NCBI GenBank assembly: GCA_030262725.1
Contig: JAJSZS010000015.1
Location: forward strand, 1 to 46,774
Source: Candidatus Desulfofervidus auxilii
GTDB taxonomy: Bacteria > Desulfobacterota > Desulfofervidia > Desulfofervidales > Desulfofervidaceae
Length of the DNA: 46,774 nucleotides
Direction of reading: 5' to 3'
Positions 1 to 46,774 of this stretch are shown here, piece after piece. The position numbers and the translations under genes are program-made. The first letter of the stretch is position 1; each line of letters opens with the position of its first letter. The notes under the pieces are model-generated. The model did no database searches. It saw only the letters and a program-made list of their open reading frames with translations, and had not been told where the DNA came from.

Positions 1-30
1 AGAAATGTGCGTTTAAGGTTAATTAACTTT

Positions 31-2706
31 ATGCAGACTAATAAGCCACATATTTTGGTAATAGATCCATTTTTACCCGTTTTTGATAGAGCTTCTGGTA
101 GCAATAGATTGCTTCAAATGCTAAAGATTTTAAGAAATTCTGGATTTATTATAACCTTTATTAGTACAGAAGAGATGTCTGAAGTAAATAAATATAAGAA
201 AATTTTAGAAGATATGAATATAGAGACCTTTTTAGGTCAACATTTACTTCAAACTGATTCGTCTCAGTTTTTTAAATTTAGAAATTTTAAATTTGCTATT
301 ATATCATTCTATTATATGGCAGAAAAATTTTTACCTATTATTAGAAAGTTTTCACCTCATACAAAGGTAATAGTTGATTCAGTGGACATTCATTTTCTTA
401 GAGAAAAAAGAGAGGCAGAAGTTTATAATGACCCCGATTTATTAAAAAAAGCAATGATAACAAAGACCAAGGAGATAGAAGTTTATTCTCAGGCAGATGC
501 AATTATAGCCATAACTGAAGATGATAAAAAGGTATTATTAGAGCATGCAAAGGGGAAAATTACATCTGATAAGGTTTTTGTAATTCCTAATATTCACAAT
601 ATAAATCCTACAGAATTGCCTTTTGAAAAACGGAAAGATCTTTTATTTGTAGGTAATTTCAATCATTTACCTAATGTAGATGCTATGAAATATTTTTGTC
701 AGGAAATATTTCCAAAAATTAAGGAAAAACTAAAAGATATAAAATTGTATATTGTTGGAAATAATCCTCCTCAAGAGATAAAAGACTTAGAAAATAAAAA
801 TATAATTGTTACAGGTTATGTACCAGATTTAAAGCCTTATATGGAAAGCACAAAAGTTTTTATTGCTCCTTTAAGGTATGGAGCAGGGATGAAAGGAAAG
901 ATTGGAGAGGCTTTGAGTTATGGTTTGCCTGTTGTGACTACTTCTATTGGAACAGAAGGTATGAATTTAAAAAATAATACTCATGTCATTATTGCAGATG
1001 ATGCATCTACCTTTGCTAATGCAGTAATTAAACTTTATACAGATAAAGAGTTATGGGAAAGGTTAAGAGAAAATGGCATAAGACATATTCAGAATAATTT
1101 CACACCTGAAGTTATTGATTCAAAATTAAAAGAAATGTTTGAAATCATTGAGAAAAAGGAAATTGCAAGATTTCCATTAGATTCAAAAATTTCAATAATT
1201 GTTATCAATTATAAAAAGACAAAGGATACATTAGAATGTTTATCTTCTATTAATAAAAATGATTATGAAAAATATCAAGTAATTGTTGTAAATAATACTA
1301 TAAGAGATGGTTTAAAGGAATTACAAGAGTTTGCTGAAAAAGAAAAGATTAATTTTATTTATTGTGAAGGAAATCATTTTATTTATCCTAAGAAAAGTTT
1401 TAAAAGGGAGCTTATTCTTATAAATAATAAAGAAAATCTAGGATTTGCAGGAGGGAATAATATTGGAATTAAATATGCTCTAAATTGTGGTGCTGATTAT
1501 ATTTGGCTTTTAAATAATGATACAATTATAGATAAAGATGCTTTAGTTGAGTTGGTTAAGTTAGCAGAAACAGATAAAAAGATAGGTTTAATTTCTTCAA
1601 AAATTTATTGTTATAATAATCCTAAAAAAGTTCAATATGATGGTAAAAAAACTGTTTATGAGGGAATGGATGATATAAAGAATGATTTCCCAAAGCCTAC
1701 AAATTTTGCTTCAGGCTGTAGCCTTTTTATTCGTAGAGAATTTATTGAAAAAGTAGGATTTTTAGATGAAGATTATTTTCTTTATTTTGAAGATAATGAT
1801 ATTTCTGCTAGAGCTTTAAAAGCAGGATGGAAAGTATATTATAATCCTTACTCTAAAGTGTATCATAAAGGAGGAGTTTCAATTGGCGGTTGGTTAAAGT
1901 CTCCTTTAAGTGTTTATTATGCTACTAGGAATCTTTTATTATATCATTATAAGCACAATTTTTTTGATGTTTCTAGAGATTTTGATTATCTTAAAAACCA
2001 AGTTTTTAGCCAATTGGATGGAGACAAAATTCGAGTTTATGCTTTTGTTCAAGGAATAGAAGATTTTATTTATGGTAAAAAAGGTAAGGCAGAGATAGAT
2101 TTTGAAAAGATAGTAGAAATAATTGAAGAAATAGAAAAAGAAAAAAAAGAAATAGAAAATATACTTAAAGAATTTTTTGAAAAAGATTTAAAAGAAAAAT
2201 TTTCTTTAATCAAAAAAGCTTTAATATTGAATCCTTCTCAGACTGATTTAATAGATAAATTTTTAAATTTAGCTCAAGCATTATTTTTTAAAGAAAGTCT
2301 AAAAAGAAGTAATGATAATTTACTCAATTATTGCCAAGAAGCCGAAAAATTGTACAGTGACGGTCAAGTAGAAGAGGCAATAAAATTATTTAAAAAAGTA
2401 TTGGAATTAGACCCAAATTTTGCTTTAGCACATAATGATTTAGCATTTATATATTGGCAAAATAAAGATACAAAAAAAGCACTTTATCATTTGACAAAGG
2501 CTATTACACTAGCACCAGAAGATAGAGATATTATTTGGAATTGTGGTCAAATTATGTTCTCTTTAGGTTATATAAAAGATGCATATGAAGTATATAAAAA
2601 TTATTTACAAAAACATCCAGATGAGGTAGAAATAAGGCAAGTAGTTGAGGAGTTAGAAAAAATAATAGTCAATAATGATTTCAAAAAAATCTCTTTTACC
2701 TCTTGA
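31..2706 (+). CDS. Fusion glycosyltransferase: GT4, then GT2, then TPR repeats (5' end uncertain)
   Basis: This is a multidomain glycosyltransferase, probably cytoplasmic and acting on surface polysaccharide or glycoprotein sugars. About the first 380 residues form a GT4-type domain, with a donor-binding region reading LLFVGNFNHLPN and later GEALSYGLPVVTT. From about residue 390 to 660 comes a rhamnosyltransferase-like GT2 domain, with NLGFAGGNN and the metal-binding-type stretch WLLNNDT. The last 120 or so residues contain TPR repeats (EAIKLFKKVLELDPNFA). The frame is open to the left edge. A GTG at 7 is possible, but the ATG at 31 places the start directly before the first beta strand, so I prefer it; a longer upstream part cannot be excluded. 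The 3' end overlaps the next gene by 32 bases. Domain calls are firm; the acceptor sugar is unknown. Confidence 0.85.
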   Translation: MQTNKPHILVIDPFLPVFDRASGSNRLLQMLKILRNSGFIITFISTEEMSEVNKYKKILEDMNIETFLGQHLLQTDSSQFFKFRNFKFAIISFYYMAEKFLPIIRKFSPHTKVIVDSVDIHFLREKREAEVYNDPDLLKKAMITKTKEIEVYSQADAIIAITEDDKKVLLEHAKGKITSDKVFVIPNIHNINPTELPFEKRKDLLFVGNFNHLPNVDAMKYFCQEIFPKIKEKLKDIKLYIVGNNPPQEIKDLENKNIIVTGYVPDLKPYMESTKVFIAPLRYGAGMKGKIGEALSYGLPVVTTSIGTEGMNLKNNTHVIIADDASTFANAVIKLYTDKELWERLRENGIRHIQNNFTPEVIDSKLKEMFEIIEKKEIARFPLDSKISIIVINYKKTKDTLECLSSINKNDYEKYQVIVVNNTIRDGLKELQEFAEKEKINFIYCEGNHFIYPKKSFKRELILINNKENLGFAGGNNIGIKYALNCGADYIWLLNNDTIIDKDALVELVKLAETDKKIGLISSKIYCYNNPKKVQYDGKKTVYEGMDDIKNDFPKPTNFASGCSLFIRREFIEKVGFLDEDYFLYFEDNDISARALKAGWKVYYNPYSKVYHKGGVSIGGWLKSPLSVYYATRNLLLYHYKHNFFDVSRDFDYLKNQVFSQLDGDKIRVYAFVQGIEDFIYGKKGKAEIDFEKIVEIIEEIEKEKKEIENILKEFFEKDLKEKFSLIKKALILNPSQTDLIDKFLNLAQALFFKESLKRSNDNLLNYCQEAEKLYSDGQVEEAIKLFKKVLELDPNFALAHNDLAFIYWQNKDTKKALYHLTKAITLAPEDRDIIWNCGQIMFSLGYIKDAYEVYKNYLQKHPDEVEIRQVVEELEKIIVNNDFKKISFTS

Positions 2707-3052
2707 TCTTAAAAATCAAATTTTAAGGGAAATATTTAAATATTTACCTGAAGAAAATTGTATAATTTTTCTTTTTGGTTCACAGGCAGAAAAAAAAGCG
2801 ACTAGAAGGTCTGATATAGATATAGGAGTGCATTGTTTGGAAAGTATTGATGCTAAAAAATTTTTAGCCCTTCAAGAAGCGTTAAATATAAATGTTGACA
2901 CATTAAGAAAAATAGATATTGTGGATTTCAAAAGAGTATCAGGAGAATTTAAAGATTTTGCATTAAAGGAAATAGAAATATGGCATGTGGGGAAAAACTT
3001 AAAAAAAAGATTTTTGACCTTAGAAAGGCTTATACAAAACTTAAAAACATAA
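2675..3052 (+). CDS. MNT-family minimal nucleotidyltransferase
   Basis: This is a small nucleotidyltransferase of the MNT type, the usual antitoxin or AMP-transferring partner of a HEPN toxin. The signature GS-x10-DxD is visible: G35-S36, then D47 and D49 in RRSDIDIG, and a likely third acidic residue in the strand DIVDF near residue 83. The length of 125 residues is normal. The start overlaps the glycosyltransferase end, and the 3' end overlaps the HEPN-like gene by 73 bases, as expected for a co-translated pair. In known pairs the MNT protein AMPylates the HEPN partner near its RNase motif. Here that partner looks damaged, so the current role is uncertain. Confidence 0.8.
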   Translation: MISKKSLLPLDLKNQILREIFKYLPEENCIIFLFGSQAEKKATRRSDIDIGVHCLESIDAKKFLALQEALNINVDTLRKIDIVDFKRVSGEFKDFALKEIEIWHVGKNLKKRFLTLERLIQNLKT

Positions 3053-3334
3053 AAAATCTTAGTCTTGAAAAGGAAATACTTTTTGAAGTTGCAGCAAAAA
3101 GATTTGAATATACTTATGAAATATTATGGAGGTCTTTAAAATTATTTTTACTGGAATTAAAAGGAGTAGAATGTTTTACACCCATGGATTGTTTTAAAAC
3201 AGCTTATATGATTAATTTAATTCCAGAAGAATATGAAAAAATTGTTCCCGAAATAGTGAGCCGTAGAGGAAGTCTTTGGGGAAGTTGTTGATAACTTAGA
3301 AAAAGAATGTAAGAAATCAAAAAATGCCATTTAA
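2980..3334 (+). pseudogene. HEPN-domain partner (HI0074-type), active site lost by deletion/frameshift
   Basis: The intact frame runs 2980-3291 (103 residues) and matches the N-terminal two thirds of HI0074-type HEPN proteins: RFEYTYEILWRSLKLFL, then TPMDCFKTAYMINLIPEE. The family then has a conserved RN-x3-H-x-Y ribonuclease motif, but here the frame reads EIVSRRGSLWGSC and stops. A sequence typical of the family C-terminus (AVEEVFGEVVDNLEKECKK) continues in the next frame from 3260 to the stop at 3332-3334. The simplest reading is a deletion of 3n+2 bases that removed the catalytic segment and shifted the frame. The start ATG has an upstream AAGGAA and overlaps the MNT gene. The damage is inferred from family knowledge; a short functional variant is less likely. 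Confidence 0.65.
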
Positions 3335-3890
3335 ATTTACTAGGTTAGAAATTCCAGAATTAATTTTGATTGAACCAAAAGTTTTTGAAGATCATCGTGG
3401 TTTTTTTATGGAGGCATATAGTTATAAGGATTTTTCAAGATTTGGTATCGATATAAATTTTGTTCAGGATAATCACTCAAAATCCGTTAAAAAAGGTATT
3501 TTACGCGGCTTGCATTATCAAAAAGAGCCTATGGCTCAAGCAAAATTGGTTAGATGTATTAGAGGAGAAATATTTGATGTTGCAGTAGACATTAGAAGAG
3601 GCTCTCCTACTTATGGTAAATGGATAAGTGTAATACTTTCAGAGGAAAATAAAAGAATGCTTTATATTCCTATTGGTTTTGCTCATGGATTTTGCACTTT
3701 AACAGATAATGTAGAAGTAATTTATAAAGTTTCAAATTTTTATTCCCCAGAACATGAAGCAGGCATCATTTGGAATGATCCTAATTTAAATATAAATTGG
3801 CCAATAAAAGAACCTATTCTTTCAGAAAAGGATAAGAAATGGCCTACCTTAGAGAATGCAGATAATAATTTTGTTTATAGGAAAGAATAA
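3324..3890 (+). CDS. rfbC: dTDP-4-dehydrorhamnose 3,5-epimerase
   Basis: RmlC epimerises C3 and C5 of dTDP-4-keto-6-deoxyglucose, the third step of dTDP-L-rhamnose synthesis. The 188-residue length is typical. The catalytic His lies in LRGLHYQ (H64), with the cupin strand GEIFDVAVDIRRGSPTYGKW after it. The IPIGFAHGF segment and the Tyr-containing YKVSNFYSPEHE segment complete the pocket. The ATG overlaps the tail of the damaged HEPN frame. The following epimerase gene starts immediately after its stop codon, so the genes are probably co-transcribed. Assignment is firm. Confidence 0.93.
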   Translation: MPFKFTRLEIPELILIEPKVFEDHRGFFMEAYSYKDFSRFGIDINFVQDNHSKSVKKGILRGLHYQKEPMAQAKLVRCIRGEIFDVAVDIRRGSPTYGKWISVILSEENKRMLYIPIGFAHGFCTLTDNVEVIYKVSNFYSPEHEAGIIWNDPNLNINWPIKEPILSEKDKKWPTLENADNNFVYRKE

Positions 3891-4913
3891 ATGAAAGTGC
3901 TTATTACTGGTGGAGGAGGTTACATCGGTTCTGTTTTAACTCAAATTTTATTAGAGAGAGGATATAAAGTAAAGGTTTTAGACAGGTTTTTCTTTGGTAT
4001 AGAAACCTTAAAAAATATTTTAAAGAACAAAAATTTAGAGATAGTCAAAGATGATATTAGATGGTGCAAAGAAGATGTATTGAAGGGAGTAGATGCAGTT
4101 ATAGACATGGCTGCTCTTTCAAATGATCCTTCTGGTGAATTGAATCCTAAAAAAACTTGGGAGATAAATCATAAAGGACGTGTTAGAATAGCTAACTTAG
4201 CTAAAAAACAAGGGGTAAAGCGATATATTTTCCCATCATCATGTAGTGTGTATGGTTTTCAAAATGAGATAGTAGATGAAAGGTCTCCTACAAATCCTCT
4301 AACTACTTATGCTAAAGCCAATCTTGAAGCAGAAAAAGATATTTTGACTCTTAAAGACGATAATTTTACAGTAGTAATTCTCAGGCAAGCTACAGTTTAT
4401 GGATATTCACCTCGTATGAGATTTGATTTAGCTATTAATGGAATGGTCTTGGGATTTTACAAAAATAAAAAGATTCCTATTTTAAGGGATGGAACACAAT
4501 GGCGACCATTTGTTCATATAAAAGATACAAGTCATGCTATGATTTTAGCCCTTGAAGCAGATAAGCACCTTATAAATGGTGAAATATTTAATGTTGGTTC
4601 AAATGAGCAAAATTATCAAATTTTTTCATTGGCAAAGATGGTAGCTGAAGCAATAGGTATTCCATTTGAATATGAATGGTATGGTTTGCCTGACCATAGG
4701 TCATATAAAGTAAATTTTGATAAAATTGCTAAAGTTTTGGGGTTTAAACCAGAATATACTCCAAAAGATGGAGCAGTTGAAGTATATGAAGCTTTAAAAA
4801 ATGGAAAGGTTTCGCCAGATGATCCAAAAACTATTACTGTAAAATGGTATAAGCAATTACTTGAAATGCAAAGAATTTTAAAAGAAATTGAAATAAATGG
4901 AGTTATTTTGTGA
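3891..4913 (+). CDS. NAD-dependent epimerase/dehydratase (extended SDR)
   Basis: This is a nucleotide-sugar epimerase or dehydratase of the extended SDR family. The N-terminal Rossmann motif GGGGYIG lies at residues 7-13, followed by an acidic residue after strand 2 (VKVLDRF). The catalytic Ser and Tyr-x3-Lys are visible in SSCSVYG and TTYAKANLEAE. The protein lacks the TDEVYG motif of RmlB, so I do not call it the missing dTDP-glucose 4,6-dehydratase; a 4-epimerase or a related sugar dehydratase/reductase is more likely. It starts directly after rfbC, and its TGA overlaps the GTG start of rfbD, so it belongs to the same operon. The exact substrate is unknown. Confidence 0.85.
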   Translation: MKVLITGGGGYIGSVLTQILLERGYKVKVLDRFFFGIETLKNILKNKNLEIVKDDIRWCKEDVLKGVDAVIDMAALSNDPSGELNPKKTWEINHKGRVRIANLAKKQGVKRYIFPSSCSVYGFQNEIVDERSPTNPLTTYAKANLEAEKDILTLKDDNFTVVILRQATVYGYSPRMRFDLAINGMVLGFYKNKKIPILRDGTQWRPFVHIKDTSHAMILALEADKHLINGEIFNVGSNEQNYQIFSLAKMVAEAIGIPFEYEWYGLPDHRSYKVNFDKIAKVLGFKPEYTPKDGAVEVYEALKNGKVSPDDPKTITVKWYKQLLEMQRILKEIEINGVIL

Positions 4914-5761
4914 AAATTACTATTATCGGTGCAAATGGTCAGCTTGGAACAGATTTAATGGAAATTTTTTCATCATATAATGCCATCCCGCTTACTCACT
5001 CTCAAATAGAGATTACTCAGTTTGAAAGTTGTTTAATACTTAAAGATATTAAGCCAGATATAATAATCAATACTGCTGCCTTTCATAAAGTTGATGCATG
5101 TGAGGATAATGTTTTGAAAAGTTTTTTAGTCAATGCTATTGGTGCAAAAAATGTTGCTAAAATATGTGAGGATATAAAGGCAATAAATATTTATATAAGT
5201 ACTGATTATGTTTTTGATGGGGAGAAAAAAACACCTTATAAAGAAAGCGATGAACCAAATCCTATTAATGTTTATGGCATAAGTAAATATGCAGGTGAGT
5301 TTTTTACTAAAAATTATTGTTCTCAATATTATATTATTAGAGTAGCAAGTCTTTTTGGCAAGGCAGGAGCCAGTGGCAAGGGTGGCAATTTTGTAGAAAC
5401 AATGATTAAAAAAGCAAAAGAACAAAAATTGAAAGTCATTAATGACATTATTATGACTCCTACTTATACTAAAGACTGTGCACAAATGATAAAAATTATT
5501 CTTGAAAAAGAATTACCATATGGGATTTATCATCTTACAAACCAACCTGCTTGTTCTTGGTTTGATTTTGCAGTAGAGATCTTTAAAATATTAAAAATGA
5601 ATGTTTCAATAACACCAATTACATCTGATGAATTTGTTTTTAAAGCAAATAGACCTAAAAATTCAGCTTTAATAAGTGAAAAGCTTCCTATATATAATTT
5701 GAAAATGCGTTTATGGAAAAATGCCCTTAAAGACTACTTAAAGGAAAAAGGTTATTTATGA
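4910..5761 (+). CDS. rfbD: dTDP-4-dehydrorhamnose reductase
   Basis: RmlD reduces dTDP-4-keto-L-rhamnose to dTDP-L-rhamnose with NAD(P)H. The N-terminal nucleotide-binding motif is GANGQLG. The family segments NTAAFHKVDACE and STDYVFDGEK are present, as is the catalytic Tyr-x3-Lys in YGISKYAGE. The length of 283 residues is normal. Translation probably starts at a GTG whose last two bases fall in the stop codon of the preceding epimerase. The end overlaps the next ATG by 4 bases (ATGA), indicating translational coupling to the LutB-like gene. Function is well supported by motifs and by neighbouring rfbC and rfbA. Confidence 0.92.
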   Translation: MKITIIGANGQLGTDLMEIFSSYNAIPLTHSQIEITQFESCLILKDIKPDIIINTAAFHKVDACEDNVLKSFLVNAIGAKNVAKICEDIKAINIYISTDYVFDGEKKTPYKESDEPNPINVYGISKYAGEFFTKNYCSQYYIIRVASLFGKAGASGKGGNFVETMIKKAKEQKLKVINDIIMTPTYTKDCAQMIKIILEKELPYGIYHLTNQPACSWFDFAVEIFKILKMNVSITPITSDEFVFKANRPKNSALISEKLPIYNLKMRLWKNALKDYLKEKGYL

Positions 5762-6966
5762 AGACTATAGAAATAAACCATGTAATTAATTTAAAAAAAG
5801 CATTTTCTACGTTAAAAAAAAGGCAAAAAAAGATGCCTTTACCTGAATTTGAAAAAAGAAAAAGAAGGTTACTTGAATCAAGAATAAAATGTATAGGAAA
5901 TGAATCTTTATTAGAGAAAACAATAAAGAAGTTAGAGAAAAATGGAATAGAAGTATATTATGCAAAAGATAAGGAGACTGCATTAAAAATAATTTTAGAT
6001 GAGGTTAAAGGAGAAAATTTAATAGTTAAATCAAAATCAAATGTAACTAAAGAGATTGAGTTAGCTGATTTTCTTGAAAAAAATGGTGTTAAAGTCATTG
6101 AAACAGATATTGGTGATAGGGTTATGCAGATTATGGGAGAAAAACCAGCACATCCAACCTGTCCTATAGCTCACATATCTGTTAAAGAAATTTCAAAGGT
6201 ACTTTCAACTCATTTTAAAAAAGAAATCCCAGAAATACCTGAAAAAATAGTCGAAATTATTCGTGAGGAAGTTATTAATTATATTAAAAAAGCTAAAGTT
6301 GGTATTACTGGTGCAAATGCTATTACAGCAGAAGAAGGGGCAGTTATTATTGTCCATAATGAAGGTAATATCTATGAAACATTTAGAAAAGAAAAACATA
6401 TTGTTGTTACAGCTATTGATAAAGTCTATCCTAATATAGAAGAAGCAATAAATATGATTAAAATCCTTACTTATAATGCAACTGGCGCTTTTGTTCCCTC
6501 ATTTATTGAAGTCTTAAGTGGAATAAGTAAAACAGCAGATATAGAGAAAAAATTTTTTAAAGGGGTACATACTCCAAGAGAAATGATTGTTATCTTATTG
6601 GATAATAAAAGGAGTGAGATTGCAAAAAGTGAGTTTAAAAAGCTTCTTTATTGTATTGAATGTGGCAATTGTTTGATTCATTGTCCAGTTTATAATACTA
6701 TTGGAAATTCTTTTGGTTATGGAAAATATTTAGGAGGTAAAGGATTGGTTTATGCATTTTTGCAAGGAGAGATTGATGATGAAAAATTAGAATTCTGTCT
6801 TACATGTGGCCGTTGTAAGGAAAATTGCCCATTGGGAATCAATATCCCTCAAATTGTAAGAAAAATAAGAAGTAGCAATCTTTTAGAAGAGATAAGATGT
6901 ATTTTAAAATCACACTTTTTATGGGCATATTATAATTTCTTAATTTATTTAAATAAACAAAGATGA
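5758..6966 (+). CDS. LutB-like LUD-domain iron-sulfur protein
   Basis: This resembles LutB/YkgF, the iron-sulfur subunit of the LutABC L-lactate-oxidising complex. The first 290 or so residues form the LUD domain (GENLIVKSKSNVTKEI, then AKVGITGANAITAEEGAVIIVHNEGN). Two 4Fe-4S motifs follow: CIECGNCLIHCP and CLTCGRCKENCP. At 402 residues it is shorter than typical LutB, mostly because the C-terminal region after the second cluster is reduced. No lutA or lutC partner is in the window. It is locked between rfbD and rfbA by 4-base overlaps at both ends, an unusual place for this family. Its electron donor and acceptor are unknown. Confidence 0.8.
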   Translation: MKTIEINHVINLKKAFSTLKKRQKKMPLPEFEKRKRRLLESRIKCIGNESLLEKTIKKLEKNGIEVYYAKDKETALKIILDEVKGENLIVKSKSNVTKEIELADFLEKNGVKVIETDIGDRVMQIMGEKPAHPTCPIAHISVKEISKVLSTHFKKEIPEIPEKIVEIIREEVINYIKKAKVGITGANAITAEEGAVIIVHNEGNIYETFRKEKHIVVTAIDKVYPNIEEAINMIKILTYNATGAFVPSFIEVLSGISKTADIEKKFFKGVHTPREMIVILLDNKRSEIAKSEFKKLLYCIECGNCLIHCPVYNTIGNSFGYGKYLGGKGLVYAFLQGEIDDEKLEFCLTCGRCKENCPLGINIPQIVRKIRSSNLLEEIRCILKSHFLWAYYNFLIYLNKQR

Positions 6967-8030
6967 AGGCATTGATTTTAAGTGGAGGGAAAGGCACAAG
7001 ACTTCGTCCTCTAACTTATACAGGAGCAAAACAACTTGTGCCTGTAGCAAATAAACCAGTCCTTTTTTATGTTTTAGAAAATGTGATTGATTTAGGAATA
7101 AAAGATATTGGCATTATCATTGCACCAGAGACTGGAGAAGCAGTAAAAGAGGCAGTAGGTGATGGTAATCGTTGGGGGGTAAACATTACTTATATCCTTC
7201 AGCCAGAACCTAAAGGATTGGCTCATGCAGTAAAAGTAGCTCATCTTTTTTTAGAAAATAGTCCATTTATTATGTATCTTGGTGATAATCTTATTGGTGC
7301 AGATTTAAAAAAATTTTATCAACAATTTCTTGAGAAAAAACCAGATGCTCAAATTTTACTTAAGGCAGTAGAGGATCCCACACGTTTTGGTGTAGCTGAG
7401 ATAGACAAAAAAGGTAAAGTTATTCGTCTTATTGAAAAACCCAAAAAACCTCCATCTAATTTAGCTTTAGTAGGAATTTATATGTTTTCTCCTAAAATTC
7501 ATGAGGCAATAAGAGAAATAAAACCTTCTTGGAGAGGAGAGCTTGAAATCACTGATGCTATTCAAAAATTGATTGATTGGGGTTGTCTTGTTTTAAGTAA
7601 TATTATTGATAGTTGGTGGCTTGATACCGGGAAAAAGGATGATTTACTTGAAGCTAATACTGTTGTATTAGATGAATGGATAAAACGAGATGTTAGAGGC
7701 GAGGTTATTAATAGTGTTTTAAGTGGAAGAGTCATATTACCAACTACTGCTCGTGTAATAAATAGCCAGATAAGAGGGCCAGTAGTTATTGGTGAAAATG
7801 TATTAATTGAGGATTCTTTTATTGGTCCATTTACTAGTATTGGTCATAATGCAAAGATTATTAATTCAACTCTTGAACACTGTGTTTTGCTTGAAGGAGT
7901 AGAAATCATTAATATTGAGCGTTTAGAAGATGCTTTGATTGGTAAAAATTCTAAAGTAATAAAAAATAATCTTCTTCCTAAAGCACTTAAACTCATGATT
8001 GGTGATGATAGTATTGTAGAAATTCCATAA
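6963..8030 (+). CDS. rfbA: Glucose-1-phosphate thymidylyltransferase, long form
   Basis: RmlA makes dTDP-glucose from dTTP and glucose 1-phosphate, the first step of the dTDP-rhamnose route. The nucleotidyltransferase signature LSGGKGTRLRPLT is at the N-terminus. QLVPVANKPV, YLGDNLIGADL, EKPKKPPSNLALVGIYMF and WWLDTGKKDDLLEAN follow. The C-terminal 110 residues are a left-handed beta-helix made of hexapeptide-like repeats (VVIGENVLIEDSFIGPFTSIG), which marks the long RmlA/StrD type of about 355 residues. The ATG overlaps the preceding stop by 4 bases. It is the last gene of the tightly coupled sugar operon; 89 AT-rich bases with no clear terminator follow. Confidence 0.93.
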   Translation: MKALILSGGKGTRLRPLTYTGAKQLVPVANKPVLFYVLENVIDLGIKDIGIIIAPETGEAVKEAVGDGNRWGVNITYILQPEPKGLAHAVKVAHLFLENSPFIMYLGDNLIGADLKKFYQQFLEKKPDAQILLKAVEDPTRFGVAEIDKKGKVIRLIEKPKKPPSNLALVGIYMFSPKIHEAIREIKPSWRGELEITDAIQKLIDWGCLVLSNIIDSWWLDTGKKDDLLEANTVVLDEWIKRDVRGEVINSVLSGRVILPTTARVINSQIRGPVVIGENVLIEDSFIGPFTSIGHNAKIINSTLEHCVLLEGVEIINIERLEDALIGKNSKVIKNNLLPKALKLMIGDDSIVEIP

Positions 8031-8119
8031 TTAAAAATTTCAAAATAAAATTTAATCCGAACAATCAAAATTTTAATGACGATTATAGTTTAAGTAAAAA
8101 CAATTATTGTAGGTAACTT

Positions 8120-9688
8120 ATGAAAAAGCTTTCTTTATGCATGATTGTAAAAAACGAAGAGAAAAATTTACCTGTTTGTTTAAAGCATATAAAAAAAGCA
8201 GTAGATGAAATCATTATTGTAGATACTGGTTCTACTGACCATACAGTTGAAGTAGCTAAAAAATTTGGAGCAAAGGTTTATTCATTTGAATGGTGTGATG
8301 ATTTTTCTGCCGCAAGGAACGAGTCTCTTAAACATGCTACAGGTGATTATATTATTTGGCTTGATGCTGATGATAGAATGAGAAAAGCAGAAGTAAAAAA
8401 ATTAATTAAATTAAAAAAAAGATTTCCAGCTAAAAAAAATGTAGCTTACGTTTTAAAAATTATAAATGTTCGTGAATCATTTGTTGAATCATGTTATCAA
8501 ATGCGTATTTTCCCAAACTTACCAGAACTTCGTTTTGAAGGGATGGTACATGAGCAAATCAGTTTTGCTGCACTACGTTTAGGATTAAAAACAGAGTTTG
8601 TAGATATAGAAATACTCCATTTAGGTTACAGCACACCTGAAAGAAATAAACAAAAAGCTGAAAGAAATTTACATCTTCTTTTAAAGGAATTAAGAAGAAG
8701 ATCAAATTGCTGGATTACACATTTCTTTTTAGGACAAACATATAAATTTTTAAAAGAGAGAAAAAAAGCAATTTTCCATTATAAGAAAGCAATAGTATCA
8801 GAATGCCGTGAGACTAATAAGTTTATTTATATTGCTGCTGGAATTAATTTAGCTAGTCTTCTTAAAGAAGAAGGGGAAAAAGAAGAAGCATTAAAAATTT
8901 TGCTTAAACTTACTGAAGAATTTCCAGAAAATGATGTAGTAAAGTTTTTCTTAGGGCAATTTTATCTCTTTGAAAATGATTATGAAAGAGCATTAAATGC
9001 ATTAATTACTGTTAATCCTAAAAATCTGCATTTAGTTGTTGTTCCTATACCTTATAAATTAATAAAATTTAAATATTACTTTGGTCTAGCTACCTGTTAT
9101 GAAAATTTAGGATATTTAAAACTGGCAAAAGATGCTTATGAAAAAAGTTTAAAATTTTTTGAAGATAACAAAGACTCACAATTTCTAGCTCGTCTTGGTA
9201 TATTTTATTTTAAAATTCGTGATTTTGATAAAGCTAAAGAATTTTTAAATAAAGCAATTTCAATCGCTCATAATGGATTAAAAGCCTCCCTTCATCATTT
9301 ATTAGGTCAAATTTTAATGAAAATTGGTGAGAGGAAAGAGGCAAAAGAACACTTTGAAGCAGCATTGCCTTATATATCTGATGGTAAAGTATTACCAGGA
9401 TTAATGTTAGCTTATCTTTATGTAGAAGAATGTGAATTGGAGAAATGTATAGAAGTTACTGAAAAAATAATGAAAGCACTTAAAATGCCAGTTAATTTAA
9501 TTTTGAATAATTTTTTAGATTTAATCGCTCTTTATGTTCAAATAGGTGCAGTTTGTAAAGAAAGAAAACAAAAAGAGGAAATGTTTTGGAGCTTAAAAAT
9601 AGCGCAAAAGCTTTCAAACTATTGGCAAGTTTTTTCCGAACATTTAAGCAAAAATACCGATATAAATAATAGATTAAATTATGAATAA
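8120..9688 (+). CDS. GT2 glycosyltransferase with TPR repeats, next to flagellin
   Basis: The N-terminal 200 or so residues are a family 2 glycosyltransferase of the SunS/WaaE-like type: LCMIVKNEEKNLPVCL, then IIIVDTGSTDHT, and IIWLDADDRM, where the Asp residues bind the metal-nucleotide. The rest is mostly TPR helices (AIFHYKKAI, ALKILLKLTEEFPEN, AKEFLNKAISIAHNG). GT2-TPR enzymes near flagellin often glycosylate flagellin or another protein on Ser/Thr; that role is inferred here from position only. Only 26 bases separate the stop from the flagellin ATG, and the flagellin Shine-Dalgarno lies in that gap, so both are probably on one transcript or the flagellin promoter lies inside this gene. 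Confidence 0.85.
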   Translation: MKKLSLCMIVKNEEKNLPVCLKHIKKAVDEIIIVDTGSTDHTVEVAKKFGAKVYSFEWCDDFSAARNESLKHATGDYIIWLDADDRMRKAEVKKLIKLKKRFPAKKNVAYVLKIINVRESFVESCYQMRIFPNLPELRFEGMVHEQISFAALRLGLKTEFVDIEILHLGYSTPERNKQKAERNLHLLLKELRRRSNCWITHFFLGQTYKFLKERKKAIFHYKKAIVSECRETNKFIYIAAGINLASLLKEEGEKEEALKILLKLTEEFPENDVVKFFLGQFYLFENDYERALNALITVNPKNLHLVVVPIPYKLIKFKYYFGLATCYENLGYLKLAKDAYEKSLKFFEDNKDSQFLARLGIFYFKIRDFDKAKEFLNKAISIAHNGLKASLHHLLGQILMKIGERKEAKEHFEAALPYISDGKVLPGLMLAYLYVEECELEKCIEVTEKIMKALKMPVNLILNNFLDLIALYVQIGAVCKERKQKEEMFWSLKIAQKLSNYWQVFSEHLSKNTDINNRLNYE

Positions 9689-9714
9689 AATAAAGAAAGG
9701 AGGTGTAAAAGAAA

Positions 9715-10530
9715 ATGGCATTTAGAATTCCTAATAATGTAGCTGCAATTAATGTACATCGTTGGTTAGAAAATGCTCAGTTTAATTTGAATCGTTCTTT
9801 GGAAAGGTTAGCTTCTGGTTATCGGATTAACAGAGCAGCAGATGATGCAGCAGGTTTAGCAATCAGTACAGAGTTTAGACAACAAATTATCAGTTTGAGA
9901 ATGGCTTATAACAATGCATCACAGGCGATTGCAATGATTCAGGTGGCAGAGGGTTCAGCTGATAAGATTACTAGCATCATCCATCGTTTGAAAGAATTAG
10001 CGACAGAAGCAGCCTCTGATACTGTTGATGACGATCGTCGTGCATATCTCAATGATGAAGCTCAAACTCTTATTGAAGAAATTGATCGAATTGTAGATAG
10101 TACAAAATACGCAGGAAGTACTTTATTCAATGGCAATTTCACATTCCAAGTAGGTTATGAAAATCAGTCCTATTGTCGGATTTCTCTCTCCGTCAGTGAC
10201 CTTCACAGTGACGATTTAGGAATTAATAATATTTCATTATCAAGCCAAGCTTCTGCACAAGCAGCTTTAGACTCATTGGATAATGCTTTAACTACTGTAA
10301 ATAGTGTCAGGGCTGATTTAGGTGCAGTTCAAAATAGATTGGAATACACACGTTCTAATCTTCAAGTTACTATTGAAAATTATGTAGCATCTGAATCTAC
10401 AATTAGGGACGTGGATATGGCTGCAGAGATGGCTAACTTCACAAAGAATCAAATATTAGTGCAAACTAGTATGGCAATGTTAGCACAAGCTAATGCATTA
10501 CCACAATCAATTATTCAATTATTAAGATAA
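9715..10530 (+). CDS. fliC: Flagellin
   Basis: This is the filament subunit. The conserved N-terminal D0/D1 helices (LNRSLERLASGYRINRAADDAAGLAIS, written here in parts: LNRSLERLASGYRIN and RAADDAAGLAIS) and C-terminal D1/D0 helices (LGAVQNRLEYTRSNL, then MAAEMANFTKNQILVQ) are both complete. The central variable region is very short, giving 271 residues, a compact flagellin with little D2/D3 material. A very strong Shine-Dalgarno (AAAGGAGGTG) precedes the ATG, fitting high expression. A GC-rich hairpin follows the stop. FliS and FliD, its export chaperone and filament cap, are encoded just downstream. Confidence 0.96.
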   Translation: MAFRIPNNVAAINVHRWLENAQFNLNRSLERLASGYRINRAADDAAGLAISTEFRQQIISLRMAYNNASQAIAMIQVAEGSADKITSIIHRLKELATEAASDTVDDDRRAYLNDEAQTLIEEIDRIVDSTKYAGSTLFNGNFTFQVGYENQSYCRISLSVSDLHSDDLGINNISLSSQASAQAALDSLDNALTTVNSVRADLGAVQNRLEYTRSNLQVTIENYVASESTIRDVDMAAEMANFTKNQILVQTSMAMLAQANALPQSIIQLLR

Positions 10531-10537
10531 AAAGAGA

Positions 10538-10565
10538 GCGCCCAGCGGGATTTCCCGCCGGGCGC
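10538..10565 (+). terminator. GC-rich hairpin after flagellin, without a U tract
   Basis: The arms 10538-10550 and 10553-10565 pair along 13 positions with one A-C mismatch, and the outermost pairs are all G-C. The loop is only a few bases. No T run follows, so it may stall, stabilise the flagellin mRNA 3' end, or only partly terminate, lowering flaG-fliD expression relative to flagellin. It stands out because the surrounding DNA is AT-rich. Confidence 0.55.
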
Positions 10566-10580
10566 CACTAAGGCGTGACC

Positions 10581-10913
10581 ATGAAGATTACAAATATAAA
10601 TTATCACAATATTGATTGGATTGTCAAGCCAAAGAGTAATAGACTTAATGTTAAACAAAAAATAGTATTACAAAAAGTTAAACCTTCTTTAGAAAAAGAA
10701 GAAAATTTAGAAAAAATCTCTAAAAAATTGAAAGAAATAATAAAAAAAGAATATGTTGTGAGAATTTCTATTCATGAAAAAACAAAACAATTTATTATTA
10801 AGATTGTTGATGCAAATACTAAAGAAGTAATTAGAGAAATGCCTTGGGAAAAATTTTTAGATTTAATAGCTTCTTTTGAAGAAACTTTTAAAAAATTTCA
10901 TAAGGGGAAATAA
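10581..10913 (+). CDS. flaG: FlaG-like flagellar protein
   Basis: The C-terminal half matches the FlaG domain: an alternating strand with RISIHEKTKQFIIKIVDANT followed by KEVIREMPWEKFLDLIASFEE. FlaG is linked to filament length control and usually precedes fliD, as here. The N-terminal half is charged and lysine-rich. A GTG at 10575 is in frame, but the ATG at 10581 has AAGG seven bases upstream, so I choose it (110 residues). The stop codon shares one base with the fliD ATG (TAATG), indicating coupled translation. Confidence 0.8.
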   Translation: MKITNINYHNIDWIVKPKSNRLNVKQKIVLQKVKPSLEKEENLEKISKKLKEIIKKEYVVRISIHEKTKQFIIKIVDANTKEVIREMPWEKFLDLIASFEETFKKFHKGK

Positions 10914-12313
10914 TGCCTGGGACAATATATATTAGCGGTCTATATTCTGGCATAAATTGGGCAGAAGTTATTGATCAGATTATTCAAGTAGAACAAAGAC
11001 GTATAGACATTTTAGAAGAAGAAAAAAGTTCTTATGAAAATAAACTCTCTGCTTGGCAGGAATTGAATACTAAGCTTTTAAATGTAAAAACAGCAGCTGA
11101 AGACTTAGCTGATGCAAGTGTTTTTAATGTCTTTAATGTCAGTTTGACTGCAAGTGCAGGTGAAGCTGAAGATTTCCTTGTTGCAAGTGCAGGGACAGAT
11201 GCACAAGAAGGGGTATATGAAATTGTTATCAAACAATTAGCTCAAGCAAAAGTAGATAAATCAAAAAGTTTTAGTAGTGCAAGTGAGGCATTGAACTTAA
11301 GTGGCACACTTCAGCTTAGAAAAGTTGGTGAAACTGATTGGGTGGATATTACGATTGAAACAACAGATACTCTTACAGATATAAAAAATAAAATTAATCA
11401 ACATACTGATGAAACAGGTGTTGTTGCTTCTATAGTACAATATGCAGACAATGATTATCGTTTAATACTCACTGCTCAAGAAACAGGCACAGATAATGCA
11501 TTTGAAGTAGGACAAACAGATGTAGCAGCAACAACAGATGGACTTGGTTTTTGGGATGATGCTTTTACTACTGAAAATATTGCAATTGAAGCACAAAATG
11601 CAATTGTAAATGTGTATGGTGAGGATGCTGAAAGAAATTCAAATATTATTACAGACCTCATTCCTGGTATTACTCTTAATTTAAAAAATGCTGATGAAAA
11701 TGTTACTATTACTCTTACAATCAGTCGTGATATAGATACAATTGTTGGCAATATTAAAGATTTTTTTGATAAAATAAATGAAGTATTTGAATATATCAAT
11801 AATCAATATACTTATACAGAAGATGATGAAACTGCACCACCTTTAATTGGAGATAGTACTTTATCATTATTACAAAGTGACCTAAGAGAGAAATTGAGCA
11901 ATGGGATTACTTGGGATTCTACTACACATTATCTTTTTGAAATAGGTATAACTGTAGATGAAAATGGAATTTATACAGTAGATGAAGAAACATTAAGTGA
12001 AGCTTTAACGAATAATTTTGAAACAGTAAGGAATTTATTAGCAGAAACAGAAGAAACTACTGGAATTGCTGCAGAATTAAATAAATTTCTTGAATTTATC
12101 ACTGATGAATATCAAGAAGGATATGTGCAGACACGCATGGATGAATTACAAACAAATATTGATAATATTGATGAACGAATTGAAGAAATTGAAAGACAGT
12201 TAGAGCAAGAAAGAGAAAGACTTTTTGAGCAATTCAATGCCTTAGAGACCTATCTGGCGCAAATGAGACAACTTCAAGCCTGGCTAGAACAGCAATTAAG
12301 TGTATTATCATAA
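10913..12313 (+). CDS. fliD: Flagellar hook-associated protein 2 (filament cap)
   Basis: FliD forms the cap at the filament tip and assists flagellin polymerisation outside the cell. The N-terminal family region is clear (ISGLYSGINWAEVIDQIIQVEQ, seen as SGLYSGINWAEVIDQI followed by the coiled coil EQRRIDILEEEKSSYENKL). It continues with the conserved WQELNTKLLNVKTAAEDLA. The C-terminal coiled coil contains DNIDERIEEIERQLEQERERL and ends with LEQQLSVLS. The length of 466 residues is typical. No signal peptide is present, as expected for a type III export substrate. It starts on the last base of flaG. Confidence 0.93.
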   Translation: MPGTIYISGLYSGINWAEVIDQIIQVEQRRIDILEEEKSSYENKLSAWQELNTKLLNVKTAAEDLADASVFNVFNVSLTASAGEAEDFLVASAGTDAQEGVYEIVIKQLAQAKVDKSKSFSSASEALNLSGTLQLRKVGETDWVDITIETTDTLTDIKNKINQHTDETGVVASIVQYADNDYRLILTAQETGTDNAFEVGQTDVAATTDGLGFWDDAFTTENIAIEAQNAIVNVYGEDAERNSNIITDLIPGITLNLKNADENVTITLTISRDIDTIVGNIKDFFDKINEVFEYINNQYTYTEDDETAPPLIGDSTLSLLQSDLREKLSNGITWDSTTHYLFEIGITVDENGIYTVDEETLSEALTNNFETVRNLLAETEETTGIAAELNKFLEFITDEYQEGYVQTRMDELQTNIDNIDERIEEIERQLEQERERLFEQFNALETYLAQMRQLQAWLEQQLSVLS

Positions 12314-12329
12314 GCTTCAGGAGGGAAGG

Positions 12330-12743
12330 ATGAAGGTAACAGCTTTATACAACCAAATAGAGGAGGAGACTGAACCTAAAATTAATCTCATAGTAAGGTC
12401 ATACGATAAGATTATTGAGCTTTTAAATGAAGCAGCTGAAAAAACAGAGTTTAAAGATTATGAAGCAAAAGGACAGATTTTATCCAGAGTGATAGAAATT
12501 ATTAGTGAATTGATGGCTGCTTTGAATTTTAAGGATGGAAAACAGATTGCTATAGGTTTACATAATATTTATCTTTTTGCTCTTAATCAAATTATGGAAG
12601 CTCACAAAAAAAATGATTCTAAAGCATTAAGAGATGTAGCATCTATTTTTAAGGATATAAATGAAGCCTGGAAAGAAGTAGCTAGACGTTACTTCCAAAA
12701 AAACATACAGAAAGAGGAATTAACTGCTTATGCCAGATTCTAA
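12330..12743 (+). CDS. fliS: Flagellar export chaperone FliS
   Basis: FliS binds the flagellin C-terminus in the cytosol and prevents early polymerisation. The 137-residue protein shows the family pattern: short N-terminus, LIVRSYDKIIELLNEAAE, a helix with ILSRVIEIISELMAALNF, then KQIAIGLHNIYLFALNQIMEAHKKND and the closing AWKEVARRYF. A longer in-frame start at 12300 exists inside the end of fliD, but GGAGGGAAGG immediately before the ATG at 12330 decides the start. The end overlaps the next gene by 14 bases. Confidence 0.88.
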   Translation: MKVTALYNQIEEETEPKINLIVRSYDKIIELLNEAAEKTEFKDYEAKGQILSRVIEIISELMAALNFKDGKQIAIGLHNIYLFALNQIMEAHKKNDSKALRDVASIFKDINEAWKEVARRYFQKNIQKEELTAYARF

Positions 12744-13137
12744 TTTGGCTTCTCTATTAATGTCAAAAAAAGAAAAAATTTATTCTTTTTTAAAATGTTG
12801 TAAAGCACAAAAAAAGTTATTAATGAAAAAAAATTATAAAGGTTTTTTTCAACTTCAGAAACAAAAGTGGAAAATCGTTAATGAAATTAAGGATATAGAC
12901 CGTTTTTTATCTACATTTGTTAATAAAACCGAACAAACAAAAGAAATTGGCCGAAATATAAAAAAGGGGATAAAAGAAATTTTAAAAAAGGAGGAGGAGC
13001 TTCAGAAAGAAGTTAGAAAACAATATGCTGAATTGCAATTACAACTAGATAGATTAAATAAAGGATTGCAACTTGTGAGACATTATAAGTGGAAAGGACA
13101 GGAAAAAAGGAGTAAATTTTTAGATTTTCAAGGATAG
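12730..13137 (+). CDS. FliT/FlgN-like coiled-coil protein
   Basis: This 135-residue lysine-rich helical protein has a long coiled coil (KKGIKEILKKEEELQKEV, then LQLQLDRLNKGLQLV). Its place directly after fliS and its helical composition fit a FliT-like export chaperone or FlgN-like protein, families that are poorly conserved in sequence. No catalytic motif is visible. The start ATG lies 14 bases inside fliS with a weak upstream AGAGG. The functional call is by context only. Confidence 0.55.
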   Translation: MPDSNLASLLMSKKEKIYSFLKCCKAQKKLLMKKNYKGFFQLQKQKWKIVNEIKDIDRFLSTFVNKTEQTKEIGRNIKKGIKEILKKEEELQKEVRKQYAELQLQLDRLNKGLQLVRHYKWKGQEKRSKFLDFQG

Positions 13138-13142
13138 AGCAG

Positions 13143-13364
13143 ATGACAATTTCAAATTCAGGTTATCTTGAAAGAGTTTTAAAAATTTATGAAACTCAAT
13201 TTAATGTTGATAAAAAGCAACAAAATGCCTCTTCAAAAAATTCAAAACGAGAAGATGAGGTTTTCTTGTCTATAGAGGGGAAAAGAAAACAATTATTTGA
13301 AGAAATGGTATTGGAAATACTCAATCAACTTTCTACTAACATCTTTGAAAATGAAGCCAAATGA
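13143..13364 (+). CDS. Small FlgM-like flagellar-locus protein
   Basis: This is a 73-residue protein with a polar N-terminal half and one predicted amphipathic C-terminal helix. The stretch EDEVFLSIEGKRKQLFEEMV resembles the D-x-V-x-L-S plus helix pattern of FlgM-type anti-sigma-28 factors, which are short, mostly unfolded and often encoded in flagellar loci. The match is weak and I do not assign a gene symbol. It starts 5 bases after the FliT-like gene and overlaps the HD-GYP gene by 14 bases, so it is part of the same transcript. A structural flagellar-locus protein of unknown role is the alternative. Confidence 0.4.
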   Translation: MTISNSGYLERVLKIYETQFNVDKKQQNASSKNSKREDEVFLSIEGKRKQLFEEMVLEILNQLSTNIFENEAK

Positions 13365-14358
13365 ATGCCTGGATGAGCATATTCATCATGAAAAAATATC
13401 ACCTCTAGCGGAAGTAAAAAAAGGAGTGTTTTCTACTCTTTCATTTCTTACTCAAATACCTGTAAATGATCCTGCTAGTCTTGAAAATTTTTTTAAAATT
13501 CTAGTTAAAGAAACTTTACGTCTTGTTAAAGCTCAAAAGGTTATATTAAGTTTTCCACGTGGGCCAATCTCTACTCTCTCTGATTTTTTTAAAAAAAATA
13601 ATGAAGTTGGATTTTCGGTTTCGATTCCTTTAGTTACTCAAGAAAATGGTTTTACAATAGGTTTTCTTACTGTTAATAAGGAAAGAGGCAAAAGTGTTAC
13701 TCAGCGAGAATTAGAGCTTTTAAAAACATTAGCTCATATAGCGGCTATAAAGACTCAAAATGCTGTTTTTCAACAAGTTATTTGCCAAGGTGTTATAGAA
13801 ACATTAAGGGTATTAGTAAATGTAGTTGAAGCAAGAGATGTCTATACCCGTTTTCATTCTCAACGAGTAGCTCGATATGCACTTGGTATTGCTGAATATA
13901 TGAATTTACCACAAGAAGATAAAGATGTTTTAAAAATAGCTGCCTTATTACATGATATAGGGAAATTGGTTATTCCTGATAGTATTCTTTTAAAGCCAGA
14001 TAAATTGACACCAGAAGAATTTGAGGTAGTAAAGTATCATCCTGTAGTAGGCGATGAAATTTTGGCACCACTCCGTTTTTTTCAAAAAGAAAGACAGGTT
14101 GTTCGCTATCATCATGAAAGATGGGATGGTTCAGGTTATCCTGAAGGACTTTTTGGGGAATCCATTCCTCTTTTAGCCCGTATTGCTGCTGTAGCAGATA
14201 GCTTTGATGCTATGACTTCAGAGCGTTTATATCGAAAATCGATGTCTTTTGAGGCAGCTTTTAAAGAAATTAAAGAATTAGCTAATATAAAATATGATCC
14301 TGCAGTAGTTAATGCCTTTGAAATTTTTTTAAATAAGCGGTATGGTATAAAGACTTAA
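13351..14358 (+). CDS. HD-GYP domain c-di-GMP phosphodiesterase
   Basis: The protein probably degrades cyclic di-GMP and links that signal to motility. Residues about 30-140 form a GAF-like sensor region. Residues about 145-335 are the HD-GYP domain: the HD pair is H201-D202 in LLHDIGKLVIPD, followed by FEVVKYHPVVGDEIL, then HHERWDGSGYPEGL, containing the GYP triplet, and VADSFDAMTSERLYRK. An in-frame TTG at 13297 would give 353 residues, but 13351 is the first ATG and overlaps the previous gene by only 14 bases. No membrane segment is seen. Catalytic residues appear complete. Confidence 0.88.
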   Translation: MKPNECLDEHIHHEKISPLAEVKKGVFSTLSFLTQIPVNDPASLENFFKILVKETLRLVKAQKVILSFPRGPISTLSDFFKKNNEVGFSVSIPLVTQENGFTIGFLTVNKERGKSVTQRELELLKTLAHIAAIKTQNAVFQQVICQGVIETLRVLVNVVEARDVYTRFHSQRVARYALGIAEYMNLPQEDKDVLKIAALLHDIGKLVIPDSILLKPDKLTPEEFEVVKYHPVVGDEILAPLRFFQKERQVVRYHHERWDGSGYPEGLFGESIPLLARIAAVADSFDAMTSERLYRKSMSFEAAFKEIKELANIKYDPAVVNAFEIFLNKRYGIKT

Positions 14359-14376
14359 AAATAAGGGAGTAAGACA

Positions 14377-15012
14377 ATGCAAGAAGAAAGACGTGATTAT
14401 GTCAGAATAGATGATTGTCTTGCCTTTGATTATAAAATTTTAACCCCAGAAGAATACGAAAAAGAAAAAGAAATTTTTTTAAAACAACCAAGTGCTGTAG
14501 AAAAAGTAAAATTTAAGTATCCATTTTTGCCCTTAAGTTTTACTGGAGAAAGGAAAAAAGAATCTGAATTAAAGATTCAAACTACAGAACAAATGCTTTT
14601 TGGATTATTAGTTAATTTAAATGAAAAAATTGATACAATCCTTCACCTACTTGGCCATAAAGAAAAGGAAAAAACTAATTTACGTCTTAAACCACTTTCA
14701 TATGTTAATATAAGTGGAGCAGGTATGCGTTTTATAACTGAAGAAAAAATGAAGCCAGGAGATTTTTTAAAAATTGATATTTTGCTTCCTCTTTTTCCTT
14801 CTTTTATTATTACAGTATTGGCAGAGATAAAAAGAGTTAAAGAAATTTCAACAAAAGAATATGAAACAGCAGTTAGTTTTAAACATATGCATGAAGAAGA
14901 TAGAGAGGCTTTAATCTATTATATTTTTATGCGTCAGCGAAAATTAATAAGAATGTGTAAAGAAGAAAATGTTAAAGACGAACAAATCTTAATTCAGACC
15001 GATAATAAGTAA
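14377..15012 (+). CDS. PilZ domain c-di-GMP-binding protein with insertion
   Basis: PilZ proteins bind cyclic di-GMP through RxxxR and [D/N]xSxxG. Here R6-x3-R10 is at the extreme N-terminus and N111-I-S-G-A-G116 lies in the second half. In most PilZ proteins these motifs are about 30 residues apart; here roughly 100 residues separate them, including a region with NEKIDTILHLLG that looks helical. The barrel continues with FLKIDILLPLFPSFIITVLAEIKRV. It follows the HD-GYP gene by 18 bases and precedes cheX, suggesting that c-di-GMP adjusts motility or chemotaxis. Confidence 0.78.
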   Translation: MQEERRDYVRIDDCLAFDYKILTPEEYEKEKEIFLKQPSAVEKVKFKYPFLPLSFTGERKKESELKIQTTEQMLFGLLVNLNEKIDTILHLLGHKEKEKTNLRLKPLSYVNISGAGMRFITEEKMKPGDFLKIDILLPLFPSFIITVLAEIKRVKEISTKEYETAVSFKHMHEEDREALIYYIFMRQRKLIRMCKEENVKDEQILIQTDNK

Positions 15013-15027
15013 ATAGTGGAGAAGGAA

Positions 15028-15495
15028 ATGGATAAACAGTTAATTGATGCTTTTACAAAGGCAACTCAAGAAGTTTTTGCAATGATGGCTGGAATAGAGG
15101 TTGGAGAAAATAAAATTGTAAAGGATAAACAACAAAAAATATATGGTGATGTTTCAGGTGTGATTGGATTTACAGATAAATTTTCTGAAAATATAAATGG
15201 TTCTATAGTCTTAGCTCTACCTCTTAGTCTAGCAAAAAAAGCAGTGGCCAATATGTTAGCAATAGATGAATCAGAGCTTGAAGAAGAAGATATCCAGGAT
15301 GGCATAGGAGAACTTGTTAATATGATTGCGGGTGATGCTAAAAGTAAATGTAACAATGCTTTTAAAATTTCTTTACCAACAGTAATTACAGGATTGCATC
15401 ATAGTATAGGTAAAATAAAAGAAGAAATAGTGATTATTAAATTTAAAAATAATGAAGAGACATTTTATCTCCAAATTTCTTTAGAAGAAAAATAA
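15028..15495 (+). CDS. cheX: CheX-family CheY-P phosphatase
   Basis: CheX removes phosphate from CheY-P. The conserved active-site helix reads GELVNMIAGDAKS, with E95 and N98 in the same spacing and almost the same numbering as the E96/N99 pair of Thermotoga CheX. The length of 155 residues is typical. A GTG at 15016 is in frame, but GGAGAAGG directly before the ATG at 15028 makes that the better start. It lies 17 bases before cheY, its natural substrate. No CheZ is present, as is usual outside beta/gamma-proteobacteria. Confidence 0.85.
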   Translation: MDKQLIDAFTKATQEVFAMMAGIEVGENKIVKDKQQKIYGDVSGVIGFTDKFSENINGSIVLALPLSLAKKAVANMLAIDESELEEEDIQDGIGELVNMIAGDAKSKCNNAFKISLPTVITGLHHSIGKIKEEIVIIKFKNNEETFYLQISLEEK

Positions 15496-15512
15496 ATCAA
15501 GGAGGATGAATT

Positions 15513-15881
15513 ATGAATATTCTTATTGTGGATGATTCAGCTACTATGAGAAAAATTATTTTACGTACTATAAGACAATCAGGTTATGCTGTAGATGATG
15601 TGCTTGAAGCAGGAAATGGAAAGGAGGCTTTAGAAGTTGTTAAAAATAATAAAGTTGATTTAATACTTACAGATATTAATATGCCTGAAATGGATGGTCT
15701 TGAGCTAATTGAGACATTAAGAGCTTCACCCGAAACGCAAAACATGCCTATTCTTGTTATCAGTACTGAAGGAGCTGAAGATATTGTTGAAAAAGCAAAA
15801 ACTTTAGGAGTTAAAGGATTTGTAAGAAAACCTTTTACTCCTGAAAAGATTGGAGAGGCGTTAAAACAGGCAGCAGGATAA
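15513..15881 (+). CDS. cheY: Chemotaxis response regulator CheY
   Basis: This is a stand-alone receiver domain of 122 residues. The acidic pair is in IVDDSATMRK, the phosphoacceptor is D54 in LTDINMPEMDG, the switch region is ISTEGAED and the conserved Lys is in VRKPFTPE. CheY-P binds the flagellar switch to change rotation. A good Shine-Dalgarno (AAGGAGG) precedes the ATG. It is flanked by a CheX and a CheC-like/CBS protein, so two potential phosphatases surround it. Confidence 0.92.
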   Translation: MNILIVDDSATMRKIILRTIRQSGYAVDDVLEAGNGKEALEVVKNNKVDLILTDINMPEMDGLELIETLRASPETQNMPILVISTEGAEDIVEKAKTLGVKGFVRKPFTPEKIGEALKQAAG

Positions 15882-15882
15882 G

Positions 15883-17028
15883 ATGGCAATAAAACTCACA
15901 TTATTAGCAAAGGAAATATTTAAATCTGCTAAGCTTGTTCTGAAAAATCTAATAGGGACAGATATAAGTATTTCCTATAAAGAAGGTCCTAAAGGTTTAC
16001 CTGAAATATTATCTTCAGTTTTGTGGTCCGATGCCTTTGTGACACAAATAAAAATAGATAATATTGCTGATAACGATTTTTGGTTAATAATTGAGAAAAA
16101 AGGGGCTATTTTTCTTAGTGGAAAATTGCTTGTTTTGCCTCAGAAAACATTGGAAGAAAATTTAGAAAAAGGAGAACTTAATGAATCAATGTTGGATGCT
16201 CAACGAGAAATCTGTAATATGCTTGTTGGAGCAATGGATGATGTGTTTAGAGAAAAAATAGATGGTTCACTTCATTTGAGTATGGGAGATACATTTCTTT
16301 ATAATGCAAATGCCTTTTTATCTAAACAAGAAGAATATATAACTTATATTGCTGAAGTAAAAATAGAAGACTTTGAGTTTAATATGACCATTATTATTGC
16401 ACATGATCTCACAGCTAAGATAGAAGCTTACTTGCAAGGTGAAACTTTATCTAAAGAAGAGGAAAAAATACAGCCAACAGAAGAGCAAGAGGCAGAAGAA
16501 ACACTTCCTGAGAAAAAAAGTGAGGTGATTCAGCTTACTTTACCTAAAGAAGCTAAAGAATTAACAGCAGAAACGATTGCTGAAAGAGACTTTCCGGCTA
16601 TTCATGCTGAGGCTACTTTAGCCGAAGCTTTAAAGAAAATGAATGAAAACAAATCTGACCATCTTTTTGTTGTAGATGGTTTAAAATTGTTGGGTATAAT
16701 CACGATGACAGATGTAAAAGCAGGTTTAAGCCCATTTTTAGAAGAACCTTTTAGAGAATATTGTCGTCCTCTAGATGAAGCTACTCAACAGTTTAAGGTA
16801 GCTTGGTTTATGAAAACAGAAGTACCTAGTGTTTCACCTGATGCAACTATTTTAGAAGTAACACAAGTTTTAGCAGAAAATCCGATATCTTTCCTTCCTG
16901 TATGTTATAATGGAAGAATCATTGGTTCTATTCCTCTTTCTAAATTGCTTTTAATATTAGCCAAATTAGCATTCGGTAAAGAGACTTCTGAAGAAAATGA
17001 ATTCACTGCCCAAGCAGCAGTAGCTTAA
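15883..17028 (+). CDS. CheC/CheX-like phosphatase domain fused to a CBS pair
   Basis: The first 190 or so residues look like the CheC/CheX/FliY fold, with the E-x2-N active-site pattern in REICNMLVGAMDD (E109, N112) and two flanking hydrophobic strand regions. After a Glu-rich linker (about residues 195-225) come two CBS motifs, about residues 230-365, with HLFVVDGLKLLGIITMTDV and FLPVCYNGRIIGSIPLSKL. CBS pairs usually bind adenine nucleotides or related ligands, so a nucleotide-regulated CheY-P phosphatase is a reasonable inference. The gene starts one base after the cheY stop. The fusion is unusual in my knowledge; the phosphatase activity is not proven by motif alone. Confidence 0.65.
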   Translation: MAIKLTLLAKEIFKSAKLVLKNLIGTDISISYKEGPKGLPEILSSVLWSDAFVTQIKIDNIADNDFWLIIEKKGAIFLSGKLLVLPQKTLEENLEKGELNESMLDAQREICNMLVGAMDDVFREKIDGSLHLSMGDTFLYNANAFLSKQEEYITYIAEVKIEDFEFNMTIIIAHDLTAKIEAYLQGETLSKEEEKIQPTEEQEAEETLPEKKSEVIQLTLPKEAKELTAETIAERDFPAIHAEATLAEALKKMNENKSDHLFVVDGLKLLGIITMTDVKAGLSPFLEEPFREYCRPLDEATQQFKVAWFMKTEVPSVSPDATILEVTQVLAENPISFLPVCYNGRIIGSIPLSKLLLILAKLAFGKETSEENEFTAQAAVA

Positions 17029-17087
17029 ATCCGAACCTTTCTTCTTTAAAGTCGATATTATATTAAAAAATCAATAATTTATTAAAA

Positions 17088-19610
17088 ATGCAAATTAATG
17101 AAATTCTCGATGAAATTACATTAAAAACCCTAAATTTGGAGAAAATAACACCTGCAGATATTTCTTTTTTAGAAGAACAAATAGAGAAATTAATTGTTAC
17201 TTTAAAAGAAGAGAATAAAGAGGCAGAAATTATCTCTTTAGCCAATGATTTGAAGACAATTTTAAAAAATGGTGATCTCAATAAATTAAATGAGAAACTT
17301 TCTATTCTTCAAAAAAGATTATTGCAAAAGAAAAAAGGAGAAAAAGATATGGAAAAGAAGAAAGTCTCAATAAATATTAATCTAGAAGAAGAGCCAGAAT
17401 TATATCGTGATTTTATAACTGAAGCCAAAGAACATTTAGATTCTATTGAAGTAAATATTGTAACTTTGGAGCAGAATCCAGAAGATAAAGAAACTGTTAA
17501 TGCTATTTTCCGCTCCTTCCATACAATAAAAGGTGTTTCTGGTTTTCTTGGTCTTAACCCTATCAATGAGCTTTCACATGCTACAGAAAATATGCTTGAT
17601 GGTGTGCGTCGGGGTGAGATTAAAATAAACAGTCATATTATTGATTTGATTTTAGAAAGTGTAGATATGCTTAAAAGTATGATAAAAGATGTTGAGGAAC
17701 AGTTAAATAGTGGTAAGCCTACAGGTAAAACATTCCCACTATCAAGATTGCTTGATAAAATTAAAAGTACTGGTGAAGATATACATATTTCAAAAGTTGA
17801 AGAAAAAACTTCTCAAAAAGGTGAAGAATTAAAAGTAAATTTTGAAGAAGATAAAGAACTTTATCAAGATTTTATCACCGAGGCAAGGGAACATCTAAGT
17901 ACTATTGAATTAAATATTATTAATCTTGAACAAAATCCAACAGATTTAGAAGTCATTAATTCTATCTTTCGTCCTTTTCATACAATAAAGGGTGTTTCTG
18001 GCTTCTTAGGATTAGAGGTTATTAATAAACTTTCACATGCAGCAGAAAATATGTTTGATGCAGCTAGAAACAGAGAATTTGTCATCAATGAAAAAGCCAT
18101 TGATGTTATTTTAGAAGCTGTAGATGTACTTAAGACCATGATTGACGATCTAGAAAAACAGATTTCTACTGGAAAACCTACTGGTAAATGCTTTCCTGTG
18201 CAAGTTTTGATTAAAAAGATAGAAGATCTAGTGGAGAAAATGAAACAAGAACCTGGTCCCAAAAGGATAGGGGAAATTTTAGTTGAAAAGGGTGTGGTAA
18301 CAGAAGAGACAATAAAGGAGGCATTAGAAAAACAAAAGACAGAAGGAGCAAAGATAGGAGAGATACTTATTAAAGAAAAGAAAGTTCCAGCTAAAGAAGT
18401 GGCGAAGGCTATCAGGGAGCAAAAAACTGTTAAAACAGCTGCAACCATTAAAGTAGATACACAAAAATTGGATAACCTTATTGATATGGTAGGTGAATTA
18501 CTCATTACCCAATCTATGATTAAACAAAATCAAGCATTGAATGAAATTCATGATCAAAAGCTTGTAAGAGATCTTTCACAGTTGGCAAGAATTACTACAG
18601 AATTGCAAAAGATAAGTATGTCTTTACGTATGGTGCCCATAAAAGAAACATTTCAAAAAATGATTCGTCTTGTGCGAGATTTGTCAAAGAAGTCAGGAAA
18701 AAAAGTACAACTTATCATGCATGGAGAAGACACAGAAATTGATAGAAACATGGTAGAAGAACTTTATGACCCTTTAGTGCATATGATAAGAAATGCAATT
18801 GATCACGGTATAGAATCACCAGAAGAAAGGAGGCAAAAAGGAAAGCCTGAAACAGGTACAATAGAACTCTTAGCATATCATAAAAGTGGTAACATTGTTA
18901 TTGAGATAAAGGATGATGGAAAGGGATTAGATAAAGAAAAAATTCTTAAAAAGGGTATAGAAAAGGGGTTAGTAATAGAGGGTGAGCAATTAAGTGAAAC
19001 AGAGATTTATCAATTAATTTTTAAACCTGGCTTTTCTACAGCCGAAAAAATTACAGATGTTTCCGGCCGTGGGGTAGGATTAGATGTAGTGAAAAAAACA
19101 CTTGAGAAATTACGCGGTAAGATAGAAATCAAAAGTGAATGGGGTAAGGGAACAACTTTTATTATCAAATTACCGCTAACTCTTGCTATCATTGATGGTA
19201 TGATTGTAAAAGTAGGTGAACACCGCTACATTCTGCCTGCTATTGCAGTGCAGGAAATATTTCGTCCTACTCGTCCTCAATACATTACTTATGCTCATAA
19301 AGTGGAGATGATTAATTTACGGGATAAGATTCTTCCTCTCGTGCGCCTTCATCGTCTATTTAATGTAAATCCAAAATATAATAATCCTTGGGAGGCATTA
19401 GTTGTAGTGGTAGAAAGTGAGGATGAAAGAAAGTGTCTAATGGTAGACGAAGTTTTAGGTAAACAAGAGGTTGTAATTAAAAGCTTAGGCGATGTCCTAG
19501 GCCGCATAAAAGGGATTGCCGGAGGAGCCATTATGGGGGATGGAAGAGTGGGGTTAATTTTGGATGTAAGTGGTATATTTGAACTGAGCAAAACAGCTTC
19601 TTTATCTTAG
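17088..19610 (+). CDS. cheA: Chemotaxis histidine kinase CheA with two Hpt domains
   Basis: CheA autophosphorylates and passes phosphate to CheY and CheB. Order of parts: an 87-residue charged helical N-terminus; Hpt1 about 100-205 with H145 in FHTIKG; Hpt2 about 250-360 with H298 in FHTIKG; a region about 392-446 like the N-terminal domain of GspE/MshE ATPases (IGEILVEKGVVTEETIKEAL); dimerisation helices; an HATPase domain with HMIRNAIDHGIE, DDGKGL and GRGVGLD; and a C-terminal CheW-like domain. The first ATG (17088) has no clear Shine-Dalgarno, while the in-frame ATG at 17349 has AAGGAG eight bases upstream, so a shorter 753-residue form is plausible. The 3' end overlaps the opposing repressor gene by 9 bases. 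Confidence 0.9.
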   Translation: MQINEILDEITLKTLNLEKITPADISFLEEQIEKLIVTLKEENKEAEIISLANDLKTILKNGDLNKLNEKLSILQKRLLQKKKGEKDMEKKKVSININLEEEPELYRDFITEAKEHLDSIEVNIVTLEQNPEDKETVNAIFRSFHTIKGVSGFLGLNPINELSHATENMLDGVRRGEIKINSHIIDLILESVDMLKSMIKDVEEQLNSGKPTGKTFPLSRLLDKIKSTGEDIHISKVEEKTSQKGEELKVNFEEDKELYQDFITEAREHLSTIELNIINLEQNPTDLEVINSIFRPFHTIKGVSGFLGLEVINKLSHAAENMFDAARNREFVINEKAIDVILEAVDVLKTMIDDLEKQISTGKPTGKCFPVQVLIKKIEDLVEKMKQEPGPKRIGEILVEKGVVTEETIKEALEKQKTEGAKIGEILIKEKKVPAKEVAKAIREQKTVKTAATIKVDTQKLDNLIDMVGELLITQSMIKQNQALNEIHDQKLVRDLSQLARITTELQKISMSLRMVPIKETFQKMIRLVRDLSKKSGKKVQLIMHGEDTEIDRNMVEELYDPLVHMIRNAIDHGIESPEERRQKGKPETGTIELLAYHKSGNIVIEIKDDGKGLDKEKILKKGIEKGLVIEGEQLSETEIYQLIFKPGFSTAEKITDVSGRGVGLDVVKKTLEKLRGKIEIKSEWGKGTTFIIKLPLTLAIIDGMIVKVGEHRYILPAIAVQEIFRPTRPQYITYAHKVEMINLRDKILPLVRLHRLFNVNPKYNNPWEALVVVVESEDERKCLMVDEVLGKQEVVIKSLGDVLGRIKGIAGGAIMGDGRVGLILDVSGIFELSKTASLS
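17335..17351 (+). promoter_or_regulatory. Internal ribosome binding site and alternative cheA start
   Basis: AAGGAG at 17335-17340 lies eight bases before an in-frame ATG at 17349-17351. Translation from here would remove the first 87 residues but keep both Hpt domains. The upstream ATG at 17088 lacks a comparable site. Confidence 0.5.
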
Positions 19611-20300
19611 TTTATGCCAAGTCCAGACAACACGACCGAGAACATAATATTGTATAGTCTTTCCTGCTTGAATTTTTATAGTAAATGGCTTATAAGCTTT
19701 ATTATCGCTAACACAAAATAGTGTATCTGATTCTTTTAATAAAACTCTTTTGACTGAAATACTACCGTCTTCTCTACGTACAATATAAATACCATCATCT
19801 ATAATTTCAATTCGGCATTCAAGATTAGTATCGACAATCATAAATTCACCATTATTTATAGTAGGTGACATAGAATCTCCACGGCACCGGAGGATGACAA
19901 AACGTTTTAATTTTTCTTCATTACAACCATATTCTTTACATAGCCAGATGCGTTTAAAAGGGCAATAATCAATAATTTTTTCTGAAGGCCAGATGTCCGC
20001 AACATCAGCAGCAATTTCTGTGTCTAAAAGTGGAATCATAACATATTCTTCTGAAAAGTATTGTGTTTGTGATTGTGTTTTAGGTGTTTCAAAAGGTATT
20101 CCTTCTCCCATAAGAAGCCAATTTGGGTTAACATTTAATTGTGTAATTATTTTATGTAAAGTGTCCGCTCGTGGACTTCGGTTACCATTCATATACAAAG
20201 ATAGAGTATGCTTGTGTATACCAAGAAGTTTAGCAAACTTATCCTGTGTAAGTCCCGATTGTTTGTAAAGAAATTTAATCCGATCCGCTAATGTTTTCAT
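19602..20300 (-). CDS. XRE-type HTH repressor with S24 peptidase-like domain
   Basis: The N-terminal 65 residues are an XRE/Cro-CI helix-turn-helix (LTQDKFAKLLGIHKHTLSLYMNG), followed by the phage-repressor motif NPNWLLMGEG. The C-terminal half is an S24/LexA-like domain with Ser143 in GDSMSPT and Lys184 in SVKRV, the catalytic dyad positions. I see no Ala-Gly or Cys-Gly cleavage pair in the linker, so self-cleavage is doubtful and it is not LexA. It sits antisense between cheA and cheW, its end overlapping cheA by 9 bases. Inverted repeats just upstream suggest autoregulation. Origin from a phage-type regulator is likely. Confidence 0.85.
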   Translation of the reverse strand: MKTLADRIKFLYKQSGLTQDKFAKLLGIHKHTLSLYMNGNRSPRADTLHKIITQLNVNPNWLLMGEGIPFETPKTQSQTQYFSEEYVMIPLLDTEIAADVADIWPSEKIIDYCPFKRIWLCKEYGCNEEKLKRFVILRCRGDSMSPTINNGEFMIVDTNLECRIEIIDDGIYIVRREDGSISVKRVLLKESDTLFCVSDNKAYKPFTIKIQAGKTIQYYVLGRVVWTWHKLR

Positions 20301-20599
20301 AGAAATTAAAACATATAACTATACGTTTAATTATAGCATAATAAGCTAGATTGTCAATCAAAATATTAAGAATATTTTCTAATTTGCATTTTTTTCTATT
20401 TATCTTTATTGCATTTTAAGCAATAATAAAAAATACACAAAAAAGCATCTATGGTTGTAAAGATAGATAAAAATTTACTTCTTTGAAAAATATTTACAAA
20501 TGAGGACTAATAAAAAAACAAATGAGAACTAATAAAAATACATTCGAACAACTTTTAAGTTTTGCCGATATAGAAAAAAATAAAAAGGAGGTGGTAGGA
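20301..20599. promoter_or_regulatory. Intergenic control region between the S24 repressor and cheW
   Basis: This AT-rich gap holds several symmetrical elements. A 20-base imperfect palindrome at 20309-20328 (8 of 10 pairs match; left half AAACATATAA) lies just upstream of the repressor start and is a plausible operator. TAGC/GCTA arms flank seven bases at 20334-20348. TATTGC at 20407-20412 is inverted as GCAATA at 20420-20425. A 22-base tandem duplication spans 20496-20539. No clear sigma-70 pair was found for cheW. Confidence 0.4.
20496..20539 (+). repeat. 22-base tandem duplication in the cheW leader
   Basis: Copies at 20496-20517 and 20518-20539 differ at two positions. Each copy carries an ATG followed by ACTAATAAA. 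The first ATG opens a 10-codon frame that stops at 20531-20533; the second ATG (20522) is in frame with cheW but has no Shine-Dalgarno. Confidence 0.85.
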
Positions 20600-21127
20600 G
20601 TGACAGAAAGGAGGGCAGGGAAATATCTGACTTTCAGGCTTGGGGGTGAGGAATATGGGTTAGAAATTTTAAAGGTAAGGGAAATTATTGGGATGATGCC
20701 TATAACACGTGTTCCCAGAACTCCTGATTTTGTTCGTGGTGTTATCAATCTGCGTGGGAAGATTATTCCTGTAGTAGATTTGAAGAGAAAATTTGGTATG
20801 GAGAGCACTGAGGAGACAGACCAGACATGTATTATTGTGGTGGATGTATCATGCAATGGCAATGTAGCCCAGATGGGCATCTTAGTGGATAGTGTATCTG
20901 AGGTGCTTGATATTAATGATGAGGACATTGAGGATGCTCCTTCATTTGGGATGAGTTTTAATACTGATTTTATTTTAGGTATAGCCAAAGCTAAAGGGAT
21001 GGTGAAGATACTACTTAATATTGAAAAGGTTTTAACAACTGAAGACCTTGCCGCTATGGCAAGGGAAAATTTAGCCACTTCTAATAAACTTATGAAAGGA
21101 GGGCATGAAAATGGCGAGTCAAATTAA
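20600..21127 (+). CDS. cheW: Chemotaxis coupling protein CheW
   Basis: CheW bridges receptors and CheA. The family pattern is clear: [24 protein letters not shown], shown here as [18 protein letters not shown], then [26 protein letters not shown] and the later [12 protein letters not shown]. An ATG at 20522 would add 26 residues but lacks a ribosome site. AAGGAGGTG at 20585-20593 places a strong Shine-Dalgarno before the GTG at 20600, giving the usual CheW N-terminus (175 residues). A second AAAGGAGGG near the 3' end serves the receptor gene, which overlaps by 17 bases. Confidence 0.88.
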
Positions 21128-22769
21128 GGAAAAAGTAGATCAACTTTCAATGTTACATGAAGAAATACGGCAATTAGCTCATGCTGTAGTTGAGGGAAGG
21201 CTTGAAACCCGGATTGATACTTCAAAGTTTGAAGGAGAATATCAAGAGTTAGTTCAGGATGTTAATAATATGCTTGATAGTTTAGTTAGTCCTATTAATA
21301 TAGCAGCTGAGTATGTGGATCGTGTCAGTAAGGGTGATATTCCAGAAAAGATCACTGAAGAATATAAAGGTGAGTTTAATAAAATCAAAAATGGTTTAAA
21401 CGGCATGATTGATGCATTAAATGGTTTAATTAATGAAGCAGCAAAGATGGAGGAAGCAGCAGTTCAGGGACAACTTGATGTTCGAGCTGATGTTTCTAAA
21501 TATCAAGGTGCTTGGGCTAGGATAGTGCAGGGATTAAATAATACAGCTGAGGCAATGATTGCTCCCATGCGGGATATTGGAAATGTGTTAAATAGACTAG
21601 CAGATGGACAAACAGATGTTCAAGTAACTAATGATTATAAAGGTGATTATAATGTCTTAAAAACCGCATGTAACAATTTAGCACAACAATTACATACCTT
21701 AATTTTTGAAGATGCTGGTCGGGTATTACAACTGGCTGCACAAAAAGACCTAACTCAAAGAGTTGAAAAAACTTACAAAGGGAATTTTGAAAAAATGAAA
21801 GAAAATATTAACATGGTTTTAGAGGTACTTAATGATTCTGTTACTCAGGTAACAAAGGCAACTGAGCAGCTAACAGCAGCCAGCACTCAAATTAATTCTA
21901 GCAGTCAAAGTCTTGCTGAAGCTGCTTCTGAGCAAGCCAGTTCACTTGAGGAAATTTCAAGTAGTCTTGAAGAGATAACAGCCACAACCAAACAAAATGC
22001 TGACAATGCCAAACAGGCTGCTGCCATGGCAAATGATGCTCGTAACAATGCAGATGAGGGCAAGAAAGCAATGCAAAAAATGTTTGAAGCCATTTCTAAG
22101 ATTAAGACATCTTCAGATGAGACAGCAAAGATTGTAAAGACCATTGATGAGATTGCTTTTCAGACAAATTTACTTGCTTTAAATGCGGCTGTTGAAGCAG
22201 CCAGGGCAGGTGATGCTGGAAAGGGCTTTGCTGTGGTGGCTGAAGAGGTGCGCAACTTAGCACAGCGGAGTGCTGAGGCTGCCAAGAACACAGCTGCACT
22301 TATTGAAGAATCCCAAAAGAATGCAGAGAATGGGGTGGCAGTTTGTGAACAAGTAGGAACTATACTTGATAAGATTGCTGATAATGTTCACAAAGCAACA
22401 CAGCTTATAAATGAAGTTTCTGCTGCTTGTGAAGAGCAAGCTCAAGGTATTGAGCAGATTAATACTGCTGTAGCTCAATTAGACAAAGTTACCCAACAAA
22501 ATGCTGCCAATGCCGAAGAATCGGCTAGTGCTGCAGAGGAGCTTAATGCTCAAGCAGAAGAGCTTACAGCCATGATTTCCAATTTTATTTTAAGCACTGA
22601 TGGTTCAAAAATGCGGGCACCGCAGCCAAAGCAGCGCCTGCAGGTCCAAGCTTGTGGCAAAGCGGTGCACAAAGTATCTCAAAGCAAGAAAACTTCTAAA
22701 GTGAAACAGACTGCCAAAATTAAGCCAAAGAAGGTCATTCCTTTGGAGGGAGAAGCCGAAGAACTTTAA
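21111..22769 (+). CDS. Soluble methyl-accepting chemotaxis protein with HAMP-like repeats
   Basis: This is a cytoplasmic chemoreceptor: no transmembrane segment or signal peptide is visible. The first 260 residues hold three or four HAMP-like repeats, each with a short [36 protein letters not shown] element and a following YKGDYN-type segment. The signalling domain hairpin tip is canonical ([23 protein letters not shown], seen as [19 protein letters not shown], then [19 protein letters not shown]). Gln/Glu-rich methylation helices flank it. No C-terminal CheR-binding pentapeptide is present. An ATG at 21105 is too close to the Shine-Dalgarno GGAGGG; the ATG at 21111 has proper spacing (552 residues). 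It may sense an intracellular signal or work with an unseen partner. Confidence 0.9.
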
Positions 22770-22778
22770 AGATTTAAT

Positions 22779-22803
22779 AAGGGAGGACATTATGTCCTCC
22801 CTT
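22779..22803 (+). terminator. Hairpin terminator after the chemoreceptor gene
   Basis: A perfect inverted repeat of 12 bases per arm (22779-22790 and 22792-22803, arm AAGGGAGGACAT) surrounds one central base. It lies 9 bases after the stop and is followed by a weak T-containing stretch. It probably separates cheW-receptor from the cheR operon. Confidence 0.7.
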
Positions 22804-22838
22804 CATTGAACATTTTATAAAAATTGGCCGAATAAATA

Positions 22839-23657
22839 ATGGTAATGTTTAACATACCATTGCTTTCTGACAGGGAATTTAAAGTTATAAGGAAACTTGT
22901 TTATGAAAAAAGTGGAATTGCTTTAGGTGATGAGAAGAAAAGTTTGGTGCAAAGTCGTTTAGGAAAATTACTTAGAAAACGTGGAATTAATTCTTTTAAA
23001 CAATATCTTCAAAAAGTGATCAATGATTCTACAGGAGAAGAACTGACAGAGCTTATAAATGCTATCTCTACAAATTTTACACATTTTTTTAGAGAAAAAG
23101 AACATTTTGAATTTTTGAAAAATATAATTATACCTGCATGTAACCATAAGAAGATAATAAAAATCTGGTCAGCAGGATGTTCTTCAGGTGAGGAACCATA
23201 TTCTATTGCTATCACTCTATTTGAAGCAATTAAGGACATAAAAAGATGGCAAGTAAAGATATTAGCTACAGATATATCTACTCAAGTGCTTAAAAAGGCT
23301 ATAGATGGGATTTATAAAAAAGAACAGTTGGTGACTTTATCCAAAACATTATTATTTAAATATTTTGAAAAACGGCAAGGCTATTACCAAATAAGACCGG
23401 AAATAAAGGGGTTAATCAAATTTAAAAAACTAAATCTACTTGATCCCTTTCCATTTAATACCCAGTTTAATGTGATTTTTTGCCGAAATGTTATGATTTA
23501 TTTTGATAAGCAAACTAAGGAACAACTTGTTAATCGTCTTTATGATTATGTAATGCCTGGTGGATATTTATTTGTAGGTCATGCAGAGGGTTTAATGGGT
23601 TTAAAGCATAAATTTAGATATGTAAAGCCAGCGATTTATCAAAAAATAGACAGATGA
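22839..23657 (+). CDS. cheR: Chemotaxis protein methyltransferase CheR
   Basis: CheR methylates receptor glutamates using S-adenosylmethionine. The N-terminal helical domain (about residues 1-80) is followed by the family sequence INAISTNFTHFFREKEHFEFL, then the SAM site IWSAGCSSGEEPYSIAI, the acidic LATDIS segment and FCRNVMIYFD. The C-terminus has GYLFVGHAEGLMGL. The 272-residue length is typical. No clear Shine-Dalgarno precedes the ATG; an ATG two codons later is an alternative. cheD follows with a 4-base overlap. Confidence 0.93.
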   Translation: MVMFNIPLLSDREFKVIRKLVYEKSGIALGDEKKSLVQSRLGKLLRKRGINSFKQYLQKVINDSTGEELTELINAISTNFTHFFREKEHFEFLKNIIIPACNHKKIIKIWSAGCSSGEEPYSIAITLFEAIKDIKRWQVKILATDISTQVLKKAIDGIYKKEQLVTLSKTLLFKYFEKRQGYYQIRPEIKGLIKFKKLNLLDPFPFNTQFNVIFCRNVMIYFDKQTKEQLVNRLYDYVMPGGYLFVGHAEGLMGLKHKFRYVKPAIYQKIDR

Positions 23658-24139
23658 AAAAAAGGATGGTGGTGGGGATTGCAGATATGAAGGTGAGTAA
23701 TGACTCAGACGTCATTCTAGTTACACATGCTTTAGGTTCTTGTATTGGTTTAGCTGTATATGACCCTGTAGTAAAAGTTGGGGGGCTGTTGCATTATATG
23801 CTTCCAGAATCAAGAATTAATCCTAAAAAAGCTAAGGAAAATCCTTTTATGTTTGCTGACACAGGTATTCCTTTGCTTTTTAAAACTTGTTATCGATATG
23901 GTGCGATAAAACAAAGAATGATTGTTAAAGTAGCTGGTGGTGCCCAAATTATGGATGAGAAAGGACAATTTAACATTGGACAAAGAAATTATGCGGCTTT
24001 AAGGAAAATCTTTTGGAAAAATGGGGTGCTGATTCAAGCAGAAGATGTTGGCGGTTTTGTCAATCGCACTATGGAATTAGATATAGAGACAGGTGAAGTT
24101 CGTTTAAAATTGCCTGGACAAAATATAAAAAAACTATGA
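23654..24139 (+). CDS. cheD: Chemoreceptor glutamine deamidase CheD
   Basis: CheD deamidates receptor glutamines and can pair with CheC. Catalytic residues match the Thermotoga enzyme with an offset of three: T24, C30 in THALGSCIGLAVYDP, and H47 in GGLLHYMLPES. The stretch RMIVKVAGGAQIM and NIGQRNYAALRKIF are also typical. The length of 161 residues is normal. The gene overlaps cheR and the following HDOD gene by 4 bases each (ATGA), so translation is coupled. Confidence 0.93.
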   Translation: MKKRMVVGIADMKVSNDSDVILVTHALGSCIGLAVYDPVVKVGGLLHYMLPESRINPKKAKENPFMFADTGIPLLFKTCYRYGAIKQRMIVKVAGGAQIMDEKGQFNIGQRNYAALRKIFWKNGVLIQAEDVGGFVNRTMELDIETGEVRLKLPGQNIKKL

Positions 24140-24990
24140 AAAAGATAGAAAAAATTTTAGATAATATAAAAAGGCTACCTCCTTTTCCCTTAGTTGCCCT
24201 TAAGATTATGCACATAGCAATGGATGAAGAAGTTTCTGTGCAAGAAATCGTTGAGATTATTCAATATGATCCATCAATTACTGCTAATGTATTGAGATGG
24301 TGTAATTCTCCTTATTTTGGTCTTAGACGTAAAATAACATCTATGAAAGAAGCACTTGTTTATCTTGGAAGTAAACATTTGTTAGAAATTGTGATGTTAA
24401 GTAGTTGTGCCCCTTATCTGGAAAAATCAGTGGCAGGTTATGAATTGGCACAAGGAGAGTTGTGGCGACATAGTGTAGCCTGTGCCATTATGAGCCAAAT
24501 TTTAGCTAAAAAAATAAAGGAAGATGATGCTGTTGTTTTTACAGGAGGATTGTTACATGACATTGGCAAAATTGTTTTAAGTGAATTTGTGAAAGACACA
24601 TTTGATAAAATCATACAATTAGTTAAAAAAGGTTATGATTTTTTGTCAGCTGAAAAAGAAATAATTGGTATGGATCATGCTGAATTAGGGGGAAGAATTG
24701 GAGAAAAATGGGGTTTCCCAGAAGAAATTACTAAAATAATTACCTATCATCATCAACCAGAAGAAATAAATGATGTTCATGTATCTTTAGTCCATTTAGC
24801 AGATGTAGGAGTATTAATGTTAGGTATAGGGGCAGGTGCGGATGGATTGGCTTATCAGGGTAAAAAGGAGGCATATGAACTTTTGGGATTGAGAGAAACA
24901 GACCTTATGGCTTGTATGGCAGAGCTTTGGGTAAATTTAGAAAAGGTAGAAAATATTGTGAATTTTAAGGGAAAAAACCATGGGATTTAA
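24136..24990 (+). CDS. HDOD domain signalling protein
   Basis: The whole 284-residue protein is an HDOD domain: LPPFPLVALKIMHIA at the start, IIQYDPSITANVLRWCNSPYFG, and a retained HD-like LLHDIGKIVLSEF with later MDHAELGG and TYHHQPEE. HDOD proteins are usually non-catalytic output or scaffold modules in motility and c-di-GMP signalling. More histidines are conserved here than in many HDOD proteins, so residual metal binding is possible. It overlaps cheD by 4 bases and the next receiver gene by 11 bases. Confidence 0.85.
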   Translation: MKKIEKILDNIKRLPPFPLVALKIMHIAMDEEVSVQEIVEIIQYDPSITANVLRWCNSPYFGLRRKITSMKEALVYLGSKHLLEIVMLSSCAPYLEKSVAGYELAQGELWRHSVACAIMSQILAKKIKEDDAVVFTGGLLHDIGKIVLSEFVKDTFDKIIQLVKKGYDFLSAEKEIIGMDHAELGGRIGEKWGFPEEITKIITYHHQPEEINDVHVSLVHLADVGVLMLGIGAGADGLAYQGKKEAYELLGLRETDLMACMAELWVNLEKVENIVNFKGKNHGI

Positions 24991-25358
24991 TGTTTTAATT
25001 GTGGATGATTCTGCAGCTATAAGAAAAATCATTAAAAAAACTATTTTAATCTCTGGCTTTGATGTAGAAAATTTTTATGAAGCAGGAAATGGTAAAGAAG
25101 CACTTAATATACTTAAAGATAATTGGGTAGATGTAGTGGTAACAGATATCCATATGCCAGAGATGAGTGGGATAACTTTATTAAAAAAAATAAGAGAAGA
25201 TGACGTACTTAGTAGTTTACCGGTTATTGTAATTTCTACAGAGGGAAGAGAGCAAAAAGTGAAGGAGGCATTAAATCTTGGGGCAAATGGATATATTAAA
25301 AAACCATTTAAACCAGAAGATATAAAAGACATTTTATTAAAAGTTATGGGGGAAGAAT

Positions 25359-26826
<1,468 letters not shown>

Positions 26827-26857
26827 ATTTAAAAAACAAGCAGGAGAAAATAGAAAA

Positions 26858-27160
26858 TTATTTTCCCAGATGTTTAAGAATTTCTTTTAATTCTTCTCTT
26901 ATTTCTTCTAAAATATTGTGTTGTTTTAAGCGTTTTGATAACTGTTTTTTGGCTCCAGAAATAGTAAACCCTTCTTCATAAAGCAATTTTTTAATTTCAA
27001 GAAGTATTTTAATATCTTCAATAGTATATAATCGATGGCTGGAAAACCGAATAGGTTTTATTTCTTTGAATTCCCTTTCCCAGAAACGCAATACATAAGG
27101 TTCTAATCCAACCAATTTACTTGCTTCACTAATTTTAAAATATTTTTTATTTTTTGACAT
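26858..27160 (-). CDS. MerR-family transcriptional regulator
   Basis: This is a 100-residue protein consisting of a winged helix-turn-helix: YFKISEASKLVGLEPYVLRFWEREF, seen as KISEASKLVGLEPYVLRFWE, then RLYTIEDIKILLEIKKLLYEEGFTI and a short C-terminal helix. It lacks an effector domain. In many delta-proteobacterial genomes a MerR of this size follows ihfA or pheT; here it stands alone between cheB and a DUF3782 gene, both of them separated from it. The target is unknown. Confidence 0.85.
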   Translation of the reverse strand: MSKNKKYFKISEASKLVGLEPYVLRFWEREFKEIKPIRFSSHRLYTIEDIKILLEIKKLLYEEGFTISGAKKQLSKRLKQHNILEEIREELKEILKHLGK

Positions 27161-27263
27161 TTTTCCATTACTTACCCAATTTAAAAAAATTCGTCAAACA
27201 TCTATTTTACAGGACTTTCCAAGAATTTTTAAAAGTTTTAGAAACAACAATTGCTGAGATTTA

Positions 27264-27983
27264 TTAGATTGGTAAGTCTTCTGGAGCTGTATAATACTCA
27301 ATATTGAGCCTTTCTGCTACGTCTCTTGCAGTAGGTTCAATCATAGGGCTTACTATTATTTTCCTTAATACCTTTTTATTTTCTTTTTTCTCATAAAAAT
27401 TTACCTTTCTTAAAAATGTATACACCTCTGATTTACTTACAGAACTTTTTATTTCCATAACCCATACCATTCCATCTTTTATTACTATATCTAATTCTAC
27501 CTGGTCAGGCCATCCAAAAACTTCCCCTTCACTATCATAGGAAAGATATCTTTCTACTTTAAGACCTGTAAGCTCTTCAATTACAGACTTTATTGCTTCT
27601 CTAAATGCATATTCTGTAGAAATGCCCCATCTTGCACCAAGTGCCCCTATAGTGCGATCTATTCTTCTATCAACCCTGCGTATCTCTTTTAAAAGCTCTT
27701 CAAACCTTTTTTGATGCTCTTCAAATCTTTTGTCATATACTTCAAATCGTTTAGCGAATTCTTCAAGCCTTTTTTGATGCTGTTCAAATCTTTTATTTGC
27801 CTCTTCCCTCTGTATCTGTATTTCTTTTAAAAGCTTTTCAAAACGGTCTTCTGTTTGCTCTCTTGGTGCAAATAAAGATGAAAGCATCCTCCACAACTCT
27901 ATTCTTACTTCAGGATGCTTCCTTAAAATTTTTGGAAGTTCCTCATAAATGAGCTTTTTTATCTCTTCTTTCATATTATCCAA
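27264..27983 (-). CDS. DUF3782 family protein, PD-(D/E)XK nuclease fold
   Basis: The N-terminal half is a long coiled coil with near-heptad repeats such as KRFEEHQKRFEEL and KRLEEFAKRFEVYDKRFEE. The C-terminal half has the nuclease-like core: VELDIVIKDGMVWVMEIKSS, in which D, E and K form a D-x-n-ExK pattern. Such proteins are common in hyperthermophiles and cyanobacteria, often in several copies, and their role is unknown; a restriction-like or repair nuclease is the usual guess. An ATG at 27974 (MKEEI) is an alternative start. It is a single gene transcribed away from the DUF5752-TreT pair. Confidence 0.75.
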   Translation of the reverse strand: MDNMKEEIKKLIYEELPKILRKHPEVRIELWRMLSSLFAPREQTEDRFEKLLKEIQIQREEANKRFEQHQKRLEEFAKRFEVYDKRFEEHQKRFEELLKEIRRVDRRIDRTIGALGARWGISTEYAFREAIKSVIEELTGLKVERYLSYDSEGEVFGWPDQVELDIVIKDGMVWVMEIKSSVSKSEVYTFLRKVNFYEKKENKKVLRKIIVSPMIEPTARDVAERLNIEYYTAPEDLPI

Positions 27984-28061
27984 AAAATTTATAAATATTC
28001 TAAAAACAAATTATCACAAAACCGATTTAGTAGCAATACTTAAGAATTTCACTCTGTTTTA

Positions 28062-28100
28062 AATCTATTTATTGTTTTTAAAAAACAATTAGATTATAAA
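28062..28100. promoter_or_regulatory. Long AT palindrome overlapping a sigma-70-like promoter
   Basis: AATCTA-TTT-ATTGTTTTT-A-AAAAACAAT-TAGATT at 28062-28095 forms two nested inverted repeats (6 and 9 bases per arm) with a three-base bulge. On the plus strand TTGTTT (28072-28077) and TATAAA (28095-28100) are 17 bases apart, a good promoter for the DUF5752-TreT pair. The palindrome covers the -35 and may be an operator. Confidence 0.45.
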
Positions 28101-28153
28101 AATAGTAGACATTTAAATTTAAAAGACGATTTTAAAATGGAGAGGTGATATTT

Positions 28154-28822
28154 ATGAATTCTGAACAAACAATTTATCCATTTGCAGTAAAAGATTGTGC
28201 TTTAATTGCTATTGCTACTGGAATTCATGTTCAAAATCTGAGAGAATTAAAAGATAAATTGTTAACTATTCATCCTGGTAGTATTTATTATCATTTTTGG
28301 GGTAGTTTGCTTAATCCTCGTTTTGAAGAGCCAGAATTTAATAATGATTTTGCAGCATGGACATATCATGCACTTCATGACCCTATACTTGCAGAAAGAT
28401 TGGCTGTTATTGATCCCACAGAATTTGCTGATATAGAGGATTTACGTCAAGAATTAATAGATGTGATTGAAGAAAGACTATATGAAATTGAATATGTTCC
28501 ATGGTCTAAACCTGATCAGCAATTCCATTTTATTCGTTCTCAAATTGTTGTATTTGATACTCATAAACGTATTACTGAGCCAAAAGAGCTTGCTAAAATT
28601 TTGCCATCTTTAAGCACAGGCAGTATTTTTTATCATTTTATTGATGCAAGAAGGAGAACAAAGGAAAAAACAGATGATTTTCGGGCTTGGCTTAAAGGAT
28701 TTGGTGACACATATGCAGATTTGTGTAGTTTAATTGCTGCTATTGATCCTTATTTTACTACTTTAGCAGAATTGCGTCAAAAATTATCACAGCTATTTGA
28801 GTTGTATTTTGGAGGAAAATAA
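28154..28822 (+). CDS. DUF5752 family protein
   Basis: This is a 222-residue soluble protein made of two related halves: each has a helical region followed by GSIYYHFW or GSIFYHFID, then an acidic FNNDFAAWTYHALHD or TDDFRAWLKGFGD segment. The internal repeat suggests an ancient duplication. The family often sits beside trehalose synthase or glycosyltransferase genes, as here, but has no known activity. A GTG at 28145 is in frame; GGAGAGG before the ATG at 28154 supports the shorter start. Its stop shares one base with the next ATG. Confidence 0.75.
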   Translation: MNSEQTIYPFAVKDCALIAIATGIHVQNLRELKDKLLTIHPGSIYYHFWGSLLNPRFEEPEFNNDFAAWTYHALHDPILAERLAVIDPTEFADIEDLRQELIDVIEERLYEIEYVPWSKPDQQFHFIRSQIVVFDTHKRITEPKELAKILPSLSTGSIFYHFIDARRRTKEKTDDFRAWLKGFGDTYADLCSLIAAIDPYFTTLAELRQKLSQLFELYFGGK

Positions 28823-30060
28823 TGGGAGTGCTTGAGCGGTATGCAGAAGTTGCTGGTCCTGATGTAATCGAGCATTTGCGACAACTTGCAGCTTTATTAA
28901 AAGGAATGAAAGTCATTCATGTCAATTCAACACGCAAAGGTGGGGGAGTAGCTGAAATTTTACAAAAGCTTGTTCCTCTTATGCAAGAATTAGGAATAGA
29001 TGCTAAATGGGAAATAATTACTGGTAAGGAAGAATTTTTTAAATGTACAAAGAGTATGCATAATGCTCTTCAAGGAAATCCAATAAATATACCAGAACCT
29101 TGGTTTAGAATTTATGAAAAGACAAATGAAGAAAATGCAGAAAGATTGTGTTCAGAGCTTGAAAATGCAGATATGGTGTTTATTCATGATCCCCAGCCGG
29201 CTCCATTGCTTAAATTTTGCCAAAATAGAAAAGGCAAATGGATTTGGCGTTGTCACATAGACATCAGTCGTCCTTATCGTCCTGTATGGAAATATTTTAA
29301 AAACTTTGTTATTGCTTATGATGCAAGTATTTTTTCTATTGCTGATTTTGCTCAACCTTTACCACATCCATTATACATAATTCCTCCAAGCATTGATCCT
29401 TTGAGTGAAAAAAATATAGAATTAGAAAAAGAAGAGGTTTTTTCTGTTTATAAAAAATTTGGCATAGATCCTGAATTACCTGTTATTGTCCAGATTTCTC
29501 GTTTTGATCGTTTTAAAGATCCTCTTGGAGTAATTCAGGCTTATAGATTAACAAAGAAATTTATTCCTCATTTACAGCTTGTTTTGGCTGGTGGCGGAGC
29601 TACAGATGATCCAGAGGGTGAAATGGTTTTAAGCGAAGTACAAGCTGCAGCTGCTGATGATCCCAATATCCACGTACTTTCTTTGCCTCCAGAATCAGAT
29701 CGTATTATTAATGCTTTACAACGGGGAGCAGATATTGTTTTACAAAAATCTATAAAAGAAGGTTTTGGTCTCACTGTTACCGAAGCTATGTGGAAGGGAA
29801 AACCTGTTATTGGAGGAAATACAGGTGGCATTAGACTTCAAGTAATTAATCATCATACAGGTTTTTTAGTAGATACACCAGAAGGAGCTGCTCTTCGTAT
29901 TCGTTATTTACTCCGTCATCGAGATCAACTTTATACAATGGGAGAAAAAGCAAAAGAATTTGTGAGAGAAAATTTTCTTATAACAAGACATTTAAGAGAT
30001 TATCTCACACTTATGGTAGCCATATCTTATGGTGTAAAGGAGAGAATCGAGTTAGGATAA
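28822..30060 (+). CDS. treT: Trehalose synthase-type GT4 glycosyltransferase
   Basis: This matches the TreT family, which joins glucose from a nucleotide sugar to glucose to make trehalose. The N-terminal MKVIHVNSTRKGGGVAEILQKLVPLMQELGID is characteristic (seen as VIHVNSTRKGGGVAEIL), followed by WRCHIDISRP. The GT4 C-terminal domain has QISRFDRFKDPLGVI, VLQKSIKEGFGLTVTEAMW and KPVIGGNTGGI, where the E-x7-E type residues bind the donor. At 412 residues the length is normal. Trehalose would be a compatible solute or heat protectant. A related synthase using another acceptor is possible. Confidence 0.8.
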   Translation: MGVLERYAEVAGPDVIEHLRQLAALLKGMKVIHVNSTRKGGGVAEILQKLVPLMQELGIDAKWEIITGKEEFFKCTKSMHNALQGNPINIPEPWFRIYEKTNEENAERLCSELENADMVFIHDPQPAPLLKFCQNRKGKWIWRCHIDISRPYRPVWKYFKNFVIAYDASIFSIADFAQPLPHPLYIIPPSIDPLSEKNIELEKEEVFSVYKKFGIDPELPVIVQISRFDRFKDPLGVIQAYRLTKKFIPHLQLVLAGGGATDDPEGEMVLSEVQAAAADDPNIHVLSLPPESDRIINALQRGADIVLQKSIKEGFGLTVTEAMWKGKPVIGGNTGGIRLQVINHHTGFLVDTPEGAALRIRYLLRHRDQLYTMGEKAKEFVRENFLITRHLRDYLTLMVAISYGVKERIELG

Positions 30061-30087
30061 ATTTTCCCTGAAAAAGGAGGATAATTT

Positions 30088-30462
30088 ATGGCAGAATTAA
30101 AATATGGTGAGAAAGCAATTGCTGAAGCAAAACTTGAGGCTTGGCCAAATCCTTATCCTGATAGAAATTATACCATTGAAATAACCTTTCCAGAATTTAC
30201 TTGCCTTTGCCCTCGTTCTGGATATCCAGATTTTGCTACAATTAGAATAAAATATATACCTGATAAAAATATTGTAGAATTAAAATCTCTCAAATTATAT
30301 TTGAATAAATATCGTGGTATTTATATCTCACATGAAGAGGCAACTAATAGGATCTATACAGACCTTTACAATCTTCTTAAACCAAAATTTCTTGAAGTAA
30401 TAGGTGATTTTAATCCCAGAGGGAATGTAAAAACCATTGTCAAAGTTTCTTCAGAAAAATGA
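30088..30462 (+). CDS. queF: NADPH-dependent 7-cyano-7-deazaguanine reductase
   Basis: QueF reduces preQ0 to preQ1 in queuosine biosynthesis. The short unimodular form (124 residues) shows the active-site Cys region [16 protein letters not shown] and the QueF signature [14 protein letters not shown]. The end has the family tail NPRGNVKT. A good AAGGAGGA precedes the ATG. queD lies about 2.3 kb further on the opposite strand. The 3' end overlaps tmk by 4 bases. Confidence 0.93.
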
Positions 30463-31067
30463 GTCTTTTTATTACCTTTGAAGGTATAGAAGGATGTGGT
30501 AAAACTACACAATTAAATCTTTTAGCCAAATGGTTAAAAGAAAGAAATAAAAATATTTATATTACTTATGAGCCAGGAGGAACTGATTTAGGAAAAAATA
30601 TAAGAAAAATTTTACTTTCGCCAAATCTTTCCATTTCAGCAGAAGCAGAATTATTTCTTTATCTAGCTGATAGAGCTGAACATATTAAAAAAGTAATATT
30701 GCCAGCTTTAGCTGAAAAAGAAATTGTCCTTTGCGATAGATACCATGACTCCACTTTAGCCTATCAAGGTTATGGAAGAGGTATTGATTTAGAATTTTTG
30801 TGGTTTTGCTTTTCTACTTTTAAATTTCCATTACCTCATATTACTTTTTTATTAGATTGTCCAGTAGAAATTGGTCTTAAAAGGATTAGAAAGAAAAAAC
30901 TTGATCGAATAGAAAAAGAAAATTTGACATTTCATCAGCGTGTAAGAGAAGGGTTTTTAAAACTAGCAAAAGCAGAACCAGGTCGAATAAAAGTAATTGA
31001 TGCTACTTTACCTAAAGATGAAATTCAAATACAGATTAGGAAATGGATAAAAGATTATGGCATTTAG
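30459..31067 (+). CDS. tmk: Thymidylate kinase
   Basis: Tmk phosphorylates dTMP to dTDP. The P-loop is [12 protein letters not shown] near the N-terminus. The dTMP-binding [27 protein letters not shown] and the [16 protein letters not shown] segment follow, and the length (202 residues) is normal. It overlaps queF by 4 bases and holB by 11 bases. The tmk-holB pairing is common in bacteria. Confidence 0.95.
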
Positions 31068-32016
31068 AGAAATAATTGGTCAGAAAAATGTGATTAATTG
31101 GTTAAAATCAGCATTTGCTAAACATAGGTTAGCTTCAGCTTATCTTTTTAGCGGACTTGAAGGGATTGGCAAAACAACAGTAGCTATAAATTTTGCTAAA
31201 TTTTTAAATTGTCATTCGCCAAAAGATGGAGATGCTTGTGAAAAATGTAGTAATTGTGTTAAAATCAATGCTAATACTCATCCAGATGTAATTGTTATTC
31301 AGGGAGAAGTAATTAAAATTGAGCAAATAAGATTTTTGGAACAAACCCTTTCTCTTAAACCTCTTATAGCTAAAAAAAGAGTAGTAATTATTAAACGAGC
31401 TGAAAACATGACTTTAGAAGCAGCAAATGCATTTTTAAAAACATTAGAGGAACCTCCATTAAATACTATTTTGATTCTTACTACTTCTCATAAATATCAA
31501 CTTTTACCAACAATTGTTTCTCGCTGTCAAATGGTTATTTTTAAACCCTTACCTTTAAAAATTATTCAAGAAATATTAGAAAAAAAGGGAGTAGATAAAA
31601 CAAAAGCCTTTTTCTTTGCTTCTTTATCCCAAGGAAGTTTAGGAAAAGCTTTACGTTTTTTGGAAGAAAAAATAGATTTTAATTGGATTTATGATTTAGT
31701 AGAAAAAATTTCAATTATAAAAACATGGAAAAGTCTAAATTCTATTTTAGAAAAAACAAAAGATTTAGAAAATCTTGAAAAATTGTTAGATTTCTATCAA
31801 GCTTTATGGCGTGATATTTTACTAATAAAATATCAATGTGAAGATTTTTTAATAAATAAAGAACTTATTGATAATTATCGCAAAATAGCTTCAACTACTT
31901 CTCTTTCAGAAATTAAAGACATACTTATTACTATTGAACAAATAAAAAGATGGTTAAAACAAAATGTATCAAAAGAAACTCTTTTAGAATACTTAGTTTT
32001 AAAAAGATGGTATTAA
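31057..32016 (+). CDS. holB: DNA polymerase III delta-prime subunit
   Basis: HolB is part of the clamp loader. The P-loop is GLEGIGKTT, and the zinc-binding module is C-x8-C-x2-C-x2-C in NCHSPKDGDACEKCSNC. It continues with the Walker-B region RVVIIKRAENMTLEAANAFLKTLEEPP and sensor-1 TTSHKYQLLPTIVSRCQ. The length of 319 residues is normal. It starts inside tmk and is followed after 15 bases by the GDT1-like gene. Confidence 0.93.
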   Translation: MAFREIIGQKNVINWLKSAFAKHRLASAYLFSGLEGIGKTTVAINFAKFLNCHSPKDGDACEKCSNCVKINANTHPDVIVIQGEVIKIEQIRFLEQTLSLKPLIAKKRVVIIKRAENMTLEAANAFLKTLEEPPLNTILILTTSHKYQLLPTIVSRCQMVIFKPLPLKIIQEILEKKGVDKTKAFFFASLSQGSLGKALRFLEEKIDFNWIYDLVEKISIIKTWKSLNSILEKTKDLENLEKLLDFYQALWRDILLIKYQCEDFLINKELIDNYRKIASTTSLSEIKDILITIEQIKRWLKQNVSKETLLEYLVLKRWY

Positions 32017-32031
32017 AAATAGGAGTAAAAT

Positions 32032-32301
32032 ATGGATTGGCGATTAATTATTATAGTTTTTGTTACTATCTTTTTAGCAGAGCTTGGAGATAAAACTCAA
32101 TTAGCTACTTTACTCTATGCTTCAAAAACGCAAAGCGGACTTTCTGTATTTATTGGTGCTTCTTTAGCCTTAATTTTTACTTCTTTTTTAGGTGCATTTT
32201 TAGGAGAATGGATTAGTAAATATATTCCTCAAAATTGGATAAATATAATAGCTGGCATTGTTTTTATTATTATTGGAATTTTTATATTGATTAGGCGTTA
32301 A
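32032..32301 (+). CDS. TMEM165/GDT1 family (UPF0016) membrane protein
   Basis: This is a small inner-membrane protein of 89 residues with about three transmembrane helices. The family motif ExGDKT is in FLAELGDKTQLATLLYA. Only one half of the usual two-motif protein is present, as in bacterial half-size members that must dimerise. Relatives export Mn2+ or Ca2+ in exchange for protons. It overlaps the convergent Nudix gene by four bases. Confidence 0.85.
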   Translation: MDWRLIIIVFVTIFLAELGDKTQLATLLYASKTQSGLSVFIGASLALIFTSFLGAFLGEWISKYIPQNWINIIAGIVFIIIGIFILIRR

Positions 32302-32783
32302 TTTATTTTTTCTTTTTGGCACAATTCTATTAATCTAGATTTTATCTTCTTCAAAATTTCCTTTTCTCCTTTATAACTACAAAATTTAATTGCTTCTTCT
32401 ATAGAAAACCATCTTACTTCTTCTACTTCAAAATCATGTTGAGTAATGTCACCTCCAATAGCCTTTACTATAAAAAAATGCACTGTTTTTTTCACACGTA
32501 CTTTTTCCAATGGATGATAAAACCAATAATGGATAGGCTCAATCTTTTCTACAATTTCTCCCTCAAGACCTGATTCTTCTCTTATTTCTCTTAAAGCAGC
32601 TGCTACAATCTTTTCACCAGGTTCTACCCAACCTTTTGGAAGACTCCATACTATTTGTTGCCGAAAGCCCATATGCCGACACAATACTACTTCTGGTCTT
32701 CCCTCTTCACATCGATAAATTACACCACCTGCTGAAACTTCAATCTTTACTCGTGGAGGCATCCTCTTCCCAATATTCAGCAC
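32298..32783 (-). CDS. Nudix hydrolase
   Basis: The Nudix box is complete: G-WVEPG-E-KIVAAAL-REIREESGL (G-x5-E-x7-REUxEExGU). The beginning VEVSAGGVIYR-like pattern and SLPKGWVEPGE resemble Ap4A hydrolase-type enzymes, so dinucleoside polyphosphates are a possible substrate; this is inference. The gene overlaps the end of queD by 44 bases from the first ATG, or by 26 bases from an ATG at 32765 that also has GGGAAGAGG close by. It is co-transcribed with queD. Confidence 0.85.
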   Translation of the reverse strand: MLNIGKRMPPRVKIEVSAGGVIYRCEEGRPEVVLCRHMGFRQQIVWSLPKGWVEPGEKIVAAALREIREESGLEGEIVEKIEPIHYWFYHPLEKVRVKKTVHFFIVKAIGGDITQHDFEVEEVRWFSIEEAIKFCSYKGEKEILKKIKSRLIELCQKEKIN

Positions 32784-33132
32784 AGGCTGTATCTGATTCC
32801 CAAACAGTTACTTTACCTATACTTACTTGTGGAGGAAGGGCTTTTTTTAATTGTTTAAAAATATAACAAGCAATTCTTTCTGAAGTAGGATTTTCTTTAT
32901 CAAAGGGAGGTATTTCATTGAGATAGGCATGGTCTAGTTTAGCTAAACATTCCTTTAAAAGTACTTTTAAGTCCTGAAAATCCATAACCATTCCAGCTGT
33001 ATTTAATGTCTTTGAACGCACTTCAATTTCTACTTGCCAATTATGACCATGCAATGCCTCACACTTCCCTTGATAATGACGTAAGCGATGAGCAGCAGCA
33101 AATTGTGAAATTACCTTTAAAGCATACATCAA
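32740..33132 (-). CDS. queD: 6-carboxytetrahydropterin synthase QueD
   Basis: QueD converts dihydroneopterin triphosphate to 6-carboxytetrahydropterin, an early queuosine step. Zinc ligands and catalytic residues are visible in FAAAHRLRHYQGKCEALHGHNWQVEIEV, taken as AAAHRLRHYQGKCEALHGHN (first His, catalytic Cys, HGH pair). VMDFQDLK and LDHAYLNE follow, and the late PTSERIACYIF is typical of QueD rather than mammalian PTPS. The length is 130 residues. It precedes the Nudix gene on the minus strand. Confidence 0.92.
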   Translation of the reverse strand: MMYALKVISQFAAAHRLRHYQGKCEALHGHNWQVEIEVRSKTLNTAGMVMDFQDLKVLLKECLAKLDHAYLNEIPPFDKENPTSERIACYIFKQLKKALPPQVSIGKVTVWESDTACAEYWEEDASTSKD

Positions 33133-33169
33133 TTTTTTTTAATGTAAAAAAAAGCATCAGTCAATTCCC

Positions 33170-33198
33170 TTGACCTAGTTTTGTGAGCAGTTTAAAAA
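33170..33198 (+). promoter_or_regulatory. Sigma-70-like promoter for the class IV aminotransferase
   Basis: TTGACC at 33170-33175 and TAAAAA at 33193-33198 are 17 bases apart, 25 bases before the ATG at 33223. It lies in the 90-base divergent gap after queD, in which no preQ1 riboswitch fold was recognised. Confidence 0.45.
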
Positions 33199-33222
33199 TA
33201 ACAAAATTTTTAAGGTATTAAA

Positions 33223-34188
33223 ATGTTTAAATTACTTTCTGTAGAAGAAATTTTTTCTTTTTTAAAAGATTTAAATTTCCCACATCAAAAAGATTATCTT
33301 GCTATGTATTCCAGCTTTTTTGGAGGTGTTATAACTGAACCTAATTTTATGCTTCTACCTATTGATGATCATATGGTACATAGAGGAGATGGGGTATTTG
33401 AAGTTATTAAGTTTTGCAAAAAACGTATTTATCAATTTGATGCCCATTTAGAAAGATTAAAAAATTCTGCTAATCTTATTGGTCTTAAAATTCCTTTTTC
33501 ATTAAAAGAAATTAAAGAAATTGTGAAAGAGACAATAAAAATTACCAAGGCAAATGATGGTATTATCCATATTTATATTTCAAGAGGATTTGGTAGTTTC
33601 AGTGTTAATCCATTTGAAACAATAGGAAGTCAGCTTTATGTTGTTATTACTCGTCTAAAACCGTTACCAGCTCGCTATGAAAAGGAAGGTGTAAAAGTAA
33701 TTATTAGCAAAATACCTATTAAGCCAGGATTTTTTGCTCAAATAAAATCATGTAACTATTTATCTAATGTATTAATGAAAAAAGAAGCTTTAGAAGCAGG
33801 TGCTGATTTTGCTATAAGTCTTGATGAAAATGGTTTTTTAGCAGAAGGGGCTACGGAAAGCATTGGTTTGGTTTCTAAAGATAATTATTTAAAATTTCCT
33901 GAATTTAAAAGGGTGTTAAAAGGCATTACTTTGCAAAGAGCCATGATATTAGCTGAAAATTTAGTTAAGAAAGGATTAATAAAAGGGGTAAAGTTATCAC
34001 CTATATCATTAGAAGATGCTTATAATGCAAAGGAAATTTTGCTTCTAGGAACTACAATTGATGTTTTGCCTGTAACTTGGTTTGAAGGTAAAATTGTTGG
34101 AGACGGTAAACCAGGGCCTGTAGCTAGAAATCTTAAAAATCTTTTTGAAAAAGATATATTTTCTGAAGAAGTGTCTGAACCTGTTTGA
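33223..34188 (+). CDS. Class IV PLP-dependent aminotransferase
   Basis: This belongs to fold-type IV enzymes (branched-chain aminotransferase, D-amino-acid aminotransferase, aminodeoxychorismate lyase). The PLP-binding Lys is in FAQIKSCNYLSNVLMKKEA, an arrangement close to branched-chain enzymes. HMVHRGDGVFEVIKF marks the N-terminal domain and GFLAEGATESIGLV the cofactor-phosphate loop. At 321 residues it carries about 25 extra N-terminal residues. The exact substrate cannot be read from sequence. AAGG lies before the ATG. Confidence 0.82.
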   Translation: MFKLLSVEEIFSFLKDLNFPHQKDYLAMYSSFFGGVITEPNFMLLPIDDHMVHRGDGVFEVIKFCKKRIYQFDAHLERLKNSANLIGLKIPFSLKEIKEIVKETIKITKANDGIIHIYISRGFGSFSVNPFETIGSQLYVVITRLKPLPARYEKEGVKVIISKIPIKPGFFAQIKSCNYLSNVLMKKEALEAGADFAISLDENGFLAEGATESIGLVSKDNYLKFPEFKRVLKGITLQRAMILAENLVKKGLIKGVKLSPISLEDAYNAKEILLLGTTIDVLPVTWFEGKIVGDGKPGPVARNLKNLFEKDIFSEEVSEPV

Positions 34189-34211
34189 AAAAGTTTTTTA
34201 TTGTCGCCTTC

Positions 34212-34240
34212 TTTACAAAATTTCTAAAATAAACTATAAG
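34212..34240 (+). promoter_or_regulatory. Sigma-70-like promoter for mvhG-mvhA
   Basis: TTTACA (34212-34217) and TATAAG (34235-34240) are separated by 17 bases, 40 bases upstream of the mvhG ATG. A strong AAAGGAGGG Shine-Dalgarno follows. Confidence 0.45.
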
Positions 34241-34280
34241 AGAGACCGTCAGAAGATAAAAGAATAAAGGAGGGCTTAAG

Positions 34281-35183
34281 ATGGGGCTTAAAGTAGTTGA
34301 AGAGTTTTTAAATGCTTGTTCTGGTTGTGAGCTTTCTATTCTAAATATGGGTGAGACATGGGTAGATGTATTAAAAGAACTTGAATTTGTGCACATGCCG
34401 CTATTGATAGATAATAAATATTTTGGTCAAACAGGCGAAGGAACACAGATAGAAATACCTGAAGCAGATATAGCGATAGTATCTGGAAGTGTAAGAAATG
34501 AAGAACAAAAGCAAGTACTTGAAGAAATTAGAAAAAAATGCAAAATACTGATTGCTCTTGGCACTTGTGCTACCAATGGTGGTATTCCTGCTCTTGCCAA
34601 TATGTGGTCTAAAGAAGAGATATTAAATTCTATTTATGTCAATCCTCCAAAAGATGTGCCAGCATGGTTAGATAGGGTCTATGCTTTAGACGAAATTGTA
34701 AAAGTAGACATTTATGTTCCAGGCTGTCCTCCTCATGCAAAAAATATTGCTGATGCTATCACTGCTTTAATTAAAGGTGAAACCTGGTCATTACCAGAAA
34801 GAAGTGTCTGTGATTCTTGTCCACTTAAACGTGAAAAGAAGGCAAGCAGCGGAACTGTGAAGAGATCTTTAGAAAATCTTGAATTTGATCCTGAAAAGCC
34901 TTTAGATGAGATGCGTTGTATTATGGAACAAGGCTTTCTCTGTTTAGGTCCAGTGACTAAGGCTGGTTGTCGTGGTGATAGTGATGCCCCTCGCTGTATT
35001 AGGGCAAGGATTGGCTGTCGTGGTTGTTTTGGGCCTATTCGCAAAGGAGCAAAACCAATGGTAGAAATGATGACAGCATGGTCTTCTATTGGTCTTAATG
35101 CACAGGCAGTACCAGACAGACGTGCTTTACTCAATCGGTTTATTGGTGCTCACAATAATTTAAGACCTTTACCTAAGAGATAA
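34281..35183 (+). CDS. mvhG: F420-non-reducing hydrogenase small subunit MvhG
   Basis: MvhG is the iron-sulfur electron-transfer subunit of the Mvh group 3c hydrogenase. The proximal-cluster residues are in ACSGCELSILN, ALGTCATNGG and YVPGCPPH. The C-terminal part has further clusters in CDSCPLKRE and CIRARIGCRGCFGPIRKG. The length of 300 residues is normal and all expected cysteine groups seem present, so this subunit looks functional, unlike its partner mvhA. It is cytoplasmic, with no Tat signal. mvhA follows after 12 bases. Confidence 0.92.
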   Translation: MGLKVVEEFLNACSGCELSILNMGETWVDVLKELEFVHMPLLIDNKYFGQTGEGTQIEIPEADIAIVSGSVRNEEQKQVLEEIRKKCKILIALGTCATNGGIPALANMWSKEEILNSIYVNPPKDVPAWLDRVYALDEIVKVDIYVPGCPPHAKNIADAITALIKGETWSLPERSVCDSCPLKREKKASSGTVKRSLENLEFDPEKPLDEMRCIMEQGFLCLGPVTKAGCRGDSDAPRCIRARIGCRGCFGPIRKGAKPMVEMMTAWSSIGLNAQAVPDRRALLNRFIGAHNNLRPLPKR

Positions 35184-35195
35184 AGGAGGGGAAAA

Positions 35196-36527
35196 ATGGG
35201 AAAAACATTGACTTTTCAACCTCTAACAAGAATTAAAACACGGACTAAGATGGTAATAAATTTAGATGATAATGGAAATGTTACAGATGCTCATATGAGC
35301 ATGCTTAATTTGCGTGGTTTTGAACAATTTTGCATTGGACGCCCAGCTGAAGAAATGCCCCGTATTGTTAATCGTATTTGTGGCGTGTGCTCTTGTGACC
35401 ATCATCTTGCTGCTAATAAGGCTGTAGAGATGGCTTTTGGTGTAAGTATTCCAGAAGCAGCTAGAAAGTTAAGGCGGCTTATGCAACATTTAGCTTGGAT
35501 TCAGAATAAAATTCTCCAATTTTATTTTCTTACATTACCTGATTTTCTTATTACAGAACCACCAAGAGATATTATGGCTTTGATGAAGGCTAATTCTGAA
35601 TTAGCTTTAAAGGCAATAAAAATGCGTCAACTTGGAGCTATGCTTGTTGAACACTTTGCTGGTAAAGTTATTCATCCAATTGTTGTAGTACCAGGTGGTT
35701 TTAGTAAGCCTATGACTGAAACAGAAAGAGAAGAGCTTTTAAAAGGGGCTGAAGAATTACTTGAATTTGCTAAATGGACTATGGATTTCGCTAAAAAGGA
35801 AGTTTTTCCAAAATATTCAGAAATTATTGAAAAATTGGGTGTGATTAAAACTGGTTTTATTGGTATGGTAGATAATGGTGGAAATCACGAAATTTATGAT
35901 GGAAAATTGCGTTTAATGAAGGCTGATGGTGAAATTGAAGAATTTAATCCTGAAGAATATGCTGATTATATTGCTGAAGATATTCAAACTTGGAGCTATG
36001 CTAAATTTCCTCATGCAAAAAAATGGGGAGATTTTGCTTTAGAATTTGACAATCCTACTATTTACAGAAGCAATTGTCTTGCTCGTATCAATGTCTGCGA
36101 AAAAATGCCTACTCCATTAGCACAGGCAGAGCTTGAAGAATTTAGGGAAAAATTTGGTCGTCCATGTCAATATACCCTTCTTTATAATTATGCCCGTTTA
36201 ATTGAATTACTTTGCAATGCTGAGAGTGCAGTTGAGATTTTGAAAGATAAAGAGATTACTGATCAGAATGTAAGAGCGAAATTTGAGATAAAAGAGGGAA
36301 GGGGGGTAGGTTGTGTTGAGACACCTCAAGGTACTTTAATTCATGATTATGAAATAGATAAGAATGGTTTTGTTACAAAAATAAATATTATTGAAGGACC
36401 TGACCAGAATGCGGCAGCTATAAATCTTTCTCTAAAACAAGCAGCTAAACAAGTTATTAAAGATGGAAAATATGATGAAGCGGCATTGAATCAAATAGAA
36501 ATGATTATTAGAGCTTATGCTCCATAA
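35196..36527 (+). CDS. mvhA: MvhA-like hydrogenase large subunit lacking the C-terminal DPCxxC motif
   Basis: The protein aligns in pattern with MvhA along its length: LRGFEQFCIGRPAEEMPRIVNRICGVC near residues 39-65 (seen as EEMPRIVNRICGVCSCDHH), where C62 and C65 are the first two NiFe ligands. It continues to INLSLKQAAKQVIKDGKY and NQIEMIIRAYAP, where it stops. In NiFe hydrogenases this last segment reads RAYDPCxxCxxH, supplying the other two nickel ligands and the maturation cleavage site. Here D is replaced by A and the Cys position is TAA, immediately followed by a terminator hairpin. No frame beyond it encodes DPCxxC. The protein either does not carry NiFe or needs a separate VhuU-like peptide. 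Confidence 0.88.
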   Translation: MGKTLTFQPLTRIKTRTKMVINLDDNGNVTDAHMSMLNLRGFEQFCIGRPAEEMPRIVNRICGVCSCDHHLAANKAVEMAFGVSIPEAARKLRRLMQHLAWIQNKILQFYFLTLPDFLITEPPRDIMALMKANSELALKAIKMRQLGAMLVEHFAGKVIHPIVVVPGGFSKPMTETEREELLKGAEELLEFAKWTMDFAKKEVFPKYSEIIEKLGVIKTGFIGMVDNGGNHEIYDGKLRLMKADGEIEEFNPEEYADYIAEDIQTWSYAKFPHAKKWGDFALEFDNPTIYRSNCLARINVCEKMPTPLAQAELEEFREKFGRPCQYTLLYNYARLIELLCNAESAVEILKDKEITDQNVRAKFEIKEGRGVGCVETPQGTLIHDYEIDKNGFVTKINIIEGPDQNAAAINLSLKQAAKQVIKDGKYDEAALNQIEMIIRAYAP

Positions 36528-36555
36528 ATAGCGGCGGCAATTGTCGCCGCTATTT
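36526..36555. terminator. Bidirectional hairpin between convergent mvhA and mvhD
   Basis: Arms 36526-36536 and 36545-36555 (AAATAGCGGCG and its complement) pair perfectly over 11 bases around an 8-base loop. The stem contains parts of the mvhA stop (TAA, 36525-36527) and of the mvhD stop (TAG on minus, 36552-36550). A T-rich run follows on the plus side. Confidence 0.75.
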
Positions 36556-37308
36556 CTTTATTAAATAACAATTATCTTTTAAGATAGAAATTTTCCCTTT
36601 TTTCTCTAATGAAGAAATATGTTTTTCTACTTCAGAAGAAGGAATTCCAATTTTTTTGGCTAACTCTGAAATAGAATAGGGCTTTTTTTCAAGATATAAT
36701 AAAATTTGATTTAATGAAAGCTCATTTTTTATTGTTTTTCTCAAACCTTCTTCTAATGTCAATTCTATTTCACCTTTTTTTCTTTTTTCTTTTAATTTTA
36801 CAGCCTGTTTAGCAAAAGCCATTCTTAATTTGGGCTTTTCTAAAGCTGTTTTTGCTGCTAAAAGCCTAATTTTTAAATCTTCTTCAACTATACCTTCACT
36901 TTCTCCAAGTTTTCCTAAATCTTTTATTCTTTCAGTAAATTCTGTAATTAATTTGACAAAACGAGGTGCTTCTGCTGCTGAGACCCATTTAAGTTGCAAT
37001 CTTTCAGGATTAATTTTAATTTCTTCTATAATATTTTGAACAAAAGTAACTACAAACTGTGCTTCGTAATTACCTTCCAGGTAATGACACTCACCTAGGT
37101 GTCATCCGCCAACAAATAATCCATCAGCTTTATTACAAAAACCTTCAATCAAAAAAAGGGGATCCACTCTTCCAGTGCACATAACACGAATTACCCTAAG
37201 ATTGGTTGGATACTGAAATCTAGCTACCCCAGCTATATCAGCTGCTGTATAACAACACCAATTACAAAGAAATCCTAAAATTTTTGGTTCAAAACCATTT
37301 TCCTTCAT
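36550..37308 (-). CDS. mvhD: Selenocysteine-containing MvhD iron-sulfur subunit (UGA recoded at 37102-37104)
   Basis: MvhD links a hydrogenase or other dehydrogenase to HdrA. The first part reads [28 protein letters not shown] and [20 protein letters not shown] (shown separately), then [21 protein letters not shown]. The UGA stands at residue 69, where homologues have Cys in SGCHPGDCHY. The frame continues without a stop for 183 more residues: the rest of MvhD ([18 protein letters not shown]) and a C-terminal winged-helix-like part ([19 protein letters not shown]). A bacterial SECIS hairpin follows the UGA. Conventional calling would break it into 68- and 149-residue pieces. The ATG overlaps the hdrA stop by one base (TAATG). 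Confidence 0.9.
37069..37104 (-). promoter_or_regulatory. Bacterial SECIS element after the UGA of mvhD
   Basis: On the minus strand the UGA (37104-37102) is followed after 23 bases by a loop GGA (37078-37076) capping a perfect 7-base-pair stem: ATTACCT (37085-37079) with AGGTAAT (37075-37069). A guanine at the first loop position and a UGA-to-loop distance of 16-37 bases fit the bacterial SECIS pattern recognised by SelB. A second possible stem, TGACAC with GTGTCA, starts at the UGA itself. Confidence 0.8.
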
Positions 37309-40300
37309 TATTCCTTCTCTCCGAATGCCTTAATCTGGGCTATAATTTGTGCATCTGTAAAACGACCCATACTAATAGCACGTTGTGGACAATGGGCTGA
37401 GCAGATGCCACAACCTTTACATGAAGCAGAAATAGTTTCTGCTTTTGGTCTTTTATTTACTTTAATTATTCTTATAGCCTTATATGGACAAAGACTTTCA
37501 CAAATACCGCAGCCAATACATTTATTTTTATCTACAAAAGATACAATAGGCTCAACTTTAACATAGCCTTTTGCTAAAATAATAGTTGCTTTGGCTGCAG
37601 CAGCTAATGCTTGAGAGATTGTTTCATCAATAGGTTTTGGAAAATGGGCAATACCTGCATAAAAAATACCATCTACTGCTGCTTCTACTGGTCTTAGCTT
37701 TACATGGGCTTCTAAAAAGAAACCATCTGTAGTGAGTGGAACTTTAAGTAATTTTGATAATTCTTTATTGTCATGAGGTAAAACACCTACACTTAAGATT
37801 ACTAAACTTGGCTCAATAAGAATTTTTTCACCCAATATAGGTTCAAAGGCAGTAAGTATAAGCTTTCCATCTTTTTTTTCTAAAGTTGGTGGTTGCTTTT
37901 CGTTATATCTAATAAAAATTACTCCTTTAGCTCTTGCTTTTGCATAATAGTCTTCCTTAAATCCATAAGTTCTTATATCACGGTAAAATATATAAATATT
38001 GGCATCAGGCTTAATTTCTTTTATTTTCAATGCATTTTTAATTGCCTGACTGCAACAGATTTTGCTGCAATAAGGTCTTTTTTCATTCCTTGAGCCAACA
38101 CATTGGATCATTACTACTGTATCCAAATCATTTTCACTAATTTCTCCTGTAGCTAAACCTTTTTCTAAATCAAGCTGTGTCATTATCCTTTTATCCTGAC
38201 CATAAAGATATTCTTTTGGTACATACTGTTTGCCTCCAGTAGCCACAATTACAACACCATGTTCCAGCTCTTTTGTTTCTCCATTTTCTAAAGCAATGAC
38301 TGTTTTAAAATTACCTACATAACCACTGATTTCTTTTATTTCTGCCTTGCTAAATACCTGAATATGTTTATGATTATTAACCTTTTCTACAAGCTCTTTT
38401 AAAAGCCTTTGAGGATTATTTCCTTCTAAAGTATAATAAAGATTTTTAAGATTACCTCCTAATTCCTTTTCTTTTTCTATCAAAAAACAATCAAAACCTT
38501 GATCTGCCATAGCTAATGCAGCAGTCATTCCTGCAAGTCCACCACCTATGATAAGGGCTTTAGGAATAACTTCTATAGTTTCTTCTTTTAAAGGAGTAAG
38601 ATATCTTGCTTTTGCAACACCCATTCTTATCAAATCTTTTGCTTTTTCTGTTGCTTTCTCTTTCTCCTGTATATGTACCCAAGAGCATTGTTCCCTGATA
38701 TTAACAAATTCAAAAAGACAACGGTTAAGTCCTGCCTCTCTGATTGTTTCCTGAAATAGGGGCTCGTGTGTTCTAGGTGTACAAGCAGCTACTACAATGC
38801 GATTTAGGTCATATTTTTTTATCATTTCTTTTATTCTTTCTTGAGTATCTTGGGAACAGCTATATAGATTTTCATCACTAAATACAACATTTTTTAAAGT
38901 AGCAGCATATTTTTTTACTTCTGGAACATTGACTACCCCACCGATATTTATACCACAATGACAAACAAATATTCCTATTCTTGGTTCTTCTCCTATTTCT
39001 ATTTCAGGTGGATATTCTTTTTTAACTATAAGAGTATTTCTAACAGGTGCTAATAAAGTTGAGGCACACACAGCAGCAGCACTGGCTTGAGTAACACTTT
39101 CAGGTATATCCTTTGGCCCTTGAAATGCCCCAGCAACAAAAATACCTTTTTTTGTCGTGTTAATAGGATTGAATTCGGAAGTAAGACAAAAGCCATATTT
39201 ATTAAGTCCTATTTTCAATGTTTTGGAAAGCACTTTTGTCTCATTTGGAGGCTTAAGACCCACAGACAGAACTACTAAATCAAACTCTTCTTCAAAAATC
39301 TTTCCATTTAAACTATAACGCAAAAGTAGATTGTGATTATCAATTTCTTTTATTTTAGCTACACGTGCTGGGATAAATCGAATATTGTATTTTTCTTTAG
39401 CTTGCTTATAAAATTCCTCAAAACCTTTGCCTTGGGCTCTAATATCCATATAAAAAATAGCAATGTCCAAATCAGGTTCATGCTCTTTTGAAACAACAGC
39501 TTCTTTAATAGCATACATGCAACAAACTGCCGAGCAATAGGGACGTTTTTTTGTTCTAGAACCAATACATTGAATAAAAGCAATTTTTTTAGGATGTTTT
39601 TTATCGGAAGGGCGCAAAATTTCCCCATTATAAGGACCAGAAGCACACATAATACGTTCAAACTCAATACTTGTAATTACGTTTGGATATTGAGCATAAC
39701 CATATTCATTAGGAACATAAGTGTCTACAGGACTAAATCCAGGTGCTAAAATAACAGAACCTACTTCAATTTCCTCATATACTTCCTTTTGGTTGAAATC
39801 AATAGCTTCTGCTTTACAAGTAGGTACACAGATTTGGCATTCTTGTCTATTTAAAAAAAGACAGGCATCTGTATCTATTACATAGGTTATCGGTACTGCT
39901 TGTGGATAATCTATATGAATACATTTGGTTAAGGATAATTTTGCGTTATAAATATCAAAAACAAGAGTAGGGCAATAATCGCTACACACTCCACAACCTG
40001 TACATTTTGTTTCATCAATATATCTAGGTTTTTTCAATATTTTTACTTGAAAGTTTCCAGCTTCCCCTTTTATATCTTCTATCTTTGCCTGAGTGACAAT
40101 CTTTATATTGGGATGTCTTCCAGCTTCAACAAGCTTTGGTGAAAGAATGCAAAGAGAGCAATCATTTGTTGGAAATGTTTTATCCAATTGAGCCATTACT
40201 CCACCAATGGATGCTTTTTCTTCAATCAAATAAACAAAGTAGCCCATCTCTGCTGCATCAAGGGCTGCTTGTACACCAGCAACCCCTCCACCAATAACCA

Positions 40301-40334
40301 TTACAGTGCCTATAATTTTTTTGTTAAAACTCAT
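37308..40334 (-). CDS. hdrA: Double-length HdrA-like flavin/iron-sulfur protein (first copy)
   Basis: This is an HdrA-type electron-bifurcation subunit of 1008 residues, about 1.5 to 2 times a methanogen HdrA, built of two FAD modules. Module 1 starts with [20 protein letters not shown], has [19 protein letters not shown] and a 4Fe-4S motif [12 protein letters not shown]. Module 2 starts near residue 595 with [19 protein letters not shown]. Each module repeats the QC[IV]GSR...YCS[AK][VI]CC element. Two ferredoxin motifs end the protein: [12 protein letters not shown] and [12 protein letters not shown]. It is translated between the second hdrA and mvhD, which receives or delivers electrons. 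No in-frame UGA is seen here. Confidence 0.88.
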
Positions 40335-40345
40335 TTATGTTCCCT

Positions 40346-43300
40346 TTAATTCTCTAAAGCAGCATCTATCATAGCTGAAATTTGTTCAAGTTTGTAATTG
40401 GGAACAAATATACCATTTTTAGGGCAGGTGGCTTGACATATACCACAACCTTGACATAAAGCTGTATTCACTTCTACTACTTTTTTAACGTCTCCTTTGT
40501 ACATATATTCAATAAGAGAAATATTGTGAAAAGGACATGTTTCAATACAATAACCACATCCATCACAATTTTCATCAATTACTTGAGCTACAATAGGAGA
40601 CAATTCAACATCTTTTTTTGATAAAATCTTAACTGCCTTTGTAACAGCTGCTTTTGCTTGAGTTATACTTTCATCAATAAATTTAGGGCCTTGGGCTAAA
40701 CCACAGATAAATATACCACTGGTTGCTGTATCTGCTGTACCTAATTCTTTTCTTCCTTCGGCAAAAAAGCCATAACCATCTAATGATACTTTAAATAACT
40801 TTGATAAATCTTTATTCTCTTCATTTGGTACTATGGCTTCAGATAATACAACTATATCAGTATCTATGGCTAAATCTTGCTTTAATATAGGTTCATATAG
40901 CTTTATCCTAACCTTTCTTTGACTGCTTTTTTCTTTTATCATCTCTATTTTTGGAAGATTATTAGGCTCATAACGAATAAAAACAATTCCATTTGTCCTT
41001 GCCTTTCGATAAAGGAGTTCTCTAAAGCCATAAGTCATTATGTCTCGATAGAGAATAAAAATATTCATATCTGATTTTTCTTTTTTTAACTTTAAAGCTG
41101 TTTGTAAAGCATGAGTACAGCATACACGACTACAATAAGGTCTTTCATCATTCCTTGATCCTACACATTGAATAAAAACCACATTTTTACTATTTGTAAT
41201 TACTGAATCTTTTTCTCTGATTTTTTCATCTAACTCTAATAATGTCATTACTCTTGAATGTTTCCCATATAAATATTCTTTAGGCCTGTATGGCTTAGCC
41301 CCTGTAGCTATAATGATTACACCATGGTTAATTTCTTTAGATGCTCCATTATATTCAATTGTTGTTTTAAAGTTCCCTACAAATCCTTCTACTGATTTGA
41401 TTTTAGCATTAAAATAAACATTAATAAGTTCATGCTCAGATACTTTTTTTATCAATGAATCTAAGTAAACTTTTATATCTTCTCCTTTCCATGTCTTAGT
41501 TAATTTTAATGCCTGTCCACCTAATTTATCAGTTTTTTCTATCAAATATACTTTAAAACCCTGTTCAGCCAGTCCAAGTGCTGCTTCCATGCCAGCTACC
41601 CCTCCGCCAACTACAAGACCTGCAGGAATAATACTTAATTTTTTTTCTCTTAAAGGGGTCTGTAAAGCTACTTTTGCTACAGCCATTCTTAATAAATCTT
41701 TTGCCTTTTTCGTTGCCTTTTCTGGTTCATTCATATGAACCCAAGAGCACTGATCCCTTATATTTACCATGCAAAAAAGATACTTATTAAGTCCTGCTTC
41801 CTTCATTGTTTCTTGAAATAAAGGTTCATGAGTCCTAGGACTACAAGCTGCCACTACTACCCGATTTAATTTGTATTTTTTTATAGCATCCTTTATCTTT
41901 TCTTGTGTATCTTGAGAACAAGTAAATAAGTTATCCTCTGCATATACTACATGAGGTAACTGTTTAGCATAATCTCTTACTTCAGCTACATTTATTATAC
42001 CACCAATATTTATCCCACAATGACATATAAAAACACCAATTCTAGGTTCTTCATCTAATATTCTCTCTTCAGGATATGTTTTTCCCTTAATTAAACTACT
42101 TCTTACTTCCTTTAAGGGTATAGTAGCATAACAAGCTGCTGCACTAGCTTCTGTAACTGATTCACGGATATCTTTAGGTGCTTGAAATACACCACAAACA
42201 TATACGCCAGGTCGTGATGTTTTTAAAGGCTCAAAACTGTTGGTATCAACAAAATTATAATCATTTAATTCAATCCCCAATTTATGAGCAAGCTCAATTA
42301 CATCTTTTGAAATTTCTAACCCTACTGAAAGGATAACCATATCAAATATCTCTGTTTTTATCTTACCTTCTTGAATATATTTTATTTGAAGATCTTCCTT
42401 TCCATGTATTCTTTCTATAGAATGTATCCTTGATCTTATAAATCTTACTCCCTCTTCTCTTGCCATATCATAATATTTTTCAAATCCCTTTCCATAGGTC
42501 CTCATATCCATAAAAAATATAGCTGTATCTAACGGCTTTTTGCTATGTTCTTTTGCAATAATTGCTTGTTTTATTGCATGTGCACAACATACTGTAGAAC
42601 AATATCCTTTATCTTCTTTTATATTTCTTGAACCTACGCATTGTATCCAAGCAATCTTATCTGGCTCTTTTTTATCTGAAGGTCTTACCATATGACCTTT
42701 ATGTGGACCTGAAGCAGAAAGGATTCTTTCAAACTCTATACTAGTAATTACATTTGGAAAATTAAGATATTCATAATTATTTGGATTATATAAAACAAAA
42801 CCTGTGGCTAAAATAATAGAACCTACATTTAAAATAATTTCTTTCTTTTTATCATTAAAATCTATTGCCTTTGCTGGACATTTTTTCTCACAAGCACCAC
42901 ATCTATTTTTTCTTATTTTAATACAAACATTTGGATCTATAGCATATTTTAAAGGTACTGCTTGAGGATATTTAATATATGCTGCTTTTCTAAAGTTTAA
43001 ACCCTGGTTGAATTCATCCTTTACTTTCTTAGGACATATAGATGCACAAATACCACAAGCTATACATTTATTTATATCAATATAGCGAGGATATTGAGAT
43101 ATTTTAACTTCAAAATTGCCTTCTTCTCCTGTGACCTCTTTCACTTTAGAAAGGGTGAATATTTTAATATTGGGATGTCTGCTGCACTCAACTAATTTAG
43201 GTGAAAGAATACACATAGCACAATCATTAGTGGGGAAGATTTTATCCAGTTGTGCCATTCTTCCACCAATAGCAGAGGAGTTTTCAACTAAATAAACATA

Positions 43301-43396
43301 ATACCCAATATCTGCTAGGTCTAAGCAGGCTTGAACCCCTGCCACTCCTCCACCAACTACCATAACTGCACCAATTTTATCTTTCGCTTTCTTCAT
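40346..43396 (-). CDS. hdrA: Double-length HdrA-like flavin/iron-sulfur protein (second copy)
   Basis: This is a paralogue of the neighbouring gene with the same two-module plan in 1016 residues. FAD motifs are [20 protein letters not shown] and, near residue 600, VVGGGVAGMEAALGLAEQG. Iron-sulfur motifs are CIACGICASICP, the shorter CGACEKKCP, CDGCGYCIETCP and CQGCGICQATCP, one more Cys-rich segment than its neighbour. The start overlaps hdrC by 20 bases and the stop lies 11 bases before the next hdrA, so the three are one operon. Having two non-identical double HdrA proteins implies a large complex or two alternative assemblies. Confidence 0.88.
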   Translation of the reverse strand: MKKAKDKIGAVMVVGGGVAGVQACLDLADIGYYVYLVENSSAIGGRMAQLDKIFPTNDCAMCILSPKLVECSRHPNIKIFTLSKVKEVTGEEGNFEVKISQYPRYIDINKCIACGICASICPKKVKDEFNQGLNFRKAAYIKYPQAVPLKYAIDPNVCIKIRKNRCGACEKKCPAKAIDFNDKKKEIILNVGSIILATGFVLYNPNNYEYLNFPNVITSIEFERILSASGPHKGHMVRPSDKKEPDKIAWIQCVGSRNIKEDKGYCSTVCCAHAIKQAIIAKEHSKKPLDTAIFFMDMRTYGKGFEKYYDMAREEGVRFIRSRIHSIERIHGKEDLQIKYIQEGKIKTEIFDMVILSVGLEISKDVIELAHKLGIELNDYNFVDTNSFEPLKTSRPGVYVCGVFQAPKDIRESVTEASAAACYATIPLKEVRSSLIKGKTYPEERILDEEPRIGVFICHCGINIGGIINVAEVRDYAKQLPHVVYAEDNLFTCSQDTQEKIKDAIKKYKLNRVVVAACSPRTHEPLFQETMKEAGLNKYLFCMVNIRDQCSWVHMNEPEKATKKAKDLLRMAVAKVALQTPLREKKLSIIPAGLVVGGGVAGMEAALGLAEQGFKVYLIEKTDKLGGQALKLTKTWKGEDIKVYLDSLIKKVSEHELINVYFNAKIKSVEGFVGNFKTTIEYNGASKEINHGVIIIATGAKPYRPKEYLYGKHSRVMTLLELDEKIREKDSVITNSKNVVFIQCVGSRNDERPYCSRVCCTHALQTALKLKKEKSDMNIFILYRDIMTYGFRELLYRKARTNGIVFIRYEPNNLPKIEMIKEKSSQRKVRIKLYEPILKQDLAIDTDIVVLSEAIVPNEENKDLSKLFKVSLDGYGFFAEGRKELGTADTATSGIFICGLAQGPKFIDESITQAKAAVTKAVKILSKKDVELSPIVAQVIDENCDGCGYCIETCPFHNISLIEYMYKGDVKKVVEVNTALCQGCGICQATCPKNGIFVPNYKLEQISAMIDAALEN

Positions 43397-43814
43397 CCTC
43401 TTTTAATTTATTAAATGCATCAGAAAGCATTTTTTCTCTTTGTTCAAGCATACATCTGTCTATTTTAGTAACTGTTTCTTTAAAAGAAGGAGGAACATAA
43501 CCATTTTCAATAGCCATTTCTCTTAACACAGGTATAACTTGACTGAACTTTACATCCTGTGGACAAACAAAAGAACAGGTGTTGCATAGAATGCAATGCC
43601 AGATAATCTCAGAACTAAGCACTTGTTTTTTCATACCTAAAAGGATCTGACGTATAATATTGAGAGGATCAAATGCATCATTCACAGCCTTTACTGGACA
43701 AGCTCCAGTACAAGTTCCACAGGCAAAACAAGCCTTAAGACTTTCTCCTCCAAGCCTATTTGCTACCTCAAATTTAAAATTTGGATCCAATTGACTTAAC
43801 TGTATCTCTTTCAA
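43377..43814 (-). CDS. hdrC: HdrC-like iron-sulfur protein
   Basis: The 145-residue protein has two classical 4Fe-4S motifs: C29, C32, C35 and C39 (CFACGTCTGACP), and C74, C77, C80 and C84 (CILCNTCSFVCP). HdrC normally carries electrons between HdrA and HdrB; no hdrB lies nearby. Translation starts at TTG with GGAGG seven bases upstream. It is the first gene of the minus-strand operon. Confidence 0.88.
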   Translation of the reverse strand: MKEIQLSQLDPNFKFEVANRLGGESLKACFACGTCTGACPVKAVNDAFDPLNIIRQILLGMKKQVLSSEIIWHCILCNTCSFVCPQDVKFSQVIPVLREMAIENGYVPPSFKETVTKIDRCMLEQREKMLSDAFNKLKEDEESER

Positions 43815-43855
43815 AATCTTCCTCCATTTTTAAAGAACTTCTTGATTACCTTTGA

Positions 43856-43892
43856 ATGGTTAACTCTTTAACCATAAAAAGACATTTGTCAA
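43856..43892 (-). promoter_or_regulatory. hdrC operon promoter with an inverted-repeat operator
   Basis: On the minus strand TTGACA (43892-43887), an exact -35 consensus, is followed by a 16-base spacer and TAAAGA (43870-43865) as a -10-like element. A perfect inverted repeat ATGGTTAA-N4-TTAACCAT (43856-43875) covers the -10, a plausible repressor site. The TTG start of hdrC is about 50 bases further. Confidence 0.5.
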
Positions 43893-43899
43893 GTGTCTA

Positions 43900-44517
43900 T
43901 TATTTAAACTCTATTACTTTCCCTGCATAATTTTCTATAAAGCGAGAAATAAAAACTTTTTTAAATACCTCAATAGCAGGTTCACCTGTACAGTGGCAAG
44001 GGGCAATTAATTCTGTTCTTTCTAAAAGCTTTTTAGCTATTTCTTCTACTTTTTCTTTTTCCATGCCTAAAAGATGAAAACCACCTATAATAAGTTTAAG
44101 TTTTCCATATTTTTCAAAAACTCTATTAGCCATTCGCAAAATACCTGGGTGAGAACAGCCAACTAACATAACCTTAAAAGGTTTTATAATAATTGTTTGT
44201 TCTTTTAATGGAAAATTAAAACAAATAGCATCAATTTCTGGTATTTCTCCTTTATACTCATCTGGCCAAAAGATTTTGGTTTTTGAGGATAACCAACTTA
44301 ATCCTCCAGTGTGATCATAATGATTGTGAGAAATAAAACAATAAGAAATCTCTTCTTTTTTAACTTTTAATAATTTGGCGTTGTAATCTAGTGTTTCTAC
44401 ATCTGCTCCAGTATCAAAAAGAATATTTTTCCCTTCAAGTTTTATTAAACAAGAAAACCCCCAACCTGCTTTAAAATCACCCTTTGCCTGATTGTCATAC
44501 AAAGTAATAAGCCTCAT
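43900..44517 (-). CDS. Metallo-beta-lactamase fold hydrolase
   Basis: The metal-binding motif HxHxDH is in SHNHYDHTGG. Downstream ligands are likely in GCSHPG and GGFHLLG, with a final PCHCTG. The overall layout resembles the small MBL-fold proteins annotated near dihydropterin/aminobenzene phosphate synthases, but the substrate is unknown. It is 205 residues, cytoplasmic, and has a good GGAGGTG before its ATG. It is transcribed divergently from the DtxR-family regulator, so regulation by that protein is possible. Confidence 0.78.
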   Translation of the reverse strand: MRLITLYDNQAKGDFKAGWGFSCLIKLEGKNILFDTGADVETLDYNAKLLKVKKEEISYCFISHNHYDHTGGLSWLSSKTKIFWPDEYKGEIPEIDAICFNFPLKEQTIIIKPFKVMLVGCSHPGILRMANRVFEKYGKLKLIIGGFHLLGMEKEKVEEIAKKLLERTELIAPCHCTGEPAIEVFKKVFISRFIENYAGKVIEFK

Positions 44518-44573
44518 ATTTCACCTCCTTAAAATTGTTTCAAATATAAAATAAATTTATATAAAAAACAACT

Positions 44574-44601
44574 TTGTTTTATTTAATTTTCATGTTATAA
44601 T
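44574..44601 (+). promoter_or_regulatory. Sigma-70-like promoter for the DtxR-family regulator
   Basis: TTGTTT (44574-44579) and TATAAT (44596-44601) are 16 bases apart, followed by AAGGAGG before the ATG at 44629. ACAAC before the -35 and GTTGT at 44613-44617 give weak outer symmetry; CAAATTTG (44606-44613) is a short perfect palindrome. The same 110-base gap must also serve the divergent hydrolase. Confidence 0.45.
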
Positions 44602-44628
44602 AAATCAAATTTGTTGTAAGGAGGGAAA

Positions 44629-45327
44629 ATGCCCAGGACAAAAAAATTAACAGAAAGTGCTGAAGATTGCCTTGAGGCAATTTATGTCCTGAGTAAAACA
44701 AAAAAAGTTGTACGTGTAAAAGATATTGCAAAACATCTTAACACAAAGATGGCTTCAATAGTTGTAGGTTTGAAAACACTTGCAGAAAAGGGATTAGTAG
44801 AGCATGAGCATTATGGTTATGTAGAATTGACACCAGCTGGGGAAGAAATTGCTAAAAAGGTTCATTATCGCCACCAGTTGCTTTTTGAATTCTTTCATGA
44901 GACTTTAGGTTTGCCTGAAAAAGTTGCAGATAGAGATGCTTGTAGACTTGAGCATTATCTTTCTGCTGAAGGACTAGAAAGAATAATAAAATTTATTGAA
45001 TTTGTGAAAAGCTGTCCAGAAGGTGCTCCTACTTGGCTGACAAATTTTTACTATTTCCTTCAATATGGCCATTATCCAAAAACTTGCATCCAAAAACTTG
45101 AAAAATCAATTGTTTCTCTTGATCAATTGAGTTCTGTTCAAGGTGAAGTAATTAAATTAGGGGGAAAGGCTAGTTTTAAACAAGCTCTATTGAAAAAAGG
45201 GTTTGTTCCAGGGGCTGTGGTAAAAATAGAAGAGAGAACAGTTGAAGGATTAAAGGCAAAAATAGGAAAAAAACAACATTTTCTCACATCTGAAGAAGCT
45301 AAGCAAATATTTGTTAAAGAGATTTAA
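44629..45327 (+). CDS. DtxR/MntR-family metal-dependent regulator with FeoA-like domain
   Basis: The N-terminal winged helix (SAEDCLEAIYVLSKT, then RVKDIAKHLNTKMASIVVGLKTLAEKGLV) and the dimerisation region (RHQLLFEFFHETLGLP, then CRLEHYLSAEGLERI) match the DtxR family. The C-terminal 80 residues resemble an SH3/FeoA domain (FVPGAVVKIEERT). It probably represses iron- or manganese-related genes when metal is bound. The Glu/His metal ligands HRHQLL and CRLEH are partly conserved. No iron transport gene is next to it. Confidence 0.85.
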   Translation: MPRTKKLTESAEDCLEAIYVLSKTKKVVRVKDIAKHLNTKMASIVVGLKTLAEKGLVEHEHYGYVELTPAGEEIAKKVHYRHQLLFEFFHETLGLPEKVADRDACRLEHYLSAEGLERIIKFIEFVKSCPEGAPTWLTNFYYFLQYGHYPKTCIQKLEKSIVSLDQLSSVQGEVIKLGGKASFKQALLKKGFVPGAVVKIEERTVEGLKAKIGKKQHFLTSEEAKQIFVKEI

Positions 45328-45338
45328 ATAAAAAAATT

Positions 45339-46229
45339 TTGTTAAAAAAATCTTTAATAACAACTCTGATATTTATTTGGTGTGCATTAACTTTAGCAAG
45401 TGATTTTAAAATATTCTTTTTAAACGTTGGTGAGGGAGAAGCCATATATATAGAAACACCTAATACACAAAAGGTATTAATAGATAGTGGAAACCTTATT
45501 AGTGGATATAAAGTAGTTAATTTTCTTAAAAGAAAAGGTATAGAAGAAATTGATTTTTTAATTATTACCCATCCACACCTTGACCATATGGGAGGAATTT
45601 TTCATGTGTTACAGCATATAAAAGTAAAGAGATGTTATGATAATGGTCAACCATTGCCAAAAAATAACGATATATATAGATGGTATAATGACCTTTTTAG
45701 AAAAGACAATTATAAGCCATTAAAAGCTGGTGAAAAAATTATATTAGGAAATGTAATTATTAATGTCCTCTCTCCTGAAAAATTTACATCTGATTGGAAT
45801 GCAAATTCACTAGTGCTTAAAATCAATTACGGAGAGACCTCTTTTCTTTTGATGGGTGATGCAAATATTAAAGTAGAAAAAATGCTTTTAGAAAAAAACA
45901 TAAATCTTAAAGCGGATGTTCTTAAGGTGGGTCATCATGGAGCTAAAGATGCATCGTCTGAAAGATTTATAGAAGCCGTATCTCCTCAATATGCAGTTAT
46001 CTCAATTGATGAAAACAATATTAGAGGTTATCCTGCTGTAAGTGTAATAAAGAGATTTCAAAGTAAAGGTATTAAACTATTTTTTACTTATCGAGATGGA
46101 GATATAATATTTAAAAGCAATGGTAAAAATATTTTTATCTATTCTTTTGAGTTCCCCAAAAAACTAATAGACCAACAACACTACCCATTGCATTTAAAAT
46201 TATATCATACCACGCAAAGGATCTACTAG
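45339..46229 (+). CDS. Secreted ComEC/Rec2-like metallo-beta-lactamase protein
   Basis: The protein starts with a clear signal peptide (MLKKSLITTLIFIWCALTLAS), which supports the TTG start at 45339 despite a missing Shine-Dalgarno. The rest is an MBL domain like the C-terminal domain of ComEC: FLNVGEGEAIYIETP, the ligand motif THPHLDHMGG, LLMGDANIK and VGHHGAKDASS. It may be a periplasmic or extracellular nuclease-like hydrolase; no competence membrane domain is attached. The last 95 bases overlap the convergent VanZ-like gene. Confidence 0.8.
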   Translation: MLKKSLITTLIFIWCALTLASDFKIFFLNVGEGEAIYIETPNTQKVLIDSGNLISGYKVVNFLKRKGIEEIDFLIITHPHLDHMGGIFHVLQHIKVKRCYDNGQPLPKNNDIYRWYNDLFRKDNYKPLKAGEKIILGNVIINVLSPEKFTSDWNANSLVLKINYGETSFLLMGDANIKVEKMLLEKNINLKADVLKVGHHGAKDASSERFIEAVSPQYAVISIDENNIRGYPAVSVIKRFQSKGIKLFFTYRDGDIIFKSNGKNIFIYSFEFPKKLIDQQHYPLHLKLYHTTQRIY

Positions 46230-46641
46230 GAAGAATCCCTTGATATAATTCATCAAAGATTCCTATAAATGTGGCATAGAGAAAAGATTTTAAATATGGA
46301 TCTTTAGTATTTTTAATAAGTGCTTTTGCTAAAAGAAACCCTAAAATAGCATACTCTGGCAAATGAGTATATTCATAAGGATTTGGAAGAAATTGATAGA
46401 TAATGAAATTAATAATAAAAATAGCACTTATACCTATTAAAAAAGGGAAAAATTTTGAGCGATAAGAGATAAAAAGCCATCCTGACATAATGAATAATAA
46501 AAAAGCAATCATAATTTCAATTATTAAGACAAAATGTGCTACTGAAGCTCTTGGCCAATATTTAGAAGCAAATTGAATTATATTGGGAAGAAAGGGTGTT
46601 ATTATGAATAAAAAAAGAGTATAAAAAATAACTACCTTCAT
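46135..46641 (-). CDS. VanZ-like integral membrane protein
   Basis: This is a 168-residue protein with about four or five transmembrane helices (VVIFYTLFLFIITPFLP, IEIMIAFLLFIMSGWLFI, FLIGISAIFIINFIIY). The VanZ family hallmarks are visible: HLPEYAILGFLLAKAL and the acidic IGIFDELYQGILPSRSFAWYDIILNAMGSVVG (seen as FDELYQGILPSRSFAWYDI). The function of VanZ-like proteins is unclear. The 3' end overlaps the ComEC-like gene by 95 bases. Confidence 0.85.
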   Translation of the reverse strand: MKVVIFYTLFLFIITPFLPNIIQFASKYWPRASVAHFVLIIEIMIAFLLFIMSGWLFISYRSKFFPFLIGISAIFIINFIIYQFLPNPYEYTHLPEYAILGFLLAKALIKNTKDPYLKSFLYATFIGIFDELYQGILPSRSFAWYDIILNAMGSVVGLLVFWGTQKNR

Positions 46642-46660
46642 GAACTCACCATTTTCAGAT

Positions 46661-46693
46661 TTGTCAGTATAATGTAAACTTATACAAAATCAA
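46661..46693. promoter_or_regulatory. Divergent promoters between the VanZ-like and DegT/DnrJ genes
   Basis: On minus, TTGATT (46693-46688) and TATACT (46671-46666) are 16 bases apart, 25 bases from the VanZ-like ATG. On plus, TTGTCA (46661-46666) and TACAAA (46683-46688) form a weaker, overlapping candidate for the next gene. Confidence 0.35.
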
Positions 46694-46708
46694 GTTCAGG
46701 AGGAATAA

Positions 46709-46774
46709 GTGAATATACCATTACTTGATCTTAAAGCTCAATATAGGTCTATTAAAGATGAAATAAAGCAAGCA
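46709..46774 (+). CDS. DegT/DnrJ/EryC1/StrS-type aminotransferase, N-terminal fragment
   Basis: Only the first 22 codons lie in the window, starting at GTG with a good CAGGAGGA Shine-Dalgarno. The N-terminus NIPLLDLKAQYRSIKDEI is the standard opening of PLP-dependent sugar aminotransferases of this family, which make amino sugars for surface polysaccharides. The family name is based on this short stretch only. The gene runs off the right edge. Confidence 0.75.
   Translation, partial: MNIPLLDLKAQYRSIKDEIKQA

Follow-up and report, generated by a model that had tools for sequence, protein, structure and literature searches.

A CheC/FliY-type domain joined to a CBS pair in a chemotaxis cluster of Candidatus Desulfofervidus auxilii, a candidate ligand-tuned CheY-P phosphatase

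The window analyzed here, a stretch of 46,774 nucleotides from Candidatus Desulfofervidus auxilii, contains a chemotaxis gene cluster in which a gene encoding a CheC-like domain fused to a CBS pair lies between cheY and cheA. The ATG of the fusion gene begins one base past the cheY stop codon. The genes of the cluster and the parts of the fusion are as follows:

14377-15012, + strand: PilZ-domain gene (Pfam), just 5' of cheX
15016..15495, + strand: cheX, ordinary single-domain CheX (PF13690, 73.5 bits)
15513..15881, + strand: cheY, response regulator with D54 intact (PF00072, 1e-30)
15883..17028, + strand: CheC-CBS fusion gene, ATG start, 381 aa (Pfam and predicted structure)
15883..16434, + strand: predicted N-terminal CheC/FliY/FliM-type domain, residues 1-184 (VIA-align; hhalign to CheX)
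16204..16233, + strand: E-x-x-N helix segment REICNMLVGA, residues 108-117, with E109 and N112 (sequence, alignments)
16441..16545, + strand: Glu-rich linker, residues 187-221, predicted disordered (sequence, pLDDT)
16576..16719, + strand: CBS1, about residues 232-279, T274-x-x-D277 retained (PF00571; D277 in 5/5 fusions)
16720..16812, + strand: CBS1-CBS2 connector SPFLEEPFREYCRPxDEAT...WF, about residues 280-310 (conserved in the five-fusion alignment)
16813..16992, + strand: CBS2, about residues 311-370, with K354 at the Asp position (PF00571, alignment; K/R in 5/5)
17088..19610, + strand: cheA, immediately downstream of the fusion (Hpt x2, H-kinase_dim, HATPase_c, CheW)
19602-20300, - strand: antisense gene between cheA and cheW, by eye a phage-type/LexA-like repressor (HTH and peptidase)
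23654-24139: cheD-like gene of the same cluster, named by eye from the sequence
24980-25405, + strand: second cheY
25359-25781, + strand: second, diverged CheX (40.2 bits)

Besides the fusion, the source genome carries two ordinary CheX. A preliminary description of this DNA had recognized a CheC/CheX-like domain joined to a CBS pair, and this observation is confirmed: the E-x2-N helix, the acidic linker and both CBS motifs were all found, and the numbering of E109 and N112 given there is correct. The linker contains 11 Glu and 4 Lys in its 35 residues and differs in length among the five fusions aligned. In an AlphaFold2 model built from five sequences only, with a pTM of 0.48 and the mutual placement of the two domains not fixed, pLDDT is mostly 80-90 in both domains, below 50 in the linker and low at residues 281-295, inside the CBS1-CBS2 connector.

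The C-terminal half is clearly a CBS pair (Bateman module), matched by PF00571 in two stretches (73.9 bits, E 1.3e-20, cut-off 24). Its best sequence-profile match is MJ1225 (E 1.4e-15), and among the 50 VIA-align matches listed the nearest CBS folds are AcuB structures with AMP, ADP, ATP or Ap4A (9s4v-9s52; Z about 18, 27-30% identity); AcuB shares the CBS-pair fold but lacks the fusion to a chemotaxis domain. CBS pairs are modules that usually sense adenine-type molecules, and T/S-x-x-D is presumably the ribose-binding motif of those that bind adenosyl ligands. In CBS1 this motif is kept, with D277 present in all five fusions, and in CBS2 the Asp position is K or R in every one of them, which argues for a single canonical, putative adenosyl site.

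The N-terminal half has diverged too far to be recognized by Pfam. As a single sequence it matches CheX weakly (PF13690, 17.9 bits, E 0.0032, residues 95-127, under the cut-off of 27), and the CheC family PF04509 has no match in the fusion up to E 1 and none in the genome, so that of the two families expected in the preliminary description CBS was found and CheC was not. An alignment of 20 N-domain rows, five CBS-type and 15 from 11 receiver-type proteins, with identities down to 13-24%, was compared with other families by profile. Against an alignment of ten CheX sequences hhalign gave a probability of 94.9% (E 4.4e-8) with the E-x-x-N helices in register, versus 0.3% and 0.2% for control alignments of CBS and CheY; with this family alignment, the predicted CheX-type assignment is well above chance. 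The same profile run against the PDB retrieved FliY (8.4e-4), two CheX-type chains (0.05) and two CheC chains (0.5), superfamily chains making up five of the six matches and the sixth being the unrelated SEC15 (0.05).

The predicted structure agrees with this assignment. Among the 50 VIA-align matches listed, the N-domain model superimposes on a FliM middle domain (Z 20.4, 174 aligned residues, 2.3 Å) and on FliY (4hyn; Z 18.7, 185 aligned, 4.0 Å, 18% identity), the FliM and FliY superpositions spanning residues 1 to 183-191; CheC and CheX chains were not among these best 50. With Foldseek, the CheC-like 3qta was matched at E 7e-9. The N-domain modelled alone, with no alignment, reached a pLDDT of only 42.5 and this model was not used. 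Based on alignments and predicted structure, the N-domain is assigned to the CheC/CheX/FliY/FliM superfamily, and the structural likeness to CheC/CheX on which the preliminary description depended was recovered as a CheC/FliY/FliM fold of the predicted model. Two more specific identities were rejected. The only PF02154 (FliM) match of the genome sits on another contig (C7) and the fusion itself has no FliM match; since FliM is encoded elsewhere, the fusion cannot be taken for the switch protein. A FliY was discarded because the FliN domain (FliMN_C, PF01052) is absent and Pfam finds CBS only; L098, an example FliY of the phylum, matches PF01052 at 3.9e-17.

Only three columns are invariant among the 20 rows, P86, D105 and E109. 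N112 is present in 18 rows, and both exceptions belong to one protein, L010, which has lost the Asn in its two domains and kept its architecture. Conservation of the Glu/Asn pair, assumed in the preliminary description, was thus borne out (Glu in 20/20 rows, Asn in 18/20), and both residues are kept in 5/5 CBS fusions. A chance motif was rejected on the invariance of E109 and the hhalign controls. In the profile alignment to FliY the fusion motif coincides with the second E-x-x-N site, and the first helix, which pairs with the GEIGN helix of FliY, has no E-x-x-N in any of the five fusions.

A survey of other genomes, as proposed earlier, yielded five distinct CheC-CBS fusions, four in genomes of the order of the window and one in a more distant MAG. 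Among 297 genomes of the phylum searched with the N-domain, 17 matched (the window's own, three close and 13 distant), and the three close genomes carry a CBS fusion with 50-54% identity to that of the window. Two scans of 84,980 species, keyed on two short conserved peptides and therefore liable to miss diverged fusions, also outside the phylum, gave no relative with the single sequence and four fusions with a four-row alignment. Three of these (L023, L024, and L025) were counted as genomes G074, which belongs to the same family as the window's genome, G136 and G107, already found in the phylum search; the fourth, L026, has 40% identity to the window's fusion. With the full-length fusion as query, matches were obtained in 4/6 genomes of the order (the other two being weak, CBS-only matches), in 1/85 of the class of G297 (20 further genomes matching in the CBS part only) and in 4/394 of a phylum draw around G297. 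Within that draw the G656 match is CBS only, a stand-alone CBS protein (L118), and G551, G583, and G636 look like G074, G107, and G136 again (same position and frame length), so the total stays at five. No plasmid-borne copies were found by tblastn.

The gene order cheX, cheY, fusion is present in 5/5 CBS fusions. All six genomes of the order encode FliM and a CheA; in the four with the fusion a CheA reaches about 1e-15 or better against H-kinase_dim, and in the two without it the sole CheA is weaker (6e-9 in G038 and 5e-11 in G163, a genome 81% complete). As the strong CheA class occurs in 4/4 genomes with the fusion and 0/2 without, the presence of the fusion tracks a single type of chemotaxis cluster.

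Of 395 genomes drawn from the phylum, 27 have the N-domain at E 1e-6 or better, and by their C-terminus 22 of the proteins are receiver-like (L005-L017, L081, L085, L087, L090, L093-L097), four carry a CBS pair and one a FliN domain (the FliY L098). The receiver model was derived from six of the 22, which match by construction, and the Pfam receiver score is sub-threshold in those tested (e.g. 29.0 bits in L014 and 24.7 in L012 vs 30.2). The column of the CheY phospho-acceptor D54 holds G, S, V or I in 22/22 receiver-like proteins; two CheC-like domains are present in 12/22, and cheX or cheY adjoins 20/22 of the genes within 1.9-3.6 kb, with none in sight at L010 and L096. These proteins share the N-domain family with the fusion and differ from it in a C-terminus that is receiver-like, lacking the phospho-acceptor Asp, rather than CBS. 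As the same N-domain is joined to either C-terminus, the C-terminal module has been exchanged; judged from the sequences, neither form looks phosphorylatable.

Among known systems, FliY of Thermotoga maritima (4hyn), composed of a CheC-like part and FliN, shares a CheC/FliM-type fold with the whole predicted N-domain; the fusion, however, lacks the first E-x-x-N site, has a CBS pair in the place of FliN, and nothing extends N-terminally before its first helix. Like CheX (PF13690), it has a single E-x-x-N site per chain, on one long helix, although it scores under the PF13690 cut-off. CheC has one E-x-x-N per half, whereas the fusion has one in the second half only and no PF04509 match. The preliminary description had regarded a link of this kind as absent from described systems. 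This holds in part: no paper on a CheC/CheX-CBS fusion was found in the open-access literature searched, but PMC5013675 already names both CheX and CheA as partners of MshEN, a domain that binds c-di-GMP, likewise a small-molecule module on a chemotaxis phosphatase or kinase, with MshEN there and a CBS pair here. Because MshEN-CheX is in print (PMC5013675), a sensor-fused chemotaxis phosphatase is not new in kind.

Altogether, we favor a one-site CheC/FliY-type CheY-P phosphatase, or CheY-P binder, that an adenosyl ligand tunes through the CBS pair; we give this reading a probability of about one half. In the mechanism that we infer for CheY-P hydrolysis, ligand binding and domain coupling, E109 and N112 would contact phosphorylated CheY made by the neighboring CheA and position the hydrolytic water, as their counterparts do in CheC, CheX, and FliY. 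Tethered to the phosphatase-like domain by the flexible acidic linker, the CBS pair would use the Asp of CBS1 to bind an adenosyl ligand, AMP, ADP or ATP being the likeliest, and the ligand-occupied and empty states would differ in dimer geometry or active-site access. The lifetime of CheY-P would then follow the nucleotide state of the cell, the fusion acting as a conditional second phosphatase next to the ordinary CheX.

Several points weigh against this reading: the protein scores under the CheX and CheC cut-offs of Pfam, CBS2 has no Asp in any of the five fusions, the model draws on five sequences only and does not fix how the two domains are arranged, and FliM, the strongest fold match among those listed, shares the CheC-type fold and is not known to be a phosphatase. 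A non-catalytic CheY-P scaffold or sink, in which the CBS pair merely dimerizes, would accord with FliM middle domains being the closest folds among the 50 listed by VIA-align, with L010, whose architecture is unchanged after loss of the Asn in both domains, and with the missing Asp of CBS2; retention of E-x-x-N in 18/20 rows, among relatives down to 13-24% identity, and of D277 in all five fusions makes this unlikely, if still the strongest of the competing explanations. Somewhat less probable is a CheY-P phosphatase that answers to another adenosyl ligand, either SAM, reporting CheR methylation capacity, or c-di-AMP. CBS folds do not reveal ligand identity, and the CBS model does match MJ0100 with SAM (3kpc, Z 16.4) and DarB with c-di-AMP (8ad6, Z 17.1); the nearest fold and profile matches, however, are AcuB and MJ1225, both binders of AMP, ADP and ATP.

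In Bacillus subtilis, CheC acts with CheD in receptor deamidation, CheY-P serving as the signal. A corresponding role for the fusion, as a CheC-like adaptation partner that binds CheD and regulates receptor deamidation, draws on the cheD-like gene recognized by eye in the same cluster; set against the lack of a PF04509 match and the single E-x-x-N site, it seems improbable.

A wider and more tentative proposal, to which we lean less than to the favored reading, is that the protein may connect the energy or methyl-donor state to the flagellar signal by a shortcut inside the cell: the ligand-bound CBS pair would set the CheY-P lifetime directly, with receptors bypassed, in a family that has exchanged its C-terminal sensor module between pseudo-receiver and CBS pair. 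Energy taxis is usually explained via receptors and CheA; if true, a metabolite sensor of its own on a CheY-P phosphatase would let the input enter at the last stage of the pathway, and the internal state of the cell may adjust how it swims. That CheC-like domains are paired with either a CBS pair or a receiver that cannot be phosphorylated suggests that removal of CheY-P under the control of a ligand or partner may be a general theme in the phylum.

Other features of the cluster deserve mention. Besides its two Hpt domains, the product of cheA (17088-19610) has at residues 393-445 a domain of the MshEN type, which binds c-di-GMP (NF053729, 57 bits). The CheA at 9180-11891 of L023 likewise has an MshEN-type domain (NF053729, 48 bits) and two Hpt domains, and L023 also carries a PilZ-domain gene (6117-6722). 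The PilZ gene together with the MshEN-containing CheA suggests c-di-GMP input to the chemotaxis cluster. No tRNA was found within the window, and its promoter scan gave 24 matches, below the shuffle mean of 33; a 12/12 sigma-70 match at 20357-20330 would serve the antisense repressor-like gene at 19602-20300. The terminator scan gave 6 matches vs 3.4 in shuffles. The reading frames of the second cheY and the second CheX share 47 bases. The CheX upstream of the fusion in L023 (6780-7568) is extended at its N-terminus by about 110 residues of no recognized kind, and the CheX frames are also longer in L024 and L025, whereas the CheX of the window has no N-terminal extension.
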